Notes under the pieces: model-generated | What the model was told of the DNA's origin: nothing | Databases searched by the model: none | The model's input: the letters and a program-made list of their open reading frames with translations, nothing else | Assembly: GCF_001570565.1 (NCBI RefSeq) | Contig: NZ_BBXE01000051.1 | Location: 1 to 58,610, forward strand | Direction of reading: 5' to 3' | Length of the DNA stretch: 58,610 nt | Source of the DNA: Herbidospora yilanensis | Lineage (GTDB): Bacteria; Actinomycetota; Actinomycetes; Streptosporangiales; Streptosporangiaceae | Position numbers and translations under genes: made by a program | Part shown: positions 1 through 58,610 of the stretch, piece after piece | How positions within the stretch are numbered: position 1 is the first letter of the stretch | Layout: the number at the start of each line of letters is the position of its first letter

Positions 1-797
1 CTCCGCCAGCCGGAGGAGATCTGAATGCTCTGACCGCGTGACGGGCTGCCCGGGGAGCTGGTGTTCGGGATCAGCCACAGGTCGTCGCCGCTCGCGCCCA
101 GCCCGAGGATGTCGGGTTTCCCGTCCCCGTCGAAGTCGGTGAGCCGGGTGCCCTGGGAGTCGACCAGCGGGCGGGGGGTCTCGACCGGATCGTCGACGAT
201 CTTCTTGTACCGGATCGGGCGGAAGTTCTGCATGCTCGACCAGCTCTCGTCGCCCACCTGGCCGCGCCAGTTGGCGATGGGGCCCTTGGCCCAGTCCTCC
301 TGCCAGCCGTTGCCGTCGGGGTCGCCGGTGCCGTTGAGCGAGTAGGTCCAGGCGCCCTGCGTGTGGTTGGCGGGGTTCTTCCAGCGGGCGAACAGCTCCA
401 TGTGGCCGTTCTTGAGGATGGCGTCGCCGGGCTTGAGGTCGTGCAGGCTCGGCAGGAACTCGGTCTGGCTCCAGACCTCGAAGTCGTCGGTGCTGTTGCC
501 GCCCTTGCCGGAGTTGGCGGTGATGTGCCATGCCATGGAGACCAGGCCGGAGCAGTCGGGGCCGTACCGGTTGTCGCCCTCGACGTCGGTGTAGAGGGTG
601 CCGGAGGCGCGGGTCAGGTTGTACTTGACCGGGCGGCTGACCCAGTTCTGGGCGCGGGCGAGCACCTCCGACCGGGTGATCTCGCCGCCGGGTGCGGAGT
701 CGGCCGAGGCGGGCGTGGCCGCGGTCGTCAGACCGGCGAGGCCCACCGTGGTCGCGAAGAGGACGCCGAGAGAACCGGAGACAAGGCGAGAGAGCAT
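1..797 (-). CDS. Secreted NlpC/P60-like hydrolase with FG-GAP repeat, C-terminus cut by window edge
   Basis: I read this by hand on the minus strand from ATG at 797; the frame stays open to base 1, so the C-terminus lies outside the window. An N-terminal signal peptide (about 33 residues, ending near ATPASA-DS) indicates export. The mature part opens with a helical segment, then a GPDCSGLVSMAW motif with the presumed catalytic Cys, LKPGDAI and GHMELF with the presumed catalytic His. This Cys-His arrangement is typical of NlpC/P60 or CHAP peptidoglycan amidases/endopeptidases. After about residue 215 a DFDGDGKPDILG motif marks a calcium-binding FG-GAP/VCBS-type repeat, probably the first of several. 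The role is inferred as cell-wall or extracellular hydrolysis. The substrate cannot be deduced. Confidence 0.8.
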   Translation of the reverse strand, partial: MLSRLVSGSLGVLFATTVGLAGLTTAATPASADSAPGGEITRSEVLARAQNWVSRPVKYNLTRASGTLYTDVEGDNRYGPDCSGLVSMAWHITANSGKGGNSTDDFEVWSQTEFLPSLHDLKPGDAILKNGHMELFARWKNPANHTQGAWTYSLNGTGDPDGNGWQEDWAKGPIANWRGQVGDESWSSMQNFRPIRYKKIVDDPVETPRPLVDSQGTRLTDFDGDGKPDILGLGASGDDLWLIPNTSSPGSPSRGQSIQISSGWR

Positions 798-899
798 TTC
801 TGCTGTCCTTCCAGGTGTTTTCTGCTGACACCCGAAAGGTTCCGCGTGTGCTCTGAAAGATCGGTGAAACTCCGCGGAGGGCCGGTTTCAGCGCTTCTT

Positions 900-3869
900 T
901 CAGCGCCTCTTCAGCTCGCCGTACTCGCGGGCGCCCTGGTCGCGGAAGGTCTTCAGCGCCCGGTCGAGGGCGAGTCCGGCGGCCTCGCGGTCGCCCCTGG
1001 CCTCGTGGAGGCGGGCGAGGTCGCGTTCGGTGCGGGCCCGCCACAGCAGCACGTCGAGCTCCTCCCAGAGCTGGAGCGAGGCGGTCAGGCAGGCGTCGGC
1101 GTCGTCGAGCTGACCGCTCGCGAGGTGCAGTTCCCCGAGGGTGCGCAGGGTGACGCCGAGCCCCCACCGGTCCCCCATTGCCTGGCAGAGCGACAGCCCC
1201 TCCTCCAGGGCGGGCAACGCGACGCCGATCCGGCCGAGCCGGATCTCGGCCTTGGCGCGGGCCCGGATCGAGTACGCCTCCATCAGCGGGTCGCCGAGCC
1301 GCGTGAAGATCTCGCGCGCGGCCTCGGCCGCCTCGACGGCCTGGTCGTAGGCGCCCGTGGCGCGGTGGTAGAGGCTCATCGTGCGTAAGGTCAGCCCTTC
1401 GCCCCGGCGGCTGCCGGCGGCGCGGTAGCCGCGCAGGCAGCTCTCCAGCCCGGCCCACGCCTCCGGGAAGTCGCCGCGTTCCAGCCGGACCGAGGCGGCC
1501 ACCCGCTGCGGATAGTGGACGGCGGGGTCGTCGCCCAGCAGCGCGGTCGCGCCGTCGAGGAAGTGCAGCGCCTCGGCGAGGCGGCCGGTCTCGCGGCAGA
1601 TCACGCCGAGCGCGGCCAGCGCGACCGCCTGCCCACGGGCGTCGCCGAGGTCGCGGAAGGCGCTGAGCGCCTCATCGAGCACCTGCCGTCCCTCGGCGAA
1701 GCGGTCCTGGTCATACCGGAGGCGGCCCAGTTCGGCCAGCATGGTCGCCACGCCGTGGGGGTCGCCGGCACGCCGGGCGGCGGCCAGGGCGGCCTGGGTG
1801 ATGCGCTCGCGGGAGGCGAAGCGGTTGACGCCCAGGAACGACGGGCCCAGGCGCGCGGAGGCGAACCGGCAGACGAGTTCGTGCAGGCCGAGCGCCGCCG
1901 CGCGTTCGAGCCCGACGACGAGGGCGGGCTGCTCGAAGTCGAACCAGTCGTGGGGTGCGGCGAGCACCTGCGCGGCCAGGTCGGGCGAGACCTCCGCGCC
2001 CGTCGTGACGGGATCGGGGCGGCCGATCTCGTCGGAGGGGGCGTCGGCGCTCACCTGGTCGGCGAGCGCGAGCCAGCCGCCGAGCACCCGGCCGACCGCC
2101 GCCGCGAGGTCCTTGGCGGGCTCCTCGGCCTCGGCGCGTTCGCGGCCGTAGATGCGGACCAGGTCGTGCACGCGGTAGCGCGGCGTGCCGAGGTCGTCGA
2201 CCCGGGCGAAGTCGACGAGCTGGGCGTCGACGAGCCGTTCGACGGTGTCCTCGGCCTCGGCGGCGGGCTCGCCGGTCAGCCAGGCGACGATCCAGGCCGC
2301 GAACTCGGTCGCGCCCAGGTGACCGAGGCGGCGCAGGGCCCGCCGCGCGCCCGGGTCGAGGGCGCGGTAGCTCAGCTCGAACCCGGCGCGGACCTCCAGG
2401 TCGGCGATGGCCAGCTCGTCGAGGCGGCGGCGCTCGTCGGCGAGGCGGCCCGCGAGCAGCCGAAGCGGCCAGCGCTGCCGGGTGGCCAGCCGGGCCCCGG
2501 CGATGCGCAGCGCCAGCGGCAGCCGTCCGCACAGTTCGGCGATCTCGCGCGCCACCGGCTCCTCGGCCCTGACCCGCTCGGCCCCGACGATGCGTTCGAG
2601 CAGTTCCAGCGCCTCGTCGGCGTCCAGGACGTCCAGGTCGGCACGGCTCACGCCGCTGAGCCCGCCGAGCCGGTTCCGCGACGTGATCAGCACTCCGCAA
2701 CCGCCGCCCGGCAGCAGCGGCCGGACCTGCCGTTCGTCGGCGGCGTCGTCGAGCAGCACCAGCACCCGCCGCCCGGTGAGCAGCCGCCGGTAGAGCTCGG
2801 CCCGTTCGGTCGTGCCGGCGGGAACCGGGTCGGCGCCCAGCGCCTTCAGGAACAGTCCCAGCACCTCGCCGGGTTCGGCGGGCGTCTCGCTCATCCCGCG
2901 CAGCTCGGCGTGGAGCTGGCCGTCGGGGAACGCCGCCGCGATCCGGTGGGCGACGTGGGCGGCCAGCGCGGACTTGCCGCTGCCGCCCCGCCCGGCGACC
3001 ACCTGTACGGTGCCGGTCACCAGCGCCCCGGTGAGCGCGGTGGTCTCGGCGAGCCGCCCGGTGAAGTCGGCGGGCGGCGGCGGGAGCTGCGCGGGCGCGG
3101 CCACCCTCGGGCCGTGGCCGGACGGCGGCCCCTGGAGCAGGGGGTCGCCGCGCAGGATCGCGTGGTAGAGCGCGGCGAGCTCGGGGCCGGGGTCGAGGCC
3201 GAGTTCGTCCACGAGCACCTGGCGGCCCTCGCGGAAGGTGGCCAGGGCGTCCGACTGGCGGCCGAGGCGGTAGAGGGCGGTCATGTACTGGCCGCGCAGG
3301 CGTTCGTTGGCGGGGTGGCGGCCGACGAGGGCGGCCAGCTCGGAGACCAGGCGGCCGTGGTGGCCGAGGGCGAGCCCGGCGGCCATCCGCTCCTCGGTGG
3401 CGGTCAGCCGCAGCTCCTCCAGCCGGACCGCCTCCCCCGCGAGCCGGGTGGCCTCCAGTCCCGCCAGGGCCGGTCCCCGCCACAACGCGAGGGCGGCGTC
3501 GAGCAGGTCGGCGCCATCCTGCGGGGTGGCCGCCGCGCGGGCGCGGGTGACCAGGGCGTGGCAGCGGGCCGTGTCGAGGGCGTCCTCGGGGACCTGGGCC
3601 AGGTAGCCGGGGGCGCGGGTGAGGATGACGTCGGCGGCGCCGTGCCGGGCGAGGGCCTGTCTGAGCGTTTTGACGTAGGTCTGGATGGCCGCCTTGGCGG
3701 TGTCGGGCGGGTCGTCGGGCCAGATCACGTCGATGAGCCGGGCGGTCGGCACGACGTGGCCGTTCTCCAGCAGCAACGCCGCGAGCAACGTCCGTGGTTT
3801 GGTCCCGCCCAGCGGGACCGGCCCGCTTGCGGCGATGACTTCGATGGGTCCGAGCAGCCGAAACTCCAC
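900..3869 (-). CDS. SARP-type transcriptional regulator with NB-ARC and TPR domains (AfsR-like)
   Basis: The 989-residue protein starts at ATG 3869. Residues 1-95 form an OmpR-like winged-helix DNA-binding domain and about 95-240 a bacterial transcriptional activation domain (BTAD), together the SARP module. A P-loop (AGRGGSGKSALA, near residue 290) and a Walker B stretch (RRVLVLLDDAAD) define an NB-ARC/STAND ATPase of about 270 residues, and the last 350 residues are TPR-like helical repeats. Family members switch on secondary metabolism or morphogenesis in response to ATP and protein partners. No adjacent biosynthetic cluster is evident, so the target is unknown; it may act on the neighbouring secreted hydrolase or at a distance. 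The upstream 130 bp are unusually AT-rich around 3890-3910, consistent with a promoter. Confidence 0.9.
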   Translation of the reverse strand: MEFRLLGPIEVIAASGPVPLGGTKPRTLLAALLLENGHVVPTARLIDVIWPDDPPDTAKAAIQTYVKTLRQALARHGAADVILTRAPGYLAQVPEDALDTARCHALVTRARAAATPQDGADLLDAALALWRGPALAGLEATRLAGEAVRLEELRLTATEERMAAGLALGHHGRLVSELAALVGRHPANERLRGQYMTALYRLGRQSDALATFREGRQVLVDELGLDPGPELAALYHAILRGDPLLQGPPSGHGPRVAAPAQLPPPPADFTGRLAETTALTGALVTGTVQVVAGRGGSGKSALAAHVAHRIAAAFPDGQLHAELRGMSETPAEPGEVLGLFLKALGADPVPAGTTERAELYRRLLTGRRVLVLLDDAADERQVRPLLPGGGCGVLITSRNRLGGLSGVSRADLDVLDADEALELLERIVGAERVRAEEPVAREIAELCGRLPLALRIAGARLATRQRWPLRLLAGRLADERRRLDELAIADLEVRAGFELSYRALDPGARRALRRLGHLGATEFAAWIVAWLTGEPAAEAEDTVERLVDAQLVDFARVDDLGTPRYRVHDLVRIYGRERAEAEEPAKDLAAAVGRVLGGWLALADQVSADAPSDEIGRPDPVTTGAEVSPDLAAQVLAAPHDWFDFEQPALVVGLERAAALGLHELVCRFASARLGPSFLGVNRFASRERITQAALAAARRAGDPHGVATMLAELGRLRYDQDRFAEGRQVLDEALSAFRDLGDARGQAVALAALGVICRETGRLAEALHFLDGATALLGDDPAVHYPQRVAASVRLERGDFPEAWAGLESCLRGYRAAGSRRGEGLTLRTMSLYHRATGAYDQAVEAAEAAREIFTRLGDPLMEAYSIRARAKAEIRLGRIGVALPALEEGLSLCQAMGDRWGLGVTLRTLGELHLASGQLDDADACLTASLQLWEELDVLLWRARTERDLARLHEARGDREAAGLALDRALKTFRDQGAREYGELKRR

Positions 3870-3999
3870 GCCGCCGATTATCGGCCATTCGGTATAGATG
3901 TTGTATATATCCGCCGCTGACCAGCGAATACGCCGGGCCTTCCGCGCCGGCTGCCCGCAGGAGCGCTCACCGGCCGAACCGGCGCGGGGGAATGTGTTC

Positions 4000-4992
4000 C
4001 TATACGGCGCGGGCGACGGCGATCGTCGCCCCGGTGCGTGGGCCGGCCTCGTAGAACATGTACTGCACGCCGCCGTCGGTGCCGAAGGAGGCCGCGGCGC
4101 TGCGGCCGTTGTCGGGAGCGCCGGTCAGGGGCCGGTGGAAGACGCCCAGGTGGATCTCACGGTCGAAGGCGTTGCCCACCTCGGTGAGGAACATGTTCCC
4201 GCTGTCGCCGTGGTAGACGACGTAGGCGGTGCCGTCGCGCTTGAGCAGCGCGGGCCCGGAGATGTCGCGCTGGCCGTCCGGTCCGGGTGAGACCAGCGGG
4301 GTCGGGTCGAACCGCCAGTCCTTGCCGTTGGACGACCAGCCCCAGAAGATCTTGCGGGAGCCGGCGGTGACGCCCATGAAGACCATGACGTATTTGTTGC
4401 CGAGCCCGGGGACGGCGTGCTCGAAGACCCGGGCGTAGGAGGTTTCCGTCGCGCCGGGGATGACCCCGGTGTGCAGCACCCTGCCGTGGTAGGTGAAGTG
4501 CACGCCGTCGGTCGACCAGGCCATTCGGGTGGTGGTGTTCTCGCCGTGGAAGTACAGGTAGAACTGCCGGTTGGCGGCGTTCCAGATGATGTGCGGCGAG
4601 GAGACGTGGCTGACCGAGTAGTGCGGTGACCAGGTGCTGGAGATGATCGGGTTGTTCGGGTACTCGGTGAACGGGCCGCCGAGGGAGTCGCCGTAGGCCA
4701 GGCAGATGCCGCCGGGGGCGTCGTGCGGGGCGTAGTAGAGGTGGTAGCGTCCCAGCGGGTTCGCGATCTTGTCGTACATGCCCCGGATGCAGGGGAAGAT
4801 CAGCTCGTTCGTCGGGTTGTAGCGCAGACTCGTTTTGTTGAACGGCGTGCCGATGTACCGGTAGGTGGGGAACCCGGCCGGTCCGGACGCGGCCGCGGCA
4901 GGCCCGGGGAGGGCGAGCCCGAGACCGCCGGCCACGCCGGCGCCGACCGCCGCGCGGAGGAGTCCGCGGCGGTCTAAGAGGGGTTCAGGCAT
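4000..4992 (-). CDS. Tat-exported beta-propeller protein, GH43-like
   Basis: ATG at 4992 is preferred because an AAGGGAC ribosome-binding site lies just upstream; an in-frame GTG at 5019 lacks one. The 330-residue product begins with DRRGLLRAAVGAGVAGG, a twin-arginine signal followed by an AAAA-type cleavage region. The mature part carries repeated blade-like segments (YHLYYAPHD, FYLYFHGEN, KYVMVFMG, TAYVVYHGD, VQYMFYEAG) typical of five-bladed propeller glycosidases such as families GH43/GH117. The catalytic acids cannot be assigned with confidence, so substrate is open. It is divergent from a LacI regulator, with one predicted operator next to a TTGACG -35, so it probably belongs to the same sugar regulon as the ABC transporter at 7930-10952. 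Confidence 0.65.
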   Translation of the reverse strand: MPEPLLDRRGLLRAAVGAGVAGGLGLALPGPAAAASGPAGFPTYRYIGTPFNKTSLRYNPTNELIFPCIRGMYDKIANPLGRYHLYYAPHDAPGGICLAYGDSLGGPFTEYPNNPIISSTWSPHYSVSHVSSPHIIWNAANRQFYLYFHGENTTTRMAWSTDGVHFTYHGRVLHTGVIPGATETSYARVFEHAVPGLGNKYVMVFMGVTAGSRKIFWGWSSNGKDWRFDPTPLVSPGPDGQRDISGPALLKRDGTAYVVYHGDSGNMFLTEVGNAFDREIHLGVFHRPLTGAPDNGRSAAASFGTDGGVQYMFYEAGPRTGATIAVARAV

Positions 4993-5088
4993 TGACTGTC
5001 CCTTCGCGACAACTTTCACCGTGAGTGATGGTGAGGAAATCTCTCTGATCGCCGAGGTTCGGTCAGCCGGGCGCGTCCGTCAAGGTGC

Positions 5089-5100
5089 TAATGCGAATTA
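5089..5100. promoter_or_regulatory. LacI-family operator 1, TAATGCGAATTA
   Basis: Near-palindrome (one mismatch) with the same 12-bp core as the site at 5189. It sits next to a minus-strand TTGACG (5083-5078) that could be the -35 of the secreted propeller gene. Binding by the LacI protein encoded at 5225 is inferred. Confidence 0.6.
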
Positions 5101-5142
5101 TCATCGGCGAATTTTCGTTCCTTGATCCTTTTTTCGAGCCTC

Positions 5143-5172
5143 TTGACAGGATCCGCCGGCTGATCGCAGGAT
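5143..5172 (+). promoter_or_regulatory. Putative lacI promoter
   Basis: TTGACA at 5143-5148 followed after 18 bp by CAGGAT. The predicted start site would fall about 10 bp before the palindrome at 5189, fitting repression by roadblock. The -10 is weak. Confidence 0.4.
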
Positions 5173-5188
5173 GACGTCCCAACGCAGC

Positions 5189-5200
5189 TAATGCGCATTA
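5189..5200. promoter_or_regulatory. LacI-family operator 2, perfect palindrome TAATGCGCATTA
   Basis: A perfect 12-bp palindrome lies 25 bp upstream of the lacI start codon and exactly 100 bp from operator 1. The central CG is typical of LacI/GalR sites. Autoregulation is inferred. Confidence 0.7.
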
Positions 5201-5224
5201 CCACCAGACAGGACACTACGGATC

Positions 5225-6244
5225 GTGACCTCCCCCGGCCGTCGGCTCACCCAGCAGGACATCGCCCGCATGGCGGGGGTGAGCCAGACGACGGTGTCGC
5301 TCGTCCTCAACAACCGCACCGACGCCGAAGTGCGCATCGCCCCCGAGACGCGCGAGCGGGTGATGAGGGTGATCAGGGAGACCGGATACGTCGCCGATCC
5401 GGTCGCCCGGCGGCTCGCCGAACGGCGCAACCGGATCCTGGGCGTCTTCACCTACGAGGCGGTCTTCCCGACCGCGAGCGCCGACTTCTACCACCCCTTC
5501 CTGCTCGGCATCGAGGAGTGCGCCGAGGAGATGGGCTGCGACCTGCTGCTCTTCACCAGCGCCGGGGCCGCAGGCGAGCGCCGCCGGATCTTCAACGAGG
5601 ACAGCCGGGTGCGGCTGGCCGACGCCTGCGTGCTCCTCGGGCGCACCGTCGACCGCGACGACCTGACCCGGTTGCTGACCGAGCGCATCCCCTTCATCTC
5701 CATCGGCCGGCGTGACGACGCGGGCGCCCCCGTGCCCTACGTGGGCGCCGACTACCCGCCCGCGGTGCGCGCCCTGGTCGACCGGGCCGCGGCGCTCGGC
5801 CACCGGAGGCTGGCCTACGTCGGCGCCGGGGCGGGCGCCGAGTCGCCGGCCGACCGCATGCGCGGCTTCCGCGAGGCGGTCGCCGCGGTGGGGGCCGAGG
5901 GAGCGCACGTGCGGGTGACCGGCAGGACCCCCGACGACCTGCTGCGGGAGTTGTCGGCCGCACGGGTGACCGCGGCCTTCGTCGAGGAGCCGGCCGACGC
6001 CGTGGCGATCGTGCACGCCGCGGCCGAGCGGGGTGTCTCGATCCCCGGCGACCTGTCGATCCTCGCGCTGGGCGCGCCGACCAGGCCCGTCCACGTCGAC
6101 GTCGACCTCACCGGGTTCCGCATCCCCCGCCAGGAGATGGGCCGCAGGGCCGTCGAGCTTCTGATGGGCGGAGAGGCGACCCCGCAGGAACTGCTGCCCT
6201 GCGAGCTGGTCGAGGGATCCACCCTCGCACCGGCCCGGAGCTGA
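5225..6244 (+). CDS. LacI-family transcriptional regulator
   Basis: This 339-residue protein starts at GTG 5225. Residues 9-60 hold the classic LacI helix-turn-helix and hinge (TQQDIARMAGVSQTTVSLVLNN), and the rest is a periplasmic-binding-protein-like sensor domain. Such proteins repress sugar-uptake operons until a sugar binds. Two matching palindromes at 5089 and 5189 lie between it and the divergent propeller gene. The FAD oxidoreductase gene begins only 8 bp after its stop, so regulator, oxidoreductase and ABC genes are probably one transcript. The inducing sugar is unknown. Confidence 0.93.
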   Translation: MTSPGRRLTQQDIARMAGVSQTTVSLVLNNRTDAEVRIAPETRERVMRVIRETGYVADPVARRLAERRNRILGVFTYEAVFPTASADFYHPFLLGIEECAEEMGCDLLLFTSAGAAGERRRIFNEDSRVRLADACVLLGRTVDRDDLTRLLTERIPFISIGRRDDAGAPVPYVGADYPPAVRALVDRAAALGHRRLAYVGAGAGAESPADRMRGFREAVAAVGAEGAHVRVTGRTPDDLLRELSAARVTAAFVEEPADAVAIVHAAAERGVSIPGDLSILALGAPTRPVHVDVDLTGFRIPRQEMGRRAVELLMGGEATPQELLPCELVEGSTLAPARS

Positions 6245-6251
6245 TCGGACA

Positions 6252-7892
6252 GTGAGAACGACGACGATGGAGGAGACCCCCGACGTGGTGGAGATTTCGG
6301 CGGACGCGGTGGTCGTCGGCGGAGGGCTGGGCGGCGTGGCCGCCGCCCTGGCGCTGTTGCGGGCCGGCCGCACCGTGATCCTGACCGAGGAGTACGACTG
6401 GCTCGGCGGGCAGCTCACCAGCCAGGCCGTGCCGCCGGACGAGCACTCGTGGGTGGAGCGGTTCGGCGTCACGGCCTCCTACCGGGCGTTGCGCGAAGGC
6501 ATCCGCGGCTACTACCGCGACCACTACCCGCTGACCGCGCGCTCGCGGGCCTGGCGGGAGCTCAACCCGGGCGCGGGGCATGTGAGCCGCCTGTGCCACG
6601 AGCCGCGTGTGGCGGTCGCGGTGATCGGGGCCATGCTCGCCCCCTATCGGGGTTCGGGGCGGCTGCGTGTGCTGCAGCCGTACCGCCCGGTCGGCGCGGA
6701 GGTCGACGGCGACCGGGTGCGGGCCGTGCGCCTGGCGCACCGCGGCGGGGGCGGGGAGGTCACGGCCCTCGCGCCCTACGTGCTGGACGCCACCGAGACG
6801 GGCGAGCTGCTGCCGCTGACCGGCACCGAATACGTGACGGGGTTCGAGTCGCAGGGCGACACCGGCGAACCGAGCGCGCCGGCCGAAGCCCAGCCGATGA
6901 ACATGCAGGCGGTCTCGGTGTGCTTCGCGATCGACCACGTCGAGGGCGACCACACCATCGACAAACCCGCCGCATACGAGTTCTGGAGGAGCTACCAGCC
7001 CGATTTCTGGGGCGACCGGCTGCTCTCCTGGCGCTGCCCGCACCCCAGGACCCTGGAGATCGTCGAACGCTCCTTCACCCCCAACCCGGACGACGACCCG
7101 CTGCTGGTGGAGGCCGACCAGCGGCTCAGCCCCGGCGACGCGAACCTGTGGACGTTCCGCAGAATCGCCGCGCGGCGCAACTTCGCCGACGGCGCCTACG
7201 ACAGCGACATCACCCTGGTCAACTGGCCGATGATCGACTACCTGGAGGGGCCGGTCATCGACGTACCGGACGCCGCCGCGCACGTGGCCGCCGCCCGGGA
7301 GCTGTCCCGCTCGGTGCTCTATTGGATGCAGACCGAGGCGCCGCGCGCCGACGGCGGGACCGGCTTCCCCGGCTTGCGCCTGCGCGGCGACGTCACCGGC
7401 GGCGGGGACGACGGGCTGGCCCAGGCCCCCTACATCCGCGAGTCGCGCCGCGTCCGCGCCCTGTACACCGTGGCGGAGCAGGACCTGTCGCTCGCGGTGC
7501 GCGGCGACAAGGGCGCGGTGAGCTACCCCGACTCCGTCGGCGTGGGCATGTACCGCATCGACCTGCACCCCTCCACCGGGGGCGACAACTACATCGACGT
7601 GGCGAGTTCGCCGTTCGAGATCCCCCTCGGCGCGCTCGTGCCGCAGCGGATGACCAACCTGCTGCCCGCGTCCAAGAACATCGGCACCACCCACATCACC
7701 AACGGGGCCTACCGGCTGCACCCGGTGGAGTGGAACGTCGGCGAGGCCGCGGGCGCCCTCGCCGCCTTCTGCCTGGACAACGCCACCACTCCGCACGCCG
7801 TGCGCGCGGACGAGGGCCTGCTCACCGAGTTCCAGCGGCGGCTCACCCGCGACGGCGTCGAACTGCGCTGGCCGCAGGTGGCCGGCTACTGA
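6252..7892 (+). CDS. FAD-dependent oxidoreductase (FAD_oxidored family)
   Basis: The 546-residue product may start at GTG 6252 or at ATG 6267. A Rossmann motif VVVGGGLGGVAAALALLRAG near the N-terminus binds the ADP of FAD, followed by the WLGGQLTSQ segment typical of the FAD_oxidored family. A second family hallmark is the late block NLLPASKNIGTTHITNGAYR, which contacts the flavin. No signal peptide is visible, so it should be cytoplasmic. It lies between a LacI regulator and a sugar ABC importer, so oxidation of an imported sugar or derivative is the most economical guess. Family members in sugar loci are poorly characterised. Confidence 0.8.
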   Translation: MRTTTMEETPDVVEISADAVVVGGGLGGVAAALALLRAGRTVILTEEYDWLGGQLTSQAVPPDEHSWVERFGVTASYRALREGIRGYYRDHYPLTARSRAWRELNPGAGHVSRLCHEPRVAVAVIGAMLAPYRGSGRLRVLQPYRPVGAEVDGDRVRAVRLAHRGGGGEVTALAPYVLDATETGELLPLTGTEYVTGFESQGDTGEPSAPAEAQPMNMQAVSVCFAIDHVEGDHTIDKPAAYEFWRSYQPDFWGDRLLSWRCPHPRTLEIVERSFTPNPDDDPLLVEADQRLSPGDANLWTFRRIAARRNFADGAYDSDITLVNWPMIDYLEGPVIDVPDAAAHVAAARELSRSVLYWMQTEAPRADGGTGFPGLRLRGDVTGGGDDGLAQAPYIRESRRVRALYTVAEQDLSLAVRGDKGAVSYPDSVGVGMYRIDLHPSTGGDNYIDVASSPFEIPLGALVPQRMTNLLPASKNIGTTHITNGAYRLHPVEWNVGEAAGALAAFCLDNATTPHAVRADEGLLTEFQRRLTRDGVELRWPQVAGY

Positions 7893-7929
7893 CCATGACC
7901 GCCGGGGGATTCCAGCAAGGAGATCGACC

Positions 7930-9213
7930 GTGAAACCATTCGTCAAGCCCGCGGCCCTCGCGCTGGCCGCGCTGCTCACCCTGACGGCCTGCGGCACGGC
8001 AGGCGGGGACGCCCCCGCCGCGCAGGGCCCGAAACCGCTGCGCATGACGATCTGGACGTCCAACGAGGCCCACCTGAAGTTGTTCGACGAGATCGCCGCC
8101 GAATACCGGAAGACCCATCCCGGCGTCGGCGAGATCACGTTCGACCCCATCCCGTTCGAGAGCTACACCACCACCCTGACCACCCAGATCGCCGGCGGCA
8201 ACGCCCCCGACCTGGCCTGGATCCTGGAGAGCTCGGCGCCGGACTTCGTCTCCTCCGGCGCCCTGGCGCCGCTCGACGACACGCTGCGCAAGGCCCCGGG
8301 CTACGGGTTCGACGACCTCACCCCCTCGGCCGTCAAGCTCTGGCAGGCCGAGGGCAAGCTGTACGCCTACCCGTTCTCCACCTCGCCGTTCGGGGTGTTC
8401 GTCAACACCGACCTGCTCAAGGAGGCGGGCCAGCAGTCCCCCGCCGAGATGATCGAGGACGGCGCCTGGACGTGGGAGAAGGTCGCCGCCCAGAACACCG
8501 CCGTCGTGGCCGAGACCGGCAAGGCCGGCATGGTCGTGCGCGACTTCGACTACAAGGGCTGGGACAACCTCGCCACCGTGTGGGGCGGGTGGGGCGCCCA
8601 GGCCTGGAGCGAGGACGGCAGGACCTGCGGGTTCGACAGCCCCGAGATGGTCGAGGCCATGACGTTCCTGCACAAGTCGATCTTCACCGACAAGGCCTTC
8701 CCCGGCCCCGGCACCACGGCCGACTTCTTCGCGGGCGACGCGGCGATGACCATCACCCAGATCTCCCGCGCCTCGCTCCTCCAGGAGGCGACGTTCGGCT
8801 GGGACCTCGTCCCGCTGCCCGCCGGGCCCAAGGGCGAATACTCGGTGATCGGCCAGGCGGGCCTGGGCGTCTTCAAGAACTCCCCCAACGCCGCGGCGGC
8901 CACCGACTTCCTCGCGTTCTTCACCAACCCCGCCAACTCGGCCAAGCTCGCCGCCTACTTCCCGCCGCCTCGGGCCTCCCAGCTCACCGCCGACACCCTG
9001 GCCAAGAGCAACCCGCTGCTCAAGCCCGACCAGTTGCAGAAGGTCGTGATCAGCGGCATCGAGAAGGGCGTCGTCAAGCCCAACCACACCGGTCAGGCGG
9101 AGCTGTCGCAGACCGTCCGGGCCGCTCTCGACCCGCTCTGGCAGCCCGGCGCCGACGTCAAGGCCGTGCTGGGCGGCGTCTGCGCCAAGGTCGCGCCGAT
9201 GCTGGGCACCTGA
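7930..9213 (+). CDS. Extracellular sugar-binding lipoprotein (ABC family 1)
   Basis: The GTG at 7930 is preceded by a good AAGGAGA site. The N-terminus has a lipoprotein signal with lipobox LTAC, so Cys is lipidated and the 427-residue protein sits on the outer face of the membrane. The body matches family 1 solute-binding proteins (MalE-like): the GGNAPDLAWI segment, WTWEKVAAQN hinge region and C-terminal helical part. It should capture an oligosaccharide or sugar derivative and hand it to the two permeases immediately downstream, with only one base between its stop and the next start codon. Confidence 0.92.
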   Translation: MKPFVKPAALALAALLTLTACGTAGGDAPAAQGPKPLRMTIWTSNEAHLKLFDEIAAEYRKTHPGVGEITFDPIPFESYTTTLTTQIAGGNAPDLAWILESSAPDFVSSGALAPLDDTLRKAPGYGFDDLTPSAVKLWQAEGKLYAYPFSTSPFGVFVNTDLLKEAGQQSPAEMIEDGAWTWEKVAAQNTAVVAETGKAGMVVRDFDYKGWDNLATVWGGWGAQAWSEDGRTCGFDSPEMVEAMTFLHKSIFTDKAFPGPGTTADFFAGDAAMTITQISRASLLQEATFGWDLVPLPAGPKGEYSVIGQAGLGVFKNSPNAAAATDFLAFFTNPANSAKLAAYFPPPRASQLTADTLAKSNPLLKPDQLQKVVISGIEKGVVKPNHTGQAELSQTVRAALDPLWQPGADVKAVLGGVCAKVAPMLGT

Positions 9214-9214
9214 C

Positions 9215-10120
9215 GTGACCACGTCACACCCCAGGTCCTTCTGGACGGTGCGCCGCCGCGACAACCTGGTCGGCTACCTGCTCATCACCCCGCAACTCGT
9301 GGGCAGCGTGCTGTTCGTGCTCCTGCCGCTCGGGCTCGTCGGCTGGTACAGCCTGCACGAATGGAACGTGCTGGCCGGGACCTTCGAGTTCGTCGGCGGG
9401 GAGAACTACGACCGGCTGCTCGCCGACGCCAACCTGCCCCAGGTGCTGGGGGCGAGCGCTCTGTTCTCCGTCGGCCTGGTCGTGCTCAACCTCGCCCTGG
9501 CCCTGCTTCTGGCGGTCCTGCTCAACCAGCGGCTGCGCGGGACCACCTTCTTCCGCACGGTGTTCTTCTCCCCCGTTGTGGTCTCACTGGTCGCCTGGAC
9601 GATCGTGTGGCGGTTCCTGCTGCAGGACGACGGCGGCCTCAACGGCCTGCTCGCGGCCGCCGGGGCCGAGGGGCCCAACTGGTTGCGCGGCGAGGGCACG
9701 GCGATGCTCTCGGTGATCGTCGTCCAGGTCCTCAAGAACGTCGGCCTCAACATGGTGTTGTTCCTGGCCGCCCTGCAAGGGGTGCCGGCCCAGCTCTACG
9801 AGGCCGCCGAACTGGACGGCGCCGGGGCGCGGACCCGCTTCCTGCGCATCACCGTCCCCCTGATCAGCCCGACCATCCTGCTCACCTCGATCATCACCGT
9901 GGTGGGGTCGCTGCAGGTGTTCGCGCAGATCGCGGTGCTCACGCAGGGAGGTCCCGGCGTCTCGACCACCGTCCTCGTCTACTACCTGTACCAGCAGGCG
10001 TTCCAGTTCCATCACTTCGGGTACGGCGCGACGCTGTCGGTCCTGCTGTTCGTGATCGTGGCCGTGCTCACGCTCGTGCAGTGGCGGATGCGCAGAAGGT
10101 GGGTCTTCCATGAGACGTGA
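9215..10120 (+). CDS. Sugar ABC transporter permease, MalF/UgpA type
   Basis: This 301-residue integral membrane protein (six predicted helices) starts at GTG 9215. The EAA loop reads EAAELDGAGARTRFLRITVP, the site that docks the ATPase. It overlaps the next permease gene by 11 bp, showing translational coupling. No ATP-binding gene follows, as is usual for actinobacterial CUT1 importers that share a common MsiK-like ATPase encoded elsewhere. Confidence 0.92.
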   Translation: MTTSHPRSFWTVRRRDNLVGYLLITPQLVGSVLFVLLPLGLVGWYSLHEWNVLAGTFEFVGGENYDRLLADANLPQVLGASALFSVGLVVLNLALALLLAVLLNQRLRGTTFFRTVFFSPVVVSLVAWTIVWRFLLQDDGGLNGLLAAAGAEGPNWLRGEGTAMLSVIVVQVLKNVGLNMVLFLAALQGVPAQLYEAAELDGAGARTRFLRITVPLISPTILLTSIITVVGSLQVFAQIAVLTQGGPGVSTTVLVYYLYQQAFQFHHFGYGATLSVLLFVIVAVLTLVQWRMRRRWVFHET

Positions 10121-10952
10121 CATTCCGGTCCGGGTGAAGACCCTGCTGTACGGCCTGCTGTGCCTGATGTGCGTGCCGTTCGTCTTCCCGACCTGGTGGA
10201 TGATCACCTCGTCCCTCAAACCGGTCGCCGAGATCTTCGCCCTCCCGCCGAGGCTGCTGCCCGCGGACTGGACCTTCTCCGCCTACGCGCAGGTCTTCGA
10301 GCTGCAGCCCTTCGCTGGCCAGTACGTCAACAGCCTCTACATCGCCCTGGTCGTCACCGCCGGCACGATGGCCGTGGCCGCCATGGCGGGATACGCCTTC
10401 GCGCGCATCCGTTTCCCCGGCCAGAACGTCCTGTTCGTCGTCGTGCTGCTCGGGCTGCTCATCCCGAGTGAGGTCACGATCGTCCCGCTCTTCCAGATGT
10501 TCCACGGGCTCGGGCTGACCGACACCCACTGGCCGCTGATCGTGGTGCCGATCCTCGGCGCGCCCAGCGTGCTGGCCACCTTCATCATGCGGCAGTTCTT
10601 CATCAGCCTGCCCGGCGAACTGGAGGAGGCCGCCCGGATGGACGGGCTCGGCAGGTTCGGCACCTTCTACCGGGTCGCGCTCCCCCTGGCCCGCCCCGCG
10701 CTCGGCGCGGTGGCGATCTTCACCTTCCTGCACAGCTGGAACCTCTACCTCGAACCCATCGTCTACCTCTCCTCACCGGAGAAGTTCACCCTCCCCCAGG
10801 CGCTGACCCAGTTCGTCGACGCCTACGGCGGCCCGATGTGGAACGTCCAGCTCGCCGCCGCCTCGATGACCGCCCTGCCGGTGCTGGTGGTGTTCGTGCT
10901 CGCGCAACGGCAGTTCATCGAGGGCCTCGCCCACACCGGCGTCAAGGGCTGA
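10110..10952 (+). CDS. Sugar ABC transporter permease, MalG/UgpE type
   Basis: ATG at 10110 opens a 280-residue protein with six predicted membrane helices. The EAA loop EAARMDGLGRFGTFYRVALP is intact. It completes the membrane pore with the preceding permease. Its last 11 bp overlap the 3' end of the convergent reductase gene, leaving no room for an intergenic terminator. Confidence 0.92.
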   Translation: MRRDIPVRVKTLLYGLLCLMCVPFVFPTWWMITSSLKPVAEIFALPPRLLPADWTFSAYAQVFELQPFAGQYVNSLYIALVVTAGTMAVAAMAGYAFARIRFPGQNVLFVVVLLGLLIPSEVTIVPLFQMFHGLGLTDTHWPLIVVPILGAPSVLATFIMRQFFISLPGELEEAARMDGLGRFGTFYRVALPLARPALGAVAIFTFLHSWNLYLEPIVYLSSPEKFTLPQALTQFVDAYGGPMWNVQLAAASMTALPVLVVFVLAQRQFIEGLAHTGVKG

Positions 10953-11538
10953 CCGGGCGGCGGCGCACCCGATAGCGCAGGTGCAGCACCCGGTCGCCCT
11001 GGATCACCGCGTCAGGATCCTCCAGCAGGTGCTGCGCGTGGACCGGCCCGAAGTAGCGCCTGCCGGACCCGAACACGACGGGCACGACGTCCATGCGCAC
11101 CTCGTCGACCAGGCCCGCGGCGAGCACCTGGCCGCCGACGTCCCCGGCGGCGACCTCGACCACGCGGTCACCCGCGAGCTCCTGCGCCTTGGCCATGGCC
11201 GCCTCGACGCCGTCGACGAAGTGGAACGGCGCCTCGGGGTCCCAGCCCTCGGGCGCCGGCCGGTGCGACACGACGACCACGTGGTCGATGCCGCCCGGAG
11301 GCTTCCCGTCCCAGCCGTCCGTCATGTCGAAGACGCGGCGGCCGACGATCGTGACCGCGATCTGGTCCCAGTACGGCCGGGTGTAGTCGTAGGACGTCCG
11401 CGACACCGTCAGCCCGCCGCTCTCGTCCAACGGGACGTCGCCGCCGGACAACCAGTCGAACAGCGGTCCGGGCTGGTCGTTCTCGTCCGCGACGAAGCCG
11501 TCCACCGACACCGAGCCGTACATGACCACCTTGCCCAC
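10942..11538 (-). CDS. RibD C-terminal/dihydrofolate reductase-like reductase
   Basis: The start is GTG 11538, preceded by AGGAG; the frame remains open further upstream but without family sequence. The 198-residue product begins GKVVMYGSVSVDGFVA and ends with the GDVGGQVLAAGLVDEVRMDVVP block, both hallmarks of the RibD_C/DHFR-like family. These small NADPH reductases act on diverse heterocycles; the substrate here is unknown. A 14-bp palindrome lies just upstream, and an AraC regulator gene is next to it on the same strand. Confidence 0.85.
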   Translation of the reverse strand: MGKVVMYGSVSVDGFVADENDQPGPLFDWLSGGDVPLDESGGLTVSRTSYDYTRPYWDQIAVTIVGRRVFDMTDGWDGKPPGGIDHVVVVSHRPAPEGWDPEAPFHFVDGVEAAMAKAQELAGDRVVEVAAGDVGGQVLAAGLVDEVRMDVVPVVFGSGRRYFGPVHAQHLLEDPDAVIQGDRVLHLRYRVRRRPVSP

Positions 11539-11554
11539 GGGGCGCTCCTCTGCT

Positions 11555-11568
11555 TTGGGGTGCCCCAA
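11555..11568. promoter_or_regulatory. Palindrome TTGGGG-TG-CCCCAA upstream of the reductase
   Basis: Perfect 6-2-6 inverted repeat 17 bp upstream of the GTG start at 11538. It could be an operator or a small hairpin covering the ribosome-binding region. The binding protein is unknown. Confidence 0.35.
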
Positions 11569-11603
11569 GTTAGCGTGTCGTGGGCTGTCGCTCTTGTAAG
11601 AAA

Positions 11604-12443
11604 TCAATCGGCCGGCAGCGGCCAGCCGTCCAGCGCGTGGCCGGGGTGTTCGCGCAGGAACCGCCGCCGGACCTCGACGTACCGGGTCGGCGTGAGCCCG
11701 GTGAACGCCCGGAACTCGTGGCCGAAGTGGGCCTGGTCGAAGTAGCCCGCGCCACCGGCGAGGTCGCCCCAGTCGACCGGTCCTGCGGGGTCGATCGCGA
11801 ACACGGTGGCGGCGAAGCGGTAGGTGCGGGCCAGCCGCTTCGGCGTGACGCCGATGAGCTCCTTGAACCGCCGTGCCAGATGAGTGCCGCTGACACCGGC
11901 CGCCTCGCTCAGGCCGCCGATCGCCACCGCCCCGCCGGCCGCCGCGATGACGCCGCTCGTATGGCGGACCAGCCCCAGGCCGGCGGTCTCGCACAACCGC
12001 CGCGTCAGCTCCCGCTCCAGCAGCGTCAGCATCTCGTGCGGCCGGTCCGCCGTGGCCAGCCGGTCTCGCAGCTCGGCGATGGCGGGCCGGCCCCAGAGCT
12101 GCTCCACCGTCACGGGCCGGTCACACAACTCGGCCGCGGGCATCCGCAGGAACGGCGCCAGCCCCCACGGCTTGAAGTGCACGCCGACGGACCGGGTCTG
12201 GAGCGGGTAGCCGAACTCCCACGCGCGGGTGGGCATGGTGACCACGCAGCCGTCGGCGTAGTCGGCCGTCTCGACGTCGGTGCCGGCGCGGATGCGGAAC
12301 GGCGCCCCGAGGTTGACGACGAGCAACGCCGACGGCCCCGGCGGCAGCGTCAGCCGGGCGTACGGCGACGCGCCCTCCAGGTAGTAGAGGTCGTCGATCA
12401 GCCCGTCCAGCGGGGGTCGCGGCACTCTGGACACATACTCCAC
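11604..12443 (-). CDS. AraC-family transcriptional regulator
   Basis: The 279-residue protein probably starts at GTG 12443, although the ribosome-binding site is weak. An N-terminal sensor-like half (to about residue 155) has the cupin-like pattern seen in regulators with a DUF6597-type sensor. The C-terminal 100 residues carry two helix-turn-helices (GLSEAAGVSGTHLARRFKEL and GYFDQAHFGHEFRAFTGLTP). Its gene lies 65 bp upstream of the DHFR-like reductase gene on the same strand, so it may control that gene. Confidence 0.88.
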   Translation of the reverse strand: MEYVSRVPRPPLDGLIDDLYYLEGASPYARLTLPPGPSALLVVNLGAPFRIRAGTDVETADYADGCVVTMPTRAWEFGYPLQTRSVGVHFKPWGLAPFLRMPAAELCDRPVTVEQLWGRPAIAELRDRLATADRPHEMLTLLERELTRRLCETAGLGLVRHTSGVIAAAGGAVAIGGLSEAAGVSGTHLARRFKELIGVTPKRLARTYRFAATVFAIDPAGPVDWGDLAGGAGYFDQAHFGHEFRAFTGLTPTRYVEVRRRFLREHPGHALDGWPLPAD

Positions 12444-12486
12444 GCCTGCAGTATCGCCGCCTTCAGCCGCGCCGGGCCCTTTTCGG

Positions 12487-13395
12487 TCAGGTCGTCCGGG
12501 TGACCGTGGTGCCCGGGAGGGCGAACTCGCGCTGCGCCGGCGCCTTGCCCGCGAGCTGGTCGGTGATGAGGTCGGCGACCTTGCGCGCCACCGAGTCCCA
12601 GTCCTGCTTAACCGTCGCGTAGAAGGGCCCGGCCTTCTGGATCTCGGCCAGGGCGAAATCCTGCCCGTCGACGCCGACGACCGAGATCCCCGTGCGGCCC
12701 GCCTGCGTGATGGCCTGGGTCGCGCCCAGCGCCGGTTCGTCCCAGGCGGCCCAGATGCCCTTGAGGCCGGGGGTGACGGCGAGGAGGTCGGTGGTGAGTT
12801 TTCTGGCGCCCTCGACGGGGCCGGGGACCGGGACGTGCTTGACCGTCACCACGGTCACGCCCGCCTTGTCGAACTCCGCGCGGGCCGCCGCGGCCCTGGC
12901 GCGGACGCCGGGGTGGGGGTCGTGGCCGAACATCGCGATCTCGCCGCTTCCGCCGATCGCCTCCAGCAGCGCCTGCGCGCTCTTGCGGCCCAGGTCGGCG
13001 TTGTCGGAGGTGACGTTGGCCGCGATGCCGTCGGCCTGGGCCGCGTCGATGGCGAAGACCGGGACCTTGTTGTCGGTGGCCGCCTTCAGGCCCAGGCTGA
13101 GCTGGGTCGGGTCGCCCATGGCCAGCACGATGGCGCTGGGTTCGCGGGCGGCGGCGCTCTGGATCTTGTCGTTGAGCATGTTGAAGTCGCCGGCGGTGTC
13201 GGTCACGGTGACCTTCCAGCCGCGTTGCTCGCCGATGGCCGTGAACTTGTCGACGACGTCCTTGGTCGCGGCGTTGGCCAGGTAGGGGGTGACGACCGAG
13301 ACGGCGGGGCCGTCCGGGGCCTGGCCGGCGCCGGCGCCGCAACCGGAGGAGGCCAGCACCAGGGCGGCCGCGGTCAACAGATGCCTCATTCGCAT
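12487..13395 (-). CDS. Sugar-binding lipoprotein, RbsB-like
   Basis: ATG at 13395 has a strong GAGGAGG site. The 302-residue product has a lipoprotein signal (LASSGCG, Cys about 19) and a periplasmic-binding fold typical of the ribose/galactose group, with VFAIDAAQADGIAANVTSDN and VVGVDGQDFALAEI segments. It is the last gene of the ABC operon and its start overlaps the kinase stop by 10 bp. Position and family indicate delivery of a pentose, hexose or polyol to the RbsA/RbsC-like transporter encoded upstream. Confidence 0.9.
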   Translation of the reverse strand: MRMRHLLTAAALVLASSGCGAGAGQAPDGPAVSVVTPYLANAATKDVVDKFTAIGEQRGWKVTVTDTAGDFNMLNDKIQSAAAREPSAIVLAMGDPTQLSLGLKAATDNKVPVFAIDAAQADGIAANVTSDNADLGRKSAQALLEAIGGSGEIAMFGHDPHPGVRARAAAARAEFDKAGVTVVTVKHVPVPGPVEGARKLTTDLLAVTPGLKGIWAAWDEPALGATQAITQAGRTGISVVGVDGQDFALAEIQKAGPFYATVKQDWDSVARKVADLITDQLAGKAPAQREFALPGTTVTRTT

Positions 13396-14822
13396 GGGGT
13401 GCCTCCTCGGCTGGAGCGGGCGAGCGCGGCGAACGCGGGGGCCAGCGCCGCGTGGAGCCGCCGGTGGACCTGGTGGAGCGGGGCGTGTGCGGGGGCGTCG
13501 GGGCCCGGTTCCACCGGCTTGCCGGGTGAGGTCGCGGCGAGGGCGGGGAGCGGGGCGCCGGTGACCGCCCGCAGGCCGCAGGACGCCGCGCCGAACGCGG
13601 CGGAGTAGGCGGCGTCCACGGCGACGATCGGGCGTCCGGTGACGTCGGCCATGATCTGCAGCCACAGGCCGGAGGCGGCGCCTCCGCCGCACACCGGCAG
13701 TGGTCCCGCCGCCACGGGCAGGGCGTCCAGGAGGGCGCCGAACACGTGCGCGACGCCTTCCAGCATGGCCCGGTACATCTGCGCGGGGGTCGTCGAGGGG
13801 GTGAGGCCGATCAGGACGCCGCGGGCGTCGGGGTCGCGGACGGGGTAGCGTTCACCGGCCAGCGAGGGGAGCGCGATGAGTCCGGAGTGACCGTGGCGGG
13901 CGGCCAAGGTGTCGGCCGCCGCGGGGTCGCAGCCGGGCAGGAAGGTCGCGCGGGCCCAATCGGCGGCGGATCCGGCGTTCAGCAGGGCGCCGATCAGCAG
14001 CGTGTGCCCCGGTTGGGGGAGGGCGAGGCGGTGGGTCGCGTCCGGGCGGTCCGGACGGTCGGTGACGACGGCCAGCCAGCCGCTCGTGCCCAGGTAGGCG
14101 TAGGCGCGGCCGGGGTCGGCGCCGACGACGCCGATCGTCGTGGCGGCGGCGTCGCCCGGTGCCAGGACGACCGGGATGCCGGTGGGGAGGCCGAGGTCGC
14201 GGCTCCGCAGTTCCCCCGTGACGGTGTGGCCGTCGACCAGCGGGGGCAGCAGCCCGTCGAGGCCCAGCAGGGTCACGGCCGGCTCCCACCAGGTGCGGCG
14301 GCCGGCGTCGAGGAGGCCGGTCGTCGTGGCGGTGGTGAGGTCGCAGGCGGCGATCCCGGTGGCCCGGCGGACGATGTGGCCCGCCGCGCCCATCAGCAGG
14401 ATCTCGGTCGCGGCCAGGACGGCGGGTTCGGCCCGCCGCAACCACAGCAGTTTGGCCGGGAGGCTGGTCGCGTCGGGTTCGTTGTCGGCGACGCGGGGCC
14501 ACTCGCCCGGCAGCAGGGTCACGGCCTCGTCGTGTTCGGCGACGGCCCGGGTGTCGCTGTAGAGGATCGCGGGACGGCCCGTGCAGATCAGATCCTGCAT
14601 CTGGCCGGTGACGGCCAGGACCGTGACCCGGTCCCGGGCGGCTCCGCACCGGGCCAGCGCCTCGGCCGCCGCGCGCCACCAGTCGTCCGGGTCCTGCTCC
14701 ACCTGGCCGGGACCCGGCCGGTGGGTGGGATGGCACGCCTGGCCGTGCGCGACGATCCGCCCCTCGGCGTCGGTGATCAGCGCTTTGACCGCGCTCGTGC
14801 CGACGTCCAGGCCCGCGATCAC
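13386..14822 (-). CDS. FGGY-family carbohydrate kinase (xylulokinase-like)
   Basis: GTG at 14822 follows a GAGGG site; the longer open frame upstream is not family-like. The 478-residue protein begins IAGLDVGTSAVKALITDAEG, the FGGY ATPase phosphate-1 loop, and includes the TGQMQDLICTG and APGDAAATTIGVVG substrate/ATP blocks plus GGGAASGLWLQIMADVTGRP adenine-binding block. It should phosphorylate the sugar imported by the linked ABC system. Start and stop overlap neighbours on both sides (4 bp with the permease, 10 bp with the binding protein). Xylulose, ribulose or a polyol are equally possible. Confidence 0.9.
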   Translation of the reverse strand: MIAGLDVGTSAVKALITDAEGRIVAHGQACHPTHRPGPGQVEQDPDDWWRAAAEALARCGAARDRVTVLAVTGQMQDLICTGRPAILYSDTRAVAEHDEAVTLLPGEWPRVADNEPDATSLPAKLLWLRRAEPAVLAATEILLMGAAGHIVRRATGIAACDLTTATTTGLLDAGRRTWWEPAVTLLGLDGLLPPLVDGHTVTGELRSRDLGLPTGIPVVLAPGDAAATTIGVVGADPGRAYAYLGTSGWLAVVTDRPDRPDATHRLALPQPGHTLLIGALLNAGSAADWARATFLPGCDPAAADTLAARHGHSGLIALPSLAGERYPVRDPDARGVLIGLTPSTTPAQMYRAMLEGVAHVFGALLDALPVAAGPLPVCGGGAASGLWLQIMADVTGRPIVAVDAAYSAAFGAASCGLRAVTGAPLPALAATSPGKPVEPGPDAPAHAPLHQVHRRLHAALAPAFAALARSSRGGTPCE

Positions 14823-15769
14823 GAGCGCCGCCCTCGGCGGCGGGACAGGCCCACCGAGACGACGATGATCAGCCCGGTGAGGATCTGCTGGACGTAGGGG
14901 TTCACGTCGAGCAGGTTCAGGCCGTTGTCGAGCACGCCCAGGACGACCACCCCCAGCAGCGTGCCGACGACACCGGGGCGGGCGGCCTGCGCGGCGGTCA
15001 GGCCGATGAACACCGCGGCGATCGAGGTCAGCATCAGCGGGTCGCCGGCGGTGGGATGGGCCGAGGCCAGCCTGCTGGCCAGCAGCAGCCCGGCCAGCGC
15101 CGCCCCGGCTCCCGACACGACGAAGGCCAGGAGCCTGGTCCGCCCGACGTCGATTCCCGCGTACGCGGCGGCTTCGGCGTTCCCCCCGACGGCGTGCCAG
15201 CGGCGGCCCTGGGCGGTGCGCGACAGCAGGAACCAGATGACCGCCCCGACGGTGATCGCGATGAGCACGACGGCGGGGACGCCCAGCGGCCTGCCCTGGC
15301 CGAGGAGGAGGAAGTCGCCGGGCAGCCCGAAGATCGTCGAGCCGTCGGTCAGCAGCAGCGAGCCTCCGGCCAGCGCGGTCATCGTCGCCAGCGTGGCGAC
15401 GAACGCCGACAGGTTCAGGTAGGCCACCAGCCACCCGTTGACCAGGCCGATCACGACGCCGGTCGCGATCGCCGCCGCGACGGCGGCGATCGTCGGCCAG
15501 CCGGCGATCAGAAGCTGGGCGGCGATCACGCCGCTGAACGAGGCCGTCGCGCCGACCGACAGGTCGAAGTCGGCCACCGCCATGACCACGGTCTGCGCGC
15601 AGGCCACGATGGCGAGGACGGCGATGTGCTCCAGCAGGTTGCTGAGGTTGCCCGGATCGGGGAAGACGGTGGGCCGCAGGATCGTGAAGAGGGCGATCAG
15701 GGCCAGCAGGCCGAGCGGCGCACCGGAAAGCCGGCGCAGCGCCGGCCGTGCACCGGCGTCGGTGGTCAT
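14819..15769 (-). CDS. Ribose-type ABC transporter permease (RbsC-like)
   Basis: ATG at 15769 lies inside the end of the ATPase gene (4-bp overlap). The 316-residue protein is hydrophobic with about 8-10 membrane helices. It has the family block DFDLSVGATASFSGVIAAQL and the NAEAAAYAGIDVGRTRLLAF loop thought to contact the ATPase. It forms the membrane channel for the sugar system with the neighbouring ATPase and binding lipoprotein. Confidence 0.92.
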   Translation of the reverse strand: MTTDAGARPALRRLSGAPLGLLALIALFTILRPTVFPDPGNLSNLLEHIAVLAIVACAQTVVMAVADFDLSVGATASFSGVIAAQLLIAGWPTIAAVAAAIATGVVIGLVNGWLVAYLNLSAFVATLATMTALAGGSLLLTDGSTIFGLPGDFLLLGQGRPLGVPAVVLIAITVGAVIWFLLSRTAQGRRWHAVGGNAEAAAYAGIDVGRTRLLAFVVSGAGAALAGLLLASRLASAHPTAGDPLMLTSIAAVFIGLTAAQAARPGVVGTLLGVVVLGVLDNGLNLLDVNPYVQQILTGLIIVVSVGLSRRRGRRS

Positions 15770-17262
15770 GCGCTCCCTCCGTAACAACGTCGAAGGACGG
15801 TGTACTCGTCCGCCTCCCGGGGGTCGAGGTCGGCGGCCAACCGGCCGTCGACGAGCACCAGGATCCGGTCGGCCAGCGACAACAACTCGCCCAGGTCGGA
15901 ACTGACGACCACGACGCCGGCGCCCCGGGCGGCCAGGTCGCCGATCAGCGATCGGATCGCCTGCTTGGCCGCCACGTCGACCCCCGCGGTCGGTTCGTCG
16001 AGGAGCAGCACCTGCGGCCGGGTGGCGAGCACCCGGCCCAGGACGACCTTCTGCTGGTTGCCGCCGGACAACTCGCCGATCGGCTGCTCGGGGCCGGCGG
16101 CCCTGATCTGCAGCAGGGTGGTCATCTCCTCGTACAGGGCCAGTTCCCGGCGGCGCCGCATGAGGCCGGCGCCGCCGCTGAGCGCGGTCAGGCTCCCCAG
16201 AGAGAGGTTCTCGCGGACGGAGCCGGACGCGACGATCGAGTGACGCTGCCGGTCTTCGCCGACCAGGGCGATCCCGGCGGTCAGCGCCGCCCGCGTGGAA
16301 CCGGGCCGCACGGCCCGCCCTCCGCAGCGCACCTGACCCGCGCGTGACCGCTGCACCCCGCCGATCAGGCGCAGCAACTCGCTCCGGCCGCTGCCGCCCA
16401 GCCCGGCGACGCCGACGACCTGCCCGCGCGCCACCTCGAACGAGATCGGCCCGACCCGGTGCCCGGTGAGCCCGTCGACGCCCAGCACGACCTCGCCCGC
16501 CGGGCGCGGCGGCCGAGGCGGGGCCTGGCCCGCCTCCGTGGCCGTCATCAGCGCGACCAGGGCGTCGGGATCGGTCTCGGCCGGGCGCACCCGCGCGACC
16601 ACGCGCCGGTCGCGCAGCACGACGACGCGGTCGCACAACTCGAAGACCTCGGCCATGCGGTGGGTGACGTAGATGATCGCCGTGCCGCGTTCGCGAAGTT
16701 CGCGCACGACGCCGAAGAGCACCTCGGTCTCGTGGGCGGTGAGGGAGGCGGTCGGCTCGTCGAGGATGAGCACGGCCGGCTCCTGTTCGAGGGCCCGCGC
16801 CAGTGCGATCGCGGTCCGCTGCACCGGGGACAGCAGCCGGACCGGGACGTCGAGGGGGGTCGAGGGGGCCAGCGCGGCCAGTGCGTCGGCGGTGTGCCGC
16901 CGGGCCGCCGCGCGATCGGTGAACAGGCCGCGCCGGGGATAGGGGCGGCCGAGGTACATGTTCTCCATCGCGTCGAGGTCGTCGACCAGTCCCAGGTTCT
17001 GGTGGACGGTGACGACTCCCGCGCCTCGTGCCCCGGCGACTCCCGCGAGGCCCCGGCCGTGCACCTCGACCTTTCCGGCCGAGGGGCGCAGGGCGCCGCT
17101 CACTATCTTGATGAGGGTGGATTTGCCGGCGCCGTTCTCGCCGAGCAACGCGTGGACTTCGCCTTCCGGTATCTCCAGGTCGACGCCGTCGAGCACGATA
17201 TGGCGGCCATAGGCGTGGCGTAAACCTGTCACCCGGAGTGCGGGCGACTTCGCAACTTTCAC
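15766..17262 (-). CDS. Sugar ABC transporter ATP-binding protein (RbsA-like, double domain)
   Basis: I prefer GTG at 17262, which follows a GGGAG site; a GTG at 17283 is also in frame but would leave only a very short leader from the predicted promoter. The protein (about 498 residues) has two ABC domains: the first with GENGAGKS and LDEPTASL, the second with a degenerate Walker A (GLGGSGRS) and LDEPTAGVD, the usual asymmetry of the RbsA/MglA group. It energises sugar import and is the first gene of an ATPase-permease-kinase-binding protein operon. Confidence 0.92.
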   Translation of the reverse strand: MKVAKSPALRVTGLRHAYGRHIVLDGVDLEIPEGEVHALLGENGAGKSTLIKIVSGALRPSAGKVEVHGRGLAGVAGARGAGVVTVHQNLGLVDDLDAMENMYLGRPYPRRGLFTDRAAARRHTADALAALAPSTPLDVPVRLLSPVQRTAIALARALEQEPAVLILDEPTASLTAHETEVLFGVVRELRERGTAIIYVTHRMAEVFELCDRVVVLRDRRVVARVRPAETDPDALVALMTATEAGQAPPRPPRPAGEVVLGVDGLTGHRVGPISFEVARGQVVGVAGLGGSGRSELLRLIGGVQRSRAGQVRCGGRAVRPGSTRAALTAGIALVGEDRQRHSIVASGSVRENLSLGSLTALSGGAGLMRRRRELALYEEMTTLLQIRAAGPEQPIGELSGGNQQKVVLGRVLATRPQVLLLDEPTAGVDVAAKQAIRSLIGDLAARGAGVVVVSSDLGELLSLADRILVLVDGRLAADLDPREADEYTVLRRCYGGSA

Positions 17263-17299
17263 AGTTCTCCCATGGCGGTCCACTGCGGTGCCAGCCCAT

Positions 17300-17328
17300 A
17301 CAGTGAACGCGGCCGCCGATCATGTCAA
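17300..17328 (-). promoter_or_regulatory. Putative promoter of the ribose-type operon
   Basis: On the minus strand TTGACA (17328-17323), a 17-bp spacer and CACTGT (17305-17300). The predicted transcript would start about 30 bp before the GTG at 17262. Confidence 0.45.
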
Positions 17329-17340
17329 GGACGCGTTTCT

Positions 17341-17377
17341 GCCGAAATAGGGGTCGGCTTTCTCTGACCATTTCGGC
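17341..17377. promoter_or_regulatory. Inverted repeat GCCGAAAT...ATTTCGGC upstream of the BenE-like gene
   Basis: Two perfect 8-bp arms (17341-17348 and 17370-17377) lie 23-60 bp before the transporter start. It could bind a dimeric regulator or form a hairpin. No regulator gene is adjacent. Confidence 0.4.
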
Positions 17378-17399
17378 TCAATCGGTTATCGTTCCGCGA

Positions 17400-18581
17400 G
17401 TGGAGCGGGGACAGCCGGTCGTGACCGGAATCGCGATTTCCTTCATCGGATATACGAGCACCTTCGCGGCCGTCCTGGCGGGCCTGCGCGCGGTGGGCGC
17501 CGCCCCGGCCGAGGCGACCTCGGGGCTGGTCGCCCTCTGCGCCTCGCTGGGGCTGGTCTCCCTGGTGCTGAGCCGGCGCTACCGGATGCCGATCACGGCC
17601 GCCTGGTCGACGCCGGGCGCCGCCGTGCTGGTGAGCGCGGGGGTGGTCGAGGGCGGATGGCCGGCCGCCGTGGGCGGGTTCCTCCTCGCGGGCGCCCTGG
17701 TGGCCCTCACCGGGCTCTGGCCGCGCCTGGGCGCCCTGGTGGCGTCGATCCCGGCGCCGATCGCGCAGGCGATGCTCGCCGGCGTCCTGCTCGCCCTGTG
17801 CCTGATGCCGGTCAAAGGGCTGGCCTCCCACCCCTGGCAGGTCGCCCCGATCCTCCTCACCTGGGTCGTCGTGACCGTGACCGCGCCTCGGTGGGCGATC
17901 CCGGCCGCTTTCGGCGCGACCGTGGTCGTCGTCTGCGTGCTCGCCGTCCGGGGTGACGGCCTGCACGGGCCGTGGCTGCCCTCCCTCACCCTGACGACGC
18001 CCGAACTGAGCTGGGCCGCGATCGCGGGGATCGCGCTTCCTTTGTACGTCGTCACGATGGCCGCCCAGAACGTGCCCGGTGTGGCGATCATGAGTTCGTT
18101 CGGCTACCACGTCCCGTGGCGGGCGACCATGGGCGTCACCGGGCTCGGCAGCATGCTCGCCGCGCCGTTCGGCGGGCACGCCGTCAACCTCGCCGCCATC
18201 AGCGCGGCGCTGCCCGCCTCCCCGCAGGCCCATCCCGACCCCGCCCGGCGCTGGCTCTCCTCCCAGGCCTTCGGCGTCACCTATCTGGGCATCGCCGCCG
18301 GGACCACGGCGCTGCTCAGTTTCCTCGCCGTGGCCCCGGCCGAGGTCATCGGCACCGTGGCGGGCCTGGGCCTGCTCGGGACGCTGGTCCACGCGCTGAC
18401 CTCGGCGGTCGCCGGACCCGGCGGTCCCCACCCGCCGGGCGAGCAGACGGCCTCGGTCGTCACCTTCCTGGTCGCCGCGTCCGGCACCACGCTGGCGGGG
18501 GTCAGCTCGGCCTTCTGGGCGCTGGTCGCCGGCCTGCTGATGCGGCGGCTGCTCCGGCCGGCCGTCACGAGCGGGCCCTGA
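17400..18581 (+). CDS. BenE-like membrane transporter
   Basis: I place the start at GTG 17400 (393 residues); upstream codons are not family-like and a slightly later GTG is also possible. The protein is a multi-spanning membrane protein with the family segments AISFIGYTSTFAAVLAG at the N-terminus, YRMPITAAWSTPGAAVL (substrate-site region of the nucleobase/benzoate transporter fold) and FGGHAVNLAAISAALPASP. BenE relatives are annotated as benzoate:proton symporters, but few have been tested. It is divergent from the ribose-type operon and overlaps the Rieske gene tail-to-tail by 17 bp. Because that gene ends a redox cluster, an aromatic substrate for the cluster is conceivable. Confidence 0.8.
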   Translation: MERGQPVVTGIAISFIGYTSTFAAVLAGLRAVGAAPAEATSGLVALCASLGLVSLVLSRRYRMPITAAWSTPGAAVLVSAGVVEGGWPAAVGGFLLAGALVALTGLWPRLGALVASIPAPIAQAMLAGVLLALCLMPVKGLASHPWQVAPILLTWVVVTVTAPRWAIPAAFGATVVVVCVLAVRGDGLHGPWLPSLTLTTPELSWAAIAGIALPLYVVTMAAQNVPGVAIMSSFGYHVPWRATMGVTGLGSMLAAPFGGHAVNLAAISAALPASPQAHPDPARRWLSSQAFGVTYLGIAAGTTALLSFLAVAPAEVIGTVAGLGLLGTLVHALTSAVAGPGGPHPPGEQTASVVTFLVAASGTTLAGVSSAFWALVAGLLMRRLLRPAVTSGP

Positions 18582-18924
18582 CCCCCGGCGGCAGGTTGGG
18601 GGCCTGCTCCGACAACGTCACCCAGACCTCGCCGTCGACGACCTCGGCCCGGTGCACCCGGACAGGCAGTTCGGCCGGCCGGGCGTCCACCTCTCCGGTG
18701 CGCAGGTCGAAGCGCGACATGTGCAGGGGGCACTCCACGATGCAGTCGTCGACCCATCCGTCGGTCAGCGCGGCGTTCTGGTGGGTGCACATGTCGTCGA
18801 GCACGTGGACCGTGCCGTCGGAGGTCAGGAAGACCGCCAGGGGCGGTGACACGGACGTGACGCGGTGACCCTGGTCGACGGACAGGTCGGACACCGCGCA
18901 GACCCTGATCGGGGCCGCGGACAT
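18565..18924 (-). CDS. Rieske [2Fe-2S] ferredoxin
   Basis: The 119-residue protein has both Rieske ligand boxes, CTHQNAAL and CPLHMSRFD, in the spacing used by ferredoxin components of oxygenases. No transmembrane segment is seen, so it is a soluble electron carrier. It is the last gene of the P450-aminotransferase-cyclohydrolase operon, only 9 bp after the cyclohydrolase stop, so it may feed electrons to the P450 or to an oxygenase elsewhere. A stand-alone reductase is not encoded nearby. Confidence 0.9.
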   Translation of the reverse strand: MSAAPIRVCAVSDLSVDQGHRVTSVSPPLAVFLTSDGTVHVLDDMCTHQNAALTDGWVDDCIVECPLHMSRFDLRTGEVDARPAELPVRVHRAEVVDGEVWVTLSEQAPNLPPGVRARS

Positions 18925-18933
18925 GTCGCCTCC

Positions 18934-19536
18934 TCAGATCTCGATCGTGTGGTGCTGGTAGCGGACCTTGTCCTGGTACGTCTTCCGCAGGAGCGGGTTG
19001 TCCTCCGGCACGTACGCCAGATTCAGCGTGCCGGCCACCGTGATGCCGCATTCGGTCAGCCCGCCGACCTTGCCGGGGTTGTTCGTCATCAGCGTGACCG
19101 AGCCCACGCCGAAGTAGCGCAGGATCGCCGCCGCCGGCTCGAACGAGCGCGCGTCCCGGGGGAATCCGATCCGCGCGTACGCCTCGGTCTGGGCGACGCC
19201 CTCGTCCCTCAGCTTGGCCGTGAGCAGTTCGGCCATCCGGCCGTTGGCCTTGCCGTCCTGGTCGAGCCAGATGATGATGCCGGTGCCGTCCTGGTCGACC
19301 TTGTCCTGCGCCATGGCCATCTGCTCACGGCAGTCACACTCGATGCCGTTGAAGACGTGCCCGGTCGTGCAGTGTGAGTGCACCCGGCAGAGCACTCCCT
19401 CCTTGCCGGTGATCTCTCCCTTGACGATCGCGATCGATTCCTTCCGGCCGTCGTAGAAGAGGTATTCGGTGAAGTCGCCGTACCGCGTGTGCAACGGTCC
19501 TTGCGCCAGCAGAACAATCACTTGGATCCAATCCAT
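18934..19536 (-). CDS. Divergent GTP cyclohydrolase II homologue
   Basis: ATG at 19536 gives 200 residues, matching stand-alone RibA length; it overlaps the aminotransferase gene by 19 bp. The zinc site is kept (HCTTGHVFNGIECDC) and so are the Asp and Arg equivalent to E. coli RibA 126 and 128 (GFPRDARSF), plus the TNNPGKV box. The usual QEGR-x-IGL motif is QDGKANGRM, and the Tyr equivalent to E. coli RibA 105 aligns with Ala. Tyr replacement at this site in a Streptomyces coelicolor paralogue is known to stop the reaction at a formamidopyrimidine, so this enzyme may release a different GTP-derived product. Riboflavin synthesis partners are not present. Confidence 0.85.
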   Translation of the reverse strand: MDWIQVIVLLAQGPLHTRYGDFTEYLFYDGRKESIAIVKGEITGKEGVLCRVHSHCTTGHVFNGIECDCREQMAMAQDKVDQDGTGIIIWLDQDGKANGRMAELLTAKLRDEGVAQTEAYARIGFPRDARSFEPAAAILRYFGVGSVTLMTNNPGKVGGLTECGITVAGTLNLAYVPEDNPLLRKTYQDKVRYQHHTIEI

Positions 19537-20516
19537 CGGTGGGAACGCGACATGATCGCCGGGAAGTCTTCGGCCGCCTCGGTGAACCGCTCGGTGACCA
19601 GGGAGTACTGCTCGGTCATGCGGGTCCACGCGCTCGGTTCCTTCGCGTCGAGCACGTGGTCGGCGGAGCCCAGCCGCAGGCGCCCCACCTTCCGGATCCC
19701 GAGCGCGGTGGAGGTGGTGAACAGGCTCAGCTCCTCCTTGCGGGCGAGCGCGTCCGACACCTCCGACAGCGGGATGTCCCGTTCGACCACCTGCTCCCCC
19801 ATCGCGGCCAGCAGGTCCAGGACGGTCCGGCGGGTGATGCCGGGCAGCAGCGAGCCGGTCTCCGGGGTGATGATCCGGCCGCCGAGGCACACGAAGACGT
19901 TCATGGTCGTGCACTCCTGCAGGTTGCCGGCGCCGTCGAGCCACAGGATCGTGTCGCAGCCCGCCTCGCGGGCTCCGCGCATCGCCAGCCCGGAGCTCGT
20001 GTAGTTGCCGGCGGTCTTGACGGCGGCGAACGCCGGGTGGGTCCGCGGCACGGTCTCCTCGACGAGCACGCCGAGGTCGGCCGGGGCCGGGTCGAACGTC
20101 TTCACGAGCACCACGAAGACGTATCTGTCGCTCTGCAGCGGCATGACGTCACCACCCGCCGCGAACACGACGGGCCGCAGGTAGAGGCGGGTCGCGCGGC
20201 CGTCCCAGTTGGCCCGCACCGCCTGTTCGAGTGCCTCGGCGAAGACCTCGTACCGAGGGCAGGGCAGGGCGAGCGCCGCGCACGAACCACGCAGCCGTTC
20301 GTGGTGGTCGCGGGCTCTGAAGACGTGGAAGTCCGGATCGGCGACGTAGGCGCGCATCCCCTCGAAGACCGAGAACCCGAACTGGATCGCGTCCGCGCCG
20401 AACTCGGCGAGGCCCCCGACCTGGTTCGAGGTCAGCGCCGGACTCTCGTACCCGGTGCCGTCGAACCGGGACACCGCGACCGTGGGCAGCCACAGGTCGG
20501 CCATGCGGGTGACCAC
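19518..20516 (-). CDS. Class IV (branched-chain-type) PLP aminotransferase
   Basis: The 332-residue protein could start at GTG 20516 or ATG 20504. It aligns throughout with IlvE: FGFSVFEGMRAY near the N-terminus, the PLP lysine in AAVKTAGNYTSS, and the phosphate-binding LLPGITRRTVLDLLA. It transfers an amino group between a branched-chain-like or related substrate and 2-oxoglutarate. A housekeeping ilvE would not usually sit between a P450 and a cyclohydrolase, so a specialised substrate is inferred. Its stop overlaps the cyclohydrolase start. Confidence 0.88.
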   Translation of the reverse strand: MVTRMADLWLPTVAVSRFDGTGYESPALTSNQVGGLAEFGADAIQFGFSVFEGMRAYVADPDFHVFRARDHHERLRGSCAALALPCPRYEVFAEALEQAVRANWDGRATRLYLRPVVFAAGGDVMPLQSDRYVFVVLVKTFDPAPADLGVLVEETVPRTHPAFAAVKTAGNYTSSGLAMRGAREAGCDTILWLDGAGNLQECTTMNVFVCLGGRIITPETGSLLPGITRRTVLDLLAAMGEQVVERDIPLSEVSDALARKEELSLFTTSTALGIRKVGRLRLGSADHVLDAKEPSAWTRMTEQYSLVTERFTEAAEDFPAIMSRSHRWIGSK

Positions 20517-20520
20517 CTCT

Positions 20521-21969
20521 CTAGTGCGGGACGGGGCAGGTGCCGAGCACGGCGATGAACTGGGCCTGGGAGAGGTTGTTGAAGATGATGTCCTTGTCCT
20601 GCGCGTTGCCGATCTGGGCCTCGGGGTGGGCGGTGACGAACTCGCTGACGAAGTTCTTGGCCATCACCATGCCGAGGTTGCGGCCGGGGCAACTGCGCCG
20701 GCCCTTGCCGAAGGGCATCACGTAGGGCTCGGCGCCCTTCTCGATGTGCAGGAAACGCTCCGGTTCCCAGGCGGCGCCGTAGTCGGCGTGCAGGGCGTGG
20801 ATGTTGGGCATCACGCGGGTGCCCCGCTTGAGCAGGTACCTGCGCCCCTCCACCTCCATGTCGAGGTCGTCGACGACCATGTTGTTGATCACCGATCCGG
20901 GCGGGCTGAGGCGGAGGGACTCGCTGACGCATGCCTCGACGACCTCGTCCTTGGCCTCGCCGGTACTGGTCGCGATGGCCTCACGCCATTTCAGGTTCTC
21001 GGGGGACAACACGTACCACAGGGTGGCGAGGATGGTGTTCTGGACCGTGTCCAGACCGGCGATGGAGGCGGTCAGCAGGTCGTCACGGGTGATCTCGACG
21101 GGGATGCCGAGCTTGGTGTTGCCCGCGGCGACCTGCTCCCAGACCGTGCCGGGCCCGGGACTGCCCTTGAGCACGTTCGCCAGGTGGTTCTGCAGTGATC
21201 TGATGTTGTGCTGCAGGCGCCGGGCCTCGCGGGTGACCGGCCAGGTCGCGATCGGGAAGTGGACCCGGTTCCAGAAACGGTTGGAGTAGAACCGCAGGCC
21301 CGTGAACGTCTCGTTGAGCGCGAACATGAAGGGGACCTTCGACACGTGGCCCTCGGGGTGCTTGTAGGGCACCCGGAGCGCCATCGCGTCCCGCCCCCAG
21401 ACGAACTCGCCCATGACCTCGCGCGTGTAGTCACCCGCGACGCGCTTCAGATCGAGCGGGGTGGCCACGTCGAAGGCGGCGCACATCTCGGCGGCCCGGC
21501 GGCGGGAGATGTCGGTGACGCGTTCCTGGTCGAAGCCCTTGCCGAGATTGCGTTTACGGTCGCCGAAATGCGGGGTGGTGATCTTCTGGAACGTCATCGC
21601 CGAGGGCGACAACTGTCCGAACGAATAGAGCGCGGGCGTGTCCCGGTCGATGTACTTCCCGGTTATCGCCGGGCTGACCAGGACCTCCGTCGTCTGCCTG
21701 TTGACCGCGTAGAGCTGGATGTCGAAGCCGCGAATACTGCCGACGAAGTCGGCGGCCGGCTTGTCCAAATACAGATAGTCACGTGTTCTGTTCCGGCCAA
21801 TGAGCCCCGAAACATCGGTTTCGGAACCGATGAAAGGGTAGGTCTTGGTGAACAGAACGCCCTGTCTCTCATAAAATCTGCGGTCGAGAACCGTGCGCGC
21901 GGCTCTCGCGGCGAATGCGAGGGCGGCGGCGCCCACGACAGCAACCGGGGCGTACCGAAATGGCCTCAT
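20521..21969 (-). CDS. Cytochrome P450 with N-terminal membrane anchor
   Basis: ATG at 21969 has a strong AAAGGAG site. The 482-residue protein has the heme-ligand loop FGKGRRSCPGRNLG, the ExxR pair in ESLRL and the I-helix AGLDT. Residues about 5-27 (YAPVAVVGAAALAFAARAAR) form a hydrophobic helix; most bacterial P450s are soluble, so membrane attachment is unusual. The operon also encodes a Rieske ferredoxin, a possible electron donor. The substrate is unknown. The 231 bp upstream appear to carry a separate promoter. Confidence 0.92.
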   Translation of the reverse strand: MRPFRYAPVAVVGAAALAFAARAARTVLDRRFYERQGVLFTKTYPFIGSETDVSGLIGRNRTRDYLYLDKPAADFVGSIRGFDIQLYAVNRQTTEVLVSPAITGKYIDRDTPALYSFGQLSPSAMTFQKITTPHFGDRKRNLGKGFDQERVTDISRRRAAEMCAAFDVATPLDLKRVAGDYTREVMGEFVWGRDAMALRVPYKHPEGHVSKVPFMFALNETFTGLRFYSNRFWNRVHFPIATWPVTREARRLQHNIRSLQNHLANVLKGSPGPGTVWEQVAAGNTKLGIPVEITRDDLLTASIAGLDTVQNTILATLWYVLSPENLKWREAIATSTGEAKDEVVEACVSESLRLSPPGSVINNMVVDDLDMEVEGRRYLLKRGTRVMPNIHALHADYGAAWEPERFLHIEKGAEPYVMPFGKGRRSCPGRNLGMVMAKNFVSEFVTAHPEAQIGNAQDKDIIFNNLSQAQFIAVLGTCPVPH

Positions 21970-22200
21970 GATTGCTCCTTTAACACTTTAGGGCAGCCCA
22001 AATTTGCCGGCTCGCCCTGGTCAGCGGCTCGGGAAGTCCCCACGTTTGCCTGGTACTCGCGTCACCATCGACGCCGGAACACCTGCCGCAGAATTCGCGG
22101 CAAGGAGATCAATGTCGCACGACCACGTAAATATAAGAGGCGTGCTACGACATTGCAACGGCCGTATCACCATGTGATAGCGAAAACGTATAGCTGGAAT
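21970..22200. promoter_or_regulatory. AT-richer regulatory gap before the P450 operon
   Basis: This 231-bp spacer between the BtpA-like and P450 genes contains a perfect inverted repeat TATCAC-CAT-GTGATA at 22165-22179, an AT-rich stretch near 22128 and no credible coding frame. It probably holds the P450 operon promoter and an operator. Confidence 0.5.
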
Positions 22201-23073
22201 TCAGAGATTTTCCAGGGCGTCACGCTCGGCGCACATCCGCTCGCAGACCTCCCGGTCGATGCGACCGTGCCAGGCGCCGCCCGACTTGATCGAGCTGCCG
22301 ACGATGGCCCCGTCGGTGTGGGGCACGATCTCGGCCAGGTTCTCGACCCGCACCCCGGACCCCGCGACCAGAGGCAGCTCGGTGGCCGCGCGGATCGTCC
22401 GCAGATGATCGGCCGCGGGTGCGTCGCCGAGCCGGCTGCCGGTGACGATGAGGGCGTCGGCGTCGAACCAGGCGGCGTCCTTGGCCTGCTCGGTGAGCGA
22501 GCGGTCGGCCGTGATCGCGTGTGATCCCAGCTTCACCTGCACGTCGGCCCACACGGTGACGTGGTCGGCGCCGATGGCACGCCGGTAGCGCGTCATCAGG
22601 CCGGCCCGTCCCTCGACCAGGCCCTCGTTGGCGACGTAGGCGTTGACCCACTGATTGGAGCGCACGAACCGGGCCCCCGCGGCCACGGCCACGGCGAGCG
22701 AGCGGTCGACCGCGTTCGCCAGGCAGTTGACGCCCAGCGGAACCCGCACCGCCCGGGCGACCTCGGCCGTGACGACGGCCATGGCCGCCGGGGTCTCCGG
22801 ACCGATGTCGTCGGGCTTGAGGAAGGGGATGTCCCAGCCGTTCTCGACGATCAGCCCGTCGAAGCCGGCGTCGACGAGGACCCGCGCCTCCTCGACCGCC
22901 CGCCGGACGACCGCTTCCATCCCCTGTTCCGGGGTGAACCGCGGCGAGCCGGGAAGCGGCAGCAGATGGATCATCCCGATCAGCGCGAAACGCCGCCCGA
23001 ACAGCCGCTCAAGGTCACCGCGCCGCTCCGCGTCGCCGGCGCGATCAGTCGAGGTGGTGCCGATATCCGCCAT
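22201..23073 (-). CDS. BtpA/SgcQ-family TIM-barrel protein
   Basis: The 290-residue protein starts at ATG 23073. It has the family N-terminal block LIGMIHLLPLPGSPRF, a following GFDGLIVENGWDIPF segment, the PLGVNCLAN strand and the C-terminal LPLVAGSGVRVENLAEIV and DGAIVGSSIK phosphate-binding strands. BtpA was named for photosystem I accumulation in cyanobacteria, and SgcQ is its enterobacterial relative; the biochemical reaction is unknown. It is divergent from the class V aminotransferase (100 bp shared promoter region including GGTTAACC near 23090) and lies upstream of the P450 operon on the same strand. Confidence 0.85.
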   Translation of the reverse strand: MADIGTTSTDRAGDAERRGDLERLFGRRFALIGMIHLLPLPGSPRFTPEQGMEAVVRRAVEEARVLVDAGFDGLIVENGWDIPFLKPDDIGPETPAAMAVVTAEVARAVRVPLGVNCLANAVDRSLAVAVAAGARFVRSNQWVNAYVANEGLVEGRAGLMTRYRRAIGADHVTVWADVQVKLGSHAITADRSLTEQAKDAAWFDADALIVTGSRLGDAPAADHLRTIRAATELPLVAGSGVRVENLAEIVPHTDGAIVGSSIKSGGAWHGRIDREVCERMCAERDALENL

Positions 23074-23173
23074 GATTCCCGGTCAGGTTAACCCGGGCAT
23101 GAGGGAATCGCCAGCGGCCATGGGAGGTCGCCCTCTTACCGTACGGCGGAACGACCCGGGAGACTGTGGTGGC

Positions 23174-24382
23174 ATGAGCCTCGACGTCGCGCGGATTCGC
23201 GCGCTTTATCCCGCCCTCTCCGACGGATACGCCTGGCTGGACGCCGCTGCCGGCACCCAGGTGCCCCGGCCGGTGATCGAGGCCGTCGCCGCCGCCTACG
23301 CCGAGGGCATCGGCAACGCGCACGGCGCCTTCCCGGCCGGCGCACGGTCGGACGAGATCGTCGCGCGGGCGCGTCAGGCCGTGGCGGACCTGGTCGGCGG
23401 TGACGCGGGCGGCGTGGTGTTCGGCCCGAACATGACCACTTTGACCTACCGGTTCGCCTACACGCTGGCGAAGGACTGGGGGCCGGACGACGAGATCGTG
23501 GTCTCCCGGCTCGACCATGACGCGAACGTGCGGCCCTGGGTGCAGGCCGCCACCAGGGCCGGGGCCCGGATCCGGTGGGCGGCCGTCGAGGTGCCGAGCG
23601 GGGAACTGCCGGCCGGGCAGTACGACGAACTGGTGACCGACCGCACGAGACTGGTCGCCGTCACCGCGGCCAGCAACATCCTGGGCACCATGCCCGACGT
23701 CCGGCGGATCACCGAGCGGGCCCACGCCGTCGGCGCGCTGACCTACGTCGACGGCGTGCACGCCACCCCGCACAGCCCGATCGACATGGTCGCCCTCGGC
23801 GCGGACTTCTACGCGACCAGCTCCTACAAGTGGTCCGGGCCGCACATCGGCGCCGTCGCCGCCCGCCCCGAACTGCTCGAACGGCTCTCGCCCGACAAAC
23901 TCGCCTCCTCGCCCGCGGAGGTGCCGGACCGGTTCGAAACGGGCACGTTGCCCTTCGCCGACCTGGCGGGGGTGGCCGCCGCGGTCGACCATCTGGCCGG
24001 GCTCGACCCGGACGCGACCGGCACCCGGCGGGAACGGCTGCTCGCCTCGATGGCGGCGGTCGAGGCCCACGAGCAGGCCGAGCTCGCCCACCTGCTCAAG
24101 GGCCTGTCGGCGCTGCCCGGCGTGGGCCTGGTCGGCTCGCCCCGGCGGCGCACGGCCACCGCGTACTTCACCGTCGCCGGGCACACCCCCCACCAGGTGG
24201 CCGAATATCTGGCCGCCCGCGCGATCAACGTGTGGGACGGGCACTGCTACGCCTGGGAGCTGACCCAGGCCTTCGGCATCCGCGACGCCGGGTCCGGCGT
24301 ACGGGCCGGGCTGGTGCACTACAACGACAGATCGGACGTGGACCGCCTGCTCAACGCACTGGAAGACCTGACCAGCGGATGA
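23174..24382 (+). CDS. Class V PLP aminotransferase (cysteine desulfurase-like)
   Basis: ATG at 23174 gives 402 residues. The fold markers are the cofactor Asp/His pair in YVDGVHATPHSPIDM and the PLP lysine in SSYKWSGPHIG. The initial LDAAAGTQVPRPV and late VNVWDGHCYAWEL-like (INVWDGHCYAWEL) segments match the VC1184-type subgroup of cysteine desulfurase-like proteins. No NifU or Suf partner is nearby, so a housekeeping Fe-S role is doubtful. Its stop is immediately followed by the stop of the convergent TetR gene. Confidence 0.87.
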   Translation: MSLDVARIRALYPALSDGYAWLDAAAGTQVPRPVIEAVAAAYAEGIGNAHGAFPAGARSDEIVARARQAVADLVGGDAGGVVFGPNMTTLTYRFAYTLAKDWGPDDEIVVSRLDHDANVRPWVQAATRAGARIRWAAVEVPSGELPAGQYDELVTDRTRLVAVTAASNILGTMPDVRRITERAHAVGALTYVDGVHATPHSPIDMVALGADFYATSSYKWSGPHIGAVAARPELLERLSPDKLASSPAEVPDRFETGTLPFADLAGVAAAVDHLAGLDPDATGTRRERLLASMAAVEAHEQAELAHLLKGLSALPGVGLVGSPRRRTATAYFTVAGHTPHQVAEYLAARAINVWDGHCYAWELTQAFGIRDAGSGVRAGLVHYNDRSDVDRLLNALEDLTSG

Positions 24383-25069
24383 TCACACCGGGCCCGGCTC
24401 ACGCCCGCTCGCATCGTCGAGTGCGCCCGCGGCGGGCGGCACCGCGAATGTCTGCACGTAGTCGATGGCTGCCCGCAGGGCTTCCTTCAGCGGGGTGATG
24501 TCACGGGCGACCTGGGCGAGGAGCATGCCGCCCTGAAAGGCGGCGAGCAGGAGACAGGCCAGCCGGGTGGGATCCGCCTCGGCGTCGAGGCGGCCGAGGG
24601 TCCGCATCCGTTCGAGTCCGTCTCGGAAGATGTTCCTCCACTGCTCGAACGCGTTCGCGAGTTCCGCGCGAACGTCAAGATCGGTCTTGATGATCTCGGC
24701 GGCGAGCGAGCCGAGGGTGCAGCCTTCCTGGTAGGAGCGCTCGTAGGCGACGTAGAAGCCCGCCCATTCCCGCAGCGAGTCGAGGCTTTCGAAGTGGGTG
24801 AACCGCTCACTGCGGTGGAAGGCGAGGACGCGCTCGGCCTGCCACTCGATGACCGCGAGGACAAGGCTCTCTTTGGTCGGGAAGTAGTGGTTGAGCTGTG
24901 AACCGCTGATGCCTGCCGCGCGCCGGAGCTGCTCGTTGTTGGTCGCGTGCACGCCCTTGGTGTAGATCAGCTCGGCGGCGTGCTCAAGGATGCGGGCCCG
25001 GGTCGCCTGCCCCTTGTTCGTGAGTCTCTGCGGCACGGGAGCTTCCGTGGTGGCTTCCATGACACGCAC
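24383..25069 (-). CDS. TetR-family regulator
   Basis: The product is 228 residues from GTG 25069 or 225 from ATG 25060; no ribosome-binding site precedes either, and a TTATCG just upstream suggests a leaderless message from the ATG. The N-terminal HTH (RRAAGISGSQLNHYFPTKESL) is typical of TetR and the C-terminal part resembles the TetR_C_6 group. Two identical-core palindromes at 25082 and 25125 lie in the divergent region shared with the quinone reductase gene, which it presumably represses. Confidence 0.9.
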   Translation of the reverse strand: MRVMEATTEAPVPQRLTNKGQATRARILEHAAELIYTKGVHATNNEQLRRAAGISGSQLNHYFPTKESLVLAVIEWQAERVLAFHRSERFTHFESLDSLREWAGFYVAYERSYQEGCTLGSLAAEIIKTDLDVRAELANAFEQWRNIFRDGLERMRTLGRLDAEADPTRLACLLLAAFQGGMLLAQVARDITPLKEALRAAIDYVQTFAVPPAAGALDDASGREPGPV

Positions 25070-25081
25070 GATAACCCAGAT

Positions 25082-25097
25082 TGGGCTTGACAGCCCA
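25082..25097. promoter_or_regulatory. TetR operator 1, TGGGCT-N4-AGCCCA
   Basis: Perfect 6-4-6 inverted repeat surrounding a plus-strand TTGACA at 25087. Occupancy would block the -35 of the quinone reductase promoter. Confidence 0.7.
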
Positions 25098-25124
25098 TAG
25101 TTGCGTCGTGTTGGCTGGCGTTAG

Positions 25125-25140
25125 TGGGCTGGAAAGCCCA
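25125..25140. promoter_or_regulatory. TetR operator 2, TGGGCT-N4-AGCCCA
   Basis: Second perfect copy of the same 6-4-6 repeat, 43 bp (about four helical turns) from operator 1 and 25 bp before the reductase start. Confidence 0.7.
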
Positions 25141-25165
25141 AAAAACGGCGTACAGGGAGGCACCC

Positions 25166-26083
25166 ATGAAGGCGATCGTCGCGATGGACCAGGCCGCGGA
25201 AGCGGCCGGGATCACACTCGCGGAGCGGCCCGAGCCGACGCCGGCGATCAACGACGTCGTCGTCGAAGTCCACGCGTCGGGCTTCGTCCCCGCGGAGTGG
25301 GAGTGGCCCTCGACGTGGGTCGATCGCTCCGGTCACGATCGCGCCCCGGCGATCATCGGCCACGAGTTCGCCGGAGTGGTCTCCTCCCTCGGCTACGGCA
25401 CGACGGGACTCTCGCTGGGACAGCGGGTCTTCGGCATCACGGACTGGCACCGCGACGGAACGCTGGCCGAGTACGCGGCCGTGGAGGCGCGCAACCTCGC
25501 GCCGCTGCCGGGTGACGTCGACTTCACGGTGGCCGCGGGTCTGCCGATCTCCGGCCTGACCGCCTGGCAGGGCCTGTTCCGGCACGGTCGTCTCCGGGCG
25601 GGGCAGAGCGTCCTGGCACACGGCGCCGCCGGCGCGGTCGGATCCGTGGTGACGCAGCTCGCGCGGGAGTCCGGCGCCTACGTGATCGGCACCGGCCGGG
25701 CGGCGGACCGCCAGGCGGCGCTCGACTTCGGCGCGAACGAGTTCCTCGACCTCGACCACGAGGATCTCGGCGACATCGGCGGGGTCGACCTGGTCTTCGA
25801 CGTCATCGGCGGTGACGTCCAACGGCGTTCGGCGAGCATCATCCGGCCGGGCGGGACGCTGGTGTCGGTGGTCGGGCCCGTCGAGGCCCGCCCTGCCGAC
25901 GGGCTGGCGGTCGACTTCGTCGTCGAGTCCGTCCCGAATCAGTTGGTGGAGATCGTCGACCGGGTGCGGGACGGGCGCCTTCGCGCCCACATCGGAACCG
26001 TCGCGCCCCTCGGCGACGCCATCCCCGCGCTCAACCCGGCCGAGCGGCGCAAGGGCAAGACCGTCATCCGGGTGCGCCCCTGA
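25166..26083 (+). CDS. NADPH:quinone reductase-like medium-chain oxidoreductase
   Basis: ATG at 25166 follows a GGGAGG site and gives 305 residues. The protein has the GroES-like N-terminal half (IIGHEFAGVV) and a Rossmann half with LAHGAAGAVGSVVTQLA that binds NADPH. It lacks the structural zinc cysteines of true alcohol dehydrogenases, so quinone or enone reduction is expected. Control by the divergent TetR through the two palindromes suggests induction by an electrophile or quinone. Confidence 0.88.
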   Translation: MKAIVAMDQAAEAAGITLAERPEPTPAINDVVVEVHASGFVPAEWEWPSTWVDRSGHDRAPAIIGHEFAGVVSSLGYGTTGLSLGQRVFGITDWHRDGTLAEYAAVEARNLAPLPGDVDFTVAAGLPISGLTAWQGLFRHGRLRAGQSVLAHGAAGAVGSVVTQLARESGAYVIGTGRAADRQAALDFGANEFLDLDHEDLGDIGGVDLVFDVIGGDVQRRSASIIRPGGTLVSVVGPVEARPADGLAVDFVVESVPNQLVEIVDRVRDGRLRAHIGTVAPLGDAIPALNPAERRKGKTVIRVRP

Positions 26084-26090
26084 CCTCGTT

Positions 26091-26113
26091 CCCGGCCTCC
26101 CCCGGAGGCCGGG
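26091..26113. terminator. Bidirectional hairpin between convergent genes
   Basis: Perfect 10-bp arms CCCGGCCTCC and GGAGGCCGGG with a 3-base loop lie in the 36-bp space between two convergent stops. No T-tract, as common in actinobacteria. Confidence 0.7.
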
Positions 26114-26119
26114 CCGGTC

Positions 26120-27487
26120 TCAGGCGGCGATGTCCGACAGCGCCCGGTCGCGGGTCCGCACCCCGAGCCGGATGATCCCCGCCGCGACCAGCAGCAGCGC
26201 CACCATCGCGAACGACGCCGGACGGGCGCCGTATTGGGTCAGAATCGGCAGCACCACGAACGGCGTGACCGCACCGCCGAGGTGCCCGACCCCGTCGGCG
26301 ATCGCCGAGGCGGTGCCCCGGGCGCGCGTCGGGAAGATCTCCGCCGTGTACGTGTAGGCGGGCGTGGCCATGAACGCGATGCCGAACGAGCTGAACAGGG
26401 CCCCGGCGGTGGCCGCCGCCTCCCCCAGGTTGAGGGAGATGAGCAGCAGCGAGGCCGCGAACACCAGGGTGCCGATGACCACCATCGTCCGCCGTTCCAT
26501 CCGCTCGACCAGCAGCATCGCGGCCACCGCCGAGATCAGCGGCATCGCCCGCGTCAGCACGCTGACCAGGACCGCGTCCGAGGTGGAGATGCCGATGCCT
26601 TCGAGGATGAGGGGCAGGTAGCTGGCGTAGCCGTACATGGCGATGTAGAAGACGAACCAGAAGCCGAGCACGATCATCATGCGCGACAGGTAGGGCGCCT
26701 TGAACAGCGCCCGCGCGGGCACCCGTTCCTCCTCGGAGGTGGTGGCCTGTTCCTCGGCGGCCAGGTCGAGGACGGGCGCGGGCCCGCCGACCCTGGCCTC
26801 CATGTCCCGCACGATCGCGTCGGCCTCCGCCGTCCGGCCGACGGTGACGAGCCAGCGCGGCGACTCGGTCAGCGCCCGCCGGTTGACCAGCGGCAGCACC
26901 AGCAGCACGAGGGCGCCGAACCCGAGCAGCCAGCGCCAGCCGCCCTCGAACTTCAGCACCGGCAGCGAGGCGAACCCGGTGACGAGCAGCCCCACGGTCC
27001 CGACCGTGTAGAGGCGCGACAGGTAACCGCCGCGCTGGTGCTTGGGCGCCAGCTCCCCGATGTAGGCGGAGCACAACGCCAGCACCGCGCCCATGCCGCA
27101 GCCGGTGAGGAACCGGAAGAAGGTCAGCGACCAGACGTCCCAGGAGAAGGCGGTCAGCAGCCCGCCGACGCCGAGCGCGGAGATCGTCAGGAACAGGCCG
27201 CGCTGGCGGCCGTGCCGGTCGGCGATGTGCCCGAAGGCGTAGGCGCCGACGCAGTAGCCGACCAGGTTCCAGGTGATCGGGTAGCCGAGTTCGGCCCCGG
27301 TGAGCCCGAACGCGTCGCGCATCGCGGGCAGCGTGATGGTGAGGACGGAGATGTCGTAATTGGCGAAGAAGAAGCAGAGCATCAACGCGAACCAGGCCGC
27401 GCGGCTGAGCCCGACCTTCGGCATCGCGTCGATGCGGGCGTTGACACCGGCCGCGGACACGGCCGGCTGGGGGGTGGCGGACATCAC
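26120..27487 (-). CDS. MFS transporter (sugar/aromatic acid:H+ symporter type)
   Basis: The 455-residue protein starts at GTG 27487 or the adjoining ATG 27484. It has 12 predicted helices, the loop 2-3 signature GHIADRHGRQRG and the TESPRWLVTVGR block after helix 6 seen in the sugar and aromatic-acid symporter branches. It lies downstream of a LysR gene and is linked by a shared motif to the acyl-CoA catabolic operon, so it probably imports that pathway's carboxylate substrate. Confidence 0.9.
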   Translation of the reverse strand: MMSATPQPAVSAAGVNARIDAMPKVGLSRAAWFALMLCFFFANYDISVLTITLPAMRDAFGLTGAELGYPITWNLVGYCVGAYAFGHIADRHGRQRGLFLTISALGVGGLLTAFSWDVWSLTFFRFLTGCGMGAVLALCSAYIGELAPKHQRGGYLSRLYTVGTVGLLVTGFASLPVLKFEGGWRWLLGFGALVLLVLPLVNRRALTESPRWLVTVGRTAEADAIVRDMEARVGGPAPVLDLAAEEQATTSEEERVPARALFKAPYLSRMMIVLGFWFVFYIAMYGYASYLPLILEGIGISTSDAVLVSVLTRAMPLISAVAAMLLVERMERRTMVVIGTLVFAASLLLISLNLGEAAATAGALFSSFGIAFMATPAYTYTAEIFPTRARGTASAIADGVGHLGGAVTPFVVLPILTQYGARPASFAMVALLLVAAGIIRLGVRTRDRALSDIAA

Positions 27488-27566
27488 GTGTCGACCTCAC
27501 AAGGTTCAGGTGGACGTGGTGCGCCGACGATAGGCGGGCGTTTCGAAGGGTGGCCATCGCCGATCG

Positions 27567-27601
27567 GCGCACGTGCCCGTGCGCGAAAACGCAACGTGTC
27601 A
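27567..27601. promoter_or_regulatory. Regulatory region before the MFS gene
   Basis: An inverted repeat GCGCACG-TGCC-CGTGCGC (27567-27584) is followed by GCAACGTGTCA (27591-27601), a motif that also occurs in the LysR-CaiB intergenic region at 28567-28577. A LysR binding site is inferred. Confidence 0.4.
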
Positions 27602-28513
27602 GAGCGTCAGCGGGTGTCCGGCCCACTCCCGGCGGGCCGCGCGGACCAGCCCGGAGACGACCTCGTCGTGCTGGGCGCGGCTCCGCAACCAGGCCACGCC
27701 GAGCAGGAACTCCACATCGTCGCGGAGCGGGATGAGCGCGAACGCCGGGTCGGCGAAGATGTGGGAGCTGCCGCCGTGGCGGGGGTGCAGGGTCAGCGTG
27801 ACGCCGTGGCTGCGGCGGATGTGGGCGGCCAGCATCACCGAGTCGTGGTCGGGCATGCGGTGCAGCGAGGTGATGCCCGCCTCGCGCAGCCTGCGGTGGA
27901 ACTGGTTCATCGCGGTCGGCTGCACGGTCACGGGCCCGATCGTCATGGTCCGGTGGGTGAGGTCGCACAGGGACAGGTCGGGACGGGAGGCCAGCGGGTC
28001 GTCGGCACGGACGACCACGCAGAAGGTGTAGCGGGCCACCACCAGGCTGTCGAGTCCGGGCCGGTCGAGCGGAAGATGGACGAGCGCCAGGTCGAGCTCC
28101 CCGCGCTCCAGCCCCGGCAGCAGCTCGGCCGACGGCGCGGTGGTGACCTCGATCTCGTGGCCGGGGAAGCCCTGCTCGGTGACGGCCAGCAGCCGGTCCA
28201 TGACGACGGGCGGCGACAGGTGGGTGCCCGCGACCCGAACCACGGCCTTGCCCGACGGCGCGGCATTGACCAGCGCCTTCAGCCCGTCGACCCGGGTCAG
28301 GACGTCACGCACCGGATCGACCAGCGCCTGCCCGTCGGGGGTCAGCTCGACCTGGTGGTAGCGCCGGACGAACAGCGCGACGCCGAGTTCGCGCTCCAGA
28401 TCGCGGACAGCCCGGCTGACGGGTGAGGGGGTCAGGTGCAGCCGCTCGGCCGCCCGGCCGAAGTGGAGTTCCTGGGCCACCGCCAGGAAACACCGGAGCT
28501 GCTGCACGTCCAT
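27599..28513 (-). CDS. LysR-family transcriptional regulator
   Basis: The 304-residue protein starts at ATG 28513 with a typical LysR winged helix (MDVQQLRCFLAVAQELHFGR and LHLTPSPVSRAVRDLERELG) and a two-lobe effector-binding domain. It is divergent from the CaiB-led catabolic operon and upstream of the MFS gene on its own strand. That arrangement is classic for a regulator that activates a degradation operon and its importer in response to a pathway intermediate. The inducer is unknown. Confidence 0.92.
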   Translation of the reverse strand: MDVQQLRCFLAVAQELHFGRAAERLHLTPSPVSRAVRDLERELGVALFVRRYHQVELTPDGQALVDPVRDVLTRVDGLKALVNAAPSGKAVVRVAGTHLSPPVVMDRLLAVTEQGFPGHEIEVTTAPSAELLPGLERGELDLALVHLPLDRPGLDSLVVARYTFCVVVRADDPLASRPDLSLCDLTHRTMTIGPVTVQPTAMNQFHRRLREAGITSLHRMPDHDSVMLAAHIRRSHGVTLTLHPRHGGSSHIFADPAFALIPLRDDVEFLLGVAWLRSRAQHDEVVSGLVRAARREWAGHPLTL

Positions 28514-28551
28514 GCCGGGAGTCTGGTTCGCGCGTCACGGCACGTCAACCG

Positions 28552-28591
28552 GCACGTTGCGGATTCGGCAACGTGTCACCTTGCGGATTCG
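28552..28591. promoter_or_regulatory. LysR-type operator: inverted repeat plus direct repeat
   Basis: Arms CACGTTGC and GCAACGTG (28552-28559, 28567-28574) flank GGATTCG. A direct copy of TTGCGGATTCGG recurs at 28580-28591. The position between lysR and the operon fits autoregulation and activation. Confidence 0.6.
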
Positions 28592-28661
28592 GACGTTTAC
28601 CCACCGGAGTGCCGCGTGCCATCCTCACGCCATCCACCTGCGAGATTTGAGGTGATCAACC

Positions 28662-30875
28662 ATGCCCAGTGGCCGTCCCCTGGACGGGGTCCGGGTCGTC
28701 GACCTGGCCGACGGCAAGGCCGAGATGTGCGGCCGGTTCCTCGCCGACCTGGGGGCCGACGTCATCCGGGTCGAGCCGCCCGGCGGCTCCCCGACCCGGA
28801 AGCGGGCGCACTACTTCGCCTCCCACAACGCCGGCAAACGCGGGGTGACCCTGACGCCGGGCGATCCCCGGCTGCTCGACCTGGCCGAGGGCGCCGACCT
28901 GCTGATCGAGACCGGACGGCCGGGCACGCTCGACGTCGCCGCGCTGATGGCCCGCAACCCGGCCCTGGTGGTCGTCTCGATCACCGACTTCGGCCAGAGC
29001 GGCCCCTACCGCGACTGGCTGGCGACCAACGCCACCCACCTCGCCCTGGGCGGGGTGCTCTCCCGCTCGGGCGTGCCCGGCCGCGCGCCGGTGTTGCCGC
29101 CCGGTCCGCTGGCCTACGAGTCGGCCGCGGTGCAGGCGGCGTGGGCGGGCCTGCTGGCCTACCTGGCCCGGCTCGACACCGGGCAGGGCGACCATGTCGA
29201 CTGCTCGGTGTACGAGATGACCGCGCAGGTCCTGGACCCCGGTTACGGGATCGGCGGATCGGCGACCGGCGGCGTGCCGGCGACCGAGTTGCCGCGGGGG
29301 CGTCCCGAGGCCGGGAACCTGTATCCGATCTTCCGCTGCGCCGACGGCTACGTGCGCATCTGCGTGCTGGCCAAGCGGCAGTGGCGGGGCATGTTCGGCT
29401 GGCTCGGCGAGCCCGCCGAGTTCGCCGACCCCAAGTACGACACCCTGGGCGCCCGGTTCGGCGCCTCCGCGCGACTGCACGAGCTCATCGGCGACCTGTT
29501 CCGCGACCGGACCCGGGACGAACTGGTCGCGCAGGGCCAGGAACGCGGCGTGCCGATCGCGGCGCTGCTCGACCCGCGCGAGGTGCTGGACAGTCCCCAC
29601 TTCGGCGCGCGGGGCACGTTCACCGACGGGATGCCGTCGGGCTATCTGGAGATCAACGGCGTGCGGGCGGGATTCCGGGGCCCGGCGCCGGAACCCGGCC
29701 GGCACAACGACGAGGTGTTCGCCGAGACCAGGCCCACGCCACCGGCCGTGCGCGGCGAGACGGCCGGACGCCGGCCCCTGGAGGGGCTGCGGGTGCTCGA
29801 CCTGGGCGTGATCGTGGTCGGCGCCGAGCTCGGCCGGCTCCTGGCCGACCAGGGCGCCGAGGTCATCAAGATCGAGAGCCGGGCCTACCCCGACGGGAGC
29901 CGTCAGTCGCTCACCGGGGAGAAGATCAGCGTCAGCTTCGCCTGGGGGCACCGCAACAAGTTGAGCGCCGGGATCAACCTGCGCTCCCCCGAGGGGCTGG
30001 AGCTGTTCAAGAAGCTGGCCGCCGAGTCCGACGTGATCCTCTCGAACTTCAAGCCCGGCACCCTCGAATCGCTCGGCCTCGGCTACGACGTCATCAGCGC
30101 GCTCAACCCGCGCGTCGTCATGGCCGACAGCAGCGCGCTCGGTTCGACCGGGCCGTGGAGCAGGCGGATGGGCTACGGGCCGCTCGTCCGCGCCTCGACC
30201 GGGCTGACCATGCTCTGGCGCGACCACGGCGTCGAAGACGGGTTCTGCGACGCGATCACCATCTATCCCGACCACATCGCGGCCCGCGTCGGCGCGGTCG
30301 GCGTCATCGCCTCGCTGATCGCGCGGCGGCGCACCGGGAAGGGCGGCACCGTCAGCGTCGCCCAGGCCGAGACCATCATCACCCAGTTCTCCACCGAGTT
30401 CCTGGAGGGCTCCTTCCCCACCGGCCCGTTCGAGCGGCTGTACCCGTGCGCCGGAGACGACGAATGGATCATCGCCGACCCGCAGACCGATGAGCAGGAG
30501 CGTTCCCTGCACGAGCTCACCGGCCCCGACGTCGCCGCCTGGACCTCACGGTTCCCGCCCAGGGAGGCGATGGCGCTGCTCCAGGCGGCCGGGGTGCCCG
30601 CCGGGATGATGCAGCGGGTCACCGAGTACCCCGACGACCCCCAACTGGCCGCACGCGGGTTCCTGCGGGAGATGCGCCAGACGTACATCGACCATGTGGT
30701 GCTGACCGAGAACGGGCCCGCCACCTTCACCCGGGTCGCCGACCCGGACCTGCGTCCCGCGCCGCTCGCCGGTGAGCACACCCGGCAGGTGGCCGCGCGG
30801 CTGCTCGGCCTGACCGAATCCGAGATCGAGGCCTTGATCGAGGCCGGAGCACTGGAAGGACCCGACGGTGAATGA
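28662..30875 (+). CDS. Tandem-domain CaiB/BaiF-type CoA transferase
   Basis: At 737 residues it is about twice the usual family III CoA-transferase. The first domain starts GVRVVDLADGKAEMCGRFLA, the second near residue 370 with GLRVLDLGVIVVGAELGRLL, each with its own nucleotide-binding strand. At the position of the catalytic Asp of formyl-CoA transferase the two domains appear to have Glu (HVDCSVYEM and VSVAQAE), judged by eye. It should move CoA between an acyl-CoA and a carboxylic acid, activating the substrate for the enoyl-CoA hydratase, thiolase and DUF35 genes that follow. Confidence 0.87.
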   Translation: MPSGRPLDGVRVVDLADGKAEMCGRFLADLGADVIRVEPPGGSPTRKRAHYFASHNAGKRGVTLTPGDPRLLDLAEGADLLIETGRPGTLDVAALMARNPALVVVSITDFGQSGPYRDWLATNATHLALGGVLSRSGVPGRAPVLPPGPLAYESAAVQAAWAGLLAYLARLDTGQGDHVDCSVYEMTAQVLDPGYGIGGSATGGVPATELPRGRPEAGNLYPIFRCADGYVRICVLAKRQWRGMFGWLGEPAEFADPKYDTLGARFGASARLHELIGDLFRDRTRDELVAQGQERGVPIAALLDPREVLDSPHFGARGTFTDGMPSGYLEINGVRAGFRGPAPEPGRHNDEVFAETRPTPPAVRGETAGRRPLEGLRVLDLGVIVVGAELGRLLADQGAEVIKIESRAYPDGSRQSLTGEKISVSFAWGHRNKLSAGINLRSPEGLELFKKLAAESDVILSNFKPGTLESLGLGYDVISALNPRVVMADSSALGSTGPWSRRMGYGPLVRASTGLTMLWRDHGVEDGFCDAITIYPDHIAARVGAVGVIASLIARRRTGKGGTVSVAQAETIITQFSTEFLEGSFPTGPFERLYPCAGDDEWIIADPQTDEQERSLHELTGPDVAAWTSRFPPREAMALLQAAGVPAGMMQRVTEYPDDPQLAARGFLREMRQTYIDHVVLTENGPATFTRVADPDLRPAPLAGEHTRQVAARLLGLTESEIEALIEAGALEGPDGE

Positions 30876-31650
30876 GACACGGAGTGAGCCCGCCGCGCTG
30901 GTGGAGCGCCGCGGCCATGTCATGGTGATCACGTTCAACCGCCCGGAGGTGCGCAACGCCGTCGACGGCGCGCTCACCCGCGCGGTGGGGGAAGCGCTCG
31001 ACGAGGCGGCCGACGATCCCGCGGTGCGGGCCGTCGTGGTCACCGGAGCGGGCGACCGGGCGTTCTGCGCCGGGGCCGACCTGAAGGCCGTGGCCCGGGG
31101 TGAGTTCGACGGCGACGGCGTGAAACCCCATTGGGGATTCGCCGGATGTGTGACCCATCCGATCAGCAAGCCCGTGATCGCGGCGGTGAACGGCTTCGCG
31201 CTGGGCGGCGGCACCGAGATCGCGTTGTGGGCCGATCTGGTCGTGGCCGCCGACACCGCCGTCTTCGGGCTGCCCGAGGTGCGGCGCGGCATCATCGCCG
31301 GGGCCGGGGGCGCGTTCCGGATCGTCGAGCAGTTGCCGTTGAAGGTGGCGATGGAGATCCTGCTGACCGGGCGGCACGTACCCGCCGACGAGATGCACCG
31401 GTTGGGGCTGGTCAACCGGGTGGTGCCGCTCGACGAGGTGGTCTCGGCGGCGGTCGAGCTGGCGGAGTCGATCGCCGGCAACGCGCCGCTGGCCGTACAG
31501 GCGAGCAAGCGGATCGCCCGGGGGCTGAGCGAGACCGAGTCGTGGAACCGGACCTCGGCCGAGACGAGGGCCGTGATGGAGTCCGCCGACGCGAAAGAGG
31601 GCCCGCGCGCCTTCGCCGAGAAGCGCGCGCCGGTGTGGGAGGGCCGATGA
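30868..31650 (+). CDS. Enoyl-CoA hydratase/isomerase
   Basis: This 260-residue crotonase-fold protein starts at GTG 30868, overlapping the CaiB gene by 8 bp. It has the oxyanion-hole blocks FCAGADLKAV and ALGGGTEIALWADLVVAA, with a glutamate in LPEVRRGIIAGAGG that fits a hydratase. It would add water to a 2-enoyl-CoA formed after CoA activation. Its stop forms an ATGA overlap with the thiolase gene. Confidence 0.92.
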   Translation: MNETRSEPAALVERRGHVMVITFNRPEVRNAVDGALTRAVGEALDEAADDPAVRAVVVTGAGDRAFCAGADLKAVARGEFDGDGVKPHWGFAGCVTHPISKPVIAAVNGFALGGGTEIALWADLVVAADTAVFGLPEVRRGIIAGAGGAFRIVEQLPLKVAMEILLTGRHVPADEMHRLGLVNRVVPLDEVVSAAVELAESIAGNAPLAVQASKRIARGLSETESWNRTSAETRAVMESADAKEGPRAFAEKRAPVWEGR

Positions 31651-32780
31651 ACGCCGTGATCGCCGGGCTCGGCATCACCGAGATGGGCAAGGTCTACGGC
31701 CGGACCGCGCCGGAGTTCGCCGCCGACGCGGTCCGCCTCGCCGTCGACGACGCCGGGCTGGCCCTGGCCGACGTCGACGGCCTGCTGACCAACACCGGCA
31801 TCACCGGCGACGTCGGACTCGGCCTGCAACGCGACCTCGGGCTGCGTGACCTGCGGCTGCTGTCGGAGGTGCAGGCCTACGGGTCGTCGGCCGGCGCGAT
31901 GGTGCAGTACGCCGCGATGGCGGTCATGTCCGGCATGGCATCGGTCGTGGCCTGCGTCTTCGCCGACGCGCCGCTGAAGGAGCCCGGTGCCGGAGCGGGC
32001 GCCGCCTACGCGGGCCTGACCACCACCGGCTGGCGGGGGCTGGCGGCGGCGTCGGGCATCTACAGCGCCAACACCATGTACGCCCTGGCCGCCCGCCGCC
32101 ACATGCGCACTTACGGCACCACCAGCGAACAACTCGGTCACATCGCGGTCGCCCAGCGGGCGTGGGCCGCGCTCAACCCGCTGGCCCAGATGCGCGACCC
32201 GATCACCCTGGCCGACCACCAGAGCTCCCGCTGGATCGCCGAACCGTTCCACCTGCTCGACTGCTGCCTGGTCAGCAACGGCGGCGTCGCCGTCATCGTC
32301 ACCACCGCCGACCGCGCCGCCGACCTGAACCAGCCGCCGGTCCGCATCCTCGGCTGGGCCCAGACCCATCCCGGGAACGACGAACAGCTCGGCCTGGTCA
32401 GCGGCGCCGCGATCTCCGGCCCGGCCGCCCTGAAGATGGCCGGGGCGACCATCGCGGACATCGACGTCGCCGAACTCTACGACTGCTACACCTTCACCGC
32501 GCTGCTCTCGCTGGAGGACTACGGCTTCTGCGCCAAGGGCGAAGGCGGCCCGTTCGCCGCGAGCGGCGCCCTGGGGCCGGGCGGGTCGCTGGCCGTCAAC
32601 ACGGGCGGCGGCCAGCTTTCCTCCTATTACATGTGGGGCATGACCCCGCTGTCGGAGGCCGTCGTCCAGGCCCGCGGCCAGGGCGGCGACCGGCAGGCGC
32701 CCCGCAACGACCTCGTGCTGGTCAGCGGCAACGGCGGCCTGCTCGACCACCACTCGACGCTCATCCTCAGCGCGCGGTAA
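31647..32780 (+). CDS. SCP2-type thiolase/lipid-transfer thiolase
   Basis: The 377-residue protein starts in an ATGA overlap at 31647. It belongs to the thiolase-like SCP2/Ltp group: AGLGITEMGKVYGRTAPEFA at the N-terminus, the YDCYTFTALLSLEDYGF block and VNTGGGQLSSYYMWGM at the end. The position of the nucleophilic Cys of classical thiolases (after VEAYGSSAGAM-like QAYGSSAGAM) has Ser-Ser instead. Ltp2-type proteins without that Cys act as retro-aldolases with a DUF35 partner, and a DUF35 gene follows 10 bp later. A C-C cleavage role is therefore inferred. Confidence 0.82.
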   Translation: MNAVIAGLGITEMGKVYGRTAPEFAADAVRLAVDDAGLALADVDGLLTNTGITGDVGLGLQRDLGLRDLRLLSEVQAYGSSAGAMVQYAAMAVMSGMASVVACVFADAPLKEPGAGAGAAYAGLTTTGWRGLAAASGIYSANTMYALAARRHMRTYGTTSEQLGHIAVAQRAWAALNPLAQMRDPITLADHQSSRWIAEPFHLLDCCLVSNGGVAVIVTTADRAADLNQPPVRILGWAQTHPGNDEQLGLVSGAAISGPAALKMAGATIADIDVAELYDCYTFTALLSLEDYGFCAKGEGGPFAASGALGPGGSLAVNTGGGQLSSYYMWGMTPLSEAVVQARGQGGDRQAPRNDLVLVSGNGGLLDHHSTLILSAR

Positions 32781-32790
32781 GGAGACCGAC

Positions 32791-33168
32791 ATGCCCGTGG
32801 GAATCGTCCGGCGCGACGCCGCCACCACCGAGTTCTTCGACGGCACCGCCCGGGGAGAACTCCTGATCCGATCCTGCGCGTGTGGCGCGTTCGCGGCTCC
32901 CCAGGCCCGCACCTGCCCCGCGTGCGGGTGCGAGCTGACGGCCTGGGCCGCCGCCGCCGGGACCGGGACCGTCGAGACGTGGTCGATCGTCCACAACCGG
33001 AAGCTGCCGCCGGTGACGGTCGCCATCGTCCGCCTGGACGAGGGCCCCTGGATGCAGACCCAGCTCGTCGGCGACCTGCCCGATGATCTGCGGGATCTCC
33101 GGGTCCGGGTCGCCTTCGAACAACCCCAGGGCGGCGAGGCCGTCCCCGTCTTCGGCGCCGCCGGCTAG
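32791..33168 (+). CDS. DUF35 Zn-ribbon/OB-fold protein
   Basis: The 125-residue protein has a rubredoxin-like zinc ribbon (CACGAFAAPQARTCPACGC) and a following OB-fold domain, the DUF35 architecture. Such proteins partner with SCP2-like thiolases or aldolases, for example in steroid side-chain degradation. It lies directly after such a gene. Its stop overlaps the convergent reductase gene by 4 bp. Confidence 0.88.
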   Translation: MPVGIVRRDAATTEFFDGTARGELLIRSCACGAFAAPQARTCPACGCELTAWAAAAGTGTVETWSIVHNRKLPPVTVAIVRLDEGPWMQTQLVGDLPDDLRDLRVRVAFEQPQGGEAVPVFGAAG

Positions 33169-33806
33169 AGCCGGGTGAAGGTCAGGTGCGTGACACCTGA
33201 GGGAGCCGAAACCGCTTCGATCGTGTACGTCTCCTCCAGCGCCTCCAGCCCGTCCCAGAGCCGGACCCCGCGGCCGAGCAGGATCGGCACCTGCACCAGG
33301 TGCAGATGATCGATCAGCCCGGCGGCGAGGAAGTCGCGAACGACCGTGGGCCCGCCGCCGACGCGCACGTCCAGGCCGTCGGCGGCCGCACGGGCCCGGG
33401 TGAGCGCCTCGGCGGGTGAGGCGTCCAGGAAGTGGAAGGTGGTGCCGCCGGCCATCTCGATCGACGGCCTCGGCCGGTGGGTGAGCACGAAGACGGGCGT
33501 CCGGAACGGCGGGATGTCCCCCCACCAGCCCCGCCAGGCCGGGTCGTCCTGCCAGCCGGGCGGGCCGAACTTGCCGGCGCCCATGATCTCGGCGCCGATG
33601 CCGTGACCGTGCCGTGCCGCGAACACGTGGTCGGCGCCCCCGGCGCCGCCGTCGCCACCTTGCGTCTCGTGCCAGAACCGGGTGGCGAACATCCACTCGT
33701 GCAGCCGTTCCCCGGCGTGCCCGAACGGCGCGTCGAGGGCCTGGCCGTCGCCGGTGGCGAAACCGTCAAGCGAGATCGAGAGATTGTGGACGCGTACCGC
33801 GGACAT
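33165..33806 (-). CDS. RibD C-terminal/DHFR-like reductase
   Basis: ATG 33806 follows AAAGGAG and gives 213 residues. The VRVHNLSISLDGFATGDGQA start and VRVGGGPTVVRDFLAAGLID block place it in the same family as the protein at 10942, but with low similarity. NADPH-dependent reduction of an unknown substrate is inferred from the family. It is monocistronic and convergent with the catabolic operon. Confidence 0.85.
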   Translation of the reverse strand: MSAVRVHNLSISLDGFATGDGQALDAPFGHAGERLHEWMFATRFWHETQGGDGGAGGADHVFAARHGHGIGAEIMGAGKFGPPGWQDDPAWRGWWGDIPPFRTPVFVLTHRPRPSIEMAGGTTFHFLDASPAEALTRARAAADGLDVRVGGGPTVVRDFLAAGLIDHLHLVQVPILLGRGVRLWDGLEALEETYTIEAVSAPSGVTHLTFTRL

Positions 33807-33880
33807 GAGCGGGCTCCTTTGGTCGGGCTCTCACCGATGAGTCGGAGCCGGCGGCCCGTTCTCTACATGCCTCCGCGGGT

Positions 33881-35875
33881 TCAGGGGCCGAGGCTCCAGG
33901 CGCGGAGTGTGCGGTCCCGGGTCGCGCCCACGATGACGGATCGGCCGGCGAGTTCGGCCAGGGCCACGGTGGGGGCGGAGCCGAGTTCGCCGACGACTTC
34001 GCCGGTGTCGAGGTTCCAGATCCGTACGGTGATCTCGTCGCCGGCCGGGTTGTGGGCGACCACCGCGATGGGCACGTCGCCGAGTCGCCCGGCGGCGAGG
34101 GCGGCGGCGCCGCGGTCGTCGGGGCTGCGGTCGCTGAACGGCCACTTCTGCCGGCTTTCGCCGGTGGCCAGGTCGTGGACGCGGAGGGTGGCGTCCAGGT
34201 GGGTGGAGACCAGGATGGGCCTGCCGCCGGACTCGCCGCAGGCGAGCAGTTCGATGCCGCCGACGTCGCCGGTGCCGAAGGAATGCCGGAGTTTTCCGGT
34301 GGCGAGGCTCCAGACCCGGATTCGTTCCTCCCCGTCACCGGTGACGAGCACGTCGTCGTCGCCGAGCCGGCCGAACGCCAGGCCGCTGACGCCCTGGAAG
34401 TGGTCGGTGATCGTGGCGCCGATCTGCCTGCCGGTGGCGATGTCGATGAGGCGGACGACACTGTGCAGGTCGCTCAGGCTGTCGTACTTCTGGGTGACGG
34501 CCACCGCCCGCCGACCGGCCGAGACCCCGATGACGGGGTCGCCGGCCCGGTGCGTGGCGAGCTCCGCGCCCGTCGGGCTCCACAACCGTAGCGTGCCGTC
34601 GGTGTGTCCGGTGGTCACGACCGGCGTGCCGCCACGGGTGCCGATCGCCGCCGAGGTCACCGCGGCGCCTCGATCGCCGAGCCGGGTGAGCGTGGTGGTG
34701 TCGGCGTCCCAGACGAACGTGACGCCCTCGGACGTGCCGCAGACGACGGTGGCCCCGGCGGCGGCGACGGACGTCGGGACACCGTCTCCCCCGGGCAGGG
34801 CGATCGGCCCCCTGACCTCCGCGCCGAAGGGCCGGGCCGCCGCGACGGGGGCGGGCGAACCCTCACGGGTGGCCGACGGAGTGGTGGAGGGGGACGGCGT
34901 GAGTTCTCTGTCGCGGAAGACGGCGAGGGCGGAGATCGCCGCCGCGCCCACGGCGGCCGCACCGCCGATCAGCACGCGGCGGCTCATCTTCCCGGCCTGG
35001 TGCGGGCGGGTCGGCGCGTCGTTCACCGGTACGCGCGCGGGCTCGGTGTTCACCGGCGACGGGATCGGCTCCGCCGGCCTGATCAACCGTCGCAGCAGAT
35101 CGGCCGCCGGCGGGCGTAGCGCGGGGTCCTTGGCGAGGCACGACCTGAGGGAGTCCCCCAGGTGAGCGGGCACTCCGGAGAGGTCGGGTTCCCTGCTGAG
35201 GACGGCGTTCACGAGGGCGGGAACGGTCTGCCCCGCGAACGGCTGACGGCCGGTCGCGGCGAAGACCATCGTGCCCGCCCAGCTGAAGACGTCGGACGCG
35301 GGTGTCACGCGCTCGCCCCTGAACTGCTCGGGCGACATGTAGGCCGGCGTGCCGATCGGCCCCGACGCCAGTGTGGTCGAGTCGAGCGCCTTGGCGATGC
35401 CGAAGTCGATCACGATGGGCCCCTCCGGCCCGACCAGCACGTTGGCCGGCTTGAAGTCGCGGTGCACGATTCCGGCTTCGTGGATGGCGGCGAGCGCCGT
35501 CAGGGTGGAGATCGCGAGCCGGTCCAGCGCGCCACCCGTCCGCGGGCCGGCGGAGCGGACGAGCGTTTGGAGGGTGTCCCCGGCGATGTACTCGCTCACG
35601 ATGTACGGCTGCTGGTCCAGGAGCCCGACGTCGAGCACGGCCGCCGTGCAGAACGCGGCCACCCGTCGCACCGCCTCGACCTCACGCAGGAAACCCTTCG
35701 CTGCGTGCCTGTCGCGGTTCAGGGGAGGGTGCAGCAGCTTGACGGCGACCTTGCGCCCGGCCTCGTCGATCCCCTGGTAGACCACTCCCTGACCGCCGGT
35801 GCCGAGCACGCCGACCAGCCGGTAGGCGCCGATCCGTTCGGGGTCTCCGGGTCGGAGCGGGTGAACGTCCGGCAT
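33881..35875 (-). CDS. Membrane Ser/Thr protein kinase with WD40-like sensor
   Basis: ATG 35875 has AAAGGAG five bases upstream; 7 codons further upstream are open but lack a site. The 664-residue protein has a Hanks kinase domain: glycine loop GTGGQGVVYQG, catalytic VHRDFKPANVLV, DFGIA and SPEQF. After about residue 265 comes a proline-rich linker, a single membrane helix (VLIGGAAAVGAAAISALAVF) and an extracellular WD40-like propeller with repeats such as TLRLWSPTG, RIRVWSLATG and TVRIWNLDTG. This is the bacterial eukaryotic-like kinase layout in which the outer propeller senses a ligand and the inner kinase signals. Targets are unknown. Confidence 0.92.
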   Translation of the reverse strand: MPDVHPLRPGDPERIGAYRLVGVLGTGGQGVVYQGIDEAGRKVAVKLLHPPLNRDRHAAKGFLREVEAVRRVAAFCTAAVLDVGLLDQQPYIVSEYIAGDTLQTLVRSAGPRTGGALDRLAISTLTALAAIHEAGIVHRDFKPANVLVGPEGPIVIDFGIAKALDSTTLASGPIGTPAYMSPEQFRGERVTPASDVFSWAGTMVFAATGRQPFAGQTVPALVNAVLSREPDLSGVPAHLGDSLRSCLAKDPALRPPAADLLRRLIRPAEPIPSPVNTEPARVPVNDAPTRPHQAGKMSRRVLIGGAAAVGAAAISALAVFRDRELTPSPSTTPSATREGSPAPVAAARPFGAEVRGPIALPGGDGVPTSVAAAGATVVCGTSEGVTFVWDADTTTLTRLGDRGAAVTSAAIGTRGGTPVVTTGHTDGTLRLWSPTGAELATHRAGDPVIGVSAGRRAVAVTQKYDSLSDLHSVVRLIDIATGRQIGATITDHFQGVSGLAFGRLGDDDVLVTGDGEERIRVWSLATGKLRHSFGTGDVGGIELLACGESGGRPILVSTHLDATLRVHDLATGESRQKWPFSDRSPDDRGAAALAAGRLGDVPIAVVAHNPAGDEITVRIWNLDTGEVVGELGSAPTVALAELAGRSVIVGATRDRTLRAWSLGP

Positions 35876-35961
35876 CCCGCTCCTTTGTCGGTTCACTCGG
35901 GCGATCTACACGATACGACGCGTTCTCGTGATGCCGGGTCTCGGTTTCGAGATCACATTCC

Positions 35962-36305
35962 TCATCGGGCCGATCTCAGTTGCCCGTCGAGCAGGACGAG
36001 CGCCGCTTCGGGGGTGTGGTGGCCCAGCAGGATGTCGGACGCCAGCCCGTCGATCAGCGCCAGCGTCGTGTCGGCCGCGGCCCTCGTGTCGCCCTCCACT
36101 CCGGCCGCCGCCAGTTGACCGGCGACCACGTCGGTGAGCGCGGCCCGGCCCTGCCGGTAGCGTACGGCCAAGACCGGGTTCCTGAGCGCGCGGGCGAACA
36201 GGGCCGAGCCCACCAGCGTCTCCATCCTGCTGACCGGGTCGACCCGCAGCAGGGCCACCAGCAGGGCCCGCAGGTGGTGGCGCGGGCCCGCGCGCTCATC
36301 CCGGG
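35962..36305 (-). pseudogene. TetR-family remnant, C-terminal half only
   Basis: The minus-strand frame reads LRALLVALLRVDPVSRMETLVGSALFARAL... through to LLDGQLRSAR, the effector domain of TetR/AcrR-type regulators. The DNA-binding N-terminal half (about 60-70 residues) is missing: upstream bases instead match the end of a hydrolase on the other strand. A start at 36339 is possible but adds unrelated sequence. I regard it as a deletion remnant; a functional HTH-less protein is a less likely alternative. Confidence 0.6.
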
Positions 36306-36399
36306 CGGCCAGGTCGAACTCTGGCCGCACGCCACCCACTCGATCGCGGGCCAGTGCGCCGCCGAAGTCAACGCGCGGGTTCTGCGCTTCCTGTCCTGA
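36285..36399 (+). pseudogene. Alpha/beta-hydrolase remnant, C-terminal end only
   Basis: The plus-strand frame ends ARALIPGGQVELWPHATHSI, then AGQCAAEVNARVLRFLS and TGA at 36399. This resembles the tail of alpha/beta hydrolases, with the catalytic His in the THSI position. No family sequence precedes it: the frame upstream is antisense to the TetR remnant. It appears fused to that remnant by loss of both 5' halves. Confidence 0.55.
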
Positions 36400-36940
36400 G
36401 CGCGCGCAGGGCCGAGCCCCAGGCCAGGACCTGGTCGAGCACGAGGTTCAGCCGGTCCTCGTGGACGGCGGCGGGCTTGAAGCCGTCGGCGAAGTCGGTG
36501 TGGATCGACAGGCCCACCTGGTTCGACACGGTGGCCACGCTGAGCAGGCCCAGGACGTGGCGCAGGTGGGAGATCGCCCGGGGTGCGCCGTCCACGCCGT
36601 AGCCGACGAAACCGGCCGCCTTGTTCGCCCATTCGGCGTACAGGAAGTCGAGGGCGTTCTTGAGCGCGCCGGGATAGGAGTTGTTGTACTCGGGGGTCAC
36701 GATCACGAACGCGTCCAGGGGCGAGATCGTGGCCGACCAGCGTTTGGTGTGCTCGTGCTGATAGCGGCCCATGGCGGGGTGCTCGGGTTCGTCGAGGTTG
36801 CCCAGGCCGTAGTCCTTCAGATCGATGAGTTCGTACTCGGCGTCGCCTCGTTTGACCGCCAGATCGTGGACCCAGTGTGCCACCGCCTCGCCGTTGCGGC
36901 CGGGACGGGTGCTGCCCAGGATGATGCCTGTCCTCAGCAT
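36368..36940 (-). CDS. NADPH-dependent FMN reductase/quinone reductase
   Basis: The 190-residue flavodoxin-like protein begins GIILGSTRPGRNGEAVAHWV, the FMN phosphate loop, and carries VIVTPEYNNSYPGALKNALD, the family's second flavin block. It reduces FMN, quinones or azo compounds with NADPH. The gene diverges from an AraC regulator gene over 114 bp, which may control it. Its 3' end overlaps the hydrolase remnant. Confidence 0.92.
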   Translation of the reverse strand: MLRTGIILGSTRPGRNGEAVAHWVHDLAVKRGDAEYELIDLKDYGLGNLDEPEHPAMGRYQHEHTKRWSATISPLDAFVIVTPEYNNSYPGALKNALDFLYAEWANKAAGFVGYGVDGAPRAISHLRHVLGLLSVATVSNQVGLSIHTDFADGFKPAAVHEDRLNLVLDQVLAWGSALRALRTGSAEPAR

Positions 36941-37054
36941 GCGGAATGCCTCCTCAGTCGGTTACGGGAACCAACGTAGGGAGGGCTTCTGAGATAGTGA
37001 ATGCGCTGCTGTCCAACATTTATACGCGATCGTCTCGTGCTCTAGACTCCGCGC

Positions 37055-37984
37055 ATGGACATGCTCAGCGACGTGGTGGCCTTCATGCGAGGCGGCCGCC
37101 CCGCCTCCGTCCGCGTCTCGTGGCGGGCGCCCTGGGGGGTGTCGTTCCGCGTGGCGCCCGGGTCGGCGGGGTTCCATGTCGTGCTGCGCGGGTCGTGCTG
37201 GCTCATTCCCCCCGGCGGTGAGCCCGTTCCGCTGAGCGTGGGAGACGTGGTGTTCCTGCCGCACAGCGGCCCGTTCGGGCTGGCCGACGATCCGGCGAGG
37301 CCGCTGGTCGAGTCGGACTGCGCGCCGCATTCGGACCTGTTCGCCTCGGCCGGCCAGACCGGCGACGGAACCGAGACGGTGACCCTGGCCTGCAGTTACC
37401 AGATCGACCCCGACCGGACCCACCCGATACTCAACGCGCTGCCCGGGGTGATCCACCTGCCCGCGACGCTGGGCAGCCACCCGGAGCTGCGGGCCGCCGT
37501 CGAACTGCTGGCCGCCGAGATCGACGACCCGCGCCCCGGCAGCGACACCGTCGTGTCGTCGCTGCTCGACATGCTGCAGCTCTACGTCCTGCGGGCCTAC
37601 TTCGAGACCCAGGAGGAGCCCTGCGCGATGACCGGATGGGCCGCCGCACTCGCCGATCCCGCCATCGGCCGCGCGCTCGACGCCATCCACCGCACCCCCG
37701 CCCACCGCTGGACGGTCGAGTCGCTCGGCGTCCACGCGGGCATGTCGCGGGCCGGTTTCGCCCGCCGGTTCACGGGGCTGGTCGGGCAACCGCCGCTGGC
37801 CTACCTGACCTGGTGGCGCCTGGTGACCGCGGCGCGCATGTTGCGCGAGTCGGAGGCGTCGGTGGCGGAGGTGGCCGAGCGGGTGGGCTACGGGTCGGAG
37901 TTCGCCTTCGGCAACGCTTTCAAGCGCGAGTTCGGCGTCGCGCCCGGCCGGTTCCGGCACCGAGCCGCCCGCGGAGCCGCCTGA
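37055..37984 (+). CDS. AraC-family regulator with cupin sensor
   Basis: The 309-residue protein has an N-terminal cupin_6 domain (VVLRGSCWLIPPGGEPVPLS) and a C-terminal double HTH (SLGVHAGMSRAGFARRFTGL and RVGYGSEFAFGNAFKREFGV). Regulators of this group often control an adjacent, divergent reductase or hydrolase gene, here the FMN reductase. A TAGACT -10-like sequence precedes the start. Confidence 0.92.
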   Translation: MDMLSDVVAFMRGGRPASVRVSWRAPWGVSFRVAPGSAGFHVVLRGSCWLIPPGGEPVPLSVGDVVFLPHSGPFGLADDPARPLVESDCAPHSDLFASAGQTGDGTETVTLACSYQIDPDRTHPILNALPGVIHLPATLGSHPELRAAVELLAAEIDDPRPGSDTVVSSLLDMLQLYVLRAYFETQEEPCAMTGWAAALADPAIGRALDAIHRTPAHRWTVESLGVHAGMSRAGFARRFTGLVGQPPLAYLTWWRLVTAARMLRESEASVAEVAERVGYGSEFAFGNAFKREFGVAPGRFRHRAARGAA

Positions 37985-38254
37985 GCCGGAGCCCCGGCGG
38001 CGCGGTCCCGCCGGCCTCTTCACAAACGAAAGTTTCATCCTGTGCGCCGGGAGCGGAAACGCGTCTTCCCAGGCCGGCATGCTGCCCAGGCGCGCCTCCG
38101 GGGTCGTATATCAAGTTGCTTGACATCCCCGACCGGGTCGTATGTGCTCCGCTGCGTCATCCCCTACAGCGTGTGAGCGATGGGACCTGAAGGAGAGGAA
38201 CGCAGAACATGTCTTCAACGTCGGTCCGGCCCCGGCAGCCGGAGGGCAGCGCGA
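37985..38254. promoter_or_regulatory. Upstream region of the lectin-bearing esterase
   Basis: This 270-bp stretch has no convincing gene. It contains CGAAAGTTTC at 38027-38036, reminiscent of the operators of Streptomyces xylanase genes, a palindrome TCAAG-TTG-CTTGA at 38111-38123, and a direct repeat GGGTCGTAT at 38101 and 38135. Biomass-regulated promoter function is inferred. Confidence 0.4.
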
Positions 38255-39616
38255 ATGTGGAAGCGTAGATCCGTCTTCGGGACCGTGGCGCTGGCGGCGG
38301 CACTCGTCCTGGCCACCGGGCACGCGGCGATGAGCAGCGGCGGCAGCGCGGGAGCATCGGCCGCCGCGCTCGCGGGAACCTCGGGATGCGGGAAGACCCC
38401 GACGCTGACCAGCGGAACGCACACCATTCAGTCCAGCGGCAAGAATCGCAGCTTCATTCTGCGAATTCCCTCGAACTACAACAACAACAATCCCTACCGG
38501 CTGATCTTCGGCATCCACTGGCTGAACGGCACCATGAACGACGTCGACTCCGGCGGCGGCAGCGGGGCCTCCTGGTCCTATTACGGACAGCGGCAGCTCT
38601 CGAACAACACCGCGATCTTCATCGCGCCGCAGGGGCTCAACAACGGCTGGGCCAACTCCAACGGCGAGGACGTCACCCTCTTCGACGACATCATGCAGCG
38701 GGTGGAGTCGGATCTCTGCGTCGACCCCTCGCTGCGTTTCGCGATGGGCTTCAGCTACGGCGGCGGCATGAGCTTCTCCCTCGCGTGCAGCCGCGCGACG
38801 GTCTTCCGCGCGGTCGCGGTGTTCGCCGGCGCGCAGCTCAGCGGATGCAACGGCGGCACCGAGCCCATCGCCTACATGGGACTGCACGGCATCACCGACA
38901 ACGTCCTCAACATCTCGCAGGGACGGACGCTGCGGGACAGGTTCGTCCGCAACAACGGCTGCACGTCCCAGAACCCGCCTGAGCCGGCCTCCGGCAGCCG
39001 GGCGCACGTCGTCACCGCCTACTCGGGGTGCCGGGCCGGATATCCCGTCGTCTGGGCCGCGTACGACAACGGTCACACACCCGCCCCCGTGGACGGGACC
39101 TACACCGAGAACGGCGCCCAGACCTGGACCAAGAACGAGGTGTGGAAGTTCATCTCCCAGTTCCAGAGCACCTCCAACCCCGATCCGTCGCCCACTCCCA
39201 CCCCGAGCCCGAGCGCCGGCCCGACGCCCACCCCGACGCCCGCGACCAGCTTCCGCCTGCGCAACGAGGCCGCCGGGCGTTGCGTCGACTCCCCCAACAG
39301 CGCCAGCGCCAACGGCACCCAGTTGCAGATCTACGACTGCCACACCAACGCCAACCAGCTCTTCAGCTACGGTTCCGGCAGACTCCAGACCCTCGGCAAG
39401 TGCCTGGACTCCCCCACGAACGCCGGCTCGGGCACCCGCGTGCAGTTGTGGGACTGCCACACCAACAACAACCAGCAGTGGACCTTCAACTCCAACGGCA
39501 CCGTGACCAGCGGCGCCAACAACCTCTGCCTCAACGTCACCGGCACCGGCAACACCTCCGCCGTGACCGTCGCCACGTGCAACGGCCAGGCCACCCAGAG
39601 ATGGACCAGGGCCTGA
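38255..39616 (+). CDS. Secreted CE1/PHB depolymerase-type esterase with ricin-B lectin domain
   Basis: ATG 38255 lies 8 bp after GGAGGG; earlier starts lack a site. The 453-residue product has a Sec signal peptide, an alpha/beta-hydrolase catalytic domain with nucleophile motif GFSYGGG and LHGITDNVL, then a Thr/Pro/Ser linker (PSPTPTPSPS) and a C-terminal ricin-type beta-trefoil (CBM13) of about 125 residues with repeated cysteine- and QxW-bearing units (NQQWTF, TQRWTR). The likely substrate is a feruloyl or acetyl ester on plant polysaccharide, with the lectin domain holding the enzyme on xylan. Confidence 0.87.
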   Translation: MWKRRSVFGTVALAAALVLATGHAAMSSGGSAGASAAALAGTSGCGKTPTLTSGTHTIQSSGKNRSFILRIPSNYNNNNPYRLIFGIHWLNGTMNDVDSGGGSGASWSYYGQRQLSNNTAIFIAPQGLNNGWANSNGEDVTLFDDIMQRVESDLCVDPSLRFAMGFSYGGGMSFSLACSRATVFRAVAVFAGAQLSGCNGGTEPIAYMGLHGITDNVLNISQGRTLRDRFVRNNGCTSQNPPEPASGSRAHVVTAYSGCRAGYPVVWAAYDNGHTPAPVDGTYTENGAQTWTKNEVWKFISQFQSTSNPDPSPTPTPSPSAGPTPTPTPATSFRLRNEAAGRCVDSPNSASANGTQLQIYDCHTNANQLFSYGSGRLQTLGKCLDSPTNAGSGTRVQLWDCHTNNNQQWTFNSNGTVTSGANNLCLNVTGTGNTSAVTVATCNGQATQRWTRA

Positions 39617-39638
39617 CCGCCTGACCACCGAGGAGGGA

Positions 39639-39672
39639 CGCCGGGTCCAGGCGAAGTCGCCTGGACCCGGCG
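39639..39672. terminator. Strong hairpin after the esterase
   Basis: Perfect 16-bp arms with a 2-base loop (39639-39654 and 39657-39672) lie between convergent stops, so it can end transcription from both sides. Confidence 0.85.
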
Positions 39673-39704
39673 CACGGGCGTCAACCGGGGTCCGCGCGGC
39701 GCCG

Positions 39705-42700
39705 CTACCAGCCGGTGTAGTTCACCTCGGAGCTGCGGAGGTGGTTCCCGAACACGGTGGCGAACTCCTGGGCGCCTCTCCTGGTGGGGTGCAGGGCGGA
39801 GCGGCTCGCGCACCGGCCGCCGTCGGCGAGGCAGCCGTCCCAGATGTCGGTGAAGTCGCCGGGACCGGTCTTGGTGAAGATCACTTTGTTGATCCACGGG
39901 TCGGCGTCACACGCCCCGTGACCGGTGAAGGCCGGGAGGGAGTCCGCGAAGGACACCTCGTTACCGGTGGCCCGCAGTCCCTGCACCGTGTTCTTCGCCT
40001 CGGTGACGAAGTGGCCGCCGAGCCGTTGCAACATTCCGATCTCGTCCTGGTCGAAGCGCTGGCAGATGGTGCCGCCGAGCACGTTCGGGTAGCCCATGAG
40101 GACGATCTTCGCCTTCTTCCCCCGGTTGCCGTTCTTGTTGTCCGTCTTGTTCTCGATCTGCCGGAGGATGTCGGCCACGTTGGCGGGGAGGCCGAACTCC
40201 ATCTTGGTGTTCAGGACGTCGGTGATGCGGGCCCTGAGCTGGTCCTCGTAGGGGCTGCCGCCGGCTTTGCAGTTGATCAGGTAGCAGCCGGCCAGGACGT
40301 CGGACCAGTCGGCGTCGTTGGCTCCGAGTGTCAGCGCGACCAGGGTCGTGTTCTTGGTCAGGAAGCCGCTTTCGAGCTGGGCCGCCTCCCGGAACCGTCC
40401 TTCCGCCTTCCCGCGATAGTCCGACCAGGCGCCCATCGGCTGATCCATGTACGCGTACTGGTCCACGAACACGTCCCGCGCGTCGGCGCCCGAGCAGGCC
40501 ACGAACGCGAAGTCCAGCCTCGGATCGAAGGAGTCGGCGAGCTGGCCGACGGTCTGGGTCTCGCCCGGGAGGACGGTCTGCCGGATCCAGGCGTCCGAGC
40601 TGCGGCGGCAGGCGTTCCAGCGCGGCGTCTGGTAGCCGAAGTCGGTCTCGGCGTAGTAGTTCCCGACGCCCTCACCCGAGGTGACGGAGTCGCCCATGGC
40701 GACGACGAAGTGCTTGGGCCGGTTCTTCAGCACCTGGAAGGCGACCGCGTCCCAGGAGACGGCGGCCGAGCCGTCGCCCTCCGGGTTCAGGTTGGTGAGC
40801 GACACCTCCGGCCGCCCGGCGAACTGGAAGACGCCCAGGTTGTACCACGCGTTCTGCTCCCGGCTCTGGCTGAGGTAACGGGTCTCCCGCACGTTGTTGC
40901 CCAGATGGATCGTGTACGGGGCCTGCTGGGTCTCCGCCCGCCGTTTCGGGATGTGGACCAGCACCCGGGCCCACCCGTTGATGTCCTGGTTCGGCTTCCA
41001 GGTGCCGGTCACCCGCATGACGTCGCCGTTCCCGGCGCTGGTGCGGGTGTACGCGAACCACTCGTGGCCGCCGAACCCGTTGCCGAGTTGCTGGAAGTCG
41101 GCACGGGCGGGCACCCGGCCGGCGGAGTCCTGGGCGAAGTCGAACGTCAGGGTGCCGCTGTTGGTCCAGCCGCTGTTGTCGCAGCCGCCGCGTACCGCCG
41201 GGACGGTGGTGTCGTCGACGATCAGGACCTTCGTCGTGTCGCCGCCGACGGAGGGCAGCCCGGGGGTCCGGCACATCGTCCACTGGTCGGTGGGTTCGAC
41301 GCGTTCGGTCGAGGCCCAGGTGGAGTCGTACCGGAGAGACGCCTCGTGCCCGCACGCCGACGTGCAGTCCTTCCACTCCTGGGAGAAGTGCCACCAGCAC
41401 TTGAAGTCGGAGCGCTGGCAGGTGCCGTGCCCGTTCCCCGTCGGCGGCGGCTGGCACTCGTTGCCCGGCGCGCAGAAGACGTTGTTGTCGACGATTCCCG
41501 TGTTGGAGATCGTCGGCACGATCATGGTGCGGTAACCCGGGGTGGTCCACCAGGCGTAGTTGTAGCCGCCTTCGGCGACGGTCTTGTTCTGGGCCGGGTC
41601 CCAGTAGGTCTTGGTGATCGGCCACGCCGCCCAGCCCAGGACCTTCTCCTGGTAGGGCCAGTCCTGCGGATGCGCCGCGTCGGCGTAGTTGTTGTCGTCG
41701 AGGAACGGGCGGCGGTCCGGCCGGTAGGTCGAGTTGGCGGGATTGTTCGTCCAGCCCACGCCCCACGCGCCGTTGTTCGGGGTGCCGTAGTTGTCGATCT
41801 TCCAGGCGTCGGCCTTGGCGTGCCAGCCGGAGTTGTACGCCCACACCGCCAGGTACCAGTTCTCGATCTTCGACGGGTCACCGTCGTGGACCTTCGCCTG
41901 GCCGTCGGTGTCGGTCCAGATCTGGTTCCACTTCTGGGCCAGGGTCGACATGCCCGCCGCGATGTTGGTGACGTAGTCGAGCGCCACCCGCTTCTGCGTG
42001 TTGGGGCTCCACTGGGACACGTCGCCGCGCATGTTGTCGGTCTGCTGGGAGATGCCGTAGCCGCAGTCGGCCTTGGTGAAGTCGACGTCCCAGTCGTTGG
42101 CCGGGTTGTCGTCGTAGACGTTGACGCCGTAGAAGTTGCCGACCAGCGGGTTGCCGGTCTCGCCCTCCAGCACGCTGCGCTGGGCCTGCCACAGGTTCGA
42201 CTCCTGCGCCAGGATGCCGAACATGATCGACACCGGGATCCGGCCGCCGCCCTGGAGGTCCGGCACGGGGAACTCGGTCTGCGGGTTCCACCCTGGCAGG
42301 CCCGAGCCCTTCCAACCGTTCGGGCGGGTCACGTTCAGCCGGTTCTTGAAGACGAGCTGGTCGACGGCCCACTCCACCTGCCGCCAGTGCGGCTGGTAGA
42401 CCTGGATCGCCGGGTCGTTGCGCGGGATCGCGCACCGGTAGCCGGTGTCGACGGTCCCGGCGACCGAGGTGGTCACGGCGGGGCCCACCACCCTGAGGGC
42501 CGGCGCCGGCTTCGGGTTGACTGCGCGGCCGGAGGCCGCCGCCGGGAGCAGGTCCGCGCCCGGCTGCACCTCGAAGCCGACGTCGGCCTTGGTCGGTACG
42601 ACCTGTGCGGTGATGTCGACGGGCTCGGCGTCGGGCACCTCGGGGCTGACGCCGGGTGTGTCGTCGCCCAGCGCCGTCGCGTCCGGCGGTCCGGCGGGCG

Positions 42701-43748
42701 GGCCGCCGGGGCCCGCGCGCAGCCCGCGCATCGCCGCGCCGGTGACCGCCAGGCCGCCCTCGGAGGAGACGTCGGCGGAGGCCGGGGCGTCCAGGAGCGA
42801 CACGCCCTGCGGCAGGGCGGCCTGCCGGTCGGCCCGGCCGACGAGGAAGACACGGCCGTTCGTGCCCGACTGGACCGTCAGCTCGCCCAGGCGGCCCGAC
42901 GCCAGCTCGCGGGTGGTCCCGCCCAGATGGTGACGGACCCTGACCGACGCGCCGTCGCGGGTGGCGAAGGCCACGCCGCCGTCGGCGGTCGCGCGCAGGT
43001 CGAAGGGCACCGATTCGGTCGCGGCGAGTCGCACGAGCTCGCCACCCGCCCGGACCTCGACGAGCCGGGCGCCGTCGGCCGCGACCACCGTGTCCCCCAC
43101 GGGGACGGCCGAGGTGAGCTGACCGGCGGTCACGACGGCCCTGGTCACGCGCTTGGCGGCGGTGTCGACCGTGAGGAGGCGGGTGGTGCCGTGCCGCTCG
43201 CTGACACCCTGGGTGAGCGCGACCGTGTCACCGGCGCCGCAGCCCGGGTTGAAGTAGGCGAGGGTCACCTGGTCGCGGAGCTTGGTGACGGCTCCCGTCT
43301 TGGCGTCGATGATCGCGGCGAACGCGCCCCGGCTGAACAACCAGTCGCGGTTGGTGAAGTGGCGCGGCGCGTAGACGGCCACGATCCTGGTGCCGGATCC
43401 GGTAAGGCAGGCGTTGCCGATCCACTGGTCGGTGTCCATGCCCGGCTCGGTGAGCGTGGCGACGGTCCGCCACCGGTAGCCCGAGGCGGCCGTCGCCGTG
43501 AACACGTGGAACCCGGTCGCGTCACCGGCCGTGGTGACGGCGAGGTCGGTCGACTTCTGCCAGTTCGCACCGAGCACGCGGTCACGCAACTCCGGCTGGA
43601 CGGACGACAGGTCGAGGTGCTGCGGCGACGGGGCCGGAGTGGGCGCGGGCGGCTCGGCCAGCGCGGGGGCCGTGGAGGTGAGCAGACTGGCGGCGATCGT
43701 GGCGCCGATGAGGAGCAGCCGCCGGGGGTGTCTCATAGCCGGGAGCAT
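39705..43748 (-). CDS. Very large secreted SGNH/GDSL hydrolase with multidomain N-terminus
   Basis: I take the start at ATG 43748 or 43736 (about 1345 residues) because a normal Sec signal peptide follows (RHPRRLLLIGATIAASLLTS, cleavage near PALA-EP). Residues about 30-370 are repeat-rich and propeller-like. Residues about 450-720 contain a lysozyme-like segment (SIMFGILAQESNLWQAQ, GISQQTDNMRGD) resembling lytic transglycosylases. A beta-rich carbohydrate-binding-like part follows. The last 350 residues are an SGNH esterase: AMGDSVTSGEG, LTLGANDADW and the His block SALHPTRRG. It may act on cell-wall polymers and their acyl groups. Function is inferred. Confidence 0.8.
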   Translation of the reverse strand: MLPAMRHPRRLLLIGATIAASLLTSTAPALAEPPAPTPAPSPQHLDLSSVQPELRDRVLGANWQKSTDLAVTTAGDATGFHVFTATAASGYRWRTVATLTEPGMDTDQWIGNACLTGSGTRIVAVYAPRHFTNRDWLFSRGAFAAIIDAKTGAVTKLRDQVTLAYFNPGCGAGDTVALTQGVSERHGTTRLLTVDTAAKRVTRAVVTAGQLTSAVPVGDTVVAADGARLVEVRAGGELVRLAATESVPFDLRATADGGVAFATRDGASVRVRHHLGGTTRELASGRLGELTVQSGTNGRVFLVGRADRQAALPQGVSLLDAPASADVSSEGGLAVTGAAMRGLRAGPGGPPAGPPDATALGDDTPGVSPEVPDAEPVDITAQVVPTKADVGFEVQPGADLLPAAASGRAVNPKPAPALRVVGPAVTTSVAGTVDTGYRCAIPRNDPAIQVYQPHWRQVEWAVDQLVFKNRLNVTRPNGWKGSGLPGWNPQTEFPVPDLQGGGRIPVSIMFGILAQESNLWQAQRSVLEGETGNPLVGNFYGVNVYDDNPANDWDVDFTKADCGYGISQQTDNMRGDVSQWSPNTQKRVALDYVTNIAAGMSTLAQKWNQIWTDTDGQAKVHDGDPSKIENWYLAVWAYNSGWHAKADAWKIDNYGTPNNGAWGVGWTNNPANSTYRPDRRPFLDDNNYADAAHPQDWPYQEKVLGWAAWPITKTYWDPAQNKTVAEGGYNYAWWTTPGYRTMIVPTISNTGIVDNNVFCAPGNECQPPPTGNGHGTCQRSDFKCWWHFSQEWKDCTSACGHEASLRYDSTWASTERVEPTDQWTMCRTPGLPSVGGDTTKVLIVDDTTVPAVRGGCDNSGWTNSGTLTFDFAQDSAGRVPARADFQQLGNGFGGHEWFAYTRTSAGNGDVMRVTGTWKPNQDINGWARVLVHIPKRRAETQQAPYTIHLGNNVRETRYLSQSREQNAWYNLGVFQFAGRPEVSLTNLNPEGDGSAAVSWDAVAFQVLKNRPKHFVVAMGDSVTSGEGVGNYYAETDFGYQTPRWNACRRSSDAWIRQTVLPGETQTVGQLADSFDPRLDFAFVACSGADARDVFVDQYAYMDQPMGAWSDYRGKAEGRFREAAQLESGFLTKNTTLVALTLGANDADWSDVLAGCYLINCKAGGSPYEDQLRARITDVLNTKMEFGLPANVADILRQIENKTDNKNGNRGKKAKIVLMGYPNVLGGTICQRFDQDEIGMLQRLGGHFVTEAKNTVQGLRATGNEVSFADSLPAFTGHGACDADPWINKVIFTKTGPGDFTDIWDGCLADGGRCASRSALHPTRRGAQEFATVFGNHLRSSEVNYTGW

Positions 43749-43749
43749 C

Positions 43750-43776
43750 GGCAGGCCGTCTTGACACGGCCTTGCC
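43750..43776. promoter_or_regulatory. Inverted repeat between SGNH and clpP genes
   Basis: Arms GGCAGGCCGT and ACGGCCTTGCC (one-base bulge) flank CTTGAC. It covers a TTGACA at 43761 that could be a promoter element. Confidence 0.4.
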
Positions 43777-43826
43777 ATGTGGCGTCGCGGCACGGGGCGG
43801 CCACGTTCCGCGCGCTGCTCTGAGCG

Positions 43827-43845
43827 GATCCGCCGCAGGCGGATC
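43827..43845. promoter_or_regulatory. Putative PopR operator, GATCCGCC-GCA-GGCGGATC
   Basis: A perfect 8-3-8 inverted repeat 39 bp upstream of the clpP start. As I recall, the Streptomyces lividans PopR site also has a GCC-N3-GGC core. Binding is inferred. Confidence 0.55.
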
Positions 43846-43884
43846 GGGTCGATATCGCACCGGGCGGCCCCACATGCTGGACGC

Positions 43885-44511
43885 ATGAGCGAAGATTCGA
43901 AAGCCCCTCTGTTCGACGTGCATTTGCGGCGTCGGCTCTACGAGCAGCGAACGCTCGTTCTCGACGGACCACTCGACGACGACAACGGCACCCTTCTCAC
44001 CACGCAGCTGATAACCCTCGCCATGGAGGACCCCTCTGCCGACATCGCGTTGTGGATCCATTCGCCGGGTGGTTCCGTGCCGTCGATGCTGGCGATCCGT
44101 GACGTCATGCGGCTGATCCCGTGTGACGTGTCGACGCTGGTGCTGGGCATCGCCTACAGCGCCGGTCAGTTCCTGCTCTCCTCGGGCGCACGGGGGAAAC
44201 GCCGTGCCCTCCCCCATGCGCGGGTGCTGATGCACCAGGGGTCGGCCGGCATCGGCGGCACCGCCGTCGACATCGAACTGCAGGCCAGCGACCTGCGCCA
44301 CACCCGTGACACGGTGCTCGGCCTCATCGCCGAAGACACCGGCCAGCCCGTGGAGCGCATCTTCGACGACTCCCTGCACGACCGCTGGTATACGGCCCGG
44401 GAGGCGCTCGACTACGGCTTCATCGATTCGATCGTCAGCGATTTCGGCGAGATCGCGCCGCTCGCCCACCATCGGCTCGGTTTCGGCGTCACCGAAGGAG
44501 CGGCCCGATGA
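43885..44511 (+). CDS. ClpP-family protease subunit, active-type (clpP3-like)
   Basis: ATG 43885 gives 208 residues. The catalytic triad is recognisable: Ser in GIAYSAGQFLLSSG, His in HARVLMHQG and Asp in the YGFIDSIVSDF region. ClpP forms a 14-subunit barrel fed by ClpX or ClpC. The next clpP gene overlaps by 4 bp and encodes a Ser-less subunit, and a popR-like gene follows, the arrangement associated with the secondary clpP3-clpP4 operon of Streptomyces, expressed when primary ClpP1P2 is insufficient. Confidence 0.9.
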   Translation: MSEDSKAPLFDVHLRRRLYEQRTLVLDGPLDDDNGTLLTTQLITLAMEDPSADIALWIHSPGGSVPSMLAIRDVMRLIPCDVSTLVLGIAYSAGQFLLSSGARGKRRALPHARVLMHQGSAGIGGTAVDIELQASDLRHTRDTVLGLIAEDTGQPVERIFDDSLHDRWYTAREALDYGFIDSIVSDFGEIAPLAHHRLGFGVTEGAAR

Positions 44512-45113
44512 GCACGTACACGATCCCCAACGTCATCGCCCGCAATTCGCGGGGCGAGCGTATTCTCGACGTCTATTCACATCTGCTCACCGAGCGAATC
44601 GTCTACCTGGGCACGGCGATCGACGCGGGTGTCGCGAACGCGCTCATCGCGCAGTTGATTTTCCTGGAATCCGACAATCCCGATGCCGAGATCCAGTTCT
44701 ACATCAACTGCGAGGGCGGCGACCCGAGCGCGATGCTCGCGATCTACGACACGATGCGCTACATCCGCCCGAAGGTCGCCACGACCTGCGTCGGCCAGGC
44801 CATCGCGGTGGGCGCGGTGCTTCTCGCGGCGGGCGCGGAAGGGAAACGGGCCGCCCTGCCGCACGCACGGGTGGTCCTGCACCAGCCGGCCGCCCAGGGG
44901 CGCGGCGCGATCCCCGATCTCATCCTGCAGGCCGACGAGGTCGTGCGTGTCCGGGCCGACATCGAGCGCATCCTGTCGCGTCACACGGGCCAGACCGTCG
45001 AGACACTGCGCGCCGACACCGACCGCGACCGGGTCTTCACCGCGCCGGCGGCGATGGAATACGGGCTCCTCGACCAGATCATCGACGAGCACTCGCGCAC
45101 CCGGTCTCGCTAG
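44508..45113 (+). CDS. ClpP-like subunit lacking the catalytic serine (clpP4-like)
   Basis: The 201-residue protein starts in an ATGA overlap. It aligns along the whole ClpP fold, including FYINCEGGDPSAMLAIYDTM, the His in VVLHQPAAQG and the Asp in YGLLDQIIDEH. At the nucleophile position, where E. coli ClpP has GQAASMGA, this protein has GQAIAVGA: Ser is Ala. It therefore cannot hydrolyse peptides by the normal mechanism and probably forms mixed barrels with the upstream subunit, as ClpR does in chloroplasts. Its TAG stop lies within a duplicated piece of popR. Confidence 0.88.
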   Translation: MSTYTIPNVIARNSRGERILDVYSHLLTERIVYLGTAIDAGVANALIAQLIFLESDNPDAEIQFYINCEGGDPSAMLAIYDTMRYIRPKVATTCVGQAIAVGAVLLAAGAEGKRAALPHARVVLHQPAAQGRGAIPDLILQADEVVRVRADIERILSRHTGQTVETLRADTDRDRVFTAPAAMEYGLLDQIIDEHSRTRSR

Positions 45114-45214
45114 GCGGCCGGCCGGGCGGCGCCCGCCGACATGCCACCCTGCGCCGTAGGTGTCACGCTAGGCGGCCAGCAGGGTGGCCCCCGCCGACAT
45201 GCCGCCCTGCGCCG
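45109..45214. repeat. Direct duplication of the popR 3' end (48 bp, 58-bp offset)
   Basis: Copy A (45109-45156) and copy B (45167-45214, the real popR end) differ at only a few bases. Copy A, read in the popR frame, still ends Ala-Ala-stop and encodes AQGGMSAGAARPAA. Its stop triplet overlaps the clpP4-like stop on the other strand. Confidence 0.8.
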
Positions 45215-45503
45215 CCCGCAGGTTCTCGGTCACGGCGGAGGTCAGCTCGACCAGGGTGACGTCGAGTGCCCCGGCGACCGCGGCGATCATCTCGCTCGAC
45301 GGCTCTTTGACGCCGCGTTCCATCTCGGAGAGGTACTGCGGCGAGACCCCGGCGCGGCGCGCGGTCTCCGCCAGCTTCTCACCACGCTCGTGGCGGATCT
45401 CCCGCAGGCACTCACCGAGCGCCTCCCGCCACAGCGGCTCGCGCGCGGGCTCCGGCTCGCTTCGGTCGCTCACCCGCCGCAGCGGCGTAACAGAGGAGGC
45501 CAT
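45168..45503 (-). CDS. popR: PopR-like XRE-family regulator with C-terminal Ala-Ala degron
   Basis: The 111-residue protein has one Cro/CI-type HTH (LAETARRAGVSPQYLSEMERG) in the middle and ends LLAA. In Streptomyces lividans, PopR activates clpP3-clpP4 and is itself degraded by ClpP1/P2, with the final two alanines required; the tail, size and neighbouring clpP pair match. Here popR is convergent with the clpP genes rather than co-directional. When the main protease is overwhelmed PopR should accumulate and induce the secondary clpP operon. The symbol is assigned by context and tail, not by database search. Confidence 0.75.
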   Translation of the reverse strand: MASSVTPLRRVSDRSEPEPAREPLWREALGECLREIRHERGEKLAETARRAGVSPQYLSEMERGVKEPSSEMIAAVAGALDVTLVELTSAVTENLRAAQGGMSAGATLLAA

Positions 45504-45682
45504 GCCTCACCATAAACAGTCACCGCGCCGCCGTCGCGGCGGCTTCGCGCACAGCACAACCAGATCTGCCGTCGCCATTGGAGACTGATGGGTCATGCCC
45601 CCGGGGGATGGAACGGTCCTTGTCGTGTCCCCGTCCGGGTGAGAAGCTGCGCAGGCATTTCCCCGGCGTAGATGGAGGATTC

Positions 45683-46411
45683 GTGACGACTCCGGCGCAA
45701 GCCAAGATCAGTGCCATGGCGGCGATCAATGAGGGGCTGCTGCTCACCCCGCTCGCGACGGCGAAGGTCTGGAATCCGTCGAAGTCGATCACCGAGCCGA
45801 TGACCCCCTCCTTCTCGGGCAGCCCGGGGTTGGTCGGGGTGCCCGAGTTCGTCGCCGACAAGGTCACCTTCGCCGCTCCGGGTACGCAGAAGCAGAACCT
45901 GGTCCTGCTCGCGAAGAAGGCCGGCCTCATCGACAGTGAGGCGAACTGGGCCCAGATGACCTCGGAAGTGGTCGAGGAGTTACGGGTGCGGGCCAAGAAG
46001 GCGTACGTCACCTACGGCCGGGAGTTGCTGAAGACCATGAAGGGCGGTGTCTGCACGATGTTCACCTGCGCCGCCATCGGATGGGTGGCCGAGAACGCCG
46101 AATCGCTCCCCGATGACGCCGTGGTGGAGTTGTTCGCGCACGTCGATTCGGGTGCGGGCCACGGGTTCGCGGTCGTCGATCGCAACCGCACGGGAAATGC
46201 CGACAAGGTCGACGAGTGGGGAGACCTGTGTTTCGTCGTCGATCCCTGGTTCGCCCGTCATCGGCGTACTCCTCCGGGCACGGATCATGTCAAGAATCTC
46301 GTGGTGAACGATCCCTTCCATCTGGCGGCGTACGTCGACTTTCTCAAGGAACCGAAGGCGAGGGTCTCCCAGTTGACGTTCACGAAGGCGGAATTGCCGA
46401 CGCTGCTCTGA
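45683..46411 (+). CDS. Papain-like Cys-His-Asp fold protein of unknown role
   Basis: GTG 45683 follows a GGAGG site and gives 242 residues; the frame is open further upstream without a site. I do not recognise a named family. Three blocks are spaced like a papain/transglutaminase-type triad: GGVCTMFTCAAIGW (Cys124), GHGFAVVDRN (His160) and WGDLCFVVDPWF (Asp187). No signal peptide is visible. Similar C-H-D patterns occur in YopT-like proteases, toxins and deamidases. It precedes the RiPP cluster by 249 bp on the same strand but a hairpin at 46428 separates them, so membership in the cluster is uncertain. Confidence 0.6.
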   Translation: MTTPAQAKISAMAAINEGLLLTPLATAKVWNPSKSITEPMTPSFSGSPGLVGVPEFVADKVTFAAPGTQKQNLVLLAKKAGLIDSEANWAQMTSEVVEELRVRAKKAYVTYGRELLKTMKGGVCTMFTCAAIGWVAENAESLPDDAVVELFAHVDSGAGHGFAVVDRNRTGNADKVDEWGDLCFVVDPWFARHRRTPPGTDHVKNLVVNDPFHLAAYVDFLKEPKARVSQLTFTKAELPTLL

Positions 46412-46427
46412 CCCGCTCGGGGCCCAC

Positions 46428-46454
46428 ACGGCGCGAGGCCATGGTGCGCGCCGT
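46428..46454. terminator. Hairpin after the papain-like gene
   Basis: Perfect 8-bp arms ACGGCGCG and CGCGCCGT with an 11-base loop, 17 bp after the stop codon. Confidence 0.5.
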
Positions 46455-46561
46455 CCGGCGAATGCGATGAAGAGAAGTAATCTCTCACCATCCTGGAATT
46501 CGCCGGTTCGGAAATCTTACGGGCCGTTATCGTCGCAGGTCCCAGAGGTGGACATTACTTA

Positions 46562-46619
46562 TTGTCGCCGACCGCTCGTTTGTCGCCGAACTGGACGTGA
46601 TCAACCGGTCTGCTTATCG
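46562..46619 (+). promoter_or_regulatory. RiPP promoter region with direct repeat TTGTCGCCGA
   Basis: Two identical 10-bp copies at 46562 and 46580 (18-bp period) lie in an AT-richer stretch 72-99 bp before the precursor start. TGGACG at 46592 and TTATCG at 46614 (16-bp spacer) form a possible promoter. Confidence 0.4.
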
Positions 46620-46660
46620 TGACGATCGTCCCCGAAATCGCGCGAGAAACGGGAGAGCAG

Positions 46661-46816
46661 ATGGCGAATGACGAACCGCTCCACCTTGATCTGAATTCGC
46701 TCGACGTGACGACGGTCGAGCTTCCGGGCGAGGATCTCGTCGAAGCCCTGGGCATGGGGCTGGGCAACACCGAAGTCGGAGCTTCCGGCATCGGGCGTAC
46801 GAGCTGGTTGATCTAG
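46661..46816 (+). CDS. Pyritide/thiopeptide-like RiPP precursor peptide, cysteine-free core
   Basis: ATG 46661 follows GGGAGAG and gives 51 residues. The acidic leader (LHLDLNSLDVTTVELP, then EDLVEAL) resembles thiopeptide leaders, and its end GNTEVGA followed by Ser is the same junction as in thiomuracin and GE2270 precursors. The predicted core is SGIGRTSWLI: Ser42, Thr47 and Ser48 can be dehydrated, and there is no Cys, so no thiazoles or lanthionines can form. The LanB gene starts 11 bp after the stop. Dha from Ser42 and Ser48 are the expected partners of a pyridine-forming cycloaddition that would release the leader. Inferred, not shown. Confidence 0.82.
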   Translation: MANDEPLHLDLNSLDVTTVELPGEDLVEALGMGLGNTEVGASGIGRTSWLI

Positions 46817-46827
46817 GTCTTCCCGGC

Positions 46828-49221
46828 ATGGTCTCGGCGCGTCGGGGTCCGCAGGGACGCGTCGAGATCGACGCGGCCGTGGTCGTGAGGGTGGCCGCGC
46901 TGCCGGTGGCGGCCCTGGCGGAGTCGAGGTGCGCGGCCTCGTGGGGACGCGTACAGGAGATTCTGGCCCTTCGTGAACGGCTGGCGGTGGAGGGGCGGCG
47001 GCTCGCCGTCGAGTTGGAGCCGGTGATCGGGGCGGCGGAGGCCGGGCCCGAGCGGGCGGCGCTGGTGGCGCTGCGGCGGGCGTTGTACAACACGAGACGG
47101 GGCCGTCCGGTGGAGGTGGCCGGCCTGGGCCGGCGTATCGCGGCCTGGTTCGAGGATCTCGATCGGCATGACGAGCTGGTCCGGGGGTTGCCGGAACTGC
47201 TCGACCGGGAGTCCCGCGGGGCCGTCGAGGTGCTGCGCCGGTGGGTCGCGACCGATGTCTTCGGTTATGGGGTGCTTCAGGCGGGACCGGCGATGTCCGA
47301 CGCGTTGCGCCGGTGGCTGGCCGAGCCGCCCGGTGGCGTGCCGTCGCGCCGGCTCGTGTTGCGGCTCGCCCGGTATCTGGCGCGGGTGGTCGCGAAGACC
47401 AGCCCTCACTCGACCTTCATGATGACGACGCTCGGGCGGTGGGGCGACGACGATGTGCCGGTCCGGTGGGAGGGGGCGTGGGGGTGGCGCAGCGCGGTCG
47501 AGCCGAACGTGCCGCTGCTGCTGCGGCTGCTCTCCGATCTGGCCCGGACCGACGATGAGCTGGCCGCGCTGTTCGAGGTCAGGGCCAATCCGAGCCTCGC
47601 CGAGGACGACGGCCGCCTGTGGTTCCTGACCGGCCGGGAGGACGCGTTCACCGGTGTCGCCGTGTCGGCGGCGCTGCGGCGGCGGCTGCGCCCGCCTTTC
47701 GGCGATCCGCGCGAGCGGGCCGGCCTGGTCGAGCTGGGGGTGCTGGAGCTGCTGCCCCCGGTCGCCGACCAGGCCGATTCCCACCTGACCGATCTGGTCG
47801 ATCGCCTTGGGACGCATCCGGCGGGCAAGGCGCTGGCCGTCGTGCGGGACGTGCTGGCCCGGTACCCGCGAGCGGTCGGGGTGGACGAACGGGCGGCGCT
47901 GGGCGGGCAGGTGCGGGCCGCCTTGTCCACGCTGGGCGCGGATCTGCCGGACCGTAATCTCTTCCACGAGAACGCCGTGGTCGGTTCGCCGGGTCCCCGG
48001 CTGGGCCTGGACGCCTGGCGGCCCGCGCTGGACGACCTGCGGACGGTCGCCGACTTCGCGGCGGTCTTCGACCGCGACCGGTACGCGCGGGCGCTCGCGG
48101 CCGACCTGTTCGCGGAGCGGATCGGCGCGGGCGCGCAGGTGCCGTTCGGCCGGTTCCACCGAATGCTCGGGTCGTCGGCCGAACTGCGGGCTTTGACGCA
48201 TCCGTGGCAGACGCCCGCCGTGCTGCGGGACGCGCAGCTCGCGGCGTTGCGCGCGTTGCCGTCCGGCGTGATCGATCCGGCGGTGCCGGCCGGTCTGGCC
48301 ACCGGCCGAGCCGTGGGATCGGTGTCGTGTTTCGTGCAGACGATCGGGCCGCCGGACGAGACGCCGGTACGGCTGGTGCTCAACGGCTTCGGCCCGGGGC
48401 ATGGGGCGATGCGCAGCCGGGTGCACCGCCTGCTGAGGGTCGCGGGGGTTCGCGTCGGCGAGAACCGGCCGCTCGGGGTGGAGCACGGACTGCCGGTGGA
48501 GATCAGCGGGTTGTTCGGCAACAACGTCAATCTGCGGTCGCCGGTGGCGTCGCTGGAATTCGGCTATCCGGGTGTGGTTCCGCGCGGGGACGTCGTCGGC
48601 CTGGGAGAACTGGCCGTGCGGCACGGCCCGGACGGTCTCGTCCTGGTGCGGGCCGGAGACGGCGTCCGCATTCGGCCGGTCTACACGGGGATGGTGGCGC
48701 CTCTGCTGTTGCCGCGTACGGCGCGGCTTCTGCTGCAGTTCTTCGGAGACGTCCCCAGTCCGGTGATGGAGCTCGCGGAGATCTTCTCCCGGCCGCCCGA
48801 GGTCGTTCCGGACCGGATCGTGCGGACGGAACGGGTGTCGGTGGGGCTGGTCACCGTGGCCCGTGCCGCCTGGTACGTCCCGGCGGGTGAGATCCCGCGC
48901 CGGGGAGGCGGTTCGGCGGCGGCGCATCTGCTCGCGCTGGCCGCCTGGTTCGCCGGGCACGGGCTGCCGGAGCGGTGTTTCGTGTCCTCGCGCGTTCCCG
49001 GTGCGCCGGTCCATGAGCGGTTGCGAACGTCGCGGCTGGCCAAGCCGACCTATCTCGATCTCGCCGACCCCGCCCTGGTGGCGCTGTTCGACCGGGGGCT
49101 GGACACGAGCGGTCCGATGGTCGTCTTCCACGAGCCGCTCCCGGACTTCGACGCGGCCGTCGACGTCGGTGGAGGGGGCCGTCACGTGAGCGAATACGTG
49201 GTGGAGGTGGGCCGTGCCTGA
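46828..49221 (+). CDS. Split LanB dehydratase, tRNA-dependent glutamylation protein
   Basis: The 797-residue product matches the N-terminal glutamylation half of class I lanthipeptide dehydratases (thiopeptide TbtB type). Markers are KTSPHSTF near residue 191, followed by SVSCFVQTIG, GNNVNLRSPVASLEFGYP and a late CFVSSRVPG-HERLRTSRLAKPTYLDL region that contacts glutamate/tRNA. There is no C-terminal elimination domain; that function is in the next gene. It should transfer Glu from Glu-tRNA to Ser/Thr of the core. It overlaps the downstream gene by 8 bp. Confidence 0.92.
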   Translation: MVSARRGPQGRVEIDAAVVVRVAALPVAALAESRCAASWGRVQEILALRERLAVEGRRLAVELEPVIGAAEAGPERAALVALRRALYNTRRGRPVEVAGLGRRIAAWFEDLDRHDELVRGLPELLDRESRGAVEVLRRWVATDVFGYGVLQAGPAMSDALRRWLAEPPGGVPSRRLVLRLARYLARVVAKTSPHSTFMMTTLGRWGDDDVPVRWEGAWGWRSAVEPNVPLLLRLLSDLARTDDELAALFEVRANPSLAEDDGRLWFLTGREDAFTGVAVSAALRRRLRPPFGDPRERAGLVELGVLELLPPVADQADSHLTDLVDRLGTHPAGKALAVVRDVLARYPRAVGVDERAALGGQVRAALSTLGADLPDRNLFHENAVVGSPGPRLGLDAWRPALDDLRTVADFAAVFDRDRYARALAADLFAERIGAGAQVPFGRFHRMLGSSAELRALTHPWQTPAVLRDAQLAALRALPSGVIDPAVPAGLATGRAVGSVSCFVQTIGPPDETPVRLVLNGFGPGHGAMRSRVHRLLRVAGVRVGENRPLGVEHGLPVEISGLFGNNVNLRSPVASLEFGYPGVVPRGDVVGLGELAVRHGPDGLVLVRAGDGVRIRPVYTGMVAPLLLPRTARLLLQFFGDVPSPVMELAEIFSRPPEVVPDRIVRTERVSVGLVTVARAAWYVPAGEIPRRGGGSAAAHLLALAAWFAGHGLPERCFVSSRVPGAPVHERLRTSRLAKPTYLDLADPALVALFDRGLDTSGPMVVFHEPLPDFDAAVDVGGGGRHVSEYVVEVGRA

Positions 49222-50038
49222 CGGCTGGATCTCGCTGCACGTCTTCCACCGGTCCGACACCGATCTGCTGCTCACCACGGCCGTCCACCGCCTGGTCGGG
49301 GAACTGGAGCTCGGCGGGTACTTCTTCCTCCGGTACTGGGAGGGCGGCCCTCACCTGCGGTTGCGCCTGCTGCCCCGGATCCCCGGCGACGCGGCGGCGA
49401 TCGAGAAGCACGCCACGGCCGCGCTGGAGAAGCATCTGGCGGCCCATCCGACGACGGGCCCGTGGGACCGTGAGCGGTACACGCTGCTCGCCGGGGAATG
49501 GGCACGGCGGGAGGGCCTGGCCGCCTACGACCGGCGGCTGCGGCCCGACGACCACGTGGAGGCGATCCCCTACCGGCCCGAATACGTCACGTTCGGCGGC
49601 CCCGAGGCGGTCGCCGCCGTCGAGCGGCATTTCGCCGACTCCAGCCGGATCGCGCTGGCGGTGCTGCGGGGCGAGCCCGACCGGCGACGCCGGCTGGGTC
49701 ACGCCTTCACAGCGCTGACGCTCACCCGCCTGGCCGCGCCAGACCTCCGCCGCCGGGATCGGCTCCCGGCGTCCGCGCGGCAGGCCGCGTTGTTCGTCAG
49801 CCAGCGGGAGGCCCTCACCGCGCAGGCGGAACGTTGCCGGCACATCGCCGAGGGCGCCGACGACGACGGTCCGCCCGGTGTGTGGTGGCGGTCGATCGAC
49901 GCCCTGCGCCGGGCCGGAGTGCGGGCGGACGTGCTGGACCGGTGCGCGCACCTGTTCTGCAACCGGCTCGGGTTGTCGATCGCGGAGGAGGCCCATGTGC
50001 GTTACCTGACCGCCGCCACCAGGGAGGGAACCGGGTGA
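49214..50038 (+). CDS. SpaB_C-domain protein, glutamate elimination (TbtC-like)
   Basis: The GTG at 49214 gives 274 residues. The protein begins GWISLHVFHRSDTDLLLTTA and contains FFLRYWEGGPHLRLRLLPRI, the SpaB_C ('thiopeptide-type bacteriocin biosynthesis') signature. Stand-alone copies act as the elimination half of split dehydratases, removing glutamate from glutamylated Ser/Thr to give Dha/Dhb. Order and size match the elimination gene of thiopeptide clusters. It overlaps the next gene in a GTGA. Confidence 0.85.
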   Translation: MPDGWISLHVFHRSDTDLLLTTAVHRLVGELELGGYFFLRYWEGGPHLRLRLLPRIPGDAAAIEKHATAALEKHLAAHPTTGPWDRERYTLLAGEWARREGLAAYDRRLRPDDHVEAIPYRPEYVTFGGPEAVAAVERHFADSSRIALAVLRGEPDRRRRLGHAFTALTLTRLAAPDLRRRDRLPASARQAALFVSQREALTAQAERCRHIAEGADDDGPPGVWWRSIDALRRAGVRADVLDRCAHLFCNRLGLSIAEEAHVRYLTAATREGTG

Positions 50039-51129
50039 ACGACGTCGGCTGGCGTGCCGTCCAGATCCGCTACTACGAGCAGGCCAAGGACGATCTGATC
50101 CTCGACTGCGTCCGCCCGCTCGTCGAGCGTCTCGACGGCCTGATCGGGCGGCCGTACATCGTGCGGCACTGGCGCCGGGGGCCGCACCTGCGGCTGAACC
50201 TCCGCGCGACCGCGCGGGACTGGGATCGGGAGATCCTTCCCGTCGCGACGGAGACGATCACCGGTTATCTGCGCGACCATCCCTCCACCGCGCGGCTCGA
50301 CGAACGCGACCATCTGGCGGCCCACCGGCTGCTGGCCGCGCGGGAAGACGAGACCGGGCCGTTGCAGCCCTGGTATCCGGACAACTCCCTTCAGACCGAG
50401 CCCTACGACGACCGTCTGCACATCTTCGGCGGCACGGCTCTCGCCGACCTGGTCGACGCCGCCGCCGCGGAGAGCACCCGCCTGACCTTCGGCACGCTCG
50501 ACCGGATCCGCCGGGGTGAGCTCACGCTGTTCGAGGTCGCCATCGATCTCATGGTCGCCGTGGCGCACGTCAGCGTCCCGCCTATCGCGCGCGGCTACAT
50601 GTCCTACCGCTCGCACGTGGCGGCGGCCACCGCGGACTTCGAGAACCGGGACGCGGTCACGGCCGCCTTCGAGGCCCGGTACAGAGCGAACGCCCCGGCT
50701 CTGCGCGCCGCGGTGGTCGGCGTGGTGGAGTCGGTCGACGGCGGCGAGCCCGCGGCGCACGTACAGGACTGGATCGCCTTCACCCGCCGCCAGAAGGAGC
50801 TCGCCCTCCCGCTGCTGGCCGCCGGGAAGATCGACCTGGACGCCTCGGACCGGCGGGTGGACCGGCGTCATCCGGTCGACTATTTCGACGTGCTCCTGTC
50901 CACCGACCGCTACCGCACCGAGGTGCTGGGCTCGGACTGGTTCCGCGCCCACCGTCTGGTGGTCAACATGCTGTACGCGCATCTGGCCCGGCTCGGTGTC
51001 ACCCCGCTCCAGCGGCACCTGCTCTGCCATCTCGTCGCGTCGGCGGTGGAGGAGGAGTATGGCGTCTCTCCGCTGGAGAAGGCCCGCGACTACACTGTCG
51101 TGCCCGCACCGGGATCAGCGGCGGGGTAG
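50035..51129 (+). CDS. Second SpaB_C-domain protein, probable pyridine synthase (TbtD-like)
   Basis: GTG 50035 gives 364 residues, about 90 more than the preceding elimination protein. It shares its fold (YIVRHWRRGPHLRLNLRA) but is divergent, with a long insert around residues 90-125 and a distinct C-terminal half. In thiopeptide operons the third such gene, of this size, is the formal [4+2] cycloaddition enzyme that forms the pyridine and expels the leader. That assignment rests on position, size and the lack of other enzymes; a second elimination enzyme is the alternative. Its 3' end overlaps the TetR gene by 15 bp. Confidence 0.72.
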   Translation: MNDVGWRAVQIRYYEQAKDDLILDCVRPLVERLDGLIGRPYIVRHWRRGPHLRLNLRATARDWDREILPVATETITGYLRDHPSTARLDERDHLAAHRLLAAREDETGPLQPWYPDNSLQTEPYDDRLHIFGGTALADLVDAAAAESTRLTFGTLDRIRRGELTLFEVAIDLMVAVAHVSVPPIARGYMSYRSHVAAATADFENRDAVTAAFEARYRANAPALRAAVVGVVESVDGGEPAAHVQDWIAFTRRQKELALPLLAAGKIDLDASDRRVDRRHPVDYFDVLLSTDRYRTEVLGSDWFRAHRLVVNMLYAHLARLGVTPLQRHLLCHLVASAVEEEYGVSPLEKARDYTVVPAPGSAAG

Positions 51130-51780
51130 CACGCCCAGGAGGGTCGCGGTCAGGGCCAGCTTCAGGGAGTCCTTCAGATCCAAGTGGAAGCGGGCCAGGT
51201 CGGGCTCGGCCTCGTAGGCCGCCCGCAGGCTGGGCGGAGGTGTGCCGTACGCCGACAGCGCCCCCGCCATGACCATGGTCTGGAGGCTGAACAACGTCGC
51301 GTTCTCGCCCAGCTCCGGCAGGTACTTCCGGAGCAGGGCCGTCATGGTCGTCAGGCGGCCCAATGAGGCCCGCTTGTAGCGGGCCACGACCTCGACGGAC
51401 ACGTTGTGTTCCAGGACGCCGCCCTGCGCGCCGAAAAGGTCGCACAACACCACCCGGCTGGAGAGCGAGCGGCTGAGGATCTCGGCCACCGCCGCCGCTC
51501 GCCCGGCCATGGGGAGGTGCTCGTCGACGCCGTCGGCCAGCTCCCCCGCCAGTTCCGTCAGCCAGTCGTGCAGGAAGCGGTCGAGCAGTTCCAGCAGCAC
51601 CGCCTCGCGGGACTCGAAGTAGCGCAGCACGTTCGGCTTGGCCAGGCCCACCCGGCGGCTGAGCTCGTTCAGGGTGACCGCGGCCACGGGCATCTCGTCG
51701 AGCATCGCCGACGCCTCGTCGAGGATCGCCCGTCGGCGGATCTCGCGCTGCTCTTCGGTCCGGGCCCGCTGGAAGGTCAC
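51115..51780 (-). CDS. TetR-family regulator
   Basis: I choose GTG 51780, because an upstream TTG at 51819 would place the operators inside the gene. The 221-residue protein has a TetR HTH (LNELSRRVGLAKPNVLRYFE) and an all-helical effector domain of the TetR_C_17-like type. Three matching operator cores at 51800, 51822 and 51855 fill the divergent space shared with the SDR gene, so it most likely represses itself and the SDR. It overlaps the RiPP operon end but is unlikely to control it. Confidence 0.9.
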   Translation of the reverse strand: MTFQRARTEEQREIRRRAILDEASAMLDEMPVAAVTLNELSRRVGLAKPNVLRYFESREAVLLELLDRFLHDWLTELAGELADGVDEHLPMAGRAAAVAEILSRSLSSRVVLCDLFGAQGGVLEHNVSVEVVARYKRASLGRLTTMTALLRKYLPELGENATLFSLQTMVMAGALSAYGTPPPSLRAAYEAEPDLARFHLDLKDSLKLALTATLLGVLPRR

Positions 51781-51796
51781 GATCGCCAGCTTACTT

Positions 51797-51865
51797 AGAT
51801 ACCTGCGGTACGTTGACAACGTACCGCAGGTATCTTAATGTCGCCAGCACAAGATACCTTCGGTA
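51797..51865. promoter_or_regulatory. Triple TetR operator array
   Basis: A perfect inverted repeat with 18-bp arms (51797-51814, 51818-51835, 3-bp spacer) is followed by a third partial copy at 51852. Each unit has a core TACC-N3-GGTA, at 51800, 51822 and 51855, 22 and 33 bp apart, i.e. on one helical face. Confidence 0.8.
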
Positions 51866-51884
51866 CGTTATTGGGGAGCCCGGC

Positions 51885-52805
51885 ATGAGCGAGAAGTGGA
51901 CGACGGCCAACATTCCTGACCAGAGCGGCCGGGTGGCCGTGGTGACCGGGGCCAACACCGGGCTGGGACACGAGACCGCCAGGGCGCTCGCCGAGCGCGG
52001 GGCGTCCGTGGTGCTCGCCGTGCGCGACGTCGAGAAGGGCGAGCGGGCCGCGGCCCGCCTGACCGGTGACGTGAGCGTGCAGGCGCTCGACCTGACCTCG
52101 CTCGACTCCGTCCGGGCCGCGGCGGCGGCGCTGCGGTCCCGGTTCGACCGGCTCGATCTGCTGGTCAACAACGCCGGCGTGATGTACACCCCGAAGCAGA
52201 CCACCCGCGACGGCTTCGAGATGCAGTTCGGCACCAACCACCTCGGCCACTTCGCGCTCACCGGGTTGCTGCTGGACCTGATGCTGCCGGTGCCCGGCTC
52301 GCGCGTGGTGACGGTCAGCAGCACCGGCCACCGCATCCGGGCCGCGATCCACTTCGACGACCTGCAGTGGGAGCGGTCGTACAGCCGGGTCGCCGCCTAC
52401 GGCCAGTCGAAGCTGGCCAACCTGATGTTCACCTACGAGCTGCAGCGCCGGCTCGCCGCGCACGGCACCACCGTCGCGCTGGCCGCGCACCCCGGCATGT
52501 CCGGCACCGAGCTCGCCCGCAACGTCCCCCCGGCCCTCCGGCTACCGCTCACCTGGCTCGCGCCGCTGATCACCCAGACTCCGGCGATGGGCGCGCTGCC
52601 GACCCTGCGCGCCGCCACCGACCCCGCCGCGCTCGGCGGCCAGTACTACGGTCCCGGCGGGCGCAACGAGGTCATGGGCCACCCCCGGCTGGTCACCTCC
52701 AGCCGGGAGTCGTACGAGGCGGCCGTCCAGCAGCGGCTCTGGGCCGTCTCCGAAGACCTCACCGGGGTGCGGTTCCCCCTCGACGTGGCGCGTGCCGTCA
52801 GGTAG
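51885..52805 (+). CDS. Short-chain dehydrogenase/reductase (retinol dehydrogenase-like)
   Basis: ATG 51885 gives 306 residues. It has the cofactor loop VVTGANTGLGHETA, NNAGVM, catalytic Ser in VVTVSSTGH and the YGQSK motif. Length and the C-terminal extension match the retinol dehydrogenase/WW-domain oxidoreductase-like subgroup. It is controlled, by inference, by the divergent TetR. Substrate unknown. Confidence 0.92.
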   Translation: MSEKWTTANIPDQSGRVAVVTGANTGLGHETARALAERGASVVLAVRDVEKGERAAARLTGDVSVQALDLTSLDSVRAAAAALRSRFDRLDLLVNNAGVMYTPKQTTRDGFEMQFGTNHLGHFALTGLLLDLMLPVPGSRVVTVSSTGHRIRAAIHFDDLQWERSYSRVAAYGQSKLANLMFTYELQRRLAAHGTTVALAAHPGMSGTELARNVPPALRLPLTWLAPLITQTPAMGALPTLRAATDPAALGGQYYGPGGRNEVMGHPRLVTSSRESYEAAVQQRLWAVSEDLTGVRFPLDVARAVR

Positions 52806-52811
52806 GCGGAG

Positions 52812-54227
<1,416 letters not shown>

Positions 54228-54229
54228 TC

Positions 54230-54257
54230 AGGTTAAGAGCCGCTTTCCGGCTGTCAA
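54230..54257 (-). promoter_or_regulatory. Promoter of the CE1 esterase
   Basis: Minus-strand TTGACA (54257-54252), 16-bp spacer, TAACCT (54235-54230). A small hairpin AGCCG-CTTTC-CGGCT (54238-54252) lies in the spacer and might also end the MerR operon. Confidence 0.5.
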
Positions 54258-54408
54258 GGAGCCGGTTTTCGTGCTTGCCGCGGCCCGTGCCGGGGAGGGC
54301 GGCGGCGGCTCCGGCGTTTCGACAGGCAGACCGGGAGGGCTTTCCGGTACGGCTCTCGCGGCGAGGCGCCGCCGACGGGAACGGCGCACGCGCGCGGAGG
54401 TGAAAATT

Positions 54409-54663
54409 TCACGCGGTGCCGGGACGGGAGCAGCCGCGGCCCGACCCGCCACCCGACCCGCCACAGGTGTGCGCCGTGCTCCTGCGACGGTGCCGCCACC
54501 ACGTGCCCGCGACCGTCAGGAGCGTCTGCTCGGCGAATGCGGCGCCCGCCCCGGTGAGGAGCCCGGCCCCGATCATCACCGGCAGCGCGCAGCAGGCCCC
54601 GCACGCCACCACGGCCAACGTCGCGGCGACCCGGCTCCGCCGGGGTGGTCCGCATCGGCTCAT
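54409..54663 (-). CDS. Small Cys-rich membrane protein of the MerR operon
   Basis: ATG 54663 gives 84 residues, with AGGAGA upstream, overlapping merR by 4 bp. It has a hydrophobic core VAATLAVVACGACCALPVMI with a CGACC cysteine cluster, like the metal-binding cysteines in the first helix of MerT-type mercury transporters, but only one or two helices. The Gly/His/Cys tail (HTCGGSGGGSG) may also bind metal. Metal handling is inferred from these residues and the operon. Confidence 0.65.
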   Translation of the reverse strand: MSRCGPPRRSRVAATLAVVACGACCALPVMIGAGLLTGAGAAFAEQTLLTVAGTWWRHRRRSTAHTCGGSGGGSGRGCSRPGTA

Positions 54664-55106
54664 CTGGCCGGTTCTCCTGAGGGGGACGGCAGCGGGCAGT
54701 CGGGGCAGTTGCACCCGGTCAGGCTGTCGCACCCGGCCGCCACCACGGCGGTCAGCGCCGCGTGGACGGTGGTCAGGTCGGCGATCTTCGCCTCCACCTC
54801 GGCGATCTTCGCCTGGGCGCGGGCGCGCAGGTCCGGCGTCGGGTGCCCGCGACGGCCGGGGTCGATGAGCTCGGCGACCTCCTGGAGGGTGAACCCGAGC
54901 CGCTGCGCCGCCTTGATCACCGTCAGCAGCGTCACCGTCTCGGGCGGATAGGCCCGGTGGCCGCCGGGGCTGCGAACCGGTTCGGCGATCAGGCCGCGCC
55001 GTTCGTAGTAACGCAACGTCTGCGGGTTGACCCCGGCGCGTTCGGCCACCTGCCCGCTGCGCAGATACGGCCCGTGCCGGTCGGAGACGTGCACGTCCTG
55101 CCTCAT
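54660..55106 (-). CDS. MerR-family metal-responsive regulator
   Basis: The 148-residue protein has the MerR winged helix (GQVAERAGVNPQTLRYYERR), the dimerisation helix and a Cys-rich C-terminal loop (AAGCDSLTGCNCPDCPLP) able to chelate a soft metal. Such proteins bind over-spaced promoters and untwist them. A promoter with exactly 19 bp between -35 and -10 and a dyad in the spacer precedes the operon at 55446-55476. The metal (Hg, Cu, Zn or other) cannot be told. Confidence 0.9.
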   Translation of the reverse strand: MRQDVHVSDRHGPYLRSGQVAERAGVNPQTLRYYERRGLIAEPVRSPGGHRAYPPETVTLLTVIKAAQRLGFTLQEVAELIDPGRRGHPTPDLRARAQAKIAEVEAKIADLTTVHAALTAVVAAGCDSLTGCNCPDCPLPSPSGEPAR

Positions 55107-55438
55107 GACGTGATCGCGGCCTCGGCGCGCGCCCGCAGCGCCTCCAACACTGAGGTGTGCTCGGCCGGGACCGCCACCTCCAGCGCCAGGCCGCCCCCGG
55201 CGACGGTCACCGTGAAGGTGAAGAACGAGCAGCAGCCGGTCTCCCGCGCCGCCAGCTCGGCCGCCCGCGCCGCGTGCTCGGGGGCGGAGACGAGCTCCAG
55301 CCGCAGCCGGGTGGCGCTCTTACGCCGCACGGCCTGGAGGGTCTCGGCGAAGAGGGCGTCGAACTCGGCCACCCGCAGCGGCCGCTCAGCGGTCGGCAAC
55401 GTGCACGCCGACGGCGCCCACACGATTTGGTCGCTCAT
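55103..55438 (-). CDS. Conserved 111-residue protein, first gene of the MerR operon
   Basis: The ATG at 55438 gives 111 residues; the stop overlaps merR by 4 bp. I know no family function. It has a Cys near the start (SACTLP) and a Cys-Cys pair (ARETGCCSFFTF), and ends in a helix. No signal peptide or membrane segment is seen. The cysteines and the MerR operon suggest metal binding or sensing in the cytoplasm. Confidence 0.65.
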   Translation of the reverse strand: MSDQIVWAPSACTLPTAERPLRVAEFDALFAETLQAVRRKSATRLRLELVSAPEHAARAAELAARETGCCSFFTFTVTVAGGGLALEVAVPAEHTSVLEALRARAEAAITS

Positions 55439-55445
55439 ACGTCGA

Positions 55446-55476
55446 CGGTAAACCTGTACCCCGGTACCGGATGCAA
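55446..55476 (-). promoter_or_regulatory. MerR-type promoter with 19-bp spacer and dyad operator
   Basis: Minus-strand TTGCAT (55476-55471), 19 bp, TTACCG (55451-55446). The spacer holds CCTGTACC-CC-GGTACCGG (55453-55470), a near-perfect 8-2-8 dyad. This is the classic architecture activated by MerR proteins. Confidence 0.85.
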
Positions 55477-55484
55477 GGCGGCGA

Positions 55485-55883
55485 TCAGCGGGTCTCCCAC
55501 CACGTCAGGTTGGCGGCCGCCTGGGACACCGGCTCGATGATCTCCCATGCCTCGGCGATCAGACCGTCGTCGAGCCGCCAGATGTCGACGACCACGATCT
55601 CCGGCCCGGCACCGGGCAGCCGGCGCCGCGAATGCATCACGACGCGATCGCCGTCGGCCAGCACGTGCTGGATCTCGACCTGCATGCCGGCGAGCGGGAC
55701 GAGCGCGGCGCCCACGGCGGCCAGCCATTCCGACTTCGTCTTGGAGCTCGCGTCCGGACGGTGGTGGCGGAAGTCGTCGCTCAGCAATGGTGCGAGCGCG
55801 TCGACGTCGCCGGTCGCGACCAGTGCGGTCAGCGCCCGCTGGACGATGCTCTTGTTGTCGTGGGTCATGTTCTGCGTGGTCAC
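55485..55883 (-). CDS. SnoaL/NTF2-like protein
   Basis: The 132-residue protein may start at GTG 55883 or ATG 55868. The pattern VQRALTALVATGDVDALAPL, DDFRHHRPD and the late VDIWRLDDGLIAEAWEI is typical of SnoaL-like polyketide-cyclase folds, a small cone-shaped barrel found in many enzymes and stress proteins. No specific substrate can be assigned. It is divergent from an XRE regulator gene (87 bp), which may control it; GCGTCCGG is repeated in that gap at 55901 and 55937. Confidence 0.82.
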   Translation of the reverse strand: MTTQNMTHDNKSIVQRALTALVATGDVDALAPLLSDDFRHHRPDASSKTKSEWLAAVGAALVPLAGMQVEIQHVLADGDRVVMHSRRRLPGAGPEIVVVDIWRLDDGLIAEAWEIIEPVSQAAANLTWWETR

Positions 55884-55970
55884 GGGCAGCAGTGTTTCCA
55901 GCGTCCGGGATGTTGTCGATGAAATCGCATGTCATGGCGTCCGGCTGCTCGATGAGTAGCATCGTCGTCC

Positions 55971-56813
55971 ATGTACACGGTCGGCGAACTGCTGCGGCAG
56001 TGGCGGCACCGCCGCCGGCTCAGCCAGCTGGATCTCGCGATCGCCGCCGATGTGTCGGCTCGCCACGTCAGCCTGGTGGAGACCGGCAAGTCCCACCCGA
56101 GCGCCGGGATGATCCTGCGACTGGCCGAGCAGCTCGACGTGCCGTTGCGAGAGCGCAACCGGCTGCTGCTGGCTGCCGGCTTCGCGCCCCGCTATGCCGA
56201 GCGGACGCTCGGTCAGGAGGCGCTGTCGGCGGCCCGGGACGCGATCGAACGGGTGCTGCGCGCGCACGAGCCGTATCCGGCGCTGGCCGTCGATCGCCGG
56301 TGGGACATCGTGATGAGCAATCGCGCCCTCGACCCGTTCCTCGTCGGCGTCGCCCCCGACCTGCTGGTCCCGCCGATCAACATGGTGCGGCTGGGGCTGG
56401 ACCCGCGCGGGCTGGCTCCGCGCATCGTCAACCTGGCGCAGGTGCGTGCGCTGCTGCGCATCCGGATCGCACGGCAGCTCGCCACGGCTCCCGACCCCGG
56501 GCTCGCCGCGCTCTACGAGGAACTCCTGGCCCCTCATTCGGAGGACGCGAGTCAACCGGCCGAGTCCGAGGTCGCCGTCCCGATGATCTTCCGCTTCGGC
56601 GGCCGGGAGCTGCGGCTGTTCTCGACGACGACCACGTTCGGCACTCCGATGGACATCACCCTGGACGAGATCGCGATCGAGTCGTACTACCCGACGGACG
56701 CCGAGAGCGCGGCCTACTTCACCACTCCCGACGTCGGCTTCGCCGAACACCGGCCGTTCACACCCGTCACCGGAAGCTCGGCACTCCGCCGTCACGGAAC
56801 GCGGCGATCTTGA
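55971..56813 (+). CDS. XRE-family regulator with MmyB-like ligand domain
   Basis: The 280-residue protein has an N-terminal HTH (SQLDLAIAADVSARHVSLVE) and a C-terminal MmyB-like/PAS-type domain typical of actinobacterial regulators, several of which bind fatty acids. It is convergent with and overlaps the zinc alcohol dehydrogenase by 47 bp. A role in controlling the divergent SnoaL-like gene is inferred. Confidence 0.9.
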   Translation: MYTVGELLRQWRHRRRLSQLDLAIAADVSARHVSLVETGKSHPSAGMILRLAEQLDVPLRERNRLLLAAGFAPRYAERTLGQEALSAARDAIERVLRAHEPYPALAVDRRWDIVMSNRALDPFLVGVAPDLLVPPINMVRLGLDPRGLAPRIVNLAQVRALLRIRIARQLATAPDPGLAALYEELLAPHSEDASQPAESEVAVPMIFRFGGRELRLFSTTTTFGTPMDITLDEIAIESYYPTDAESAAYFTTPDVGFAEHRPFTPVTGSSALRRHGTRRS

Positions 56814-57828
56814 GAGCTCCGGTGGACGCGGCGTCGGTGAACGTCCGGTAGGCCGCCTCCATCTCCGGCAGCGGGAAGTCGTGCGTGACGAGACCCGAGG
56901 TGTCCAGCCGCCCGGCGGCGACCATCCTCATCAGGTCGGGTGTCGAGGACGTGTCGACCAGCCCGGTCGTGATGGTCACGTTCCTGCTCCACAGGCGTTC
57001 CAGACGCAGCGTCGCCGGGCCGCCGTGCACTCCCACGTTGGCCACGTGACCACCCGGCCGGACCAGCCGGGCGCACAACTCGAAGGTCTCGGGCACACCC
57101 ACGGCCTCGATGGCCACGTCGGCGCCCAGGCCACCGGTCAGTTCGGCGACCGCCGTCTCGGCCTCCTCGGCCGTTCCGGCCGTGACGTCCGCGCCCATCG
57201 TCTTGGCGGCGTCCCGGCGCGGTGCGGCGGGGTCGACGACCACGGTGTGGTTCGGCGTCAGCAGCCCCGCCGTGGTGACGGCGGCCAGGCCGATGGGCCC
57301 GGCTCCGACGATGACCACGGTGTCCCCGGGCCGCACCGCGCCGTTGCGCACCCCGACCTCGAAGGCGGTGGGCAGGACGTCGGCCAGCATGAGGGCCGCC
57401 CTGTCCGGGACGCCGTCCGGCACGGGGTAGAGGGAGGTGTCGGCGAACGGCACCCGCGTGTACTCGGCCTGGGTGCCGTCGATCAGATGCCCCAGAACCC
57501 ATCCGCCGCCGCCCAGGCACTGCCCGAACACCCCGCCGCGGCAGTAGCGGCAGCGGCCACAGGCGGAGACGCAGGAGACCAGGACCCGGTCACCGGGCCG
57601 CCGGGTGGCGACGGCGGAGCCGGTCTCCACGACGGTGCCGACGGCCTCGTGGCCCAGGATCCGCCCGGGGGTCACCTCCGGCACGTCGCCTCTCAGGATG
57701 TGCAGATCGGTGCCGCAGATGGTCACCGCGTCGATCTGGACGACGGCGTCGGCCGGGTCGCCGACGACGGGGTCGGGCGTGTCCTCCCAGGAACGCCGGC
57801 CCGGCCCTTGATAGATCATCGCCTTCAT
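56767..57828 (-). CDS. Zinc-dependent medium-chain alcohol dehydrogenase
   Basis: ATG 57828 follows GAGGAGG; the frame is open a few codons upstream. The 353-residue protein has the catalytic zinc ligands in TICGTDLHI and the GHEAVGTV box, four structural zinc cysteines (CVSACGRCRYCRGGVFGQC) and the NAD-binding loop IVGAGPIGLAA. It oxidises or reduces an alcohol/aldehyde. A degenerate DevR-type box at 57877, 49 bp upstream, links it to the response regulator next door, suggesting a role in low oxygen metabolism (inferred). Confidence 0.9.
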   Translation of the reverse strand: MKAMIYQGPGRRSWEDTPDPVVGDPADAVVQIDAVTICGTDLHILRGDVPEVTPGRILGHEAVGTVVETGSAVATRRPGDRVLVSCVSACGRCRYCRGGVFGQCLGGGGWVLGHLIDGTQAEYTRVPFADTSLYPVPDGVPDRAALMLADVLPTAFEVGVRNGAVRPGDTVVIVGAGPIGLAAVTTAGLLTPNHTVVVDPAAPRRDAAKTMGADVTAGTAEEAETAVAELTGGLGADVAIEAVGVPETFELCARLVRPGGHVANVGVHGGPATLRLERLWSRNVTITTGLVDTSSTPDLMRMVAAGRLDTSGLVTHDFPLPEMEAAYRTFTDAASTGALKIAAFRDGGVPSFR

Positions 57829-57876
57829 GTCGCGCCTCCTCATCCCACGTTCGTCCCAGTCCGGCCGGATTGGGGA

Positions 57877-57890
57877 GGGCCGAAGGTCCT
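57877..57890. promoter_or_regulatory. Degenerate DevR-type box before the alcohol dehydrogenase
   Basis: GGGCCGAAGGTCCT differs from the GGGAC-N4-GTCCC pattern at two positions. It lies in the 79-bp space after the response regulator stop. Confidence 0.35.
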
Positions 57891-57907
57891 GACGCTGATC
57901 GGCGCCC

Positions 57908-58549
57908 TCAGCCGTGCCGGTCGGCCCGGATGCGCGCGGCCAGCGCCGCGACCTGCGTGCGGCGCTGCATGCTGAGCTTGGTGAGCAGGGTGGACACGTA
58001 GTTCTTCACCGTCTTCTCGGCCAGGAACATGCGCTCGCCGATCTGGCGGTTGGTCAGCCCGTCGCCGATGAACTCCAGGATGCGGCGCTCCTGCTCGGTC
58101 AGCGCGGCGAGAGGGTCCTTGCGCGCCGCGTCGTCCCGCAGGCGGTGCAGCATCGCCGCGGTGGTCTGCGGGTCGAGCAGCGACTGCCCGGCCGCCACCG
58201 TCCGCACGGCCCCCACCAGGTCGGATCCGTGGATCTGCTTGAGGACGTAACCCGCCGCGCCCGCCATCACCGCCTGGAACAGCGCCTCGTCGTCGGCGTA
58301 GGAGGTCAGCATGAGGCAGGCCAGCCCCGGCACCCGGTTGCGCACCTCGCGGCAGACCTCCACGCCGGTGCCGTCGGGCAGCCGCACGTCCAGCACGGCG
58401 ACGTCGGGCCGCAGCGCGGGGATGCGCGCGATCGCCGACTCGGCGGTGCCGGCCTCGCCGATCACCTCGATGTCGTCCTCGCTGTCCAGGAGCGCGGCGA
58501 CACCGCGCCGGACGACCTCGTGATCATCGACAAGAAAAACCCGAATCAT
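57908..58549 (-). CDS. DevR/DosR-like NarL-family response regulator
   Basis: The 213-residue protein has a receiver domain (phospho-acceptor Asp in VAVLDVRLPDGTG, Lys in AAGYVLKQI) and a C-terminal LuxR HTH (LTNRQIGERMFLAEKTVKNY). That HTH is almost the same as in Mycobacterium tuberculosis DosR, known for hypoxia and NO control. The palindrome GGGACCAAAGTCCC 36 bp upstream fits autoregulation. No histidine kinase gene is within the window; it may lie beyond the right edge. Confidence 0.9.
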   Translation of the reverse strand: MIRVFLVDDHEVVRRGVAALLDSEDDIEVIGEAGTAESAIARIPALRPDVAVLDVRLPDGTGVEVCREVRNRVPGLACLMLTSYADDEALFQAVMAGAAGYVLKQIHGSDLVGAVRTVAAGQSLLDPQTTAAMLHRLRDDAARKDPLAALTEQERRILEFIGDGLTNRQIGERMFLAEKTVKNYVSTLLTKLSMQRRTQVAALAARIRADRHG

Positions 58550-58584
58550 GCCGTCAATTTACTTTTACCGGACATAACGCGACA

Positions 58585-58598
58585 GGGACCAAAGTCCC
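58585..58598. promoter_or_regulatory. DevR/DosR box GGGACCAAAGTCCC
   Basis: A perfect GGGAC-N4-GTCCC inverted repeat 36 bp upstream of the response regulator start, matching the known DosR site core on the minus strand (GGGACTTTGGTCCC). Confidence 0.75.
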
Positions 58599-58610
58599 GT
58601 CCGGCAAGGG

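What the first reader, a model, noticed from the sequence alone, without database searches (positions are those of the whole stretch)
46661..51129. Candidate pyritide-type RiPP cluster: thiopeptide machinery without thiazole formation
A 51-residue precursor is followed by three overlapping genes in thiopeptide order: LanB glutamylation half (797 aa), SpaB_C elimination protein (274 aa) and a larger SpaB_C protein of pyridine-synthase size (364 aa). No YcaO, azoline dehydrogenase, LanC or transporter is present. Thiopeptide TbtB/C/D are known to need only these three steps for dehydration and pyridine formation, and cysteine-free 'pyritides' made this way have been described, as I recall, from Micromonospora. 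The locus would be a compact new member with its own core.
Basis: partly seen in the sequence, partly recalled or inferred. Interest (0 to 1): 0.95.

Follow-up and report, generated by a model that had tools for sequence, protein, structure and literature searches.

The report
Compact pyritide peptide gene cassette
An actinobacterium carries a four-gene unit that very probably turns a small gene-encoded peptide into a ring closed by a pyridine; it is a further member of a recently described natural-product class, the pyritides.

Summary
The window is a whole 58,610-bp contig of a (by inference) Herbidospora genome. It holds a Cys-free 51-aa precursor, a LanB glutamylation protein, an elimination protein and a pyridine synthase (46661-51129). 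The last passes NCBI's TbtD/PbtD equivalog cut-off (383.8 vs 325 bits) and groups with the D protein of the Micromonospora rosaria pyritide locus (100/99). The precursor has the pyritide leader end GLGNTEVGA and core S-GIGRT-S-WLI, with the Ser1/Ser7 spacing and WLI tail of the reconstituted pyritide A2. Predicted product: 17-membered macrocycle, [M+H]+ 1018.547. Nine of 341 family genomes carry this D type. No YcaO was found in 10 such loci, against 40 of 51 other D loci. No flanking gene is conserved across genera. In H. mongoliensis the cassette (4.6 kb) sits between two genes that are adjacent in a congener. A tempting ClpP pair next door is genus-conserved and lies on another contig when the cassette is elsewhere, so its proximity is no sign of self-resistance. 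The class was published in 2021-2022 and its authors tabulated natural variants: this is a new member of a known kind. Added here: cassette bounds, presence/absence and predicted natural rings of 17-23 atoms.

The parts
46471..46660 (+). 5' non-coding part of the cassette: a block from about 46471 and a block at about 46612-46658, similar in other pyritide loci
   Evidence: 79% over 43 nt and 81% over 47 nt with H. mongoliensis; blastn hits in 3 of 4 relatives compared, none in G037; the first block starts where the H. mongoliensis insertion starts
46661..46816 (+). Precursor peptide (A), 51 aa; leader to GLGNTEVGA, core SGIGRTSWLI, no Cys
   Evidence: 80-86% identical orthologues in four loci and dN/dS 0.10-0.13; NF033399 thiazolyl_GetA 20.3 bits, below its cut-off of 29
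46828..49221 (+). B: LanB glutamylation (split dehydratase) protein, 797 aa
   Evidence: Pfam Lant_dehydr_N 3.1e-14; PDB 6ec7/6ec8 8.3e-50; 41% identical (best segment) to the M. rosaria B protein
49214..50038 (+). C: glutamate-elimination protein, 274 aa
   Evidence: Lant_dehydr_C 4.7e-35; TIGR03891 84.8 bits, cut-off 48.45; 42% identical (best segment) to the M. rosaria C protein; no PDB match at E 0.001
50035..51129 (+). D: [4+2] pyridine synthase, 364 aa; Tyr314 aligns with the PbtD tyrosine that is replaced in 8ejy and 8ejz
   Evidence: NF045556 383.8 bits, cut-off 325; PbtD/TbtD structures 5w98 and 5wa3; clade with the M. rosaria D protein 100/99; 50% identical to it

Best explanation
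This is a complete pyritide biosynthetic cassette. B, with Glu-tRNA(Glu), would glutamylate Ser1 and Ser7 of the core SGIGRTSWLI, and C would eliminate glutamate to give two dehydroalanines. D would recognise the leader and the C-terminal WLI, join the two dehydroalanines by a formal aza-[4+2] cycloaddition, and expel water and the leader as its C-terminal amide, so no protease is needed. The product would be a 17-membered pyridine macrocycle with an exocyclic Trp-Leu-Ile tail and intact Thr6, calculated [M+H]+ 1018.547. Shown here: gene content, family membership, precursor conservation, cassette bounds. Inferred from the reconstituted MroBCD system: each chemical step, the identity of the reacting residues, and Thr6 being left alone. 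Export route and biological role are unknown.
For: Equivalog hit for D and PDB TbtD/PbtD matches. One clade with the M. rosaria D protein. The leader end GLGNTEVGA and the following SG are identical to MroA1/MroA2, and the Ser1-Ser7 spacing and WLI tail equal MroA2 (chemistry from PMC9247985). No YcaO found in 10 of 10 loci of this type, against 40 of 51 other D loci with one. Purifying selection. Nine of 341 family genomes, the own genome included, carry a D of at least 417 bits, and the next best D scores 264 bits. In H. mongoliensis the cassette is bounded by two genes that are adjacent in H. cretacea.
Against: No product or expression data. Thr before the second Ser made MroD a poorer catalyst on test substrates (6 of 10 poor or non-substrates), though the authors note that this Thr is prevalent in natural variants and may suit other homologues (PMC9247985). 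No exporter or immunity gene could be linked to the cassette, and no sigma-70-like promoter was found over it. N. spiralis, a relative with the same machinery, has one Cys in its core.
Confidence: 0.93

Rival explanations
1. A remnant of a thiopeptide cluster that lost its azole genes and no longer makes a product.
For: The same genome holds what looks like a decayed thiopeptide-type locus on C27: a C/D-like reading frame with no B or YcaO found, while two congeners have B, C, D and YcaO at theirs. D of this type is akin to thiopeptide D proteins.
Against: All four frames are intact and under purifying selection. Of the 11 precursors read in the 10 loci, 10 have no Cys. The type forms one clade with a pathway reconstituted in vitro (PMC9247985).
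Confidence: 0.04
2. A class I lanthipeptide-like or other dehydroamino-acid peptide, with the 50035 protein acting as a second elimination domain.
For: C and D share the Lant_dehydr_C domain.
Against: D passes the pyridine-synthase equivalog cut-off and C does not. No LanC on the contig and no Cys in the core.
Confidence: 0.02
3. The product inhibits ClpP, and the ClpP pair at 43777-45113 is a self-resistance copy.
For: Two ClpP genes lie 1.5 kb upstream and are additional to a pair on C36.
Against: The pair is conserved in all six congeners examined (ClpPa 92-96%), of which only G006 has a D of this type; there pair and cassette lie on different contigs. No ClpP match in the 22 other loci (20 D loci, 4 of them of the pyritide type) and none between the window's ClpP genes and the flanks of the 9 other pyritide loci.
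Confidence: 0.02

Closest known systems
Pyritide A1/A2 pathway MroA1-A2/B/C/D of Micromonospora rosaria (Hudson 2021, not held, known from citations; Nguyen 2022, PMC9247985)
   Same: Same gene order; Cys-free precursor; identical leader end GLGNTEVGA and S-G start of the core; WLI tail and Ser1-Ser7 spacing of MroA2; no YcaO found; one D clade.
   Different: One precursor found instead of two; ring residues GIGRT in place of GFFGR; proteins only 41-50% identical; Thr before the second Ser.
Thiomuracin TbtB/C/D and GE2270 PbtD (cluster names recalled)
   Same: Split LanB pair plus pyridine synthase; the PbtD tyrosine replaced in 8ejy/8ejz aligns with Tyr314.
   Different: D about 34% identical to TbtD; no azole machinery found, and the core has no Cys.
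Homologous cassettes in Sphaerisporangium, Nonomuraea, Microbispora and H. mongoliensis
   Same: Same four genes; D 55-77% identical.
   Different: Cores differ; predicted rings of 17, 20 and 23 atoms; flanks not shared between genera.

Membership tests
Pyritide (azole-free pyridine macrocycle RiPP) | Pyridine synthase of the TbtD/PbtD/MroD type | tested here: met
   383.8 bits vs cut-off 325; clade with the M. rosaria D protein 100/99
Pyritide (azole-free pyridine macrocycle RiPP) | Split LanB pair (glutamylation plus elimination proteins) | tested here: met
Pyritide (azole-free pyridine macrocycle RiPP) | Precursor with two Ser spaced for a ring, leader ending GNTEVGA, and a WLI-type C-terminus | tested here: met
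   against PMC9247985
Pyritide (azole-free pyridine macrocycle RiPP) | No azole-forming genes in the cluster | tested here: met
   YcaO found in 0 of 10 loci vs 40 of 51 others; own YcaO genes only on contig C22
Pyritide (azole-free pyridine macrocycle RiPP) | Product is a pyridine macrocycle released from leader amide | not testable with these tools
   needs enzyme assay and mass spectrometry
Thiopeptide | YcaO-dependent azoles from Cys in the core | tested here: not met
   no Cys in the precursor; no YcaO found in the window
Class I lanthipeptide | LanC cyclase and Cys-containing core | tested here: not met
   LanC-like genes only on other contigs; no Cys

The most novel reading that the evidence does not exclude
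Pyritide A-B-C-D is a self-contained, horizontally moving 4.6-kb unit that builds and releases a macrocycle with no dedicated protease, exporter, immunity gene or regulator, and whose natural products span 17-, 20- and 23-membered rings beside the 14- and 17-membered ones of M. rosaria. Its role would then be one that needs no self-protection, for example signalling or a target inside other cells that the producer lacks, rather than thiopeptide-like antibiosis.
Probability: 0.3. Interest if true: 0.5.

Novelty: new member of a known kind. Interest (0 to 1): 0.33.

Why it matters
Pyritides are used as a platform for making macrocycles, but the work I could read rests on the M. rosaria enzymes. 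A second, well-bounded native cassette with its own core, and relatives with larger predicted rings and Thr before the second Ser, gives natural enzymes to test where MroD performed poorly. The presence/absence difference between congeners shows which DNA makes up the unit. I saw no biological role stated for the class in the passages I read, so that question is open as far as I know.

Tried and rejected
ClpP self-resistance: the neighbouring ClpP pair suggested ClpP as the target. Rejected because the pair is present in all six congeners examined, ClpPa at 92-96% identity. It is followed by the XRE gene in five of them; in G002 the XRE gene was not found although about 2 kb of contig remain. 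In H. mongoliensis (inferred name of G006) pair and cassette lie on different contigs.

Conserved neighbours: an all-against-all comparison of flanking ORFs (third-position G+C filter, hits above 60 bits) of 10 pyritide loci found strong sharing only between two Microbispora genomes; hits between genera were 28-40% identical and at scattered positions, so no conserved transporter, protease or immunity gene was seen. The frame just upstream (45578-46411) has no Pfam or NCBIfam hit, was found in 2 genomes of 89 searched besides its own, and has no counterpart beside the other pyritide loci.

Promoter scan: no sigma-70-like site. Repeat search around the cassette: 34 direct families (20 shown) and 32 inverted pairs (25 shown), nearly all imperfect and short; the only perfect one shown is a 19-nt inverted repeat at 51797-51835. 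Plasmid collection: D has 3 weak hits, none of this type. Papers: no held paper has all four terms TbtD, PbtD, active site and cycloaddition. No structure prediction was run, because sequence matches to solved TbtD/PbtD were already clear.

Full report
Observation. Pfam gives Lant_dehydr_N for B and Lant_dehydr_C for C and D. The window is the whole contig C51 of the assembly. The genus is Herbidospora by inference: a same-genus genome (G006) has a contig of the same length as a named H. mongoliensis record.

Identity of the enzymes. D passes NCBI's equivalog for the thiopeptide pyridine synthase, 383.8 bits against a cut-off of 325. C scores 58.8 on that model and passes TIGR03891 instead. 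B has no NCBIfam match. D matches solved PbtD and TbtD, and B matches 6ec7/6ec8. C had no PDB match at E 0.001. Two PbtD structures, 8ejy and 8ejz, carry Ala and Phe where PbtD of 5w98 has Tyr; that position is Tyr314 here and Tyr in all 15 D proteins of the alignment. A review states that an active-site tyrosine helps the final aromatisation (PMC10880069, passages); that this is the same tyrosine is my inference.

Identity of the precursor. It reads ...VELPGEDLVEALGMGLGNTEVGA | SGIGRTSWLI. Nguyen 2022 (PMC9247985; parts 1-3 of 4 of the text read) print MroA1 as ...GGLGNTEVGA|SGWLGSWVI and describe MroA2 as reacting at Ser1 and Ser7 with a WLI tail. Both precursors are found in the M. rosaria record (L067). 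The window core has the Ser1-Ser7 spacing and the WLI tail of MroA2. NF033399, a thiomuracin/GE37468-type precursor model, scores 20.3 bits, below its cut-off of 29, and no Pfam family matches.

Relatives. Of 341 genomes of the family, 37 have a D-like match at E 1e-60; at most 5 candidates a genome were scored. Nine, the own genome included, score 417 bits or more, and the next score is 264. A scan of genome contigs with two short peptide patterns returned 59 loci, six of them at 49% identity or more, M. rosaria included; records near the window's own may be left out there. For the tree I had 61 D rows: L098 and L118 fell out as 300 aa or shorter, and L106, L119 and L120 were left out beforehand. 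On the 59 rows the ten pyritide D proteins lie on one side of one branch, support 100/99, in 100% of 200 bootstrap trees. The root is drawn at the midpoint, so direction of change is not shown. Tblastn with three YcaO queries found none in 10 pyritide loci (17.9-21 kb each, the window whole) but found YcaO in 40 of 51 other loci (L068-L118). The 11 without are L073, L076, L084, L085, L086, L089, L094, L098, L106, L110 and L117; several of these lack a B hit or lie at contig ends.

Cores and predicted products (the G186 core was printed there and its ring counted by me). Window SGIGRTSWLI; H. mongoliensis SGYMRTSWVV; Nonomuraea G235 SGIARTSWLI; Sphaerisporangium SGITGRTSWLI and SGLTGRTSWLI; N. 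spiralis SGCTSGKSWLI; Microbispora SGAWTSRTSWLV, SGTWTSSKSWLV and SGTWTSGKSWLV (G186). With the paper's 14 and 17 atoms for A1 and A2 as the scale, and the Ser before Trp as the reacting one, these give 17, 17, 17, 20, 20, 20, 23, 23 and 23. The longer cores have a further Ser or Thr inside, so these ring sizes are predictions. N. spiralis has one Cys; the other precursors have none. The window product is calculated at [M+H]+ 1018.547 as core residues minus two waters minus ammonia; that formula is my own derivation from loss of leader amide and water.

Selection. Nei-Gojobori dN/dS between the window and four relatives is 0.10-0.13 for the precursor, 0.31-0.40 for B, 0.29-0.47 for C and 0.33-0.38 for D.

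Cassette bounds and movement. In H. mongoliensis the left and right flanks of the cassette (L063 up to 6416 and from 11044) match H. cretacea at 88% and 89% over 3.3 and 3.7 kb. The two matches lie directly next to each other there (ending at 3250 and starting at 3255 of L160), so 4,627 bp are present in one species and absent in the other. The right match begins about five codons before the stop of D, which overlaps the start of the next gene. Which state is ancestral is not shown. A first upstream block shared with other pyritide loci starts at about window 46471, at the corresponding left bound; blastn finds it in 3 of 4 relatives and finds nothing in G037. In the window the cassette stands at another place, downstream of a genus-conserved clpP-clpP-XRE module. 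None of the six congener stretches that hold the module shows a cassette gene; in G002 only 2 kb beyond the module could be read. No flanking gene is conserved across genera. I take A-B-C-D plus about 190 bp as the unit.

How it most likely works. By analogy with the reconstituted MroBCD: two-site recognition of leader and C-terminal tripeptide, glutamylation and elimination at Ser1 and Ser7, then [4+2] closure with loss of water and leader amide. Every chemical step is inferred here; none was measured.

ClpP lead. The ClpP pair at 43777-45113 would be an attractive hint at a target. One search shows that it is additional to a pair on C36. But searches show it in all six congeners examined, and in H. 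mongoliensis it is on another contig than the cassette, so proximity here carries no information about the target.

Novelty. The word pyritide occurs in 13 held papers; I read most of one (PMC9247985) and passages of seven others. A search combining the word with Herbidospora, Sphaerisporangium, Microbispora and Nonomuraea found 89 papers with at least two of the five terms; the 10 listed do not hold the word pyritide, and the other 79 were not seen. The library lacks the founding paper and most subscription papers, supplements could not be opened, and Nguyen 2022 refer to a table of natural variants. I therefore cannot say that this precursor is unlisted. The finding is real and correctly interpreted; it is a further member of a known class, with moderate interest from the cassette's clean bounds and larger predicted rings.

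Noticed in passing
window 43777-45503: Accessory clpP-clpP pair (found in all six congeners examined) with an XRE regulator on the other strand (found in five of six); distinct from the pair on contig C36.
   Followed up: yes
window 45578-46411: A 277-aa reading frame with no Pfam or NCBIfam hit; by eye it has Cys, His and VVDPW motifs that could be papain-like. Found in 2 genomes of 89 searched besides its own.
   Followed up: partly
L036 14553-16376 (own genome, contig C27): A second D-like gene, 38% identical to D, in one frame with a partial C; no B or YcaO was found in that 17.7-kb stretch, whereas H. cretacea and H. mongoliensis (inferred names) have B, C, D and YcaO. It looks like a decayed thiopeptide locus.
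   Followed up: partly
L073 6202-11062 (Actinomadura oligospora): B, C and D genes with a Cys-containing candidate precursor (ends ...TEMAASCGHREVGFPHCGSCRAPYDGEHDES) but no YcaO found in the 21-kb locus, which is not at a contig end.
   Followed up: no
L064 6275-6475 (Nonomuraea spiralis): The pyritide core SGCTSGKSWLI contains a Cys although no YcaO was found in the 21-kb locus.
   Followed up: no
window 46619-46632: Near-palindrome GTGACGATCGTCCC shortly before the precursor start; in H. mongoliensis the aligned stretch reads GTGACGATCGTCAC, a perfect palindrome. Possible operator, seen by eye.
   Followed up: no
window 39705-43886: A 1393-aa frame on the minus strand with a Golvesin_C match, overlapping the start of the ClpP frame on the other strand.
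   Followed up: no
window 51797-51835: Perfect 19-nt inverted repeat at the 5' ends of the divergent TetR-family and SDR frames, possibly a TetR operator.
   Followed up: no
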